Shown piece by piece: positions 1 through 45,877 of a stretch of DNA of 45,877 bases; position 1 is the stretch's first letter, and every line of letters begins with the position of its first letter. The stretch is from positions 1 to 45,877 of the IMG/VR virus record IMGVR_UViG_3300022074_000089, one strand, 5' to 3'. The notes below the pieces were generated by a model. The model did not search any database. It had not been told where the DNA came from and worked only from the letters and a program-made list of their open reading frames with translations. The position numbers and the translations under genes are program-made. Origin of the DNA: a virus.

Positions 1-8
1 GGTTAAAT

Positions 9-49
9 GGGGGGGTAGGGGAGGGTTTCATTAAAACCCCCCTCCCTCC
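9..49. other. G-tract/C-tract inverted repeat, possible terminator or G-quadruplex
   Basis: A run of seven G, then four G, then three G (9-25) is followed by TTT, a short loop and AAAA plus C tracts (37-49). The arms can pair (TTT/AAA, GGG/CCC, then imperfect G/C pairing), and the four G runs could alternatively form a G-quadruplex. In a genome this AT-rich such a block is exceptional. It could end transcription from the gene left of the window or be a structural or packaging element. No gene is visible in 1-170 apart from this. Confidence 0.5.
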
Positions 50-170
50 GCTCCTAGAAGGTGCTGATATATCAAATTTTATTGTGAGCATGGATTTTTT
101 GCTATATAGGTGCTCTTTATTAGATATACGAGCGTATATACATTCTAGTACATATTATATTTAATAATAT

Positions 171-389
171 ATGAAAAACCCCATCCTAATCTCGATTCTG
201 TGTTTATACGGAATCACTTTATCGTGTAGCACCAAGAAGTTTCCACAAAAGCAAAGCGCCTGGCAAAGTCACATAGAACACAAAATCACCCATACTACCC
301 CTAGAAGTTCATATCATGACAAGGCCACTCTTAAACGGGTACGTCTAGTTAAAGGACATGAATCGTATACCTCGTATCCCACTAAATAA
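171..389 (+). CDS. Small putative lipoprotein, 72 aa
   Basis: Unrecognised family. The first 18 residues form a short signal-like segment (MKNP then a hydrophobic stretch) ending in a Cys at residue 19 in the context TLSC, an imperfect lipobox, so export and lipidation are plausible. The remainder is basic and hydrophilic with no visible domain. It stands alone after the G/C-rich hairpin, and an AT-rich stretch just upstream of the ATG could hold a promoter. Phage-encoded lipoproteins are often superinfection-exclusion or lysis accessory proteins, but nothing here decides that. The codons (CTC, CGT, CTA, AGC) are less AT-biased than those of the later genes. Confidence 0.55.
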   Translation: MKNPILISILCLYGITLSCSTKKFPQKQSAWQSHIEHKITHTTPRSSYHDKATLKRVRLVKGHESYTSYPTK

Positions 390-402
390 CTCTGATACTT
401 CT

Positions 403-430
403 TTGATTATATAAAGTATTTCAGTATAAT
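403..430 (+). promoter_or_regulatory. Sigma70-like promoter TTGATT-16-TATAAT
   Basis: TTGATT at 403-408 and TATAAT at 425-430 are separated by 16 nt. The start codon of the next gene is at 443, so the leader would be only about 6 nt. Four other sites in the window share this layout. Confidence 0.5.
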
Positions 431-442
431 ATATATAAACAT

Positions 443-706
443 ATGATAGACTCTTTAATATATGGCATAGTAGCATCTAGCTTCGTGATAGGCATAACCC
501 GAAGCGTATTGCTCTTATACAAGCGGTTTCCTCGTTTAGGGTTTGGTTTAATATATGGATCGTTAGGCGTTAAGATGTTCGCTTTAGGAGCATTTACGCT
601 GCTAGCTAAGCCTTATATTGATAACATAGTTATATATGCTAGCATAATTCTTTCTGCTATTATATATAGCAATGTGTATGTTCTGCTAAAATTACATGGA
701 AAATAA
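443..706 (+). CDS. Small integral membrane protein, 87 aa
   Basis: Unrecognised. About three hydrophobic segments are visible (roughly residues 5-25, 32-55 and 62-82) with basic residues in the first loop (LYKRFPR), so it should be an inner-membrane protein. The gene has its own sigma70-like promoter and its stop is directly followed by the ATG of the next small membrane gene, suggesting a two-gene early unit. A role in exclusion, lysis control or membrane remodelling is possible but is not shown by the sequence. Confidence 0.6.
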   Translation: MIDSLIYGIVASSFVIGITRSVLLLYKRFPRLGFGLIYGSLGVKMFALGAFTLLAKPYIDNIVIYASIILSAIIYSNVYVLLKLHGK

Positions 707-886
707 ATGCTTACCGGAATAGGTATATATCTAGGAATTGGTTTAATATGGATTCTTGTATTGGAATATTCTGTGTACACTTTACCGGAAGATGAGCTAG
801 ATACCGAAACTGTTATATTTAATTTGTTGCTTTGGCCCATGATCATAGTGTATTTATTAGAAGAGTTTCGAAAGCGTAATCAATAG
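707..886 (+). CDS. Small membrane protein, 59 aa
   Basis: This short ORF starts with the ATG immediately after the TAA of the preceding gene. It encodes two hydrophobic stretches (about residues 3-20 and 38-51) separated by an acidic loop with EDELDTE. The end is basic (EEFRKRNQ). No family is recognised. Direct abutment to the 87-aa membrane protein suggests translation from one mRNA and perhaps a joint membrane complex. Confidence 0.55.
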   Translation: MLTGIGIYLGIGLIWILVLEYSVYTLPEDELDTETVIFNLLLWPMIIVYLLEEFRKRNQ

Positions 887-887
887 T

Positions 888-1139
888 ATGGCCTGGAAGG
901 ACGTACTAGCGAACTATCGTACTAACGATATATTTATTAATAAATTCAAGGACACTCAAATGAATGAACTAGAAAAAAACATGAAACGTATTGGAACAAA
1001 AAATATTTCTGAACAAGATTCTGGACGTCAATTTGTTTCTACAAGTCAAAAACAATTGCAATTATTAGAAGAACTTGTTAAGTTAAATAGTCAAATGTTG
1101 GCAGAGTTACAAAAAATGCCAAAGAAAATTGGATCATGA
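888..1139 (+). CDS. Hypothetical helical protein, 83 aa
   Basis: Unrecognised. The N-terminus (MAWKDVLANYR) is followed by a charged, glutamine-rich, predicted coiled-coil half (residues about 50-75, with repeated QLLEEL-type heptads). It ends in an ATGA overlap with the first gene carrying the MIKLK-type N-terminus, so it probably belongs to that operon. Composition changes within this gene: its first 60 nt resemble the left end of the window and the rest is AT-rich like the main genome. Confidence 0.55.
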   Translation: MAWKDVLANYRTNDIFINKFKDTQMNELEKNMKRIGTKNISEQDSGRQFVSTSQKQLQLLEELVKLNSQMLAELQKMPKKIGS

Positions 1140-1657
1140 TTAAATTAAAATCATTATTATCTGAAAAATACCTAGGCTTTGGTTTTGGAGCTGGAAAGGT
1201 TAAAGAACAACAATTACCGGATGCATCTGCAACTGATATAATGCAAGGATTAGATAGAGATCCTGCAACCGGCCAATTGAATAGTAAACAAAAAGAACTA
1301 TCAATCGATCAATTGAAGTTTGATGAACTTGTAAAAATATTTAGAGTTAAAGATTATTTTAATGATGTTCATTTTAATAGAATGCAACCAGACGGTAAAG
1401 AAGGTCCATATTATAGAGATGGATTAAGTTTTCCTAATCCAAATGATACATCATCAATTGTTGCAGATATGAAGTCATTAGAAAATTGGAAAGAAAGAAC
1501 CAAACGAAGATTTGGTAATGTTAAAGTAATATTAAATCCAGATGCAGAAGAACATTGGGAAAAAGTTAAAATTGAAGATGATAAATTTTCCCAAGATAAA
1601 CAAGATGCAGATGCTGCAAAAATGGATATGTTAAAACAATGGGGAACTACAGAATGA
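1136..1657 (+). CDS. Putative capsid-targeted internal protein, 173 aa
   Basis: The start MIKLKSLLSE matches the peptide shared by many genes in this window. It contains LSE at residues 8-10, which fits the (L/I)xE cleavage rule of T4-type prohead proteases. The rest is hydrophilic, rich in Asp, Lys and Gln, and matches no family I recognise. The gene overlaps its upstream and downstream neighbours by ATGA. By analogy with T4 internal proteins I infer that it is packaged, trimmed and injected. Function after injection is unknown. The shared N-terminus is seen directly; targeting is inference. Confidence 0.6.
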   Translation: MIKLKSLLSEKYLGFGFGAGKVKEQQLPDASATDIMQGLDRDPATGQLNSKQKELSIDQLKFDELVKIFRVKDYFNDVHFNRMQPDGKEGPYYRDGLSFPNPNDTSSIVADMKSLENWKERTKRRFGNVKVILNPDAEEHWEKVKIEDDKFSQDKQDADAAKMDMLKQWGTTE

Positions 1658-1797
1658 ATTGGATAAACGGCTGGAAAGCATATAACAAGAAAAACGTATT
1701 TGAAGTTAATATTAGATTAGGTAAAATTACCGTGTTAGAAATAGTAACTTCACCTAAAATAAAAATAATGATACTAAACTTTGGTATAGAACTTTGA
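1654..1797 (+). CDS. Hypothetical small protein, 47 aa
   Basis: This short ORF fills the gap between two MIKLK-type genes and is linked to both by 4-nt overlaps: ATGA with the gene before and TTGA with the gene after. The product starts MNWINGWKAY and continues with alternating hydrophobic and polar residues suggesting a small beta-rich fold. It lacks the targeting peptide. The double coupling is the main argument that it is real. No family recognised. Confidence 0.5.
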   Translation: MNWINGWKAYNKKNVFEVNIRLGKITVLEIVTSPKIKIMILNFGIEL

Positions 1798-2309
1798 TCA
1801 AACTCAAAGACATATTAATAGAACAAATAGGATTCCAAATTCCAGGAACTCCTAAACAAAAAAATATTGGACGCAAAACACGTCAGGAATTTGCTAAGTT
1901 TTTCAATAACTTTGAAGCAGGTAATACAAAAACTGCTATATCAGGTTATGCTGAGCAAATAATGAATTCAGATGCGCCTGATGAAGTAAAAAGAAATGCA
2001 TCTGAAATATTAAATGAAATGGAGAAAGTAGCAATAGATATTCAAGACGAATTACATACAAGACAAATAAGTGACGATGAAGTTGCTGAAACAATATTTG
2101 ATTATGTTAATTCTGAAATGGATGCTTCTGATTCAATTGAATTTGAACAATTATTATGGTACGACAATCAAATCGATTCAAGTATCAACTCCGGAATGAT
2201 AGAAAATGCTGTTGCTATTATGGACCAGTTACTTCACCAATTAGAATTCATACGTGGTTTTATCTTACAAGAATTTCCAAAAATCTCTCCTGCAGGATTT
2301 AAAAGATAA
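1794..2309 (+). CDS. Putative capsid-targeted internal protein, 171 aa (TTG start)
   Basis: The reading frame begins at TTG overlapping the previous stop (TTGA). This start is chosen because it gives the N-terminus MIKLKDILIEQ, the shared peptide with an LIE cleavage-type triplet at residues 8-10. The body is acidic and helical (many Glu, Asp and Gln), with no motif I recognise. It probably belongs with the co-packaged proteins encoded on either side. An acidic internal protein could balance the very basic ones encoded at 2491 and 2919, but this is speculation. Confidence 0.6.
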   Translation: MIKLKDILIEQIGFQIPGTPKQKNIGRKTRQEFAKFFNNFEAGNTKTAISGYAEQIMNSDAPDEVKRNASEILNEMEKVAIDIQDELHTRQISDDEVAETIFDYVNSEMDASDSIEFEQLLWYDNQIDSSINSGMIENAVAIMDQLLHQLEFIRGFILQEFPKISPAGFKR

Positions 2310-2332
2310 AACTAATCTAGAAACATAACAAT

Positions 2333-2473
2333 ATGAAACATACAAGGTTTACTACTATCCTTACATACTTACTGTGCGGAAAGTGCAAAAATAAATGGTT
2401 TACTAAAGGATATTTTGTTAAGAATACCTGTCCCAAATGCAAACATGAAGATATAACTGGTAATTCATTATAA
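2333..2473 (+). CDS. Zinc-ribbon microprotein, 46 aa
   Basis: The ORF encodes 46 residues with CxxC at residues 15-18 and a second CxxC at 33-36, the spacing of a zinc ribbon, flanked by Lys and aromatic residues. Such small ribbons usually bind nucleic acid or a protein partner such as RNA polymerase. No further domain is present. The stop codon overlaps the palindrome that precedes the next promoter. Confidence 0.5.
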   Translation: MKHTRFTTILTYLLCGKCKNKWFTKGYFVKNTCPKCKHEDITGNSL

Positions 2474-2486
2474 TGTAATATTTATA
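2466..2486 (+). promoter_or_regulatory. Late-type promoter motif with upstream palindrome
   Basis: AATATTTATA at 2477-2486 is preceded by the perfect 10-bp palindrome CATTATAATG (2466-2475). The start codon at 2491 is only 4 nt downstream, so a transcript starting at the usual distance from a -10 box would be leaderless or nearly so. The same arrangement recurs at 45114. Confidence 0.5.
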
Positions 2487-2490
2487 TAAA

Positions 2491-2922
2491 ATGATCAAGC
2501 TCAAAGACATATTAATGTACGAAGGTACTCGTTGTTGGAAAGGATATGAGAAGAAAGGAATGAAAACGATGTTTGGAAAACGTGTTCCAAATTGCGTTAA
2601 ACGTGAAGCTAAATTACCAGATGAAGGATTTTCAGATCCGGAAGATATGATCATGTATGAGGATGAATTAGGAGAAGATTTAAGAAAGTGGTTAAAACAA
2701 AAATGGGTTAGAATGGGACCTGATGGTAAAATTAGAGGTTCATGCGGCGGAAGAAAAAAAGGAGAAGGCAAACCTAAATGTTTACCATTAGCTAAAGCAA
2801 GAGCAATGGGAAAAAAAGGAAGAGCAGCTGCAGCTAGAAGAAAAAGAAAAAAAGATCCAAATCCAGATAGAAAAGGTAAAGCTATAAATGTAGCTACAAA
2901 ATCTAAAAAGAAAAAATCATGA
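2491..2922 (+). CDS. Putative capsid-targeted basic protein, 143 aa
   Basis: MIKLKDILMYE at the N-terminus is the shared peptide, although here the exact (L/I)xE triplet is displaced. Two blocks follow that I recall as recurrent in marine phage proteins: a CWKGYEKKG...PNC block (Cys15, Cys35) and a GSCGG...KPKCLPLAKARAM block (Cys85, Cys97). The last 50 residues are almost all Lys, Arg, Ala and Gly, so the protein should bind DNA or RNA. That fits an internal protein packed against the genome. The gene has its own late-type promoter and overlaps the next gene by ATGA. Confidence 0.65.
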   Translation: MIKLKDILMYEGTRCWKGYEKKGMKTMFGKRVPNCVKREAKLPDEGFSDPEDMIMYEDELGEDLRKWLKQKWVRMGPDGKIRGSCGGRKKGEGKPKCLPLAKARAMGKKGRAAAARRKRKKDPNPDRKGKAINVATKSKKKKS

Positions 2923-3140
2923 TAAATCTTAAAGACCTATTAGAAACAAATAATCTAGACGAGCTTATTTCTAATCTTGAAGAAAAAAAGAAAAAGAAAA
3001 AAGCAAAACGTGATAAATGTTATTATAAAGTTAAAAGGCGTTACAAAGTTTGGCCATCTGCTTATGGATCATTAGCATTATCTGCATGCAGAAAGGTAGG
3101 AGCAGATGTATGGGGCGAAAAATCTAAAAATAATTCATGA
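2919..3140 (+). CDS. Putative capsid-targeted basic small protein, 73 aa
   Basis: The N-terminus MINLKDLLE contains LLE at residues 7-9 and is a variant of the shared peptide. An uninterrupted Lys block (residues 23-28) precedes a compact domain with Cys34 and Cys57 and the pattern KVWPSAYGS...CRKVGADVWG, a small motif I recall from many marine phage proteins of unknown function. The charge suggests nucleic-acid contact. Overlaps of ATGA on both sides place it in the middle of the internal-protein operon. Confidence 0.6.
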   Translation: MINLKDLLETNNLDELISNLEEKKKKKKAKRDKCYYKVKRRYKVWPSAYGSLALSACRKVGADVWGEKSKNNS

Positions 3141-3913
3141 TTAAACTTAAAGATATATTAGAAGAATCGATAATAGGCGATAAAATTAAATGCGATAACT
3201 GTGGTTGGAGTTGGAAAATTATTGACGGTGGTAATGATTTATATATGTGTCATAAATGTGGACATAACAATACTCCTAAATTAACAGAAAAAGATCAAAT
3301 AGTACAAACAGAAGATCCTAAAAAAATTAAAAAATTAAGGATTATTTTTGCAAATGATACTAAAATTGAAAAAGCATTGTCTGGACTATTTATTCGTTTA
3401 GGTCTTGTTACAAAAACATTTACTTCTATAGCAGATGCAATTGATTATGTTTTAGAATTAAGAAAAGCTGGAGTATCTAATTTAGAAGAATTAGTTATTG
3501 GATCTCATGGAACAAAAACAGGTACAAAACTAGTAGGCTCAGCTGCAAAAGATCAAACTGTTGGTAGAGATTTTGAATATGAAGATGGATCTAAAAAATG
3601 GCATAATTATGATGAAGCTTTACTAATAGCATGTAGAGATTTAATTAGTCCATCTACCAATGTATTTTTTACTGCGTGTTATGGAGCAGATCAACTTAAT
3701 ATTTTAGTACACGCTGCTAATATATTAGGAACAACAGTATATGGAGCAGCTGGTGTTAGTGCGCCTGGATTAAATAGAATATTAAATAAATTCTCAAAAA
3801 AGATTTTTAAATGTAAACCTGCACAAGAAGGTTTATCAAATGATGTGTATCTAGAAAAACAAATATGTTCTAATACAAATTCGCCAATACGATGGTTACG
3901 AGTAAAAGCATGA
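3137..3913 (+). CDS. Putative capsid-targeted zinc-ribbon/caspase-fold protease-like protein, 258 aa
   Basis: Three parts are visible. Residues 1-10 are the shared peptide MIKLKDILEE, with ILE and LEE triplets. Residues 19-41 form a zinc ribbon (Cys19, Cys22, Cys38, Cys41). Residues about 66-215 resemble clan CD cysteine peptidases or DUF4347-like domains: a hydrophobic strand ending ELVIGSHG (His124) and another ending NVFFTACYGA (Cys181). This is the His-Gly then Cys dyad arrangement seen in caspases, gingipains and CHAT proteins. Proteolytic activity is inferred from these motifs only. If injected, it would be a delivered protease acting on host proteins; an inactive binding domain is the alternative. 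Confidence 0.55.
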   Translation: MIKLKDILEESIIGDKIKCDNCGWSWKIIDGGNDLYMCHKCGHNNTPKLTEKDQIVQTEDPKKIKKLRIIFANDTKIEKALSGLFIRLGLVTKTFTSIADAIDYVLELRKAGVSNLEELVIGSHGTKTGTKLVGSAAKDQTVGRDFEYEDGSKKWHNYDEALLIACRDLISPSTNVFFTACYGADQLNILVHAANILGTTVYGAAGVSAPGLNRILNKFSKKIFKCKPAQEGLSNDVYLEKQICSNTNSPIRWLRVKA

Positions 3914-4920
3914 TAAAGCTTAAAGACATATTAAATGAACAATTTCCTAGTATGAATTTTCAGTATCCATCTGCTCAAGCAGCAACATCTATAGAAAAAA
4001 GTTTTAGTCCTATTATTAAAGATGCAATGCAATGGATTAAAAACAACGATCATCTTTTAATAGACATATCAGCTTTAATAGCATCTGTAATACCAGGCGG
4101 TATGACAACTGCAGTTGGATTAGAATTAGCAAATGCTGCTTTATATTTTCAAAAAGGTGACAAATTAATGGGAAGTATATCTACTATATTTGCTGCACTT
4201 CCTATTATAGGATCGATACCTGGAGTAAAACAAGCTGTAGGATTTGCTTTGAAACGAGGAGTTAAATATTCTTTACCTCAAATAAAAAAGATTTTAGAAG
4301 CGGTAGTTAAATTTAAGAATAAAATAATAGGATTGTTTACGCAAATAAAAAGAGTTCCGCAAGCACAAGAATATGCAGAAATGTTACTTACCGGCAAAAT
4401 TGATTATGAAGAATTTGTAGGGTTATTAACATCTTTACCTAAAGCCGGGCAAGTACTCGGAAAAACTGCATTAAAAATTAAACCTGATATGTGGTCTCAT
4501 CAAACAAATAATCTTATTGCATTGCAAAATTGGATTAAACGACAAAAAGTTGTTGGTAGATCTATAGATCAACAAGGCGGATTAAAAAACTTTGATACTA
4601 GTATACAATCGAAAGATAAAATAACTGGTTCTTCATTTGTAACAGCTAGACAAAATGAAGGAACTCCAATGTTTATAAAAGGACGCCTTTATGATAAAAA
4701 TAAGCCTTCTAAATATCTTATGACAACAGAATTGCCAGATAATGCATTTATACCAAATAGAGAATATATTAATTTACCTTCTTTTACTGCTAGTAAAGGA
4801 GCTGGAGTATTAAAACCTACCGAAGCTATTCGTAATATAAAAAATTATAAATTTTGGATATGGGATGAAACAATTCAAAATTATATTGAAATATCTCCAC
4901 AACTATTATTAAAAAAATGA
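3910..4920 (+). CDS. Putative capsid-targeted hydrophobic-core protein, 336 aa
   Basis: An upstream in-frame ATG exists at 3892, but the ATG at 3910 is preferred: it overlaps the previous stop as ATGA and begins MIKLKDILNEQ with the LNE triplet. A long hydrophobic, Gly/Ala-rich region (about residues 45-120, with IPGG, LPIIGSIPGVK) resembles membrane-associating or pretoxin-like segments of polymorphic toxins. It is followed by a basic helical part and a C-terminal domain of about 100 residues rich in Pro, Asn and Tyr that could be the effector part. I recognise no catalytic motif. It could insert into the host membrane during ejection; this is inference. Confidence 0.55.
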   Translation: MIKLKDILNEQFPSMNFQYPSAQAATSIEKSFSPIIKDAMQWIKNNDHLLIDISALIASVIPGGMTTAVGLELANAALYFQKGDKLMGSISTIFAALPIIGSIPGVKQAVGFALKRGVKYSLPQIKKILEAVVKFKNKIIGLFTQIKRVPQAQEYAEMLLTGKIDYEEFVGLLTSLPKAGQVLGKTALKIKPDMWSHQTNNLIALQNWIKRQKVVGRSIDQQGGLKNFDTSIQSKDKITGSSFVTARQNEGTPMFIKGRLYDKNKPSKYLMTTELPDNAFIPNREYINLPSFTASKGAGVLKPTEAIRNIKNYKFWIWDETIQNYIEISPQLLLKK

Positions 4921-5213
4921 TCAAACTAGAAAACATATTAAAAAGTATTCCAAATCAAGAAATAGTTGAATCTCATCTTGGTCAATGGGAATATCCTGGT
5001 AGAATAACTAGAATACCAAATAATCGAATTACAATGCAACCTGATCCTAGAACAGGTAAGCCAATAGAACATATATTATTAATAATAGGAGATCAAAGTG
5101 GAGAAAGACAAATAGGAATACCAGGAGGACCTAATTTATTTTTTCCTAATGATCAATCAGTTACGGAGTATCCAATTGGAAAGTCAAAAATTTATAAAAG
5201 TAATCAAAAATAA
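4917..5213 (+). CDS. Putative capsid-targeted small protein, 98 aa
   Basis: Starts MIKLENILKS, a divergent copy of the shared peptide. The first (L/I)xE triplet is IVE at residues 16-18. The body contains several Pro-Gly turns (YPGR, IPGGP) and predicted beta strands around ILLIIGD. No family recognised. It overlaps the preceding gene by ATGA, and its 3' end overlaps a further small ORF in another frame by up to 65 nt. Confidence 0.5.
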   Translation: MIKLENILKSIPNQEIVESHLGQWEYPGRITRIPNNRITMQPDPRTGKPIEHILLIIGDQSGERQIGIPGGPNLFFPNDQSVTEYPIGKSKIYKSNQK

Positions 5214-5367
5214 TAATACTGCAACATATCTCAATATAGATCATATTGCAATGTTTTATATTGGAAAAACTGAAGAAACAACTATAGTTAATTTTAAAAA
5301 TGGAGAAAAAATGTCAATCAAAGAACATGTTGATTTGTTTGCTGATAGAATTTCCATGGAAAAGTAA
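5149..5367 (+). CDS. FlbD-like small protein, up to 72 aa (start uncertain)
   Basis: From about residue 15 the sequence runs FIKVIKNNNTATYLNID and ends with NGEKMSIKEHVDLFADRI, which resembles the small FlbD-type fold (short beta strands, then a NG-x-K-x-x-V/I-K-E turn and a final helix). The ATG at 5149 lies within the preceding gene; a TTG at 5176 would give a shorter protein closer to FlbD length. The likeness is from memory of the family pattern and is weak at this length. No role is assigned. Confidence 0.45.
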   Translation: MINQLRSIQLESQKFIKVIKNNNTATYLNIDHIAMFYIGKTEETTIVNFKNGEKMSIKEHVDLFADRISMEK

Positions 5368-5383
5368 TAAAACAATATTTATA
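5351..5383 (+). promoter_or_regulatory. Late-type promoter motif with 12-bp palindrome
   Basis: AATATTTATA at 5374-5383 lies 11 nt after the perfect palindrome TTTCCATGGAAA (5351-5362), which covers the 3' end of the preceding ORF. The next start codon (5407) has an AAAAAAGG stretch in Shine-Dalgarno position. Confidence 0.5.
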
Positions 5384-5406
5384 ATTAAATAAAAAAGGTA
5401 TATAAT

Positions 5407-5592
5407 ATGTCATCAGATGAAATATGTGAAGAAATGAAACAACATTGGGAAGTGTTTCTAGAAAATCATGATAGATTTAATGAAAAAAAAGTAAAAGCAG
5501 CTGGTGTTAGAGCTAGAAAAGCAATAAATGAAATTAAAAAATTAGCCACAAAATATAGAAGTACCTGTTTAGCCGAATCAAAAGAGATATGA
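5407..5592 (+). CDS. Hc1/histone H1-like nucleoid protein, 61 aa
   Basis: The central pattern FNEKKVKAAGVRARKAINEIKKLATKYR closely follows the bacterial histone-H1-like (Hc1) signature of the form KGNKAAGTRARKALxEIKKLxxxxR. That family consists of about 60-residue DNA-binding proteins common in Bacteroidota and in chlamydiae. An N-terminal acidic helix (SSDEICEEMKQHWE) precedes it, as in those proteins. A phage copy could compact phage DNA or alter the host nucleoid. The gene follows a late-type promoter and overlaps the next gene by ATGA, so it is probably expressed late along with the internal proteins. It lacks the MIKLK peptide. Confidence 0.7.
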   Translation: MSSDEICEEMKQHWEVFLENHDRFNEKKVKAAGVRARKAINEIKKLATKYRSTCLAESKEI

Positions 5593-6302
5593 ACGAGTCA
5601 ATTCTTCGAAATATTATACGTGAACATCTATTAGAAAATCTAACTGAGCAAACAATCGAAACATCATTGTTTAGTCCAGAAGAAGAAAAGTTTCTTTCTG
5701 CTTTTGTAAAGACAAAATCAACTAGTTTAGGTATATTATATGCTAAGGATTTAACTGGAATTCGTGAATTTCTCAATAGAAGTGGTAAAGACTTTGATTT
5801 GACACCACAAGTTTTAAATAATTTGCTTAGAAACAAGACAATTTCCATAGTTCCTTACGGTGGTTACTCCAGAAATGAAGATTATACCATTCAATTGAAT
5901 ATTCCATTGGAAGATTTAGAAGGAATTAAGGCTCCAGAAGGCGAAGATGATGCTGCAGATGCAGAAGCACCAGCTGTAGCTGAAGAAAGTGTCGAAAGAT
6001 TAGCTCAAAATATTGTAGCAGAAGCAAAAAAATCAAAAAAAAAGAAAAAAAGTAAGGTTCATACCGGTAAATCAAGAACATTAAAGCGATTACCTAAGGG
6101 ATATGTTGGTTATTTAGAGAAAATTATACAAGTTTTAGGCGAAAAAGTGAAAAATGACATGGAAAAGGAGCATTTGGTTGCAGATATCCTTGATAACCTG
6201 TCTCATAACTTTGGTTTAACACCTAAACAAGTATATCGTTCTTATATTTATTATAAATCGCAAAATAGATTGGCAAATATCATCAAGGATAGCAATGATT
6301 AA
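5589..6302 (+). CDS. Hypothetical protein with basic/acidic linker, 237 aa
   Basis: The N-terminus MNESILRNIIREHLLENLTE is not the MIKLK peptide but is also a short amphipathic leader rich in (L/I)xE triplets (LLE, LTE), a plausible second type of targeting sequence. A folded N-terminal half is followed by an acidic Ala-rich linker (residues about 115-140), a Lys stretch and a C-terminal helical domain ending LTPKQVYRSYIYYKSQNRLA. No family is recognised. It is coupled to its neighbours by ATGA upstream and by an 8-nt overlap with the next MIKLK-type gene. Confidence 0.5.
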   Translation: MNESILRNIIREHLLENLTEQTIETSLFSPEEEKFLSAFVKTKSTSLGILYAKDLTGIREFLNRSGKDFDLTPQVLNNLLRNKTISIVPYGGYSRNEDYTIQLNIPLEDLEGIKAPEGEDDAADAEAPAVAEESVERLAQNIVAEAKKSKKKKKSKVHTGKSRTLKRLPKGYVGYLEKIIQVLGEKVKNDMEKEHLVADILDNLSHNFGLTPKQVYRSYIYYKSQNRLANIIKDSND

Positions 6303-7488
6303 ATTAAAAGACTTATTAGAACAAGCAAAAGTTGTAAAATTACAAGAACAAACTGAAGAACTTAATCTAGGGCCAATACAATTAGCTGCTATATATGGTA
6401 ATAATAGAGTTCAAGTTGCTAATAATAATTGGCAAAGAAATGCACAACAATTAGTTGATCAAATAAATAATGCAGTAGCAAATAAATTTCAGTTAAATAA
6501 TTTACAAATTACCATTACTGGTATTGCTTCGACACTTTCTGCTACTACTAGATTTAGTACTACAGGTCCTGGAAATAGTGCCAATCCTCCAAATCATAAT
6601 TATCAAGCAGTAGGAACGCCAACGGGAGGTAATTTACCGCAGCCATGGTCTGCTACCGGTAGTTTTGTCAATGTACCAAATGGTAACCAATTTTTAGCTA
6701 CTACTAGAGCACAATTAATGGGAAGATTATTAGATCAGTTTTTAAGAAGTAATTTGTCTAGAGAGGCTGTTGCAGAATTACCACAAAATTATATTGTAAC
6801 GAGAGGGGTAGTTCAAGGAAGACAACCTAGTATGACTGCACAAATTACTAGTAAATTAACAAAAAGACCAATACCAGATCTACCTCCATTTCAAATAAAA
6901 TATCAATGGTTTAATCTACAAGGAGTTTCAAAAAGCCCATTAGTATTAATAAATACTTCTGATTCATTTTATAAAGGAGCTAATCCAACTCCAAATGAAT
7001 CGATTCCTTCATCATTTTTAAGAACTATTAAAAATTCAGCAATACCATTTGCTGGATTTCAAAGTACCTCAGAAGATCCTAAAAAGTTTGAAGTTCGAGG
7101 AACTGCATTTATACAAATAAATCCTGATAGTTCCAATAAAGATACTGCATTTTATAATTCTTATGATAAATGGTTAGAAGATGTTCAAAAAATGTTAAAA
7201 GTTACCCCATCAAAAGGCGGAATTGGAATTAAAATACAAGGAAGTAATGATATGCTCTTAAGAGGAGGAGTAAGGGGATCAGTCAGATCAGATAGAAAAG
7301 CTGGAGTTGCAAATTTTGTAAAAAATGATAGAACATTTGTATCTGGAAGAGAATATTATTTATTGAAACCAGCAACAGAGTCTCCAAAATTAATGGCAAA
7401 TTTATATCAAGAAAAGCCATTAGCACAACAACAAATACCATCACACTTACAGCAATTGTCATATATGGGAGTAACAAAAGTAAGTTAA
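6295..7488 (+). CDS. Putative capsid-targeted internal protein, 397 aa
   Basis: Begins MIKLKDLLEQ with the LLE triplet and is the largest member of the shared-peptide set. After a short helical segment (VKLQEQTEELN) the body is mixed alpha/beta: an ITITGIAS strand region near residue 80, a Pro/Gly/Asn-rich loop (about 100-125), and a C-terminal domain with GGIGIKIQG and RGGVRGSVRSDRKAG near residues 310-335 before a Gln-rich tail. No catalytic motif is recognised. It ends the internal-protein cluster and is followed by a promoter of the TTGGAT/TATTAT type. Confidence 0.55.
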   Translation: MIKLKDLLEQAKVVKLQEQTEELNLGPIQLAAIYGNNRVQVANNNWQRNAQQLVDQINNAVANKFQLNNLQITITGIASTLSATTRFSTTGPGNSANPPNHNYQAVGTPTGGNLPQPWSATGSFVNVPNGNQFLATTRAQLMGRLLDQFLRSNLSREAVAELPQNYIVTRGVVQGRQPSMTAQITSKLTKRPIPDLPPFQIKYQWFNLQGVSKSPLVLINTSDSFYKGANPTPNESIPSSFLRTIKNSAIPFAGFQSTSEDPKKFEVRGTAFIQINPDSSNKDTAFYNSYDKWLEDVQKMLKVTPSKGGIGIKIQGSNDMLLRGGVRGSVRSDRKAGVANFVKNDRTFVSGREYYLLKPATESPKLMANLYQEKPLAQQQIPSHLQQLSYMGVTKVS

Positions 7489-7495
7489 ATATTAC

Positions 7496-7524
7496 TTGGA
7501 TTTTCAATCTTTTTTTCTTATTAT
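7496..7524 (+). promoter_or_regulatory. Sigma70-like promoter TTGGAT-17-TATTAT
   Basis: TTGGAT (7496-7501) and TATTAT (7519-7524) are 17 nt apart, with a TTTTTTTCTTA stretch just before the -10. The CAP-protein start is at 7543 with AAAAG upstream. The layout matches the sites at 7940 and 12379. Confidence 0.55.
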
Positions 7525-7542
7525 ATATAAAAATTAAAAGAT

Positions 7543-7950
7543 ATGAAAAAGTTGCTAATTATATTATTATTTCCAATCTCAATATTTTCACAATATATAC
7601 CTGGAGAAGATACAATAATCGTAGATCCTATAAAGTATATGCATGAATTATTAAATGAATATCGTGTAGAAAATGGATTAGACACATTAGCTTTAGATAC
7701 TAATAGAATTAGACTTGCACAAGAATGGGCAGAATATTTAGATACTACCAATCAATTATATCATAGTGGCTATGGTGCTGAAAATTGCTTATATGGATCT
7801 AGATTTACATCTTCTATGATGTGCATAAAAGGTACGTTACGATCTTGGAAAGAATCTCCGGGTCATAATAAAAATTTACTTTATCCAAGTCATAATATTG
7901 TAGGATATGGATATCATGGTAATATTGCCGTAATGCTTTTTGGATTCTAG
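7543..7950 (+). CDS. Secreted CAP/SCP-domain protein, 135 aa
   Basis: A signal peptide (MKKLL, hydrophobic core, IFS then Q at about residue 17) has the '...FSQ' end typical of Flavobacteriia. The mature part has the CAP (SCP/PR-1) pattern: helix LLNEYRVENGL, then a first histidine in YHSGYG, the AENC glutamate, SWKESPGHNKNLL and a final VGYGYHG strand. CAP domains are secreted and bind lipids, cell-wall material or proteins; bacterial YkwD-type members are small as here. A phage copy likely acts in the periplasm or at the cell surface. It has its own early-type promoter, apart from the late operons. Confidence 0.75.
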   Translation: MKKLLIILLFPISIFSQYIPGEDTIIVDPIKYMHELLNEYRVENGLDTLALDTNRIRLAQEWAEYLDTTNQLYHSGYGAENCLYGSRFTSSMMCIKGTLRSWKESPGHNKNLLYPSHNIVGYGYHGNIAVMLFGF

Positions 7951-7968
7951 AAAATTTTTTCTTATAAT
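7940..7968 (+). promoter_or_regulatory. Sigma70-like promoter TTGGAT-17-TATAAT
   Basis: TTGGAT (7940-7945) overlaps the end of the CAP gene and TATAAT (7963-7968) follows after 17 nt, preceded by TTTTTTC. The downstream gene starts at 7995 with an A-rich leader and no Shine-Dalgarno sequence. Confidence 0.55.
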
Positions 7969-7994
7969 ATAATAAATAAATAAAACAAATAAAT

Positions 7995-8192
7995 ATGGGT
8001 TACTATACAGCCAAAGTCCAGTTATCAGATGATTCAACTGGCAAAAAGAAGAAAGTTACAGAAATGTATCTTGTCGAAGCTATGTCTGTTACAGAAGCAG
8101 AAGCTAAAGTAGTTAAAGATTTTGGATCTACTACATTGGAATATGAAGTGAAAGCAGTTTCATCAAGTAAAATCATTAAAATTATTGAATAA
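7995..8192 (+). CDS. DUF4494-like protein, 65 aa
   Basis: The pattern KKKKVTEMYLVEAMSVTEAEAKV is very close to the DUF4494 signature (KKVTEPYLVDALSFTEAEARI). That family is found almost only in Bacteroidota and their phages. The protein is short but spans the family core, with MGYYTAKVQ as the first strand and a C-terminal strand-turn-strand. Function is unknown in the family; its presence is chiefly useful as a host clue. It heads a run of small genes to 9798 under the promoter at 7940. Confidence 0.65.
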   Translation: MGYYTAKVQLSDDSTGKKKKVTEMYLVEAMSVTEAEAKVVKDFGSTTLEYEVKAVSSSKIIKIIE

Positions 8193-8488
8193 TGTATACT
8201 CAAGGAGAAACAGTAATTGTTACAGAAAATATAGACAAAAAAACTAAAGAGGTTAAACATGAAGTAGGTGTTATCATGAAAGCTTTTGTTCATAAAAAGC
8301 AAACCTTTTACGATGTATTATTAGAGAGGAGGACAGCATTATCCTTTCTGAATACAGCAAAGACTTCTAAAAGATATTATATCAATAATACTCTTACTGC
8401 AAAATTAGTAGAGTCTGGAAATATAGAATCAACTATACCATTCAAGTATATGTTAGACAATGAGGAACTTCCTATAATTATTGCATAA
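8192..8488 (+). CDS. Hypothetical protein, 98 aa
   Basis: Unrecognised. The start ATG shares its A with the previous TAA stop. The sequence is beta-rich at the N-terminus (GETVIVTENI, then VGVIMKAFVHKKQTFYDVLLERR), as in small Tudor/SH3-like barrels, followed by a helical C-terminal part. The stop TAATG overlaps the next start. It belongs to the small-gene run 7995-9798, probably early or middle accessory genes. Confidence 0.5.
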   Translation: MYTQGETVIVTENIDKKTKEVKHEVGVIMKAFVHKKQTFYDVLLERRTALSFLNTAKTSKRYYINNTLTAKLVESGNIESTIPFKYMLDNEELPIIIA

Positions 8489-8790
8489 TGGCCAGGCCAA
8501 AATTACCAGAAATAGACAAACTAAAGAAACGAGTCAGGAAAAGATATCCTGGCTCTTATTGTGTTCAAGATTCATCCGGAGACTATTATATAGAATGGAA
8601 ATCAGAAAATTTAAATGATACATTCTTAATGGAAAATAGCTCTTCTGAATTAGAAGCATGGAAACAAGCTGTTATAACAGCTAAACATGAACAACATATC
8701 AATAGAACACATCCTTTAAAGGCTTTAATGTCTCAAGAACAAAAAAATCAAAATAAAGAACGTATAACTAGAAGAATAAGAAAATTATGA
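8488..8790 (+). CDS. Hypothetical basic protein, 100 aa
   Basis: Unrecognised. Begins MARPKLPEIDKLKKRVRKR and ends KERITRRIRKL, both strongly basic, around a middle segment (DYYIEWKSENLNDTFLMENSSSELEAW) like a small beta-alpha domain. The basic ends suggest contact with nucleic acid. Overlaps the following gene by ATGA. Confidence 0.5.
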   Translation: MARPKLPEIDKLKKRVRKRYPGSYCVQDSSGDYYIEWKSENLNDTFLMENSSSELEAWKQAVITAKHEQHINRTHPLKALMSQEQKNQNKERITRRIRKL

Positions 8791-9182
8791 TAACAAAAAC
8801 TATCAATCAATCATGGGCTATACCAGATAATTTCAAAGAAAGATATGGAAGAATTTGGTCTGAATTAGATTTTGAAATAAATCCAAAACTATCAAATTAT
8901 GCTTTTAGTAATGATCCAATGAATACTATAGTAGGATCATTAATATTAGACAGAAAACGTATTTCTGTAAAGTATAAGCAATTGTTAGGAGCTACCACAA
9001 CAATGTCTCAATATGTTTCAGATGTATTTTTTAATAAGCCATCCAAAACAGAAACAATGGAAGTAACTATATTTAATAACACTTTTTATTTAAAGAAACA
9101 CGAAATAGGCAAATTAGCTCAAACAATTCAAGATTCATGTGACACAATTATGAAATCTTATAAGTTAGGTTTATATTTATAA
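8787..9182 (+). CDS. Hypothetical protein, 131 aa
   Basis: Unrecognised; no motif stands out. Hydrophilic, mixed alpha/beta, with a C-terminal helix HEIGKLAQTIQDSCDTIMKSY. The stop codon overlaps a late-type promoter motif at 9172-9181, so the gene boundary is also a transcription boundary. Coupled by ATGA to the preceding basic protein, which suggests the two are made in similar amounts. Confidence 0.5.
   Translation: MITKTINQSWAIPDNFKERYGRIWSELDFEINPKLSNYAFSNDPMNTIVGSLILDRKRISVKYKQLLGATTTMSQYVSDVFFNKPSKTETMEVTIFNNTFYLKKHEIGKLAQTIQDSCDTIMKSYKLGLYL
9157..9181 (+). promoter_or_regulatory. Late-type promoter motif with short palindrome
   Basis: TATATTTATA (9172-9181) is preceded by the palindrome CTTATAAG (9157-9164). 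Next start codon at 9192 leaves 10 nt between. Because the motif lies inside the end of a coding region, confidence is lower than for the intergenic copies. Confidence 0.35.
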
Positions 9183-9191
9183 TAAAGTAAT

Positions 9192-9356
9192 ATGAAAACA
9201 TTTAAGTATTTTTTTATATCCGATAGTAAAAAAGAATCTATAGGTAAAGTAACAGCAAAAGATTTAAATGAAGCATATATTAAAGCGGCTTATATTAAAA
9301 AATTAGCCCCAATGCATTTCAAACAATTATTTGATGTTCAGGAAATAAATGAGTAA
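9192..9356 (+). CDS. Hypothetical small protein, 54 aa
   Basis: This short ORF starts MKTFKYFFISDSKKE and has a central segment GKVTAKDLNEAYIKAAYIK, the strand-turn-helix form of several small phage proteins that resemble half of a DUF-type domain. It overlaps the next gene by 8 nt. No family recognised. Confidence 0.45.
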   Translation: MKTFKYFFISDSKKESIGKVTAKDLNEAYIKAAYIKKLAPMHFKQLFDVQEINE

Positions 9357-9798
9357 AACAATTGAAAATATTATTATTAATTTACCCCATTTAAATTATT
9401 TTCAACAACTGACATCTAAGGAAAAAATTGAATATTTTTTAGATCTATATGATACAGCAGAAAAATCAAAAGATTATTCATTAGATGATTTAGCTCAAGG
9501 CGTACAAAATTTTTTCGACGAATTAGATAATGAAGAATTAGCTCCTGACTTTGAATCATATGATGTAGGTTCTGGAACTGGAAGTGATCGTGTCGACGTT
9601 TTAGTTGATAATGAAAACTTAGTATTAGAATCAAATAGTTTAAAAGCTACAAGAGAAATACGCAATCGTTTTTTAGATTGTGGATATTTATTGTCAAGAG
9701 ACTTGGAAATCGAAGATATGTTAAAACCAGACAAAATCACTCGATTTCTTAGAGTCTATAAAATCATAGGTAGAACTTATCACCTATGTTATAATTGA
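9349..9798 (+). CDS. Hypothetical acidic protein, 149 aa
   Basis: Unrecognised. Two acidic helical regions (residues about 20-60, with NFFDELDNEELAPDFESYD) flank a short DVLVDNENLVLESNS strand region; the C-terminus is hydrophobic and aromatic (TRFLRVYKIIGRTYHLCYN). Its stop codon lies inside the 5' arm of a clear intrinsic terminator, making it the last gene of the run that begins at 7995. The acidity and small size are typical of phage proteins that bind host enzymes, but no partner can be named. Confidence 0.5.
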   Translation: MSKTIENIIINLPHLNYFQQLTSKEKIEYFLDLYDTAEKSKDYSLDDLAQGVQNFFDELDNEELAPDFESYDVGSGTGSDRVDVLVDNENLVLESNSLKATREIRNRFLDCGYLLSRDLEIEDMLKPDKITRFLRVYKIIGRTYHLCYN

Positions 9799-9822
9799 GT
9801 CACGGTAGGTCTCAATTTTTTT
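9793..9822 (+). terminator. Intrinsic terminator
   Basis: AATTGAG (9793-9799) and CTCAATT (9811-9817) form a perfect 7-bp stem around an 11-nt loop and are followed by a T run (9816-9822). It overlaps the stop codon of the preceding gene and separates it from the Hsp20 unit. It is the clearest factor-independent terminator in the window. Confidence 0.8.
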
Positions 9823-9857
9823 AATAATAACGGTTAGCTAATGCAACCATAAAACAC

Positions 9858-9863
9858 AGGAGG
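9858..9863 (+). promoter_or_regulatory. Consensus Shine-Dalgarno AGGAGG for the Hsp20 gene
   Basis: AGGAGG lies 6 nt before the ATG at 9870. It is the only perfect consensus Shine-Dalgarno sequence I noticed in the window, where most genes rely on A-rich leaders or stop-start overlap. An imperfect hairpin GGTTAGC/GCAACC (9832-9848) sits between the terminator and this site. Confidence 0.7.
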
Positions 9864-9869
9864 TTTAAA

Positions 9870-10283
9870 ATGACACATTTTAAAGAAACACTATTACTCA
9901 ATGATTTCGACTTAGTTTGGAAAAACTTTTTCGATCAAACATCTAAATTTTTACCAGTAACATCAAATAAAATGAATTATCCAGTTGATATATTTACAAC
10001 GGATAATGGAATACAGTTTGAAATTGCTGCAGTAGGTTTAGAAAAATCTGATATTGAAATTTTAACAGAAGGAGAAACGTTAAGAGTTCGATACAACAAA
10101 GGCAAAGAAGAAAAACGTGAATTTATTCACAAAGGTATCGCAAAAAGAGCTTTTGATTTTGCTTGGAAAATATCTAAAGAATTAGATTTAACAAAAGCAG
10201 GAGCAGCAATGGAAAAGGGATTGTTAGCAATTGATATTCCATATGCTAAAGATAGAGCACCAAAGCGATTAACAATAAAATAA
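9870..10283 (+). CDS. hsp20: Small heat-shock protein, Hsp20 family, 137 aa
   Basis: An alpha-crystallin domain spans residues about 28-130: NYPVDIFTTDNGIQFEI (beta2-3), AVGLEKSDIEI, then AKRAFDFAWKISKELDL and the hallmark AAMEKGLLAIDIP (the A-x-x-x-x-GLL form of the GVL motif), ending in an RLTIK-type C-terminal I-x-I anchor. Hsp20 proteins hold unfolding proteins in a refoldable state. Hsp20 is a recurrent gene of marine T4-like phages, where it is thought to help virion assembly. It sits alone after a terminator with a consensus Shine-Dalgarno site, suggesting high expression. Confidence 0.85.
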   Translation: MTHFKETLLLNDFDLVWKNFFDQTSKFLPVTSNKMNYPVDIFTTDNGIQFEIAAVGLEKSDIEILTEGETLRVRYNKGKEEKREFIHKGIAKRAFDFAWKISKELDLTKAGAAMEKGLLAIDIPYAKDRAPKRLTIK

Positions 10284-10305
10284 GTTATACTATAAAATAA
10301 GTTAC

Positions 10306-10509
10306 ATGAGACCTACCAACTCATTATGTTTTCTACCAACTGTAGAATTTCAGAATAAAAGATTTAATGTAAAACGATTAATAAAAGAAGATCCAAATGA
10401 GAATATTGAATTTTGGAAGAATCTTATAGAACATGATACTGTTTTACGTAAAGATGGTTATTTATGGTTTTTAACTGAAATAACAGCTGTAGAAATAATC
10501 GAAGAATGA
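10306..10509 (+). CDS. Hypothetical protein, 67 aa
   Basis: Unrecognised. Compact, with PTVEFQNKRFNVKRLIKEDP, a FWKNLIEHDTVLRKDG helix-turn and a final TAVEIIEE strand. It begins 22 nt after the Hsp20 gene and overlaps the next gene by ATGA, so it is probably in the same transcript. No functional motif. Confidence 0.5.
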   Translation: MRPTNSLCFLPTVEFQNKRFNVKRLIKEDPNENIEFWKNLIEHDTVLRKDGYLWFLTEITAVEIIEE

Positions 10510-11006
10510 AAAAAAAGAAATTACCAAAATATGTACAAGACATATTTAAAAAACAACAATTTAAAATTGGAGACACTGTTAAATGGGAATTTTTAGGAGA
10601 GTCTGGATGGGGAATTGTTAAAAAAATATTAAAAGCTAATGATAAAATTACTTACATGGTTAAAACAGGCAAGTACACATATCCTTGCGGTATTCAAATC
10701 AAAGAATACTCAAGTTACTATGCCGGATCAATCGACTACGAGACTTCAAAAAATCGATCAAATAATGTCAAAGCCGGAGTTTCAACAACTAAAACACGAA
10801 CTAACAATCAAACAAGGAAACGACTTTCTAGATCTAATATCAACACAATATCAGATACAGGATCTAGATCTAGGTCAACGAATGGTATTGGGAATGGCAA
10901 TGGAAAATACAGTGAAACAAGTTCAAAAAGCAAAGAGACAATTGAAAAGTCAGAACTAGATAAAGAAATTGATAAACAGAAAGATTTTTTGCGTAGATTT
11001 ACGTAA
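10506..11006 (+). CDS. SH3/KOW-like protein with low-complexity tail, 166 aa
   Basis: Residues 1-85 look like a normal small domain: basic start MKKKKLPKYVQ, then IGDTVKWEFLGESGWGIVKKIL, the GDxVxW...G.G.V pattern of small beta-barrel (KOW or DUF2945-like) domains. Residues about 85-150 become rich in Ser, Thr, Arg, Asn and Gly with little order, exactly where a second ORF (10720-10959) is read in the +1 frame. After that ORF ends, the last 15 residues (KEIDKQKDFLRRFT) look normal again. The tail probably arose by overprinting or is disordered. Confidence 0.55.
   Translation: MKKKKLPKYVQDIFKKQQFKIGDTVKWEFLGESGWGIVKKILKANDKITYMVKTGKYTYPCGIQIKEYSSYYAGSIDYETSKNRSNNVKAGVSTTKTRTNNQTRKRLSRSNINTISDTGSRSRSTNGIGNGNGKYSETSSKSKETIEKSELDKEIDKQKDFLRRFT
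10720..10959 (+). CDS. Overprinted small helical protein, 79 aa
   Basis: Read in the +1 frame entirely within the 166-aa gene. The ATG at 10720 gives MPDQSTTRLQKIDQIMSKPE, followed by helical, well-ordered sequence (FLDLISTQYQIQDLDLGQR, then MVLGMAMENTVKQVQKAKRQ). It looks far more protein-like than the frame it overlaps. An earlier in-frame ATG (10639) gives a less convincing extension. Leucine is mostly written CTA here instead of the TTA used elsewhere, which keeps Ser/Thr codons in the other frame. That is the pattern expected if both frames are selected. No family recognised; no Shine-Dalgarno sequence seen. Confidence 0.55.
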   Translation: MPDQSTTRLQKIDQIMSKPEFQQLKHELTIKQGNDFLDLISTQYQIQDLDLGQRMVLGMAMENTVKQVQKAKRQLKSQN

Positions 11007-11019
11007 ATCTATATTTATA
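10994..11019 (+). promoter_or_regulatory. 18-bp perfect palindrome fused to late-type promoter motif
   Basis: TAGATTTACGTAAATCTA (10994-11011) is a perfect palindrome spanning the stop codon of the 166-aa gene. It overlaps the motif TATATTTATA (11010-11019). It could be a transcript-end hairpin, an operator or an upstream promoter element. The next start codon is 11058, with AAAGGG upstream of it. Confidence 0.6.
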
Positions 11020-11057
11020 AAAAAGAAATATAAACAATTTAAAAAAAGGGTTACACA

Positions 11058-11237
11058 ATGTCAAAATTTGTATATAAAGAGCAAGTATTAGATTTAGTAG
11101 TCGATACTGCAGATATTATTAGAACTATAGGCCGTGGAGTTGAAAATAAAAGTATTGATACTCAATCAGCATTACATAATTTAGCATCTGCATTATCAAA
11201 AATGGAAAAGGCTACTGAGTATTTAAGAAAGTCATGA
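11058..11237 (+). CDS. Hypothetical helical protein, 59 aa
   Basis: This short ORF has an AAAAAAAGGG stretch upstream. The product is wholly helical in appearance (EQVLDLVVDTADIIRTIGRG, then SALHNLASALSKMEKATEYL). It overlaps the membrane-protein gene by ATGA, so the two may act together. No family recognised. Confidence 0.55.
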   Translation: MSKFVYKEQVLDLVVDTADIIRTIGRGVENKSIDTQSALHNLASALSKMEKATEYLRKS

Positions 11238-12253
11238 AACGATCATTTCCGTATTTAGTATTAATAGCGGCATTGGCTTTAGCGTCAAGTGCCGCTTATT
11301 ACAGTGTATATGGAATTAGTAAACTATTTTCTGCACAAGCTTTAGCAGTAGCCATTATGGCTGGAACATTAGAAGCTTCAAAATTAATTGCTGCAACATA
11401 TCTACATAGATATTGGAAAAAGATAAATTTTTTATTTAAGTTGTATTTAACATCTGCTGTTATTATATTAATGTTTATTACATCAGTTGGAATATATGGA
11501 TTCTTAACAGCATCATATCAAACTACTGCAAATGAATTATTTATAATTGATAAAGAAGTAGCAGTTATTGAAATGAAAAAATCTAGATATGAAGAACAGT
11601 TAAATGGATATACATCTGAAAAAACCCAATTAGCAGAATCAATAACTGAATTAACAAAAGGACTTTCAAATAATAAAGTACAGTGGAGAGATAAAGAAAC
11701 AGGTCAAATTATTACATCAACTTCAAGTAAAACACGAAAAGTATTACAAAGTCAATTAAACGACTTTAAAATTCAAAGAAATAATGTATCAATAAAAATA
11801 GAATCATTAACAGATGCAATAACAAAATTAGATTTACAAGTTTTAGATTTACAATCCAATTCAGAAGTAGCTAATGAAATTGGACCATTAAAATATGTTT
11901 CTGAATTATTAAATCGTCCTATGAATCAAGTAGTAAATTGGTTTATATTAATTTTTATATTTGTATTTGATCCATTAGCTGTAGTTTTATTAATTGCCGC
12001 TAATAAAGCATTTGAAATAGTTAGACCAATTGTAAAAGAAAATATATATGGCGAACAAGTTATAAAAAATAGTAATCCGGAAGCTTTTAGGCCTCCACAT
12101 CCATCCGATGCAGCTGCAGTACCTTATTCTGATACTGAAGATTTTCTTGAAGAAGAAGCTGAAAAAAGAATGGATATTATAGGCCAAAATGGAAATGACG
12201 GATTACACTATAAAGAAGAATCAAGACCAGGAAAAACAAAAGTTATATCATGA
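11234..12253 (+). CDS. Four-TM membrane protein with central coiled coil, 339 aa
   Basis: Transmembrane segments are visible at about residues 5-25, 33-55, 68-92 and 232-256. Between the third and fourth lies a charged coiled-coil region of about 125 residues (from ELFIIDKEVAVIEMKKSRYEEQL to LDLQVLDLQSNSE). A soluble C-terminal tail has an acidic segment (DTEDFLEEEAEKR). I recall this architecture from conserved hypothetical proteins of large phages, without a known role. The coiled coil should face one compartment and could bridge membrane and cell wall or recruit partners. It is followed by a zinc ribbon gene at an ATGA overlap. Confidence 0.6.
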   Translation: MKRSFPYLVLIAALALASSAAYYSVYGISKLFSAQALAVAIMAGTLEASKLIAATYLHRYWKKINFLFKLYLTSAVIILMFITSVGIYGFLTASYQTTANELFIIDKEVAVIEMKKSRYEEQLNGYTSEKTQLAESITELTKGLSNNKVQWRDKETGQIITSTSSKTRKVLQSQLNDFKIQRNNVSIKIESLTDAITKLDLQVLDLQSNSEVANEIGPLKYVSELLNRPMNQVVNWFILIFIFVFDPLAVVLLIAANKAFEIVRPIVKENIYGEQVIKNSNPEAFRPPHPSDAAAVPYSDTEDFLEEEAEKRMDIIGQNGNDGLHYKEESRPGKTKVIS

Positions 12254-12396
12254 AAAAAGAAAAATCAACAAAAATGTTACAATGCAGATGTGAAAGTTGT
12301 ACTAATATAGTAGAAGTAGCTAAAACATCATTATCAGTCGTTTGTTCTTTCTGTACATTTAAAATGGCAGAAGGTATATTGGAATATTCCAAATAA
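12250..12396 (+). CDS. Zinc-ribbon microprotein, 48 aa
   Basis: This ORF overlaps the membrane-protein stop by ATGA. Cys14/Cys17 and Cys32/Cys35 (with an extra Cys12) form a four-cysteine zinc ribbon of minimal size. Such proteins often bind RNA polymerase or nucleic acid. The -35 element of the following promoter lies within its end. Confidence 0.5.
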   Translation: MKKEKSTKMLQCRCESCTNIVEVAKTSLSVVCSFCTFKMAEGILEYSK

Positions 12397-12407
12397 TTTA
12401 TTATAAT
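12379..12407 (+). promoter_or_regulatory. Sigma70-like promoter TTGGAA-17-TATAAT
   Basis: TTGGAA (12379-12384) and TATAAT (12402-12407) are 17 nt apart. The HD-domain gene starts at 12420, leaving a leader of roughly 5-6 nt. Confidence 0.55.
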
Positions 12408-12419
12408 AAATAAAAAGTT

Positions 12420-13196
12420 ATGTTAGAAGCCGAAAAAATTAAATCGAACTGGGACGAATATAGAAATAGAGTTAATACTTTATTTCCAGATAGAGCAGAA
12501 AAATTAAATAAATTATATGATGATTATGAAGAAAGGATTGTAATGATGCCTGCTTCTTCTGTTGCACATTATCATAATGCATTTGCTGGAGGATATATAG
12601 ATCATGTATTAAGAGTAATGGATTGCGTAAATAAATTATATGATTCATGGGAAAGTATGGGATCTGATATGTCTGGATATTCTAAACAAGAAATGATGTT
12701 TGCTGCTATGCATCATGATTTAGGTAAATGTGGGTTTCCGGGAAAAGGAAGAGAAGTATACCAAGTTGAAACATCAGATTGGCATAGAAAAAATATGGGA
12801 AGAATGTATAAGCATAATGAAAATATTCCTTTCACAATGGTGCCTGATTTATCAATATATTTACTTCAAAAATATCAAGTTCAAATGTCTTGGAATGAGT
12901 TTCAAGCTATTAGAATACATGATGGTATATATGATGATGCTAATAAACCATATTTTATTGCAAGATCAGCACAAGCTAAATTAAAAACTAATTTACCTTT
13001 ATTATTACATCATGCAGATCATATGGCATCTCAGATAGAATATGAAAAATGGAGATCTCATAAAAATAATTCTCCAAATCCAGTTAGTGCAAAAACAAAA
13101 GCAACTAAAAAAACAGCGATTAAAAATTTAGCAGAACAAAATCCAGATATTGACAAATCAATATCAGATATATTTAAAACGTTTGGAGACTCATGA
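12420..13196 (+). CDS. HD-domain phosphohydrolase, YhaM-like, 258 aa
   Basis: The HD superfamily motifs are in order: His50/His52 in the AHYHNAFAGG segment, His62 in GGYIDHVL, the paired His99-Asp100 in MHHDLGK, His168 in RIHDGIYD and the distal HHADH at 197-201. The HNAFAGGYIDHVL arrangement is that of YhaM-type 3'-5' exoribonucleases, which have the HD domain but also an OB-fold not seen here. HD enzymes hydrolyse phosphoesters (nucleotides, signalling nucleotides or RNA); the substrate is undecided. It starts a transcript that runs into the late sigma gene, so it may be a middle gene. Confidence 0.75.
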   Translation: MLEAEKIKSNWDEYRNRVNTLFPDRAEKLNKLYDDYEERIVMMPASSVAHYHNAFAGGYIDHVLRVMDCVNKLYDSWESMGSDMSGYSKQEMMFAAMHHDLGKCGFPGKGREVYQVETSDWHRKNMGRMYKHNENIPFTMVPDLSIYLLQKYQVQMSWNEFQAIRIHDGIYDDANKPYFIARSAQAKLKTNLPLLLHHADHMASQIEYEKWRSHKNNSPNPVSAKTKATKKTAIKNLAEQNPDIDKSISDIFKTFGDS

Positions 13197-13489
13197 TATT
13201 AGAAATAATACTATTAATATTATTATCTGCAGGTTTTGTTTATTTTGGATGGAGATCATTAACATTAGCTAATGTTACCGCAGATCAAGAAGACTATATT
13301 AAAGAATTAGAAGATATGTCACAATACATGTATGATCAAATTAATAATGTATACACTGCAATGAAAAAAATAGATAGTAGAGGAGCATTTGAAAAAGATG
13401 ATGAAACAGGAACTGTGTTTAATCAATTAAATCAAGTAATAACAAATTTACAAGAGGAGTTTAATGCCGAGGAAGAAGAAAAAAAGTAA
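13193..13489 (+). CDS. Single-TM anchored coiled-coil protein, 98 aa
   Basis: One N-terminal transmembrane segment (residues 2-22, LEIILLILLSAGFVYFGW) is followed by an acidic coiled coil ending in EEEEKK. Likely topology: short outside, tail inside the cytoplasm. It overlaps the HD gene by ATGA and the sigma gene by 26 nt. The GAGGAG ribosome-binding site of the sigma gene lies inside it, so translation of the three genes is likely linked. Function unknown. Confidence 0.55.
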   Translation: MILEIILLILLSAGFVYFGWRSLTLANVTADQEDYIKELEDMSQYMYDQINNVYTAMKKIDSRGAFEKDDETGTVFNQLNQVITNLQEEFNAEEEEKK

Positions 13490-14165
13490 TAGATATTGGA
13501 CAAAGGTAACTGAATTTGCTGTTTCATCGTATAATAGAACAGAAGGTCAACAAGTTAGAAAAGAAAAAATTTATAGAAGATTTATATTTCCTGCTTTTAT
13601 GAAATTGTCTGAAAATTTGATAAATAAAATGAAGTGTGAATATATTGACTCGTCATTTCGTGATTTGCAAACAGATCTGGTTACATATCTAACAATGAGA
13701 TTAGATAAATTTAATCCTAATCATGGAAAAGCATATTCATATTATACAAGAACAGCTTTTAATTATCTAATTGCAGAAAATCAAAAAGGATATTCAAAAT
13801 TAAAAAAGACAACTGAACCTATTAATGTTGATGAACAACGAAATATTCAAACAGAAATGCATAATGATGAAATGAAAGAAACATTAAAAATTTTCATGGA
13901 TTCTTATATTAAATATTGTTATGATAATATAAATTTTATTTTTACAAATGAATCAGATATTCATGTTGCTGATTCAATACTTCACATATTTGAAAATCGA
14001 GAAAATATAGAACAATATAATAAAAAAGCATTATATGTTTTTATTCGTGAGCGTACTGGGCTACAAACAAATAATATAACTAGAGTTATTAAAGTATTAA
14101 AACAAATATATTCAGAAAAGTTCTTAGAATACGAACAAAATGAATTCGTGAATTTACCCTTTTGA
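13464..14165 (+). CDS. 55: Late sigma factor, T4 gp55-like, 233 aa
   Basis: Sigma70 region 2 is recognisable at residues about 50-110: FRDLQTDLVTYLTMRLDKFNP, then NHGKAYSYYTRTAFNYLIAENQK, the pattern of core-binding and -10 recognition helices, as in gp55 of T4-like phages (D-K-F-x-P-x-x-G-K-A-x-S-Y). No region 4 is visible, as expected for gp55, which needs co-activators instead of a -35 element. At 233 aa it is somewhat longer than T4 gp55 (185 aa). It has a GAGGAG site 4 nt before the ATG and lies directly before the first structural operon, whose promoter motif it presumably reads. Confidence 0.75.
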   Translation: MPRKKKKSNRYWTKVTEFAVSSYNRTEGQQVRKEKIYRRFIFPAFMKLSENLINKMKCEYIDSSFRDLQTDLVTYLTMRLDKFNPNHGKAYSYYTRTAFNYLIAENQKGYSKLKKTTEPINVDEQRNIQTEMHNDEMKETLKIFMDSYIKYCYDNINFIFTNESDIHVADSILHIFENRENIEQYNKKALYVFIRERTGLQTNNITRVIKVLKQIYSEKFLEYEQNEFVNLPF

Positions 14166-14182
14166 TATTTATAATTAAAAGG
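14158..14182 (+). promoter_or_regulatory. Late-type promoter inside an inverted repeat covering the RBS
   Basis: The motif GATATTTATA (14164-14173) lies in the loop between CCTTTT (14158-14163) and AAAAGG (14177-14182). The 3' arm is the Shine-Dalgarno sequence of the gene at 14190. RNA reading through from upstream would hide it, whereas RNA started at the motif would lack the 5' arm. The same logic is established for T4 gene e and soc. Confidence 0.55.
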
Positions 14183-14189
14183 ACTACTT

Positions 14190-14627
14190 ATGGACATAAA
14201 AGAAGAATTATTTAAAGGAACTAGTTTTTCTGACTTGATGTCTGATGTTTATCATAATTCTAAAAAGAAAGATAGACAAATAAATCAACTTATTTCACAA
14301 TTACAACCACTTATACGAACTGCATCAGATGCTACGATAATAGTTCCATTAATTAAAGAATATTTAGATGTAGCTGTTAAAAATGATGATCATTTAGTTA
14401 AATTAACTGCAATTACTCAACGGTATATTTCAACTACCCAAACTATATCTGGTGAATCTTCTTTATTAAGTGATGATGAAAAGAGACAATTATTAGATAT
14501 GGCTTCAAAAGATTTCGAAGAAGAATTAACTGAAGAAATTGATAAAATTGATCAAGAAGAAAAAGAGCTTCAAGAAAAAATATCAAATGTAAAAGCATCA
14601 TTGGAGAATAAAAATGCCGACGTCTAA
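14190..14627 (+). CDS. Hypothetical protein at head of the baseplate operon, 145 aa
   Basis: Unrecognised. A helical N-terminal domain (DIKEELFKGTSFSDLMSDV, then PLIKEYLDVAVKNDDHLVKL) is followed by an acidic coiled-coil tail (residues 100-140, EEELTEEIDKIDQEEKELQEK). It is the first gene after the late sigma factor and overlaps the spike gene by 14 nt. Position suggests a baseplate or tail-assembly protein, possibly a chaperone; a late co-activator (gp33-like) is also conceivable from position but not supported by sequence. Confidence 0.5.
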   Translation: MDIKEELFKGTSFSDLMSDVYHNSKKKDRQINQLISQLQPLIRTASDATIIVPLIKEYLDVAVKNDDHLVKLTAITQRYISTTQTISGESSLLSDDEKRQLLDMASKDFEEELTEEIDKIDQEEKELQEKISNVKASLENKNADV

Positions 14628-15624
14628 TACAGTTATATTTAAACTTGCAGAAGTAGTTAATACATATGAAGATACTTATAAGTACTCTACAGAACAAAAT
14701 GATAATTTATTTAAAATTGATGTTCAAACATATGGTGAATTAGAATCAAGAATTTTATCTGCTAGACCAGCAAATCCAAATATTAAACAAATACCATTAA
14801 ATGGCGAACACGTTATTATATTTAGTGGATTACAACAAGAATCTAATGACTCTAAGAAAAGAAACCAATGGTATTATTTACCAGCATATACTATACAATC
14901 TGCAATAAATAATAATGCATTACCAGGCGTTTCTAGATTACGTGGAGATCAAGAAGATCCAGATGAAGTTTATAATCAACCATTAGGAAAATCATTTGAA
15001 GAAAAACAAATTTCTCCATTACAACCATATGAAGGAGATTTATTAATAGAAGGAAGATTTAGTAATAGTATTAGACTAGGAAGTACAGTAAAGGAAACTA
15101 ATTATACAATTGCACCGTCATGGTCAGGAAATGAAAATGGTGATCCTATAATTATTATATCAAATGGTCATAATGATAAACCAAACAAAGAATTTACAGT
15201 TGAATCATTTGATAACGATCATGCATCGATATATTTAACATCTACTCAAAAATTAGATTCAATTTCATTATCAACAGGATTAACAAAATCTAGATCATTA
15301 AATGATTTTAATACATCTCAATTAATTGGTGATGCAAATAGAATTATATTACGAGCTAAATCTGATTCTATTATATTAGATACGCCAAATCGAATAACAT
15401 TAAATACACCAGATTTAAGAATAGGATCAGAATCAGCAAAACATCCATTAGTAAAAGGAGATGAATTAAAAAATATTTTAGCTGAGTTAATAAATGTAAT
15501 AGTTGCTGGCGTGGTATATACACCAGCTGGTATAGTTTCTACTCCAATTCAATTAGATAAACTTTTTACATTACGTGAAAAATTAGGAAATATTAATAGT
15601 AGTAATCATTATTTAGATAAATAA
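14614..15624 (+). CDS. Baseplate hub/spike protein, gp5-like, 336 aa
   Basis: An N-terminal OB-fold-like beta region (NLFKIDVQTYGELESRIL to GEHVIIF, residues about 30-75) is followed by EGDLLIEGRFSNSIRLGST near residue 145. The C-terminal beta region has SDSIILDTPNRITLNTPDLRIG and HPLVKGDELKNIL, the alternating I/L/N pattern and 'VKGD' turn common to gp5/VgrG-type spikes. No lysozyme domain is present, unlike T4 gp5. It should form the trimeric central spike at the end of the tail tube. The order spike, unknown, gp25, gp6 fits a T4-type baseplate cluster. Confidence 0.65.
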   Translation: MPTSNTVIFKLAEVVNTYEDTYKYSTEQNDNLFKIDVQTYGELESRILSARPANPNIKQIPLNGEHVIIFSGLQQESNDSKKRNQWYYLPAYTIQSAINNNALPGVSRLRGDQEDPDEVYNQPLGKSFEEKQISPLQPYEGDLLIEGRFSNSIRLGSTVKETNYTIAPSWSGNENGDPIIIISNGHNDKPNKEFTVESFDNDHASIYLTSTQKLDSISLSTGLTKSRSLNDFNTSQLIGDANRIILRAKSDSIILDTPNRITLNTPDLRIGSESAKHPLVKGDELKNILAELINVIVAGVVYTPAGIVSTPIQLDKLFTLREKLGNINSSNHYLDK

Positions 15625-15625
15625 C

Positions 15626-16651
15626 ATGTTAACACCACCAATAAATAAAATACCAATAATTCCAGATCAATTAACGTCTATAATAGACAATCAAATTTCT
15701 AAACTATTAGATAATATTACATTTAATGTAACTATTGCAATTCAAGAAGCTGTAGCGTTACCTGATGATATAAAATGTGATGATCCTAGAATAGAAGCAT
15801 TACGTAAAAGAATTGAACAAGTAAATAAATTAATAACAAAACTACAAGACATCATACCAGTTGTTGATAAAATAACATCAGGACTTCAAACTATTATTGG
15901 AATTGCAAATACAATTAAAGCTGCTCAATTATTAAATCCAATAACTGCTCCTATGGTAATTATTCCAGAATTAATATTAGCTCAAAATTTAACTATTGCA
16001 AATGCTGGCACAGCAGTTGAAAAATTAATTAAAGGGCTGGCTCCAAAAATAAATGCAAACTTAAATGAACTTATTTCTAGTTTAGTTCCTGTTGTAAACA
16101 TAATAGGCCAAGCTTGTAATCAAAATGCAAATGATATAAATATAGCTGGTACTGCAGGTCTTCAAAATGCTCTTAATAATTTAGATTATAGTGATTCTAT
16201 ACCTGGATATCCTGGTGGTTCATGGATATTAATATCTGGATCTGGAGAATTGGGATCACCGGCCGGGTTACCTCCTACTCCAAAATCTCCATTTAATGAC
16301 GGAAAAGGAACATGGTTATGGTCAGGAGAAGGATATAATAATGTAAATGGTGTTGGGTGGGGATCTACTGGAAGTCGTGAAGATGATTATACAATAGGTA
16401 CTGAATTTTATACACAACAAAATGTATCGGTATCTGATATGAAACAACATTTAGAAACTATTAATAATCTTGTGGAATCACAACAAAGTTTACTAACATC
16501 GTTACAAGAAGCACCTGCTCAATCATATGAAGGTATAGTACCTCCAAATGAAGATCTAGGCAAAGTAGGAGATTATTATGTTGATACTAACGGAAAACAT
16601 ATATATGGACCTAAAACAAATAAAGGATGGGGAACGCCCGTAAATTACTAA
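15626..16651 (+). CDS. Virion structural protein of baseplate region, 341 aa
   Basis: The N-terminal 190 residues are hydrophobic-helical with repeated amphipathic segments (LRKRIEQVNKLITKLQDIIP, SGLQTIIGIANTIKAAQLL). A Gly/Ser/Pro-rich middle (GYPGGSW...GSGELGSPAG) leads to a C-terminal GDYYVDTNGKHIYGPKTNKGWG motif of the type found at the ends of phage fibre and structural proteins. Long amphipathic helices suggest a tape-measure-like or hub-associated role, but it is too short for a complete tape measure. It directly abuts the spike gene. Confidence 0.5.
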   Translation: MLTPPINKIPIIPDQLTSIIDNQISKLLDNITFNVTIAIQEAVALPDDIKCDDPRIEALRKRIEQVNKLITKLQDIIPVVDKITSGLQTIIGIANTIKAAQLLNPITAPMVIIPELILAQNLTIANAGTAVEKLIKGLAPKINANLNELISSLVPVVNIIGQACNQNANDINIAGTAGLQNALNNLDYSDSIPGYPGGSWILISGSGELGSPAGLPPTPKSPFNDGKGTWLWSGEGYNNVNGVGWGSTGSREDDYTIGTEFYTQQNVSVSDMKQHLETINNLVESQQSLLTSLQEAPAQSYEGIVPPNEDLGKVGDYYVDTNGKHIYGPKTNKGWGTPVNY

Positions 16652-16665
16652 CGTTAATATTTATA
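16649..16665 (+). promoter_or_regulatory. Late-type promoter motif with short palindrome
   Basis: AATATTTATA (16656-16665) overlaps the palindrome TAACGTTA (16649-16656). The chosen start codon downstream is 16681, with an AAGAAG stretch before it. Confidence 0.5.
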
Positions 16666-16680
16666 AAAAAAGAAGAACAA

Positions 16681-17145
16681 ATGGAACAATCAAAATTTAT
16701 TAAAGTTTTACGAAAAGTTATAAAAGAAGAAATAAGAACTGTTATTAAACAAGAATTAACAGAAATATTACAAGAAGGACTAAAGTCTACAATTAATGAT
16801 ATGTCTACACAAAAATCAATTACAAGTATTACTGAAAGTCCTATAAAATCTTCTAAATCAAAAACTGCATTTAAAGAAAATAAATTTGCAGATATATTAA
16901 ATGAAACAGAACGATTAACAGAAAATAAATCAGCTGCTGATTATAAAAATTTAATGACAGAAGATATAGTCATGACTTCAGCAAATGCTCAAAATTTTGG
17001 AATGCAAAGAAATACACAACAAGTTTCTGTAATGGCTGATCCGGAAACAGGAAAAACACTAAGTGTTGATCCTACTATACAGAAAGTAATGACCCGAGAC
17101 TATTCTGCATTAATGAAAGCAATTGATAATAAAAAGAAAAGGTAG
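16681..17145 (+). CDS. Hypothetical baseplate-cluster protein, 154 aa
   Basis: An in-frame start at 16627 exists, but it lies in the preceding gene and upstream of the promoter motif, so the ATG at 16681 is preferred. The product starts MEQSKFIKVLRKVIKEEIRT, a long basic/acidic helix, followed by a Ser/Lys-rich segment and a C-terminal part ending TRDYSALMKAIDNKKKR. Small proteins of this type often precede gp25 in marine T4-like phages (from memory). It may be a wedge accessory or assembly factor. Confidence 0.5.
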   Translation: MEQSKFIKVLRKVIKEEIRTVIKQELTEILQEGLKSTINDMSTQKSITSITESPIKSSKSKTAFKENKFADILNETERLTENKSAADYKNLMTEDIVMTSANAQNFGMQRNTQQVSVMADPETGKTLSVDPTIQKVMTRDYSALMKAIDNKKKR

Positions 17146-17150
17146 TATAA

Positions 17151-17594
17151 ATGGCATATCGTATTGTAGCAGCAAATGATATAACTCAAAATCCAGATAT
17201 CGCAATAGGAGTTAAATTTCCTTTTAACGGTAAAGGTATTTTTAGTAAAAGCTTTACAACAAACGAACAAGCCTCAACTAATATAAAAAGTTTATTATTA
17301 ACAAGAAAAGGGGAACGATTTGAACAACCAAATTTTGGCACAGATTTATTAAATGTATTATTTGAACCAATAACAAGTGAATTAAAAAGCTTTATCGAAG
17401 ATACAATTACTTCTGCAGTTTCTTTTTGGTTACCATATATTGATATATCTAAATTAGATATAGTTACATTCGAAGATGATAATACTCTCGCTCATGAAAT
17501 AAAAATATCAATTGGATTTACAGTTACTGGAACTGGATCTGAACAAACTATAATAATTTTTGCAGATCAAAATGGCATTGTAAGAATTGAATAA
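17151..17594 (+). CDS. 25: Baseplate wedge protein gp25, 147 aa
   Basis: The gp25/TssE-like lysozyme fold is recognised by NIKSLLLTRKGERFEQPNFG, TDLLNVLFEPITSE and the conserved helix with the EPR-like position now in a F-E-P form, then KSFIEDTITSAVSFWLPYI and a final LAHEIKISIGFTVTG strand. In T4 gp25 joins the wedge to the sheath initiator and is part of the conserved core of contractile injection systems. Length is close to T4 gp25 (132 aa). It immediately precedes gp6, as in T4-like genomes. Confidence 0.88.
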   Translation: MAYRIVAANDITQNPDIAIGVKFPFNGKGIFSKSFTTNEQASTNIKSLLLTRKGERFEQPNFGTDLLNVLFEPITSELKSFIEDTITSAVSFWLPYIDISKLDIVTFEDDNTLAHEIKISIGFTVTGTGSEQTIIIFADQNGIVRIE

Positions 17595-17601
17595 GGATTA
17601 T

Positions 17602-19482
17602 ATGGAAGTAACAAAAGATATATCATATTTAGGAAAAGATTTTGGTCAATTTAGAAAAAATCTAATAGATTTTACAAAACAATATTTTCCAAACGATTAC
17701 ACTGATTTTAATGAATCTTCACCAGGAATGTTGTTTATGGAAATGGCTGCATATGTTGGCGATGTATTAAGTTATTATGCTGATAATAATTTAAAAGAAT
17801 CATTGTTAGAACAAGCTTCGGAAAGAAAAAATATATATGATTTAGCTAAAGCTTTAGGATATAATGCAAAAAATGTTATTCCTTCATATGTAACATTAGA
17901 CGTATTTCAATTAGTACCTGCAATTGGATCTGGAGTTAATAATAGACCAGATTATACATTTGCATTATCAATTAAATCTGGTTTACGAGCTAAACAAAAT
18001 AATGGATCTGTTGAATTTAGAACATTAACAGAAGTAGATTTTGAAACTTCTTCGTCAATAAATCCAACCGAAGTAACAGTATATGAAAGTGATTCATCTA
18101 CAAATGAACCTACGTATTACTTGTTAAAAAAACAAGTTCCTGCAGTGTCTGGTACAGTTAAAACTGCAACATTTAATTTTACATCCCCTAAACAATATGA
18201 TAAAGTTGTTATAACAGATACTAATATTATTAATATTATTAGCATTACTGAATCAGATGGTGATGTATGGACGGAAGTTCCTTATTTAGGACAAGACACA
18301 GTTTTTGAAGAAGTTCCAAATTTAATACAAAATGATCCTGATTTTGCTCAATATAGAGATTCAGCTCCATATCTTTTAAAATTAAAGAAAACTGCAAAAA
18401 GATTTATTACAAGATTGCGTAGTGATAATACATTAGAAATACAATTTGGCGCTGGTATTAGTGATAATAATGATGAAGAAATTATTCCAAATCCTAAAAA
18501 TGTAGGAAATGGATTACAAGGAATGGGACATGGAGTTAATGTTGATATAGATCCTTCAAACTTTTTATATACTAGAACATATGGACAAGCTCCTGCAAAT
18601 ACAACATTAACAATTACTTATACAACAGGTAAGGGAGTTAGTGATAATATTACATCTGATGTAGTAACGGATATTGAATTTGTAGAATATCATGATGACC
18701 CAAATTCAACTGCTAGTGCTGGTATGATTAGATTTGCAAAAAGTAGTTTAGCAGTAAATAATCCTAATCCTGCTTCTGGAGGAAAAAGTGCTGATACAGT
18801 ACAAGACATAAAAAATAATGCAATGTCTAATTTTGCAACTCAGAATAGATTAGTAACAAAAGATGATTATATTATTAGATGTTATGCAATGCCATCAAAA
18901 TTTGGTAGTGTATCAAAAGCATATATTGTTCCAGACGATCAATTATCTCAAAATAAATTTATTTCAAGTAGAGTTGCAAATCCATTAGCATTAAATTTAC
19001 ATGTATTAGGATTTAATGGATCGAAACAATTAACACAACTTAATGATGCAATAAAATCTAATTTACAAAATTATTTGTCATATTATAGAATATTAACAGA
19101 TGCTGTAAATATACAAGATGCATTAATAGTTAATATAGCATTAGATTTTGAAATTATTATAAGAAATAATTACAATTCAAATGAAGTATTATTAAATTGT
19201 GTAGATGCAATGAAAAAATATTTTGATATTGATAGATGGCAAATAAATCAACCAATTGTTAAAACAGAAGTAATGAATGAAATAGGAAATGTTCCTGGTG
19301 TTCAAAATGTAGTAGGAGTAACATTTAAAAATCAATTTGATACTACCCAAGGATATTCTGGTAATGTATATGATATAACATCTGCTACTAAACAAGGAGT
19401 AATATATCCTCCACTTGATCCTGCTATTTTTGAGATAAAATATTTAAATCGTGATATAAAAGGAAAAGTAGTAAATTTTTAA
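17602..19482 (+). CDS. 6: Baseplate wedge protein gp6, 626 aa
   Basis: A TTG at 17587 would extend the frame by 5 residues, but AAGGA followed by ATG at 17602 is the better start. The N-terminus carries the gp6 hallmark: DFGQFRKNLIDFTKQYFP, DFNESSPGMLFMEMAAYVGD, LSYYADNNLKESLLEQASERK and LAKALGYNAK. The C-terminal half has the gp6-type dimerisation domain region (SNFATQNRLVTKDDYIIRCYAMPSKFG). gp6 forms the ring that links the wedges around the hub. Length is close to T4 gp6 (660 aa). The gene overlaps no neighbour but follows gp25 by 7 nt. Confidence 0.88.
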   Translation: MEVTKDISYLGKDFGQFRKNLIDFTKQYFPNDYTDFNESSPGMLFMEMAAYVGDVLSYYADNNLKESLLEQASERKNIYDLAKALGYNAKNVIPSYVTLDVFQLVPAIGSGVNNRPDYTFALSIKSGLRAKQNNGSVEFRTLTEVDFETSSSINPTEVTVYESDSSTNEPTYYLLKKQVPAVSGTVKTATFNFTSPKQYDKVVITDTNIINIISITESDGDVWTEVPYLGQDTVFEEVPNLIQNDPDFAQYRDSAPYLLKLKKTAKRFITRLRSDNTLEIQFGAGISDNNDEEIIPNPKNVGNGLQGMGHGVNVDIDPSNFLYTRTYGQAPANTTLTITYTTGKGVSDNITSDVVTDIEFVEYHDDPNSTASAGMIRFAKSSLAVNNPNPASGGKSADTVQDIKNNAMSNFATQNRLVTKDDYIIRCYAMPSKFGSVSKAYIVPDDQLSQNKFISSRVANPLALNLHVLGFNGSKQLTQLNDAIKSNLQNYLSYYRILTDAVNIQDALIVNIALDFEIIIRNNYNSNEVLLNCVDAMKKYFDIDRWQINQPIVKTEVMNEIGNVPGVQNVVGVTFKNQFDTTQGYSGNVYDITSATKQGVIYPPLDPAIFEIKYLNRDIKGKVVNF

Positions 19483-19490
19483 GGTAATAT

Positions 19491-20654
19491 ATGTTTAAAA
19501 TTATTTATCCATCCGCTGACGCAACATTATATGAATCATTGCCTACATATAATACTGGCATCGACGAAATACTAGAAGTTGGAAAACGTTTATCAACGTC
19601 TGGTGAAAATTATTTAGATTCTCGATTTATAGTTCAATTTGATATGAACGAAATAACTACGGCATTACAAAAATATTCTGTAAATTTAGATTCATGTAAA
19701 TTTATGTTGCAATTATATACTACTAATGCAAAAAATTTACCAGCATCATATACAATTGATGCAAATTTAGTAGCAAATGAATGGAATAATGGCACAGGAT
19801 TTGAAAATAGTAATCCTGCAGTTACAGACGGCGTTTGTTGGAATACTCCAAAATCTGGATCTGGATGGATATCTGGATCTCAAAATTATAATATACCAGG
19901 AACTTCTTTATATGTATCTGGATCAGGTAAAGGTGGAAGTTGGTTGTATCAAGTAAGCGAAGGACTATATAGTTCTAGTTTTTATTCCCAATCATTTTTT
20001 ACACAACCTGGTTTCGGAGATGGTATTTCAGAATCATTTAGTACACGTCCTACTGATATTAATATGGATGTTACTGGTGCAGTTAAAACATGGATAAGTG
20101 GTAGCGGAGGAGTTACTATACCTAATTATGGATTCCTTTTAAAATTTTCTGAATCTGATGAAGCTGATGTTACTAAAACGGGTTTTATAAGATTCTTTAG
20201 TAGAGAAACTCATACTATATATGTTCCTAGAATATTAATGTTATTTGATAAATCAACATTTGATAATGGAACGTTAGATGCATTTGATATTGATTCATAT
20301 AAAATATATACTAGTTTACAAAAAGAATATAAAGACACTAGTGTTAATAAAATTAGAATTTATGCTCGTGATAAATATCCACAAAAATCGCCAACAAATG
20401 TATTTCCACAACAAACAGTAAAATATTTACCAGCTGATACATTATATTCTATTATAGACGCAGCAACAGATGAAATTATAGTTCCATATGATTCTCAATA
20501 TACAAAAATAAGTTGTGATTCTACTAGTAATTTTATTAATATTGATATGACCGGATTAATGCCAGAAAGATATTATAGATTAGCATTTAAAGTTGTTTCT
20601 GGATTTTATGAAGAATTTATTGAAGATGACTTATTTTTTAAAGTAGTAAGATAA
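19491..20654 (+). CDS. Baseplate structural protein with DNRLRE-like domain, 387 aa
   Basis: The pattern SADATLYESLPTYNTGIDEILEVG, a RFIVQFDMNEI strand, a Trp-rich middle (ANEWNNGTGFEN, VCWNTP) and a closing DVTGAVKTWISGSGG...YGFLLKF matches the DNRLRE/CBM96-like beta-sandwich, a fold that binds carbohydrate in secreted bacterial proteins. The C-terminal 120 residues are separate. In place of T4 gp53/gp7/gp8-type proteins this one could be a peripheral baseplate protein touching the cell surface. It sits 8 nt after gp6. Domain assignment is by pattern recall. Confidence 0.5.
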   Translation: MFKIIYPSADATLYESLPTYNTGIDEILEVGKRLSTSGENYLDSRFIVQFDMNEITTALQKYSVNLDSCKFMLQLYTTNAKNLPASYTIDANLVANEWNNGTGFENSNPAVTDGVCWNTPKSGSGWISGSQNYNIPGTSLYVSGSGKGGSWLYQVSEGLYSSSFYSQSFFTQPGFGDGISESFSTRPTDINMDVTGAVKTWISGSGGVTIPNYGFLLKFSESDEADVTKTGFIRFFSRETHTIYVPRILMLFDKSTFDNGTLDAFDIDSYKIYTSLQKEYKDTSVNKIRIYARDKYPQKSPTNVFPQQTVKYLPADTLYSIIDAATDEIIVPYDSQYTKISCDSTSNFINIDMTGLMPERYYRLAFKVVSGFYEEFIEDDLFFKVVR

Positions 20655-20655
20655 C

Positions 20656-22566
20656 ATGTTAATACAAAAATTAAAACTATATCCAAGAATTTCTCAAGGA
20701 GGAAGTTATGCTCCAGGTCCACAAGGAATTAATGCGCCAGCAAACACTGTACAAACAGCAGTTTCCGGACAATTTACACTTAGTACAACAGGAGCTGATT
20801 ATATAGGTCCATATCATACCATGGCAAATGGTGATTATATGACTGGAGCAACACATAATCGTGGTAGTATAAAATTAATTCCAACTACTTCTGGAAATCA
20901 AACAACAGTTGTCGGTACAGCATTAGTAGGAAGATCAAATAATACGACTCCAGTTACTTCTAATTCTATACAACCTCAACCATATGTTCCATCATTAGCA
21001 GAATTAGCTGAATATGAAAAATATCGTATTAGTGGATCTTTATATAAGTCAAATATTTCATTTGTAAATTCTAGAGATGCTAAAGGTAATATATCTTTAC
21101 GTGAAAATGAAAACAATGAATTACTAGTAATTGAAAATATAAGTAATAATTTTACAAATAGATCGATAGTATCTGCAATTGACACTCAATTTAGATATTT
21201 TAAATTTCCAGCTCAAATATCAACAACTGTCGACGATATTGAATTTGACGAAAGTTTATTAGATATTGATGTGGATGCTGCAATAAGTAATGATCCATAT
21301 TCTGGAAAACTAATTGTACCAAGTGTTGGATCATCTAATAGATATTATGTACAAGCTGGAAAGAAAAGACTTTTTTTAATTGTTGCAGATAGTACTTGGG
21401 CATTGAAAAATAATTTGCCGCCATTTGCAAATATTGCAGGAACAATTGATGGTAAGGATGAAGGAGAAAATAATTTTAGTGGATATAATGAAGTTACTGT
21501 AACAACAGTACCAATATCTGTATTTGACGGATATATAACTGGAGATAATTATACACCAGACGATGCATTTCTAGAAGGAAATGTTTATGGCAAAATTAGT
21601 TTTAAAACTTCAATTTACAACAATGGAGATCCAACTACAATTCCTGCAGGAAAAAATTTAACAATAAATGGACCAAAATTTGGAAGAATGGAATATGATG
21701 GCATTCGAGAAAAATTAGGAATGCTTCGATATGCTGAATTTGTTGCATCTGAATTTTCTGCAGCAAATAGTTATATTGGCATTTCTATATCAAATTTTAA
21801 TAATACTACAAGTGATTTAAGCAACTATAATATTATTTCAGATAATGACCCATTTGGACCATATAGAAGTGATACTACTGGTCTTACAGCTGCAGCATTG
21901 GTAAAAGATGTAATTATTAATGGAGGAGCTGTACCAGTTGCAGTTGGTGAAAGATTAAAATTTGACACTACTGGTACGTTTGGAAGTCCTCAAGAATATA
22001 TTTCAACAGGAGCTGCTGTTTATCGATATAGTGTTACAGCTGGAACTGAAGATATTAATCCATTGAATTTTAGCAGTATGGCTGGAACTTATTCTAATAC
22101 TTATGTAGGTATGAATGGAGAAAGTTTAGCTGCAACTGGAGATGGAAAATATATTTGGTATAAAGTAACATTAAATATTACTAAAACTGGTACTAAATAT
22201 AGATTGTTACATGATGGAACAAATATCACAAATCAATTGCGTGATAGATATAATAATAAAAGTGGTACTAGTTCTGTAGATTTATTATGTCCAGAAAAAC
22301 CTGGAGATAATTATAGAGGATGGGCTTTAAATATAACTGACATATTTCCAAATGGATTTACTCCTAATACAGGCGAACAATTTGAAATACAATTTTTAAA
22401 TAATCAGTCTTCAAGTTTTCCTTTAGATGTATATTTTATTGGATGGACTTATGAACAAACTTCAGGAATAGTATCTACCTATAATATAGTAATTCCTTCA
22501 ATACATTTTGAAACAATTCCTGATTTAACTACAGTAACAATGCCATTAGGACCACCATTTAACTAA
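20656..22566 (+). CDS. Virion structural protein, 636 aa
   Basis: N-terminal Pro/Gly-rich segment (YAPGPQGINAPANT) followed by YIGPYHTMANGDYMTGATHN, a motif I recall from many structural proteins of marine phages. Residues about 100-300 contain repeated short beta segments; the C-terminal half is predicted beta-sandwich, ending in a Pro-rich tail. No enzyme motif. Placed between the DNRLRE-like protein and the gp7-like giant, it is probably a peripheral baseplate or fibre-attachment protein. Confidence 0.55.
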   Translation: MLIQKLKLYPRISQGGSYAPGPQGINAPANTVQTAVSGQFTLSTTGADYIGPYHTMANGDYMTGATHNRGSIKLIPTTSGNQTTVVGTALVGRSNNTTPVTSNSIQPQPYVPSLAELAEYEKYRISGSLYKSNISFVNSRDAKGNISLRENENNELLVIENISNNFTNRSIVSAIDTQFRYFKFPAQISTTVDDIEFDESLLDIDVDAAISNDPYSGKLIVPSVGSSNRYYVQAGKKRLFLIVADSTWALKNNLPPFANIAGTIDGKDEGENNFSGYNEVTVTTVPISVFDGYITGDNYTPDDAFLEGNVYGKISFKTSIYNNGDPTTIPAGKNLTINGPKFGRMEYDGIREKLGMLRYAEFVASEFSAANSYIGISISNFNNTTSDLSNYNIISDNDPFGPYRSDTTGLTAAALVKDVIINGGAVPVAVGERLKFDTTGTFGSPQEYISTGAAVYRYSVTAGTEDINPLNFSSMAGTYSNTYVGMNGESLAATGDGKYIWYKVTLNITKTGTKYRLLHDGTNITNQLRDRYNNKSGTSSVDLLCPEKPGDNYRGWALNITDIFPNGFTPNTGEQFEIQFLNNQSSSFPLDVYFIGWTYEQTSGIVSTYNIVIPSIHFETIPDLTTVTMPLGPPFN

Positions 22567-22568
22567 TT

Positions 22569-25500
22569 ATGATAACACAATATTCAAATATCAAACAAAT
22601 AAATGAAAGCTTGAATGCTTTAGAAGGTTATAGATACCGGGACATAGATCGTAATATATTTTTACGAAATAACCAACAATATATATTTGATACTGGATAT
22701 CATGACACAGAATTTCATATATACTCCGGAGAGGATTGGATTACTGGAAAATATAACAGTGTAAATTTATCTGCATTTACTGGTCAAAAAATTAATGAAA
22801 ATAATAATCCAATATTTTTAAATAATGCTCATACATTAGATGTATATCAACAATTCTCTGATTTACAATTAACTTCTGGTAATTATAAATTTGTTGTTAA
22901 TTTCTTTGAAAATAAAATTGGAAGTTATGATAATCCTTCTTTTGTAATTGATAAAGTTTCAGCTGATAAAACAGAAATTAGGTTACGATTATTAGATGAA
23001 ACAAATAGTCAACATTTATTACAAGTAACTGATTGGATAAATAATGTTAATCAAACAGTATTTAATACACAAACAAGTAAAAACTATTTATTAAACTTTG
23101 GAAAAAATCAAACAATACATTTTGTTAATAGTGTTATTATAGGAAAATATTTATTTGTTAAAACATATAAACCAATAGACACTAATATATTCAAAGAAAA
23201 TTTCAAATGTTGGGTTGTTTGTGAAACACAGTTACCATATATTGATAATGTAGCATTATCCGAACAAGAAATTGAAATACAATATAATGTATTAGATAAT
23301 ATCAATTGGGATGCATATGATGAAACAATACAATCTTCTGAAACATCATTAAAAAATTGGAATCAATTATTAGGATCATCATTACAAACATCTCAACAAA
23401 TTATTGATTCATATTTTTCTGGATCATTGTCTGGAATAGATTTAAATATTGATTATACAGATTTTAATAACTTTATATTTTATAGTTCGGCTACTGAACG
23501 ATTATCAAATTTTAAATATAAATTAGAATTATTAGAATATTATACCGCTCAGTCAGCATCATCTGCAAATATATCAGGAGGCACTGCTGTAACTAATGCA
23601 AATGATTATACTTCATTATATAATAATTTAATTGGAACATTTGATGAATTTGAAAACTTTTTATATTATAAATCTTCTTCTGGATTATTTAGTAATGATA
23701 TTCCTAGTATAAATCCTAATGTTGGTTTTTTAACTGGTAGTTATATAACGCCATCTCCAAAAAGTAACATTTCTAGACCATATCAGTTATACTCGGTAAC
23801 TAGTAGTATATTTGAATCATGGTATTCAGGATTATATGAATCTGCTTCATTATATGATTTGAGAAATAATAATCGACTAACAAAAGCAGTTCCAGAATTT
23901 ATTTTATTAGATGAAAATAATGAACAACTTGAAGTGTTTGTTAACATGTTAGGACATCATTATGATATATTACATTCGTATATTCATTGTATGACTAAAA
24001 TTAATAATCGAAATGAACATCCAGAATCTGGAATGCCAAATGAATTATTATATTCAGTAGCAAAACAATTTGGTTGGACATTAACAAATGGTCATCAATA
24101 TCAAAATCTATGGGAATATGTATTAGGAACAAATGAAGCTGGAACACCTTTAACTGGATCTAATACAGTAGGCGAAGAGTCGTTACCAGGTCGTGAAATG
24201 ACATTTCAAGTATGGAGGAGGATAGTTAATAATATTCCAGGATTATTGAAATCGAAAGGAACTAAACGAAGTATTCAAGCATTATTATCATGTTATGGAG
24301 TACCTCAATCACTAATTACAATTAAAGAATATGGCGGTCCTAGAATTGCAAGAAAGCCTATATATGAAAAATTAAATTTTGATTATTCATTAGATTTAAT
24401 TAATAATAATGCTGGGACAGTACGAGTTGATTATGATCAACCAATTAAGTCTGTTGAATTACGATTTAAAGTAGATGACGTATTAAATAATCCAACAGTT
24501 CCTAGTTCAATGAATTTATATTCAATCGGATCAAATGATGTAACGATTGATTTTGTTCGTGGAACATTAGGAACATTGAGTATTAACGGAAATGCAACTT
24601 CAGAAATAGAATGTTATAATGGAGAATATTTAAATACATTATTAAGAAGTGGATCTTCTGGAACTTTAGAGTTATTAGTACAAAAATCAAAATATGGAAA
24701 AATTGTAGCTACAGTTTCTTCATCAATAACAGGAAATTTTTCTAATACAGGAACATTGACATTAGGAGGTTCGACAAGATTAAAAGGACAATTACAAGAA
24801 TTACGATTGTGGTCTTCAAGCTTGCAAGATTCTCCATTTGAAAATCACACAAAAGCTCCAGGATCATATGATGGTAATATTAGTGCATATGATGAATTAT
24901 TATTTAGACTTCCATTAAATGAAAATATTAATCATTCACAAACTGGAAGTTTACTTGGTGTGGAACCAAAAACATCAAATATTTCAGCTTCATTTATAGG
25001 ATGGAGTTCTGATACTCCATATGATTCGTTAGAAGAAACATATTATTATGATGGTATTTCTATAGGAGCTGGGACGTATGATGACAATAAAATTAGAATT
25101 GAATCTAATGAACTTATTGGTAGTTTGAGTTCTGATACAAGAGCTTCATTATCTCAATATGATAAAGCTCCATTAGATTCGAATAAATTAGGAGTATTTT
25201 ATTCTCCACAAACAACTATAGATGAAGATATAATAGCACAGTTAGGATATGTAAGATTAGATCAATATATTGGCGATCCAGAAAATCAATCTCAAAAATC
25301 ATATCCAGAATTAATACAATTTTCTAAATCATATTGGAAAAAATATAGTAGAAAAAATAATTTAAATGCATTTATCAATATGTTTACTTTATTTGATTTA
25401 TCATTTTTTAAACAACTTGATCAAGTATTACCTGCAAGAGCTGATAAAATTAAAGGATTATTAGTACAACCAAATTTATTAGAAAGAAGTAAAGAAGCGG

Positions 25501-26096
25501 TATATAGTAAACCAGTTGAAATAAAAAATAATAGTTATACGTCTTCTTTAAATGCTTCTCCGGAAATACCTACTTCGTATGATAATATTAATGCAATATT
25601 AAATAATAAAGATATCTTATTATCCGGTATATCTAATAAAATACAAGGAGAAATGCGTCCTATAGATATGTATACAGGAAGTATATCACCATTAAGTGTA
25701 AATATTAACGCTTCTGCAGGAATTTCAGTTGCAACAGTAGGTCAAAGAAGACATAGATTTGAAGGATGTAAATTGACTGGCCCTGGTATTAATATTCCGA
25801 CTAATAATTTTCCAATTGGAGCACCGGTTGTTACAAGAGTAAAAGTTAGTCCAACAGAATTAGTTAGCAGTGATCCTAATCGATTAGGAGTATTTAGTAC
25901 AGAACGTGATAAAGAAATAACAATTAAAGAAGAACCAGAAATTATTGTATCAAAAAATGATCCTACAACAACAGCTCAAACAACTACTAATACATTAGCT
26001 GCTAAAGGAAATACATCAATACCAGAAAATAATCCACCGGTTATACAACGAACTACAAATAATAAAAGTAATTATAAATCTACTAGAGGAAATTAA
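22569..26096 (+). CDS. Large baseplate protein, gp7-like, with LamG-type lectin domain, 1175 aa
   Basis: Size and position fit T4 gp7 (1032 aa). A conserved region at residues about 535-600, with MTFQVWRRIVNNIPGLLKSKGTKRSI then QALLSCYGVPQSLITIKEYGGP, is typical of phage tail proteins of the gp7/tail protein I group. It is followed at about 620-790 by a concanavalin A/LamG-like sandwich (SGTLELLVQKSKYG, GQLQELRLWSS). The last 80 residues are Pro/Thr/Asn-rich and probably flexible. The lectin domain suggests contact with surface glycans. The next late promoter and a 16-bp palindrome begin at its stop codon. Confidence 0.6.
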   Translation: MITQYSNIKQINESLNALEGYRYRDIDRNIFLRNNQQYIFDTGYHDTEFHIYSGEDWITGKYNSVNLSAFTGQKINENNNPIFLNNAHTLDVYQQFSDLQLTSGNYKFVVNFFENKIGSYDNPSFVIDKVSADKTEIRLRLLDETNSQHLLQVTDWINNVNQTVFNTQTSKNYLLNFGKNQTIHFVNSVIIGKYLFVKTYKPIDTNIFKENFKCWVVCETQLPYIDNVALSEQEIEIQYNVLDNINWDAYDETIQSSETSLKNWNQLLGSSLQTSQQIIDSYFSGSLSGIDLNIDYTDFNNFIFYSSATERLSNFKYKLELLEYYTAQSASSANISGGTAVTNANDYTSLYNNLIGTFDEFENFLYYKSSSGLFSNDIPSINPNVGFLTGSYITPSPKSNISRPYQLYSVTSSIFESWYSGLYESASLYDLRNNNRLTKAVPEFILLDENNEQLEVFVNMLGHHYDILHSYIHCMTKINNRNEHPESGMPNELLYSVAKQFGWTLTNGHQYQNLWEYVLGTNEAGTPLTGSNTVGEESLPGREMTFQVWRRIVNNIPGLLKSKGTKRSIQALLSCYGVPQSLITIKEYGGPRIARKPIYEKLNFDYSLDLINNNAGTVRVDYDQPIKSVELRFKVDDVLNNPTVPSSMNLYSIGSNDVTIDFVRGTLGTLSINGNATSEIECYNGEYLNTLLRSGSSGTLELLVQKSKYGKIVATVSSSITGNFSNTGTLTLGGSTRLKGQLQELRLWSSSLQDSPFENHTKAPGSYDGNISAYDELLFRLPLNENINHSQTGSLLGVEPKTSNISASFIGWSSDTPYDSLEETYYYDGISIGAGTYDDNKIRIESNELIGSLSSDTRASLSQYDKAPLDSNKLGVFYSPQTTIDEDIIAQLGYVRLDQYIGDPENQSQKSYPELIQFSKSYWKKYSRKNNLNAFINMFTLFDLSFFKQLDQVLPARADKIKGLLVQPNLLERSKEAVYSKPVEIKNNSYTSSLNASPEIPTSYDNINAILNNKDILLSGISNKIQGEMRPIDMYTGSISPLSVNINASAGISVATVGQRRHRFEGCKLTGPGINIPTNNFPIGAPVVTRVKVSPTELVSSDPNRLGVFSTERDKEITIKEEPEIIVSKNDPTTTAQTTTNTLAAKGNTSIPENNPPVIQRTTNNKSNYKSTRGN

Positions 26097-26124
26097 TCAA
26101 AATTTTGATTGAACAATATTTATT
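26095..26124 (+). promoter_or_regulatory. 16-bp palindrome plus late-type promoter motif
   Basis: AATCAAAATTTTGATT (26095-26110) is a perfect palindrome overlapping the gp7-like stop codon, followed after 4 nt by AATATTTATT (26115-26124). AAAAGGA precedes the start codon at 26145. Confidence 0.55.
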
Positions 26125-26144
26125 AAAAACAAAAGGACATTAAT

Positions 26145-26810
26145 ATGGGATATTTAGATAATACATCAATAACAGTCGACGCAATATTAACAAATAAAGG
26201 TCGTGAATTATTAGCACAAGGAGGAACTGCTTTTAATATTACGCAATTTGCGTTAGGTGATGATGAAATAGATTATACATTATGGAATCCAAATGATACT
26301 AGAGGTACAGCATTTTATGGAGATGTTATTGAAAATATGCCAGTAACAGAAGCAATTCCAGATCAAACAAAAGCTTTAAAATATAGATTATTAACATTAC
26401 CTGGAAATAATGCACAATATTTACCAAAAGTTTCAGTAGCTCCAGCGTCGATGGGTTCGCAATCAGGAAATGGATCAACACTTACATTTAATGTATCAAC
26501 ATTAAACTTTTCAAATGCAAATTCAACATTAGGATATACAGCGGTTTTATCTAATAGTTCAATAGGAACATTAACTGCAGCAACAGGACAATCATTAAGT
26601 AATGTAGCTCCTGGAATAACTGGCGATGCAACTTCTATAGCAATTGTTGGTTTAGGCGGATTTAATTTAACATTGAATCCAAATCCTTCTACAACTGAAA
26701 AAAGAACTGCTACGATTACATTTTTTGCAAATGAAACTGGAGGAGAAGTTACTGTTAATATAACACAAGCAAAACGTACGTTTACTGCTTCACAAAATAC
26801 GACCATTTAA
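26145..26810 (+). CDS. Structural protein with BACON-like C-terminal domain, 221 aa
   Basis: The first 90 residues (GYLDNTSITVDAILTNKGRELLA, FALGDDEIDYTLWNPND and the GDVIENMPVTEA segment) match a structural protein type widespread in marine phages. The remaining part is an Ig-like domain ending KRTATITFFANETGGEVTVNITQAK, the R-x-A-x-I-T-F...V-x-I-T-Q pattern of BACON domains of Bacteroidota. So the protein is probably a virion surface component with an added glycan- or mucin-binding domain. It has a clear AAAAGGA ribosome-binding site and its own promoter. Confidence 0.6.
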   Translation: MGYLDNTSITVDAILTNKGRELLAQGGTAFNITQFALGDDEIDYTLWNPNDTRGTAFYGDVIENMPVTEAIPDQTKALKYRLLTLPGNNAQYLPKVSVAPASMGSQSGNGSTLTFNVSTLNFSNANSTLGYTAVLSNSSIGTLTAATGQSLSNVAPGITGDATSIAIVGLGGFNLTLNPNPSTTEKRTATITFFANETGGEVTVNITQAKRTFTASQNTTI

Positions 26811-26812
26811 AA

Positions 26813-27922
26813 ATGAGAACAACTATGATAAATTTACTAAAACAACTACCAAACCAAGGACAATCATTATCATTTCAACAATTGGATCCAACTAGAGATA
26901 TTATTGATTCATCTCAAGAAACGATAACAGACGCATTATGGAGTGATGATCAGCCATTATTATCTACATTTTTTACCGCATCAAATTTATCAGTTTCTCA
27001 AAAAGCATATTATGTTAATGTATATCAAAAAGATCCTGCAGCAACTGGATCTGCTATTCAATTTGCATTAGCATACGGTGATCAACGAGGTAGTGGATCA
27101 TTAAATAATGGTGGTGGACAATTAGGGGATGCTCCTAGTAAAGCAATATATTCACAATATAAACAATTATTATTAGATGAAACAGTAAATGCATTTACAT
27201 TTAAAACTGGATCTGGTGTTTATACTACGGATTCAATATATGTAATAAATTTGCAACGAGCAAGATCAAAAGAAAGATTAGATCCAGGTAATTGGGAATT
27301 ACCATTAAATGGTATTACATCTAGAGATACAGATGCAACAGGAAGTGTTGTAATAGGACCTTCTCATATAAAACTAATTGATAATTCATCAACAGAAACA
27401 ACATCTACACCGGAAATTGCAGATTCATATGATATTGTTTCTGGAAGTATTTCAAATGGAATTTTTAATTCAACTGCTCCTGAATATTATGGTAAAGTTT
27501 ACCCACAACATAGCGTTATTATATTAGATGGAAGAAAATTAGATAATGAGTTAGGATTTAAAACTAACACCGGTTCTAATGCAGCTGGAAGTAATCATTA
27601 TGGATTGTTTCATTCTATTTCAGGATCTGCATCTGCTGGATCAGGATCATTTTTAGCTAGAAATAAAGAAACTGTTAGTAGCACTATGTATTTTGTTAGA
27701 TTAAATAATGCAGATTATAATTACTCAAATAATCCATCATATGTAACTGGAACACAATTTGAAATTGCAAATCAAGGATATTGGACAGATCCTGTATCAT
27801 ATATAACTACAGTTGGTTTATATAATGATCAACAAGAATTATTAGCAGTTGCAAAATTAAGTAAGCCAATTAAAAAAGACAAAAAATCAGAATTAAATAT
27901 TCGTGTTAAATTAGATTATTAA
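26813..27922 (+). CDS. Virion structural protein, 369 aa
   Basis: Pattern IQFALAYGDQRGSGSLNNGG, PSKAIYSQYKQLLLDETVNAF, VYTTDSIYVINLQRARSKERLDPGNWEL is a recurrent structural protein of marine T4-like phages (from memory), function unassigned. The C-terminus (WTDPVSYITTVGLYNDQQELLAVAKLSKPIKKD) is repeated in weaker form in the next gene at the same position, so the two share a C-terminal domain and probably form one complex. Begins 2 nt after the preceding stop. Confidence 0.6.
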   Translation: MRTTMINLLKQLPNQGQSLSFQQLDPTRDIIDSSQETITDALWSDDQPLLSTFFTASNLSVSQKAYYVNVYQKDPAATGSAIQFALAYGDQRGSGSLNNGGGQLGDAPSKAIYSQYKQLLLDETVNAFTFKTGSGVYTTDSIYVINLQRARSKERLDPGNWELPLNGITSRDTDATGSVVIGPSHIKLIDNSSTETTSTPEIADSYDIVSGSISNGIFNSTAPEYYGKVYPQHSVIILDGRKLDNELGFKTNTGSNAAGSNHYGLFHSISGSASAGSGSFLARNKETVSSTMYFVRLNNADYNYSNNPSYVTGTQFEIANQGYWTDPVSYITTVGLYNDQQELLAVAKLSKPIKKDKKSELNIRVKLDY

Positions 27923-27939
27923 TTACACGTATTTTTCGC

Positions 27940-27965
27940 CTGTTATATTTATTATAAAATAACAG
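27940..27965 (+). promoter_or_regulatory. Late-type promoter inside inverted repeat
   Basis: TATATTTATT (27944-27953) overlaps and follows the 5' arm CTGTTAT (27940-27946); the 3' arm ATAACAG (27959-27965) covers the position 8-14 nt before the start codon at 27973, where the ribosome would bind. The stem is a perfect 7 bp. Confidence 0.55.
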
Positions 27966-27972
27966 AGTTTAT

Positions 27973-29553
27973 ATGTCAGATATCACAGAATATACTGGTG
28001 AATCAGTAAAAGCTTTTAAAAAAGTAAATCCTACTGATTTAAAATTTACTCCAATGCAATTAAACAAAACGTTTTATATGTATTCTGGAAGTACTTCGTT
28101 ATATACACCATTAAACGCATATTATACAGAAAATATACCAGAAAATAATTTAAATTGGGGTGAACAAAATTTAAATGATACATATAAATCAATCATTTAT
28201 AAATCATTGCAACAATTATTTTATAAAGATTCATATGATACGGAAATATTCTTATATAAAACATCTTCTATTTTTAGTATACCTCAAAAGAAAATGGGAC
28301 AAAAAATTAAAGAAGATTCATTTACATATAATAGTGCATCATTAAGTTTAAAATCTAATAGATCTGGAAAAATATTTGATGAAAATATTAATATAGAATC
28401 TTTTCCTGATACATTAAATTTTTATGAAGGATTTAATAAATATTTTGATTCTTCAAATATAACATATGAATCGCAAAATATTAATTATGTTTCTGGAGTA
28501 ACAACGAATAATGGAAATCAACAATCTATAGGATTATCGGCATTATTTTCTGGAAATGGTTATATATCATCTAGTTTAGAAGGAATATATGATAAACAAC
28601 ATGATTATGCAATATCATTTTTTATATCAGGAACAAATAGTACAAATAATGATCAGTTGATATTAACAAAAGCAGATCAAATAACTAGAAGTCCATGTCC
28701 TTTTAATATTGAATTAAGCGGAAGTAATGAAATTAAATTTAGTATACGTGGTAATAATTCTAATTTAATTGCGTTAATAACATCTTCTGCAGACGTTTCT
28801 TCGTCTTGGACTCATGTAGTATGTCAAAAAACTGGTAGTGATATTGAGATGTATATTAATGGAACTAAACATTCATCTGGTAGTTTTGATTTTCTTCGTG
28901 ATAATTTAAATACATATATAAATTCTCCAACATTTATTAATAACAATTATCATTTAAGTATTGGCGGTTATAACACAAATAGCACTAATCTACAAGGATA
29001 TTTAGATGAAATTAGGATTTATAATAAATCATTATCACAATTGGAAATAAGCACTTTATCGGACCGTAGCGAGGGTGGAGGATTATTACAAACAAATATT
29101 GTTGGAAATATATTTTCTGAAAAAGGATTTATTGTTATATCAACTCCAGATTATAGATATAATAATTTATTATCTACAAAATATACTGCAAGTTATCAAA
29201 GTACAATTACATTATATGAAATGTCGACATTATGTCGTGTTGATGCAGGTGACTTTAATGTTACTAATAATCATAGTGCACATAATGATTCAAATATTCA
29301 ATATTTAAACTATTTAACTGGGAGTGAGTTTTCCCCATATATTACATCAATAGGATTATATAATTCGACTGGAACTTTATTAGCAATTGGAAAATTGGGA
29401 CAACCAATAAAAAAACGTGATGATGTTGATATGAATTTTTTAGTTAGAATGGATCTAGACATTAGACCTATTAAATCAGGATCTAGTTTAAATAGTACAA
29501 ATCAAAATTTTAATATAAATAATTCTAATACATATGGAGGATTATCATATTGA
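27973..29553 (+). CDS. Structural protein with LamG-type lectin domain, 526 aa
   Basis: A Laminin-G/concanavalin-A-like domain spans about residues 180-365: LSALFSGNGYISSSL, HDYAISFFISG, SSSWTHVVCQKTGSDIEMYINGTKHSS and LQGYLDEIRIYNKSLSQLEI, which is the canonical LamG_3 ending. The C-terminus (YITSIGLYNSTGTLLAIGKLGQPIKKRDDVDM) matches the end of the preceding protein, marking a shared attachment domain. A glycan-binding virion surface protein is likely. The stop overlaps the TTG start of the kinase-like gene (TTGA). Confidence 0.7.
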   Translation: MSDITEYTGESVKAFKKVNPTDLKFTPMQLNKTFYMYSGSTSLYTPLNAYYTENIPENNLNWGEQNLNDTYKSIIYKSLQQLFYKDSYDTEIFLYKTSSIFSIPQKKMGQKIKEDSFTYNSASLSLKSNRSGKIFDENINIESFPDTLNFYEGFNKYFDSSNITYESQNINYVSGVTTNNGNQQSIGLSALFSGNGYISSSLEGIYDKQHDYAISFFISGTNSTNNDQLILTKADQITRSPCPFNIELSGSNEIKFSIRGNNSNLIALITSSADVSSSWTHVVCQKTGSDIEMYINGTKHSSGSFDFLRDNLNTYINSPTFINNNYHLSIGGYNTNSTNLQGYLDEIRIYNKSLSQLEISTLSDRSEGGGLLQTNIVGNIFSEKGFIVISTPDYRYNNLLSTKYTASYQSTITLYEMSTLCRVDAGDFNVTNNHSAHNDSNIQYLNYLTGSEFSPYITSIGLYNSTGTLLAIGKLGQPIKKRDDVDMNFLVRMDLDIRPIKSGSSLNSTNQNFNINNSNTYGGLSY

Positions 29554-30095
29554 TTAAATTAAAAAACATATTAAACGAAATATCAGAAACTGATGCTAAT
29601 AATTTATTAAATAAAATTAAAAATAAAGAATTTTCATTTGTTGCACAAGGGGATAATGGAAAAGTATATGCAATAAATGGAGAAGATTTATTATTTAAAA
29701 TAACAACAGAGCCAGACGAAAAAGCAGTTGCAGATGTAATTGTAGGAAGGGCATCTGAATTTAACTCATTTATTCCTGTTCATTATTCAGATCCAAAACG
29801 TAGTTTATATATAATGAATAAAGCAAATCCATTATCTCCAAAAGAACAACAAGAAATAAATAAATTTTATAATGGTTATAAAAATTTTTTAAGGCAAGCT
29901 GGCCCAGATGCATCTGTATTTGATTATTTAGATACTGAAGAGACTAGAAATTATTCTCCGGTATTAATTAATTTTATGAGAGCATTACAGCAACATGTAA
30001 GAAAAACAAATATAGGAGATTTACATTTATCATTAGATTTCAAACCAGATAATATCATGAAATGGAATGGTAATTTAGTAATGATCGACTGGTAA
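29550..30095 (+). CDS. Putative capsid-targeted protein-kinase-like protein, 181 aa (TTG start)
   Basis: The TTG start overlaps the previous stop and gives MIKLKNILNE, the shared peptide with the LNE triplet. The remainder is a compact kinase fold: glycine-rich loop AQGDNGKVYAI (residues 32-42), Lys50 in LLFKIT, an alpha-C-like segment about 54-70, hinge LYIMNKANP (86-94), catalytic loop LDFKPDNIM with Asp163, Lys165 and Asn168 (compare RDLKPENIL), and Asp180 in the DFG position. The chain ends one residue later, so there is no activation segment or C-lobe remainder. A phosphotransferase activity is inferred; a pseudokinase or truncated enzyme is possible. Confidence 0.65.
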   Translation: MIKLKNILNEISETDANNLLNKIKNKEFSFVAQGDNGKVYAINGEDLLFKITTEPDEKAVADVIVGRASEFNSFIPVHYSDPKRSLYIMNKANPLSPKEQQEINKFYNGYKNFLRQAGPDASVFDYLDTEETRNYSPVLINFMRALQQHVRKTNIGDLHLSLDFKPDNIMKWNGNLVMIDW

Positions 30096-30103
30096 AGGAA
30101 GTT

Positions 30104-30580
30104 ATGAAAAATCATTGGCACTCTAATAATAAACAACGCCAAGCGGCATATAAATATGGATATAGATCTGGCTTAGAATTAAAAGTTGCAGATCAAATCA
30201 AAGAAGCAAAATATCCTGTTAATTACGAAAAAGAAACATTACAATATATAGTTCCACAAAAAAATTCTAAATATACTCCGGATTTTATATTTACAAAAAA
30301 ATCAGGTAACACAATGTATATTGAAACAAAAGGAAGATGGACAAGCACTGATAGACAAAAAATGAAACATGTTTTAGCATCACATCCAGATATTGATTTA
30401 AGAATTATATTTCAGAATCCCAATCAAAAGATATCAAAAGGTTCAAAAACAACATATGAAATGTATGCAAATAAAATAGGAATAACACACGTTGCAAAAA
30501 AAGATATGCCGGAAGAGTGGTTAAATGAATGTTGTAAAGAAGGAGAAACGCCGGTTACATCAAAGTTTTTTGTATTATGA
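30104..30580 (+). CDS. Endonuclease I (T7 gp3-type) Holliday-junction resolvase, 158 aa
   Basis: Clear resemblance to T7 endonuclease I along the whole length: YRSGLELKVADQI, NYEKETLQYIVP, SKYTPDFIF, MYIETKGRW, RQKMKHV, PDIDLRIIFQNPNQKISKGSKTTYEM and MPEEWLNECC. The active-site set is complete: Glu25, Asp60, Glu74 and Lys76, matching T7 residues E20, D55, E65 and K67. It should cut branched DNA during recombination and before packaging, the job done in T4 by the unrelated gp49. It follows the kinase-like gene with an AAGGAAG site and ends this transcript. Confidence 0.88.
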   Translation: MKNHWHSNNKQRQAAYKYGYRSGLELKVADQIKEAKYPVNYEKETLQYIVPQKNSKYTPDFIFTKKSGNTMYIETKGRWTSTDRQKMKHVLASHPDIDLRIIFQNPNQKISKGSKTTYEMYANKIGITHVAKKDMPEEWLNECCKEGETPVTSKFFVL

Positions 30581-30591
30581 TTGGATAATTG

Positions 30592-30610
30592 AAAAATAAT
30601 CATTATTTTT
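30592..30610 (+). terminator. AT-only hairpin after the resolvase gene
   Basis: AAAAATAAT and ATTATTTTT (30592-30600 and 30602-30610) are exact inverted repeats with a one-base centre, followed by TT. It could terminate transcription, though an AT-only stem is weak. In the rest of the gap (30581-30759) there is a second inverted repeat and a promoter but no gene. Confidence 0.4.
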
Positions 30611-30673
30611 TTAATGTAAGTTAATAAAAAGATGAAATCGTTTAATATAATGTATATTATTAAATGATGAATC

Positions 30674-30700
30674 GTTAGACCGATTATGATTGTGTCTAAC
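30674..30700. repeat. Inverted repeat GTTAGAC/GTCTAAC in intergenic region
   Basis: GTTAGAC (30674-30680) and GTCTAAC (30694-30700) are perfect 7-nt inverted repeats around 13 nt. The site lies about 25 nt upstream of the -35 of the primase promoter, so it could be an operator for a regulator of the replication genes, or an RNA structure. Confidence 0.4.
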
Positions 30701-30724
30701 ATATATTATATAATACCAATACTT

Positions 30725-30752
30725 TTGATCTTTCAGTAAATTTTCTTATAAT
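30725..30752 (+). promoter_or_regulatory. Sigma70-like promoter TTGATC-16-TATAAT, leaderless start
   Basis: TTGATC (30725-30730) and TATAAT (30747-30752) are 16 nt apart. The primase ATG at 30760 lies 7 nt after the -10, where transcription would start, so the mRNA is probably leaderless. Confidence 0.6.
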
Positions 30753-30759
30753 ATATTAT

Positions 30760-31701
30760 ATGAAGAATCTTAAACTACTTCAATTATTAGAATCTGTTCT
30801 AGGAAAAGGTAAACAAACATCTGGAGATAATATTGCATTCTTTTCCCCGTTTACATCTCATTATAAACCTAAATTAGAGATTGATATTAATACTAATAAA
30901 GAAGGTCAAAATCCATGGCACTGTTGGATATCTGATAAAAAAGGTCGGACTATTAGATCATTATTTAAACAATTAAATTTACCAAAATCTAAATTTGAAA
31001 AATTAAATAAAATAATCGAAGTAACAAGATATAGAAACAATGTAACAGAAAAAATTGAATACTCATTAAAATTGCCAGAAGAATATCAACCATTATGGAT
31101 TGAAAAGAAAACACCTGACTATAAAAATGCAATACATTATTTAAAAAATAGAGGTATAAATATATTTGATATTATTAGATACAGAATTGGGTATGCAGAA
31201 TCTGGTCAATATTCTGGAAAAATTATTATTCCTAGTTATGATGCAAATGGACAATTAAATTATTTTGTATCTAGAGCATATTATAAAAACGATCCACATA
31301 AACATAAAAATCCACAAACATCGAAAGATATAATTGGATTTGAAATGTTAATTAACTGGAATGAACCTATTATATTATGCGAAGGAGCATTTGATGCGAT
31401 TACTATAAAAAGAAATGCTATTCCATTATTTGGGAAACTTATACAACCTACATTACAAAAAAAGATTATAGAAGAACATGTTAAAGACATTTATATATGT
31501 TTAGATCCAGATGCAATGCATAATGCAATAGAAATAGCTAAAAGATTCATGGCAGAAGGATTAAATGTATATTTTGTAGAACTTAAAGATTTAGATCCAA
31601 ATGAATTAGGTTATAAAAAAATAACTAAAAAATTAGAGGATACATATAAATTTTCATTTGAAAGAATGATGGAATTAAAAATAGCTTCGTTATGGAAATA
31701 A
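30760..31701 (+). CDS. DNA primase (DnaG/gp61-type, TOPRIM), 313 aa
   Basis: A TOPRIM domain is clear: PIILCEGAFDAITI with Glu208, and YICLDPDAMHN with Asp249 and Asp251, the metal-binding residues. Upstream, HYLKNRGINIFDIIRYRIGYAE and GKIIIPSYDANGQLNYFVSRAY form the typical primase N-terminal catalytic region. The N-terminal zinc-binding domain is degenerate: FFSPFTSHYKP and NPWHCWISDKKGR keep the fold pattern but only one cysteine. It makes RNA primers for lagging-strand synthesis. The gene overlaps the SbcD-SbcC fusion by 10 nt, placing it in a replication/recombination operon. Confidence 0.8.
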   Translation: MKNLKLLQLLESVLGKGKQTSGDNIAFFSPFTSHYKPKLEIDINTNKEGQNPWHCWISDKKGRTIRSLFKQLNLPKSKFEKLNKIIEVTRYRNNVTEKIEYSLKLPEEYQPLWIEKKTPDYKNAIHYLKNRGINIFDIIRYRIGYAESGQYSGKIIIPSYDANGQLNYFVSRAYYKNDPHKHKNPQTSKDIIGFEMLINWNEPIILCEGAFDAITIKRNAIPLFGKLIQPTLQKKIIEEHVKDIYICLDPDAMHNAIEIAKRFMAEGLNVYFVELKDLDPNELGYKKITKKLEDTYKFSFERMMELKIASLWK

Positions 31702-34700
31702 AAAAATTAAAAACAAACATAAAAAGTATTGATAGAATATTTCATATTTCTGATATTCATATTCGAACATTAAAACGTCATAAAGAATATAATGAAGTAT
31801 TTGATAATTTATTTTTACATATTGCCCAACATGCATCTGATCAAAGTATATGCGTTATAACTGGAGATATAGTTCATTCTAAATTAGATATGTCGCCGGA
31901 GTTAATTAATATGTTAACAAAATTCTTTAATGGATTTCATATTCCTACAATTGTTATTTTAGGTAATCATGATATGAATTTAAATAATTTATATAGATTA
32001 GATGCAATATCTCCAATACTAGATGTTATTAATAATAAAAATATACACTTTATAAAAGATAACGGATTATTTCAATTTGGAAATATTGTATTTAATCATA
32101 TGGCAGTAGACGTAGCTCCTAAAGATTATATAAAAGCAAAAGATTTTAATGCACATTATAAAATAGCCTTACATCATGGAGCAGTACATAGTGCTAAAAC
32201 TGATATTGGATTTCAAATATCAAATGAACATGTAACAACAGACTTATTTGAAGGTCATGATTTAACATTATTAGGTGATATTCATAAGCCAGCTCAATTT
32301 TTAAATAAAGAAAAAACTATAGGATATCCTGGATCATTAATTCAACAAAATCATGGAGAAGCATTAGACCATGGAATATTAGTTTGGGACTTACCAGATA
32401 AATCTGCAGATTTTGTTGAAATAGAAAATAATTACGGATATGTAACATTTGAAGTAGACAATGCAAAAATTATTAATTCTCCATATCGTGTTCCAAGAAA
32501 ACCAAGAGTAAGAATTAAATTTAATGATACTGACGCATCTGATATTAAAAAATTAATAGCAACAATTAGAAAAAAATATAAAGTTCAAGATATATCAATA
32601 CAACGTAGTGCAAATCATATTGAAAATAATCAAAATGGTTCAATTGCAATTGGAAATGTTAGAGATGTAGAACATCAAAATAATCTAATAACACAATTTA
32701 TTGAAGAAAATTATCCTGATGCAGACAAAAAAGAATTAGATGCAATTAGGCATATTAATAGAACAATTAATTCTAAACTGCCTGTTCTAGAATCCGTAAG
32801 AAATGTAACATGGTATCCAGTTTCATTTGAATTTGATAATATGTTTTCATATGGAGAAAAAAATAAAGTAGATTTTTCAAAATTATCAGATGTTATAGGT
32901 TTATTCGCAGCAAATGCATCAGGTAAATCTTCTTTATTAGATGCAATAACATATACAATATTTGATAAATGTAGTAAAACAAGTAAATCAAAAGAAGTCT
33001 TAAATAATAAAAAGTCTGGTTTTAAAGGTATATTTAAATTCATGTTAAATGATAAATTATATACTATTGAACGAGAAGGTATAACATTAAAGCATGGACA
33101 TGTTAAAGTAAACGTTAATTTTTATAATGAAGATCAAAACTTAAATGGAGAAGAAAGAAGTGATACTAATAAAAGTATTCGAAGGTATTTAGGAACTTAT
33201 GATGATTTTATTTTAACTGCATTTTCATTACAAGCAGATAATAATAATTTTATAGAAAAGTCACAAAGAGAACGAAAAGATTTATTATCTCAATTTCTAG
33301 ACACAACAGTTTTTGAACAACTATATCATTTAGCAGCTGAAGAAATAAAAGAAACTTCTGGTAAATTAAAAGAATATAAGAAAACAGATTTTGGATTAAT
33401 CATACGTGACTCAGACGATATAATTTTAAAAAATCAAGATAAAATTATTGAATTAGAAAAGAACGATACAGATTTGCAAGAATCGAGAAATAATTTACAA
33501 AATCAAATTGTAGAATTAATTGAAACAAAGCAGCCAATATCATATGAAGGACCTTCTATAAAAAAATTAGAAAATGACGAATCTATATTAATAAAAGATA
33601 TTGAAAAAATAAACTCAAATACATTAGTATTAGAAGAAAAAATTAATGTTGTTAAATCTAATATGTCATCATATTCAAATATAATTAATAAAGAACAATA
33701 TAATAAAATATCATCTGAATTATCTGATATTATTAAGAAAAAAGATAGTATATCTAATAGTATAAGCACACTAACAAGTTTAATAGAATCACAGAAAAAG
33801 AAAATTGATCATTTAAAAACTCATGAATATGATCATGCATGTAAGTATTGTATTGAAAATATATTTGTTAAAGATGCATTAGAAGCAAAAAAATTATTAC
33901 CAAGAAATAAATTACAATTAAAAAAAGAAATTGGATCAGCTGAATTTTTTCAACAACGTATTGATAAATTAAATTCCTCAATTTATGAATATCAAGAAAA
34001 AATAAATTTAAAAAATAAAATTGAAAAATTAGAATTGCAATTACAGATATTAGAAAGTGATATACAAACAAAAGAATCTGAATTGGAAACAAATGCAGAA
34101 AGACAAGAATTATTTAAAAAGAATGAATCTGCAATTATATTTAATGAATCGATAAATAAAAAAATTGATTCTAAAAAGAAACTTATATTAGAAACTACTG
34201 AGTTAATAAAGAATATAACTAATAAAATTAAATCTAATCATGGTGAAATTGAAGTTGCTAAAACTAAAAAGAAAACTGCATTAGAACAATTAGAAACATA
34301 TAAACAATTAGAAACTGAATATAAAGCATATGAATATTATTTACATTCTGTAAAGCGAGACGGCGTTCCATACGAATTAATCAAAAAAGCATTACCAAAA
34401 ATTGAAACAGAAATAAACAATGTTTTAAATCAAGTAGTTGATTTCAATATGGTATTAAATACAGATGGTAAAAATATTAATGGATATATTATTTATGATG
34501 AAGACAACTTTTGGCCGTTAGAGCTAACTTCTGGTATGGAACGATTTATTTCATCATTAGCAATACGTGTAGCTTTAATTAATGTATCTGCATTACCTAG
34601 ACCAAATTTTATTGCAATAGATGAAGGATGGGGTAGTTTAGATAGAGAACATATTTCTGCAGTAACAAATTTATTTGAATATTTTAGAACAAAATTTGAC

Positions 34701-34802
34701 TTTTCAATTATTATATCCCACGTAGAATCAATGAGAGATATGGTAGATAACTTAATTGAAGTAAATAAGATAAATAATTTTAGCCAGATTCAACATACAT
34801 AA
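31692..34802 (+). CDS. Fused SbcD-SbcC (gp47-gp46) recombination nuclease/ATPase, 1036 aa
   Basis: Residues 1-330 are a Mre11/SbcD-type phosphodiesterase: FHISDIHIR (Asp21, His23), TGDI (Asp59), LGNHDMN (Asn92, His93), LHHG and LLGDIH. From residue 375 an SbcC/Rad50-type ATPase starts: Walker A AANASGKSS (about 405-415), a long coiled coil with a CKYC zinc hook (Cys717, Cys720), signature LTSGMERFISS (about 945) and Walker B/D-loop FIAIDEGWGSLD (about 974-985). In T4 these are two proteins, gp47 and gp46. The complex resects DNA ends for recombination-dependent replication. All catalytic motifs are intact, so the fusion is probably active. Overlaps the primase gene. Confidence 0.88.
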   Translation: MEIKKLKTNIKSIDRIFHISDIHIRTLKRHKEYNEVFDNLFLHIAQHASDQSICVITGDIVHSKLDMSPELINMLTKFFNGFHIPTIVILGNHDMNLNNLYRLDAISPILDVINNKNIHFIKDNGLFQFGNIVFNHMAVDVAPKDYIKAKDFNAHYKIALHHGAVHSAKTDIGFQISNEHVTTDLFEGHDLTLLGDIHKPAQFLNKEKTIGYPGSLIQQNHGEALDHGILVWDLPDKSADFVEIENNYGYVTFEVDNAKIINSPYRVPRKPRVRIKFNDTDASDIKKLIATIRKKYKVQDISIQRSANHIENNQNGSIAIGNVRDVEHQNNLITQFIEENYPDADKKELDAIRHINRTINSKLPVLESVRNVTWYPVSFEFDNMFSYGEKNKVDFSKLSDVIGLFAANASGKSSLLDAITYTIFDKCSKTSKSKEVLNNKKSGFKGIFKFMLNDKLYTIEREGITLKHGHVKVNVNFYNEDQNLNGEERSDTNKSIRRYLGTYDDFILTAFSLQADNNNFIEKSQRERKDLLSQFLDTTVFEQLYHLAAEEIKETSGKLKEYKKTDFGLIIRDSDDIILKNQDKIIELEKNDTDLQESRNNLQNQIVELIETKQPISYEGPSIKKLENDESILIKDIEKINSNTLVLEEKINVVKSNMSSYSNIINKEQYNKISSELSDIIKKKDSISNSISTLTSLIESQKKKIDHLKTHEYDHACKYCIENIFVKDALEAKKLLPRNKLQLKKEIGSAEFFQQRIDKLNSSIYEYQEKINLKNKIEKLELQLQILESDIQTKESELETNAERQELFKKNESAIIFNESINKKIDSKKKLILETTELIKNITNKIKSNHGEIEVAKTKKKTALEQLETYKQLETEYKAYEYYLHSVKRDGVPYELIKKALPKIETEINNVLNQVVDFNMVLNTDGKNINGYIIYDEDNFWPLELTSGMERFISSLAIRVALINVSALPRPNFIAIDEGWGSLDREHISAVTNLFEYFRTKFDFSIIISHVESMRDMVDNLIEVNKINNFSQIQHT

Positions 34803-34829
34803 TATTTATAAAAAAGAATATCATGTATG
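34794..34829 (+). promoter_or_regulatory. Late-type promoter inside inverted repeat covering the start codon
   Basis: AATATTTATA (34801-34810) lies directly after CATACAT (34794-34800). The complementary ATGTATG (34823-34829) includes the ATG of the giant fibre gene. Read-through RNA from the recombination gene could fold to hide that start; RNA begun at the motif would not carry the 5' arm. Confidence 0.55.
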
Positions 34830-37800
34830 AAAAAAGTAACAACTATAGTTCGTAATCTAGATCAACTATCTACATATATCACCGATCAATCATCATTATC
34901 GAGTAATATATTCAATATTACCGAATTTCCATTAGAATTTACTATTGGTAAAAATTTAATTAAATTAAAAGGAAATACTAATATATTTGAAGTTGGTACT
35001 GAATTAGCAATTGAAATACTTGATTCTAATAGAAATCCAATTTATCATGAAATTATTGATTATATTGAAAGCGATACTTCTAGAGTATTAGCTGTTTATA
35101 TTTATGATACAACACCTCCTGGTAATTGTACTGTAACTATTGCTGCAGTTTTAAATCAATTATACACAGGAGAACAAATTCCAACCGTTTGGAGAAATAA
35201 ATTAAATGTTAAATGGATAAAAAATGTATCAGTTAACAATAAAGCAACTAATACTTCAGAAATAATATTTGAAGATACAAAACTTCCAACAGTAGAAGTT
35301 TCAGAACAAATCGGAGTTCGATTAGATAGAATATATGAAAATAACGAACAGTTTCCAACATATACAACGGGATTAATAGAATTTGAAACACGGAACAATA
35401 GTATATTAGCAAAAATAACCGGAGGAGAATTTGATCCAAAATTTTCTGGAGGAACATTAACAGTTACTAATCCAGTCAATGCATTACCAATACCGTTATT
35501 AACTACTAGCTCTGCTAAACCGTATACATCAAAAATTAAAAAAATATTAAATAAAGATTTTATTGAATTAGATGATCGATATGTATTTACTTATAGTCAA
35601 AGTTTAACACAACACGAATTTATTAAATTTGATGCATCACCATTTTCGCTATCATATGAAGCAGTACCTACATATATACCAACTCAACATTCAGAATCAT
35701 TTGCATTAACACAAATAAAAAACTTAAATCCAGGGACTGGTGACGTATCAAGAATTAAATTATATATTAACAGTTCAGGTACTATAGGTACATATGAATT
35801 AATTAATGATATATCATTAGAACCTACTGAAATATTTGTTGATGCAACTGGATCTATTTTTCCAGATGTAAGTATTGGATACTTTACATCCCAAAGTATA
35901 ATTGATTCATATTGGGAAGTTAATCAATACAATGGAAAAAATACAGTTACAAAACCAACATTAACATTTTCAACTAGTTCATTAAATAATTCATTAATTG
36001 TTACTCCGTCTGTTTCATATTCTGGAGATCAAAATGCAATTGTATTACAAACAACAAGTTCATTACCTGGAGTATTTGTTAAAGACTCTGAATATAAAAT
36101 AATATTTGATGCAATTGGTACAAAAAATTCTTTGAGTAATTTAGAAAATCCAAAAATTTCTATATATTTATCAGGGTCTTCATTTGATTATGATAATACT
36201 AATTTACAAAATGATTATTTTCCTTATATATTAGGAAAAAAGATAGGAGAATATGAAACTCCAAATAATAATCAACGATTAGATGATTTACAATTTAATT
36301 TTACTGCAGACAAAACAGGAAATGGATCATTATTAATATTAATTGAATCAGGACAATGGCAATTTTCAGATATTAGAACATTAACATCTGCAGAAAAAGG
36401 ATTTACAGAAAATTACACAAGATTTAGAACTGACATTCCTGTAAAACATAAATCTGATAATGAAATAAAATTTAAAATTGAATATTATAATGCTGCTGGA
36501 GTTAAAAGTGATCATGAAACTATAGTAACAAATCAAGTATTTCAAGGAGGAAATAGATATATAGACGGCGGATTTTCAATGCTAACAGGTTCATTAACTG
36601 TTGCTGATACATTAAATTCTGGAGTTGAAATAGTAGGATTACAAAATACTGGATATATTAGATCATTAGGTTATGATGGTTTTAACCAAGCAATGACTGG
36701 ACGTGGAGGATTTTTATTATTTTCTGGTTCTGCATTACCAAATCAATTTGCAACATCATATCAAGGCGTTGGTTTAGAAATGGTTGCTAATGCTAATAAC
36801 TTTTTTAAATTTAGAACAGATCCAAGTGGATTAGAAATACAAACAGAAAAATTCTTTTTAGGTAATCCTTCAACACAATTTATTTCAGGATCAAATGGAC
36901 AATTAGAAATTTCATCTTCAGGATATCATATACAACCATCTGGAGATATTACAGCTTCAAATTTTTTAATGGAAGGTGGAGTTATAACTAATAATGTAAC
37001 TATTTTAGGATCTGTATCTGCAAATAGTATATTAACACCTGCTGTAATAAATGGCTCTCCAGCAACACCATCAAACGCATCTTCATCAATTTCAGATCAA
37101 GGATTAGCAATATTTAGATCTGCATCTATTGCAGGATTTAATATATCACCAGAAGAAATAAGATCGCCGGGAGATGCACTTCGTTTAAAATCTATAGGAC
37201 AAATAACTGCATCAGACGGATTTTTGTTTGGATCAAAAGCAGCTAGTAATTTTATTCAATTTGCTGGAAGTACATTAACAGTCAGAGGCGATTTATCAGT
37301 CGATCAAATATTTACTCCTGCTTTAATAGGTGGAAGTCCAGCAAATGAAACAAATGCATCATCATCTATAAAATCAGACGGATTTGCAAAATTTGTATCT
37401 GCATCTATAGGGGGATGGGGTATTACTACAAGTTCTATAGAGGGTGGTAATCTTATAATGAAGCCGGAAGGTATTTTACAAACAAGAGACTTCGCTAGCG
37501 GATTTAAAGGTTGGAAAATATCTTCAGAAGGTAATGGAACTGCAGAATTTGAAAATGTAAGAATTAGAGGTACTCTAAGAACAACTACATTTGAGAAAGA
37601 ATCTGTAAACGCAGTTGGCGGTCAACTATGGGTTACTAACGCAACAACATTGACTGGATCAAATATAACTGCTAATGCAACTACAATGTCTGTAGAAAAT
37701 GCGAGTGGTTTTGCTGTAGGTGAAATTCTATTAGCTAAAAAAGTAGATGCAACTGGATTTCAAACAGAATATCTTTTAGTTGAATCTGCGTCTGTAGATG

Positions 37801-40800
37801 GAAATAATACTGGTTCAGACGAAGTACATGGAAGAATATTTGTACAGCGAGGCTACGGTAGTGGCTCTGGCGGAAGTTTTGTTGGAGATTTAGCTTCAAC
37901 ATCACAATCATATGATGAAGGACAAGTTATTGTATCAACCGGATTAAGTGGTAGTGGATATATCAAAATGAATGCAAATCCTAGAGATTCAAATACTCCA
38001 TTCATTGATATAGTAGAAAGAACAGGTAGTGGACTATATGATGTAGAATTAAGATCAAGATTAGGAGATTTAAGTGGTTTAGCAAATTCATCATATGTAT
38101 TTGGCAATCCTAGTCCAGGATTTGGTTTAGCAACAGACAACGTATTTTTACAAGGTGGCATAATAGCAAGAACAGGTTCTATTGGTGGAATAGAAATGGA
38201 AGCTGGAAAACTATATATAGGAGCTGGAAATCATGCAAATACAGATACTGGTTTTTATGTAGATTCTGGATCTAATTTTTCATTAGGAGATAAATTAACT
38301 TGGGATGGATCTGCATTAGTAGTTAGAGGACAATTAAGATTAGAAGACGGTCAAAACGTTCAAGATGCAATAAATGAAGCTACTGCTTCAAATACAGCAA
38401 AATCATTGACATTAACATCTGATTCGCAAATAATGGCATTCGATAGTGCATCAGATAATACAGCTACTCCATCTAGTATTATATTTAGTATAACACAACA
38501 AAATTTAACTGCTAGTATATCCGCTAGTAATATTACTATAACAACAGCTCAATCTACTAATGTAACCGGATTTAATTTTGATACTGGTAGTATAACAGTA
38601 AATTCATCCGGATTATATAGTGGAATTGTATCTGGAAGTATAACGTTTGCCGGAGCATTATCTGCAGGAGGATTAGAAACTGATAAAGATAATTTTCCAG
38701 TATCTATTACAGTTAATGGAGATTCATTAACAGATACAACATCATTATTTAAAGTACAAGGTGGAAGTGATGGAAATAATGGATTAAATGGATCTAATGC
38801 AAAATCATTAATTGCATCGGTAGATTCACAAGTATTTTCATTTGATAGCGCATCAGATACATCAGCTGATCCGTCTAGTATTATATTTTCTTTTAATCAA
38901 CAAAATTTATCAGACGCTGTAGCTGCTAGTGATATTACTATTACTACTGCTCTTGATTCTAATGTTACTAATTTTTCATTTGATAATAATAGTGTAACAA
39001 ATAGTAGTGGAAAACATAGCGGTATATCATCTGGTAGTATATCATTTTCTAGTAATTTAAATGCAGGAGGATTAAATTCTAACAAATTAAATTTACCAGT
39101 TACTATTGAAGTTTCAAATGACTCATTATCAGATACAATAAAAGTCTTTAAAGTTGAAGGAGGTTCCACCGGATCTGATGGAACAGATGGTACTGATGCA
39201 GTTACTGCATTTTTAACAAATGAAGCTCATACATTTGCAGCTCAAAATGATGGCACGATTGTTTCTTTTAATGGTGCTACTACAGATATGGAAGTATTTG
39301 AAGGAATTACCAATGTAACTTCTAATTATACATTTACCGGATCTAATAGTATAGGTGTTACAGCAACAAGTGCTAGTAACCAAATAACTGTTACAGGAAT
39401 GGCTCATGATTCCGGATCTATCAATTTTACAGCAGTTAGTGCAAGTGTCAGCTTAACAAAAACAATGACTCTAGCTAAGTCAAAACAAGGAACTGAAGGT
39501 TTAAGTGGAGCAGATGCTAAATTATTAACATTAACTTCTGACTCGCAAGTATTTTCATTTGCATCAGCTTCATCTAATATTGCTCTTGATAATGATATAT
39601 TATTCATAATAAATCAACAAAATTTATCAACTGCTATTGATAGTTCAGAAATATCAATAATAACTGCAAATGACACTACAGTAACTGGATTTACATTAGA
39701 TACAGATGTTACAAATAATTCTGGATTATTTACTGGCGAAGTATCTGGGAGTATAACATTTACCGGAGCCTTATCATCAGGTGGATTAAACTCTGATAAA
39801 ACAAATTTACCTTTAACAATAACAGTAACATCAGGATCGTTAACTGATACTACTAAAATATTCAAACTAGAAGGAGGTACTTCTGGAGTAGACGGAGCCG
39901 CAGGAACAGATGCAGTTACTGGATTTCTTACAAATGAATCTCATACTTTCCCTGCAGATCAAACAGGCGCAATCGCTTCGTTTACTGGTGGCGAAACTGA
40001 TATGGAAGTATTTGAAGGAATTACCAATGTAACTTCTAATTATACATTTACCGGATCTAATTCAAATGGAATAACTGCTACTAGTTCTAGTAATTCTATT
40101 ACTATAACCGGAATGACTGTTGATTCTGGATCAATTAATTTTACTGCTAAATCTGGAAGTGTTACTCTTACAAAAATAATGTCATTAGCAAAATCTAGAC
40201 AAGGAGAATCATCTATAACAGCATTCCTTACTAATGAGTCTCAAACGTTTGTAGCTACATCAGACGGTACAGTTTCAGATTTTTCTGTTGGTACTACTAC
40301 AATGGAAGTCTTTAACGGATTAAATAATGTTACTTCAAGTTTTACATTTACTGGTTCAAATACTGATGGTGTTACCGCAACAAGCTCTAGTAATGATATT
40401 CAAATAACTGGAATGTCTCATGATAGTGGATCTATAACATTTACTGCTAAATCTGGTTCTGGAGCTAATGAAGTTTCAATATCAAAAGTATTTACATTAG
40501 CTAAATCTAAAGCAGGTACTGATGGCAATCCTGGATCTAGTGCAAAATTAATTACATTAACAACAGATTCTCAAGTATTTTCATTCCCATCTGCATCGAG
40601 TAGTGATGCTATTGATAACGATATATTATTTATCATTAATCAACAAAACTTAGATTCAGCTGTAGTTTCTAGCAATATTACTATAAAAGATTCTAATGGT
40701 AATACCTTAACTAATCCTAGCTTAATAACAGACGTTACATCAGGAACAGGACAAGTTTCTGGTAGTATTACATTTAGTGGTACCGTTGGAGGAGACAAAA

Positions 40801-42896
40801 CTAAACTTCCTTTAACAATTGAAGTAGCTCGTGATAGTGTTAGTGATACAACAAAAATCTTTAAATTAGAAGGAGGATCATCAGGTTCAGATGGTACAAA
40901 TGGATCAGACGGACAAGCAGCAATAACTGCATTTTTATCTAATGAGTCTCACACATTTCCTGCAACAGCAGACGGTACAGTACCAGACTTTTCTACTGGC
41001 ACTACCGAAATGATAGTATTTTTAGGTTTAGATAATGTTACATCTAGCTTTACATTTACCGGATCAAATTCATTAGGTGTTACTGCTACTAGTTCTAGTA
41101 ATTTATTAACAGTTACCGGAATGGCTCATGACTCTGGATCAATTAATTTTACAGCAGTTAGCGGAAGTGTTAGTTTAACAAAAACAATGAATCTTGCAAA
41201 ATCAAAAACAGGTGAATCAGGAAGCACAGCAAAAACATTAACATTAACTTCTGACTCACAAGTATTTTCATTTGCATCATCTTCAGCAACTGACGCATTA
41301 GATGACGATATATTAATTATATTTAATCAACAAAATTTATCAGGTCCAATTGTGTCTGGTGATATTATTATAAAAGACTCCACAAATTCTACATTATCAA
41401 ATCCAACATTAAAAACTGATGTAACAAATGGATCTGGACAAGTTTCTGGAAGTATAACATTTAGTGGAACTGTTAGTGGTAATAAAACAAAATTACCTTT
41501 AACAATAGAAGTTACAAAAGATAGTTTATCTGATACTACTAGAATTTTTAAATTAGATGGCGGTTCATCTGGATCAGATGGATCAGATGGTGCTCCTGGT
41601 GCAGACGGTGCACCTGCGGTTACTGCATTTTTAACAAATGAATCTCACACTTTCCCAGCAGATCAAAGTGGTACTGTGTCTAGTTTTGCTGATGGTGTTA
41701 CAGATATGGTTGTATTTGTCGGATTAACTAATTCAACATCTAGTTTTAGTTATGCTAGAACAAATAGTACAGGTGTTACTTCTACATTATCTGGAACTGA
41801 TGGAAATACGTTAACTATTAATTCAATGACACACGATTCAGGATCTGTTGATATAACTGCAACCAGTGCAAGTGTTAGTGTTACTAAAACAATGACTTTA
41901 GCTAAATCAAAACAAGGAACAGCTGGTACTGCAGGAGCAACTGGCGCAACCGGTCCTAATTTTGATTTCTTAACTGGATCAATATCTGAAGTTGATACTA
42001 CTGGCGGATTAAATGCTGGATTATTAATGACATCTAATGTATTAGGATTTCATGGTAATATTACAGCCGGCGATGGAACTAATGCAACTATCAATGATTT
42101 TGTTACGTTTTTAGATTCTTCTGGTAACTTTTTTATAGGTTCTGCATCAGCTGGACATTTTGCATATTCTCAAACAACAGGTCAATTATTAGTATCAGGA
42201 TCAGAAGTAGATATACAAACTCCAAAATTCTTTTTAGGATCAGTAGACAATCAATTTGTTTCGGGAGCAAATGGAAATATAGAAATATCATCTTCAAAAA
42301 TTCATATCAAACCAGATGGAGATGTTATAGTAAGAAAAGTTTCTGCAGAAGAAGGAACAATCGGAGGTTTTGTATTATCAGCTGATGAAATACGATCTTC
42401 AAATAACAATTTAAGATTAAAAGATTCTGGACAAATAACAGGATCTGATGTATTATTCACCGGAGGTACAATTGGAGGTTTTGATTTAACAACCAATCAA
42501 ATTAATTCAACTAATAATAATATTGTATTAAAAGATACAGGTCAAATTACAGCTTCAAATGCATTATTTAATGGACGTGTAACTGCTCAACAATTTACTG
42601 AAAAAACAGTTAAAGTTACCAATGGAAATCAATCAAGTTATTTTAGAACAGTTACTGGAGGTAAAAATTTAGTATTTGATGGATCATTAGGAGGAGATGT
42701 TGTAATGAATATGATTATAGCAGTAGCACCTTCAAATGCATTTATTATAAAAGATATAGAATTACCAAATACAGGTTCTGCTAGTAGCGTAACATCAACC
42801 TCAGTTAATGTAATTATACAAACACCAGGAATTCAATTTGACACTGCGAATATTAACGAAGCAATGGATGAAGCTTTTGATGTTGTTGCAATTTAA
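34827..42896 (+). CDS. Giant modular tail fibre protein, 2689 aa
   Basis: Several regions can be read. Residues 1-600 are mixed beta domains including a jelly-roll-like part. Residues about 600-1190 are fibre-shaft type, with FFLGNPSTQFISG, NGQLEISSSGYHIQPSGDI, repeated SIAGFNISPEEIRS and ASIGGWGI blocks and a Gly-rich loop region. Residues about 1190-2371 are a tandem array of ten beta-sandwich-like modules joined by collagen-like linkers (GGSDGNNG, GSDGTDGTDA, GAPGADGAP, GATGATGP). Residues about 2390-2689 repeat the shaft motifs (FFLGSVDNQFVSGANG, GTIGGFVLSADEIRSS) and end in a C-terminal domain. The flanking shaft blocks look like duplicates. It is the main candidate for receptor recognition. 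Confidence 0.8.
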   Translation: MKKVTTIVRNLDQLSTYITDQSSLSSNIFNITEFPLEFTIGKNLIKLKGNTNIFEVGTELAIEILDSNRNPIYHEIIDYIESDTSRVLAVYIYDTTPPGNCTVTIAAVLNQLYTGEQIPTVWRNKLNVKWIKNVSVNNKATNTSEIIFEDTKLPTVEVSEQIGVRLDRIYENNEQFPTYTTGLIEFETRNNSILAKITGGEFDPKFSGGTLTVTNPVNALPIPLLTTSSAKPYTSKIKKILNKDFIELDDRYVFTYSQSLTQHEFIKFDASPFSLSYEAVPTYIPTQHSESFALTQIKNLNPGTGDVSRIKLYINSSGTIGTYELINDISLEPTEIFVDATGSIFPDVSIGYFTSQSIIDSYWEVNQYNGKNTVTKPTLTFSTSSLNNSLIVTPSVSYSGDQNAIVLQTTSSLPGVFVKDSEYKIIFDAIGTKNSLSNLENPKISIYLSGSSFDYDNTNLQNDYFPYILGKKIGEYETPNNNQRLDDLQFNFTADKTGNGSLLILIESGQWQFSDIRTLTSAEKGFTENYTRFRTDIPVKHKSDNEIKFKIEYYNAAGVKSDHETIVTNQVFQGGNRYIDGGFSMLTGSLTVADTLNSGVEIVGLQNTGYIRSLGYDGFNQAMTGRGGFLLFSGSALPNQFATSYQGVGLEMVANANNFFKFRTDPSGLEIQTEKFFLGNPSTQFISGSNGQLEISSSGYHIQPSGDITASNFLMEGGVITNNVTILGSVSANSILTPAVINGSPATPSNASSSISDQGLAIFRSASIAGFNISPEEIRSPGDALRLKSIGQITASDGFLFGSKAASNFIQFAGSTLTVRGDLSVDQIFTPALIGGSPANETNASSSIKSDGFAKFVSASIGGWGITTSSIEGGNLIMKPEGILQTRDFASGFKGWKISSEGNGTAEFENVRIRGTLRTTTFEKESVNAVGGQLWVTNATTLTGSNITANATTMSVENASGFAVGEILLAKKVDATGFQTEYLLVESASVDGNNTGSDEVHGRIFVQRGYGSGSGGSFVGDLASTSQSYDEGQVIVSTGLSGSGYIKMNANPRDSNTPFIDIVERTGSGLYDVELRSRLGDLSGLANSSYVFGNPSPGFGLATDNVFLQGGIIARTGSIGGIEMEAGKLYIGAGNHANTDTGFYVDSGSNFSLGDKLTWDGSALVVRGQLRLEDGQNVQDAINEATASNTAKSLTLTSDSQIMAFDSASDNTATPSSIIFSITQQNLTASISASNITITTAQSTNVTGFNFDTGSITVNSSGLYSGIVSGSITFAGALSAGGLETDKDNFPVSITVNGDSLTDTTSLFKVQGGSDGNNGLNGSNAKSLIASVDSQVFSFDSASDTSADPSSIIFSFNQQNLSDAVAASDITITTALDSNVTNFSFDNNSVTNSSGKHSGISSGSISFSSNLNAGGLNSNKLNLPVTIEVSNDSLSDTIKVFKVEGGSTGSDGTDGTDAVTAFLTNEAHTFAAQNDGTIVSFNGATTDMEVFEGITNVTSNYTFTGSNSIGVTATSASNQITVTGMAHDSGSINFTAVSASVSLTKTMTLAKSKQGTEGLSGADAKLLTLTSDSQVFSFASASSNIALDNDILFIINQQNLSTAIDSSEISIITANDTTVTGFTLDTDVTNNSGLFTGEVSGSITFTGALSSGGLNSDKTNLPLTITVTSGSLTDTTKIFKLEGGTSGVDGAAGTDAVTGFLTNESHTFPADQTGAIASFTGGETDMEVFEGITNVTSNYTFTGSNSNGITATSSSNSITITGMTVDSGSINFTAKSGSVTLTKIMSLAKSRQGESSITAFLTNESQTFVATSDGTVSDFSVGTTTMEVFNGLNNVTSSFTFTGSNTDGVTATSSSNDIQITGMSHDSGSITFTAKSGSGANEVSISKVFTLAKSKAGTDGNPGSSAKLITLTTDSQVFSFPSASSSDAIDNDILFIINQQNLDSAVVSSNITIKDSNGNTLTNPSLITDVTSGTGQVSGSITFSGTVGGDKTKLPLTIEVARDSVSDTTKIFKLEGGSSGSDGTNGSDGQAAITAFLSNESHTFPATADGTVPDFSTGTTEMIVFLGLDNVTSSFTFTGSNSLGVTATSSSNLLTVTGMAHDSGSINFTAVSGSVSLTKTMNLAKSKTGESGSTAKTLTLTSDSQVFSFASSSATDALDDDILIIFNQQNLSGPIVSGDIIIKDSTNSTLSNPTLKTDVTNGSGQVSGSITFSGTVSGNKTKLPLTIEVTKDSLSDTTRIFKLDGGSSGSDGSDGAPGADGAPAVTAFLTNESHTFPADQSGTVSSFADGVTDMVVFVGLTNSTSSFSYARTNSTGVTSTLSGTDGNTLTINSMTHDSGSVDITATSASVSVTKTMTLAKSKQGTAGTAGATGATGPNFDFLTGSISEVDTTGGLNAGLLMTSNVLGFHGNITAGDGTNATINDFVTFLDSSGNFFIGSASAGHFAYSQTTGQLLVSGSEVDIQTPKFFLGSVDNQFVSGANGNIEISSSKIHIKPDGDVIVRKVSAEEGTIGGFVLSADEIRSSNNNLRLKDSGQITGSDVLFTGGTIGGFDLTTNQINSTNNNIVLKDTGQITASNALFNGRVTAQQFTEKTVKVTNGNQSSYFRTVTGGKNLVFDGSLGGDVVMNMIIAVAPSNAFIIKDIELPNTGSASSVTSTSVNVIIQTPGIQFDTANINEAMDEAFDVVAI
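39285..39347 (+). repeat. 63-nt exact direct repeat, copy 1 (fibre module B1)
   Basis: Identical over 63 nt to 39999-40061 by eye, starting GATATGGAAGTATTT and ending ACCGGATCTAAT. It encodes the central part of module B. Such exact identity in a module family that is otherwise diverged points to a recent duplication or recombination between modules. Confidence 0.8.
39999..40061 (+). repeat. 63-nt exact direct repeat, copy 2 (fibre module B2)
   Basis: Second copy of the 63-nt identical segment, in module B2, 714 nt downstream of the first (238 codons, so an exchange between the two would stay in frame and remove or add one B plus one A module). Confidence 0.8.
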
Positions 42897-42911
42897 AAAA
42901 AGGAATAAAAA

Positions 42912-44291
42912 ATGGCAATTATAAATTTAGACCCGGGACAAAATTATAGCTTAGCTAGAATACAGCAAAAAAGTGTTATTCTAGATTCTTCAAATCATTG
43001 TCACGCTACAAAAGTTTTTGGAAATCAAGTGTTAATTTCTGGATCTAATATTACTAGTGTAGGATTAGACTTACAACGAACAACGACCGGTACTGGTGCA
43101 CAATTAAATATGAGAAACTACGGCACTGGAGATTCCGGAATAGCTATACAAGCTGGTACCAGAGGATATTCTATAGGCGTAGATAATTCAGACAATGATT
43201 ATTTTAAAATAGGACAAAGCACAACTATTGGAGGCTCTACCGGATTAATAATGACTACAGGACTCACTCCTGATGTTATAATTAATAATGATTTAACAGT
43301 ATCAAGTTTAGCAGGATCTGGAGATAGAATGGTCGTAGCTAATTCATCAGGAGTATTATCAACACAATCAATACCATCCGGTGGATCTGGTGGTGGTGGT
43401 GATATAACAGCTGTAACAGCAGGAAACGGATTAACAGGAGGAGGTACATCAGGAGGAGTAACATTAACAGTAGGAGCTGGTACAGGTATCAATGTAGCTG
43501 CGTCATCAGTTTCAGTAGATGTATCTGATTTCATGACCAATGGTTCTAATAATAGAATAATTACTGCTACTGGAGCTGATGCAATGAATGCTGAATCTAA
43601 TTTAACATTTGATGGTACTACTTTAAATCTTTCAACTGATTGTCATTTATCTAGAGCTAGTGCTAACGGAGAATTAAAAATACAAACCGATCATGGATAT
43701 GTAAATATAGGTCCTAGTAACGGAACTTTTAGTCATTTTTCTACCGACAGAGCTAGTTATTATTTTAATACAGGAATAATAGTAGATACAGGTTTCATTG
43801 ATTCTTATGATGAAGATTTACATTTAAGAAGAAATAGAAGTTCCAATGATAGTATTCTTATACGAGATACTAGTATAGGATTCTTTTTAGATGGAGCAGA
43901 AGATATGCGTTTAGAAAACGACGGCGATTTACATGTTGAAAGAGATGTTATTGGATTTTCTACTACAATATCAGATTCCAGATTAAAAGACAATATTATT
44001 ACAATTGGAAATGCATTAGATAAAGTTAAATTGTTAAGAGGTGTATCATATACATGGAATTCCGGAAAACGAAAAAATACAAATGATATAGGATTAATAG
44101 CTCAAGAAGTAGAAAAAATATTGCCTGAAGTAATAACAGAAAAGAAAATGCCGTTAATGGAAGGAGTTGATCCACACATTGATTATAAAACTGTTAACTA
44201 TGAAAAAATTATTCCAGTACTAATTGAAGCTATTAAAGAACAACAAAAACAGATTGATGAATTACATACATATATTAAAAACATTACCTAG
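42912..44291 (+). CDS. Tail fibre/spike with C-terminal S74 intramolecular chaperone, 459 aa
   Basis: The N-terminal 350 residues are beta-rich and Gly/Ser/Thr-rich, with a Gly-rich hinge (SGGSGGGGDI) and fibre motifs (AVTAGNGLTGGGTSGGVTL). The C-terminal 105 residues are the peptidase S74 chaperone: SDSRLKDNI (residues 354-362, Ser354 the likely cleavage site), LLRGVSYTWN, DIGLIAQEVEKILPEVI and VNYEKIIPVLIEAIKEQQKQI. In this family the chaperone drives trimer folding and then cuts itself off. It lies 15 nt after the giant fibre gene with an AAAAAAAGGA site; its end overlaps the next fibre gene. Confidence 0.85.
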   Translation: MAIINLDPGQNYSLARIQQKSVILDSSNHCHATKVFGNQVLISGSNITSVGLDLQRTTTGTGAQLNMRNYGTGDSGIAIQAGTRGYSIGVDNSDNDYFKIGQSTTIGGSTGLIMTTGLTPDVIINNDLTVSSLAGSGDRMVVANSSGVLSTQSIPSGGSGGGGDITAVTAGNGLTGGGTSGGVTLTVGAGTGINVAASSVSVDVSDFMTNGSNNRIITATGADAMNAESNLTFDGTTLNLSTDCHLSRASANGELKIQTDHGYVNIGPSNGTFSHFSTDRASYYFNTGIIVDTGFIDSYDEDLHLRRNRSSNDSILIRDTSIGFFLDGAEDMRLENDGDLHVERDVIGFSTTISDSRLKDNIITIGNALDKVKLLRGVSYTWNSGKRKNTNDIGLIAQEVEKILPEVITEKKMPLMEGVDPHIDYKTVNYEKIIPVLIEAIKEQQKQIDELHTYIKNIT

Positions 44292-45075
44292 ACACGGAGC
44301 TGGTGGTGGGGAAGGAGAAGGAGGAGAAGGAGGCGAAGGACCCGGTGGCCCATCATTACCTGCAGTAAGTTCAACAACTACATCTAATATTCTTGGTAAA
44401 AGTATAACATTGTCAGCATCTGTAGTTTCAGCCGGCGGCGGAACTGTATCTGCTAGAGGATTTTATTTTGGAACTAATTCTAATGCATCATCAAATACAC
44501 AATATTCTAGCGGAGCTGGCGTTGGAGGTTTTACAAGAACTATAACTGGATTAACTTCTAGCGAAACGTATTATTTTGCAGCGTATGCAGTTAATGAAGC
44601 TGGAACTAAAGTAGCAGCAACTCAAAATGTAAATAATGTTACAACATTTAAAGCATCAGGACAAATAACCATGACTGAATTGAAAGAAGCATTTGATTCA
44701 CCGCAAGCTAGTTCAAATGTAAGTTTAGATTTTTTAGCTCAAACAACTGGATTAAATATTAATAGTAATATAAGTTTTTCTGATTTTTATGGACATACTC
44801 CTAGTTTAACATTATTTTATCGTGGATCGAGTTGCGGATCTACTACAAGTAATGCTACATATCATGGTGGAGTTGGCACTGTACCAGTCTCTGGTGATTA
44901 TATATTTACATCTCAATTTGGAGGTCGAGTTAACTTTTTATCAAATGGCACATATGGATTTACTTCTAATGGGTTATCTGGTCAAACAGTTACTAAACAG
45001 TTTGTAGTATCATCTGGAAAAGTAACAAGTGTAACTTTATGTTCAGGCGGTGGCAGCGGAAATTCGGGTGGTTGA
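44257..45075 (+). CDS. FN3-domain fibre/adhesin protein, about 272 aa
   Basis: Translation starts within the S74 gene in the +1 frame. The ATG at 44257 is preferred over a TTG at 44224. After a very Gly/Glu-rich linker (GAGGGEGEGGEGGEGPGG) comes a Bacteroidota-style FN3-like domain (TARGFYFGTNS-type segment, then TRTITGLTSSETYYFAAYAVNEAGTKV). An ITMTELKEAF...ISFSDFYG motif follows, then a C-terminal beta domain with two Cys and a Gly/Ser-rich end. Because the first 11 residues are just the other frame of the chaperone's last helix, the protein may instead be a +1 frameshift extension. A host-binding fibre tip or accessory adhesin is likely. Confidence 0.6.
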   Translation: MNYIHILKTLPRHGAGGGEGEGGEGGEGPGGPSLPAVSSTTTSNILGKSITLSASVVSAGGGTVSARGFYFGTNSNASSNTQYSSGAGVGGFTRTITGLTSSETYYFAAYAVNEAGTKVAATQNVNNVTTFKASGQITMTELKEAFDSPQASSNVSLDFLAQTTGLNINSNISFSDFYGHTPSLTLFYRGSSCGSTTSNATYHGGVGTVPVSGDYIFTSQFGGRVNFLSNGTYGFTSNGLSGQTVTKQFVVSSGKVTSVTLCSGGGSGNSGG

Positions 45076-45099
45076 TATAGATTTTAAATATATAGACGA

Positions 45100-45123
45100 T
45101 TAATTAATTAAGTAATATTTATA
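45100..45123 (+). promoter_or_regulatory. Palindrome plus late-type promoter motif
   Basis: TTAATTAATTAA (45100-45111) is a perfect palindrome followed after 2 nt by AATATTTATA (45114-45123). The start codon at 45128 is only 4 nt further, the same layout and nearly the same bases (GTAATATTTATATAAAATG) as at 2477-2493. Confidence 0.55.
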
Positions 45124-45127
45124 TAAA

Positions 45128-45877
45128 ATGAATAATGTAACAGTATTATTTCCCGGTGGCTTTAAGCCAATAACAGGAGCACATATGGCTCTTGCTCAAA
45201 GATACGCTCAAAATCCTAGTGTCGACAAAGTTATCATGTTGATAGGTCCAAAAGAGCGTGATGGTATAACAAGAGATATAAGTATCAAAATGTTTAATTT
45301 GTTAAATAGAAACAATAACATCGAAATACAATCTACGGATTTTAATTCTCCTATTATGGCCGCATATGAATATCTATTTTCATTACCAGAAGACGCACAA
45401 GGTCAATTTGCATTAGCTGCATCAGAAAAAGACGAAGATTATGTTCGAGTAAAAACATTTTTACCAAATGTAGATAAATATAAATTAACTGGTGATAGAA
45501 AAGGAAGAAAAATACCAGCTGGTATTGATGCAGTTGAATTAACAGTTTCTGCAGATCCTTTAAAATATGATGATGGTAATGCAATATCAGCTTCAGCCGT
45601 AAGAGCAGCTTTAAATGCAGACGAATATAGTAAATTTAAAGCAAGTTATCCTGGATATGATGAATCTATCATAAAAAACTTATGGCAAATGCTTGGTAGT
45701 CCATCTTCACTTACTAAAGAATGGTTTTTACAAGAATTTGAAAATGATGCAAATGAAATAGTAGAACAAATGGGAGTTGGATATATGACCCCAAAAGGAG
45801 CTGCAGCACATCAAAAAAAGATTAAAAAACTTAGAAAATTTTTAGACAAGAAAAATGATCGTGGATTTACATATGAT
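45128..45877 (+). CDS. Nucleotidylyltransferase-like protein, partial (250 codons, no stop)
   Basis: The open frame reaches the end of the window, so the C-terminus is missing. The N-terminus VTVLFPGGFKPITGAHMALAQRYA corresponds to the (H/T)xGH active-site region of the HIGH nucleotidylyltransferase superfamily; here it reads T-G-A-H, keeping the second histidine. ISASAVRAAL (codons about 156-165) corresponds to the ISSTxxR motif. Such enzymes transfer AMP or CMP to small substrates (NMN, pantetheine phosphate, glycerol-phosphate). Substrate is undecided. The later part (TPKGAAAHQKKIKKLRKFL) is basic and probably a separate domain. It has its own late-type promoter and may be a packaged or late enzyme. 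Confidence 0.65.
   Translation, partial: MNNVTVLFPGGFKPITGAHMALAQRYAQNPSVDKVIMLIGPKERDGITRDISIKMFNLLNRNNNIEIQSTDFNSPIMAAYEYLFSLPEDAQGQFALAASEKDEDYVRVKTFLPNVDKYKLTGDRKGRKIPAGIDAVELTVSADPLKYDDGNAISASAVRAALNADEYSKFKASYPGYDESIIKNLWQMLGSPSSLTKEWFLQEFENDANEIVEQMGVGYMTPKGAAAHQKKIKKLRKFLDKKNDRGFTYD

Follow-up and report, generated by a model that had tools for sequence, protein, structure and literature searches.

What kind of protein is encoded at positions 3137 to 3913 of this viral DNA, and where would it act? The stretch that was analysed (45,877 nucleotides; IMG/VR record IMGVR_UViG_3300022074_000089) is referred to below as the window. A preliminary description had divided the 258-residue (aa) product of this open reading frame (ORF) into a leader peptide, a zinc ribbon and a caspase-fold (clan CD-like) domain with a His/Cys dyad, and had proposed delivery by the virion. 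The ORF, the leader, the ribbon cysteines, His124 and Cys181 were all found exactly where that description had placed them. The following features were distinguished:

2919 to 3140, plus strand: upstream leader-bearing cargo gene, basic product of 73 aa, ATGA overlap with the 258-aa ORF
3137 to 3913, plus strand: predicted cargo gene, 258 aa, ATG start, one of several leader-bearing cargo genes in an operon
3137 to 3166, plus strand: leader MIKLKDILEE (residues 1-10), predicted T4-type capsid targeting sequence; LEE (8-10) is a predicted prohead-protease site
3167 to 3280, plus strand: zinc-ribbon module (residues 11-48; Cys19/22/38/41), shuffled among phage proteins
3281 to 3289, plus strand: second predicted prohead-protease site, LTE (residues 49-51), followed by K52; module junction
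3290 to 3910, plus strand: caspase-like domain (residues 52-258), predicted mature effector, described by an AF2 model and dN/dS
3506 to 3508, plus strand: His124, putative catalytic His, first residue past predicted β3 and followed by Gly125
3677 to 3679, plus strand: Cys181, putative catalytic Cys, first residue past predicted β4
3910 to 4920, plus strand: downstream leader-bearing gene, true start at 3910, with a constant N-terminal half and a swapped C-terminal domain

Overlapping ATGA sequences tie the ORF to both of its neighbours (3137-3140 and 3910-3913). The dN/dS ratio over the C-terminal domain is 0.14-0.24, which reflects purifying selection; since the coding sequence is conserved, the ORF is a real gene. 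His124 is encoded by CAT within ELVIGSHG, and Cys181 by TGT within NVFFTACYGA; the domain contains three histidines (His124/156/192) and four cysteines (Cys166/181/226/244).

The surrounding genes show several features of their own. The ORFs at 2491-2922 and 2919-3140 encode basic, Lys/Arg-rich leader proteins that match PHROG 727 (unknown function) and are possibly DNA-binding head proteins. The product of 3910-4920 and its counterparts in relatives L002 (8477-9478) and L007 (1140-2279) are conserved to approximately residue 170, while their C-terminal domains vary in the manner of polymorphic toxins and have no Pfam match at their tips. Directly after the cargo cluster, 7543-7950 encodes a small protein with a probable signal peptide and a CAP domain (PF00188, E 2.9e-12); in L003 and L005 this slot is occupied by other proteins, also with signal-like starts. 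An Hsp20-type small heat shock protein gene is located at 9870-10283 (PF00011, E 4.3e-11). Apart from the cargo cluster, a further leader gene with a TTG start lies at 29550-30095; its product has no Pfam match and contains the sequence GDNGKVYAINGEDLLFKI, which resembles a kinase glycine-rich loop.

In phage T4, the first ten residues of internal protein IPIII are enough for packaging into the head; residues 4 and 7 determine targeting and residues 8 and 10 processing, with the prohead protease gp21 cleaving after L/I-x-E (PMC9026906). The leader consensus in the window and its relatives, MIKLKDILxE, fits this rule (L4/I7 for targeting, L8/E10 for processing), and MIKLKDILEE itself carries the key residues 4 and 7 together with an L/I-x-E site at 8-10. 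The 26 distinct leaders drawn from the window, its relatives and ribbon-bearing contigs have Leu4, Ile/Leu7 and Leu/Ile8, positions that formed part of the search pattern itself; Glu, which was not required, occurs at position 10 in 19 of the 26 and at positions 9-11 in 24. Sampled proteins bearing this leader contain zeta toxin, ADP-ribosyltransferase, Nudix, RNase_T and lysozyme domains, and such diversity behind one leader fits injected cargo. Open-access papers yielded nothing on MIKLKDIL leaders and nothing on a caspase in a phage head.

A gp21-type prohead protease (PF03420) is encoded by both large relatives of the window, on contigs of 75.7 kb and 173 kb (E 4e-34 and 8e-34, respectively), which also encode gp23 (5e-77 and 2e-77). 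The protease was above the cut-off in relatives G001 and G004, the window being a 45.9-kb fragment. The gp23 of this group is closest to that of Flavobacterium phage immuto (59.7% identity), which makes a host among the Flavobacteriia likely; the source is a T4-type marine phage. Phage immuto (Immutovirus), the nearest cultured relative by gp23, has gp20, a gp21-type protease and gp23, but unlike the window it has no copy of the gene that could be found in the phage collection. The fit of the leader to the T4 rule, together with gp21 and gp23 in relatives, gives good support to the inference that the 258-aa protein is packed into the head, trimmed and injected. The earlier proposal of virion delivery is thereby strengthened.

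Between the leader and the C-terminal domain lies the zinc ribbon. A search with the whole protein returned 73 loci, the majority of which match the ribbon alone, so these were rejected as whole-protein relatives. Elsewhere the ribbon is joined to nucleotidyltransferase-like, HExxH metallopeptidase-like or HAD-like partners, named from motifs read by eye, or forms stand-alone proteins of 53-57 aa. Of 29 distinct contexts, 26 have an [LIV]xE tripeptide whose end lies exactly 8 residues ahead of the first ribbon Cys (25 of 28 once a clipped duplicate is dropped), where the background is 1.5% per position; the contexts are homologous, and a binomial value therefore overstates the significance of this placement. 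Another [LIV]xE follows 6-11 residues behind the ribbon in 16 of the 29. The boundary of the ribbon at [LIV]xE is nevertheless clear.

In the window, the ribbon is bracketed by LEE before S11 and LTE before K52. The version in L003 has no ribbon: its leader, ending in LLE, is joined straight to KDQIV, i.e. at the second site. In L007, leader and ribbon are followed by LTE and then, from a Gln, by the domain that in the window (3910) follows the leader ending LNE. These fusions indicate that modules are exchanged at prohead-protease-type sites. The two sites and the L003 fusion suggest that ribbon and C-terminal domain are probably separated by cleavage, and that the mature effector probably comprises residues 52-258. 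In the three-part layout first described, the ribbon is an independent module bounded by prohead-protease-type sites; a role for it as part of the enzyme was rejected, since it is missing from L003 and shuffled elsewhere.

Other ribbon and fusion proteins were also observed. The stand-alone ribbon proteins (53-57 aa; L024, L036-L062, L064-L074) carry a second kind of leader, MRYIITESQLNxIxE or MKIIVRExQLxRIxE, which likewise ends in an IxE site ahead of the ribbon. Some of the longer fusion proteins of related phages, though not all, are enriched in L[NTSK]E. In L009, L010, L012, L014, L016 and L031, long NMNAT-, metallopeptidase- or HAD-like fusions have LNE/LTE tripeptides near apparent domain borders, and it is possible that these are polyproteins cut by gp21.

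The C-terminal domain belongs to a small family, with four near-identical members (window, L002, L003 and L004) and one distant version in the identical gene slot (L005/L006; 29% identity). The evidence supports but does not prove that the L005 domain is homologous: there are the 29% alignment and the shared slot, and phmmer gives a weak match (0.013) to one half of the L004 version and none to the window sequence itself. In L005, His124 is the sole His kept (His156 and His192 are lost), and Cys166 and Cys181 are both retained, so the putative dyad is conserved in the close relatives as well as in this distant one. The residue following the His is Gly in the four near-identical members (SHG) and Arg in L005 (SHR). 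The only Pfam match of the L005 domain is to DUF4347 (PF14252) over the His-Cys region, with E = 0.028 and 14.6 bits, under the gathering threshold of 24.6. A pattern set in advance, a hydrophobic strand with [S/G/A/T/C]HG followed by a hydrophobic strand with small-Cys, arose in 16 of 20,000 shuffled versions of the domain. Among 291 ORFs from these phages 3 match it: this gene, its orthologue and one other. In L004 (4100-4780) the orthologue is split into two frames by an A run that is one base shorter, through either a sequencing error or a recent loss; since the missing base may be no more than such an error, the idea that L004 shows the gene to be dispensable was rejected.

Searches with the window domain itself revealed no clan CD family match in Pfam, PHROGs, NCBIfam or PADLOC, no match when the window was searched for DUF4347 and Peptidase_C14, and no meaningful match in a sequence search of the PDB. 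Relatives were absent from tblastn searches of phages and plasmids and from two scans of genome contigs for bacterial versions, and 42 other records with the ribbon, searched by HMM, contained no additional caspase-like domain.

In clan CD peptidases the dyad is located at the ends of β3 and β4, with a Gly beside the His (PMC4357240). The AF2 model of the domain, built with a 4-row alignment, is of medium confidence (pLDDT 61.6, pTM 0.68) and has the chain order β1-α-β2-α-β3-His...α3-β4-Cys-α-β5. In domain numbering, predicted β3 spans residues 70-75 and is followed by His76, and β4 spans 127-132 and is followed by Cys133. The model was read for the order of elements along the chain, and this order is compatible with a caspase/haemoglobinase fold, in which the sheet order would be 2-1-3-4 with helices α1-α3. 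Among viral models (Foldseek, BFVD), a metacaspase-like protein was the top match (rank 1), with further metacaspase, caspase or C14 proteins at ranks 5, 6 and 11 and C11 at rank 27. In the PDB, periplasmic-binding-like and Rossmann proteins lead and Craspase is at rank 17. None of the fold matches reached E ≤ 0.001, the listed query TM-scores being ≤ 0.42, and nothing came of a single-sequence model (pLDDT 41) or of the fold search run with it.

The element order, the dyad at the ends of β3 and β4, its retention in L005, the weak DUF4347 match of L005 and the viral caspase matches make a caspase-type fold probable in our judgement; none of these lines is statistically decisive. The assignment of His124 and Cys181 as a clan CD dyad thus holds for their placement directly after β3 and β4 in the model, but lacks a significant family match. 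Likewise, the fold comparison that had been proposed places caspases among the best viral matches, none of them significant, and in the PDB Rossmann-like proteins outrank Craspase. We consider the chance that the domain is an active peptidase somewhat better than even.

We favour, with moderate confidence, the view that the product is an effector packaged in the head of a T4-type phage, and that its caspase/haemoglobinase-like domain acts early on a host protein. The 10-residue leader would direct the precursor into the prohead core, where a gp21-type protease would cut after LEE10 and probably also after LTE51. The short zinc-ribbon peptide and the 207-residue C-terminal domain would be retained in the head and pass into the cell together with the DNA, and the domain, through its His124/Cys181 dyad, would most likely cut, or at least bind, a host protein early in infection. 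A more tentative and rather doubtful extension is that such modular polyproteins are packed in the head and cut at LxE by the phage's own prohead protease into separate injected effectors, with leader and ribbon as a removable pro-region. The caspase-like protease would then be freed only inside the closed prohead, leaving the producing cell safe and the virion armed.

Other explanations bear on the activity and the fold of the injected domain. It may have a caspase-type fold without being a peptidase, serving, in an inactive or binding form, to block a host or defence protein or to act as a decoy for it. The Arg that replaces Gly beside the putative catalytic His in L005 would suit this role, polymorphic toxins include catalytically dead caspase repeats (PMC3482391), and certain injected T4 proteins are inhibitors, e.g. 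IPI (PMC3012670); the dyad and the SHG motif are nevertheless intact in all close relatives and under purifying selection, and we regard this explanation as unlikely. We give no greater weight to a head-packaged protein whose C-terminal domain has another Rossmann-like α/β fold, the His and Cys lying at strand ends by coincidence. The leading PDB matches of the medium-confidence model and the want of a family match for the window domain speak for it. The clan CD order of the dyad, the rarity of the pattern among shuffles, the retention of the dyad His alone in distant L005, the metacaspase-like protein heading the viral fold search and the DUF4347 match of L005 speak against it.

An explanation without injection, in which the product is an intracellular late protein or a peptidase that processes other cargo in the prohead, seems very unlikely to us. 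Polymorphic toxins do also use caspase-like domains as releasing peptidases (PMC3482391), and the gene adjoins other multi-part cargo genes. Against this, the leader is common to many unrelated cargoes, these phages already encode gp21, and the processing of cargo is explicable by LxE sites alone.

The favoured head-packaged effector would belong to a known kind, T4 Alt/IP-type cargo with a Tox-Caspase-type domain. T4 IPI-III and Alt, which are capsid-targeted, gp21-processed and injected, similarly have a 10-residue N-terminal leader (key positions 4, 7, 8 and 10), an L/I-x-E site and diverse host-directed cargo, and the phage group of the window encodes gp21 and gp23. Unlike T4 IPI-III and Alt, the window protein has a leader sequence of its own type, MIKLKDILxE, common to dozens of cargoes, and behind it a ribbon and a caspase-like domain, split by a probable second LxE site. 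With clan CD families (caspase C14, clostripain C11, gingipain C25) the domain shares the predicted strand/helix order, the His and Cys at the β3 and β4 ends and the Gly after the His, and with DUF4347 a weak match confined to distant L005; it differs from both in having no significant sequence or fold match in the window version and a C-terminal part of its own.

Among bacterial polymorphic toxins, a caspase-like domain at the C-terminus is a known toxin module (Zhang et al. 2012, PMC3482391). There, as here, the domain is the C-terminal-most part of a modular delivered protein, whereas a phage head and capsid-targeting leader are predicted here to take the place of bacterial secretion systems. 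Polyvalent proteins (Iyer et al. 2017, PMC5512222) are likewise phage-packaged multidomain effectors, and polyvalent-type fusions with the window's ribbon occur in some related phages, but the junctions described here bear gp21-type sites. The peptidases listed in that survey, which covers phage and plasmid proteins, fall into four superfamilies, and the term caspase is absent from its text (PMC5512222).

If the proposal is correct, a head-delivered caspase-fold protease would represent a peptidase class beyond those in the main survey of such cargo. Of the weapons directed against bacterial immunity, phage effectors that act ahead of phage gene expression are some of the least known. Some bacterial immune proteins are themselves controlled by proteases, and a protease delivered in this way could act on bacterial immune proteins. 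Modules bounded by LxE sites also provide a testable, sequence-only rule for recognizing injected effectors in the genomes of T4-type phages.
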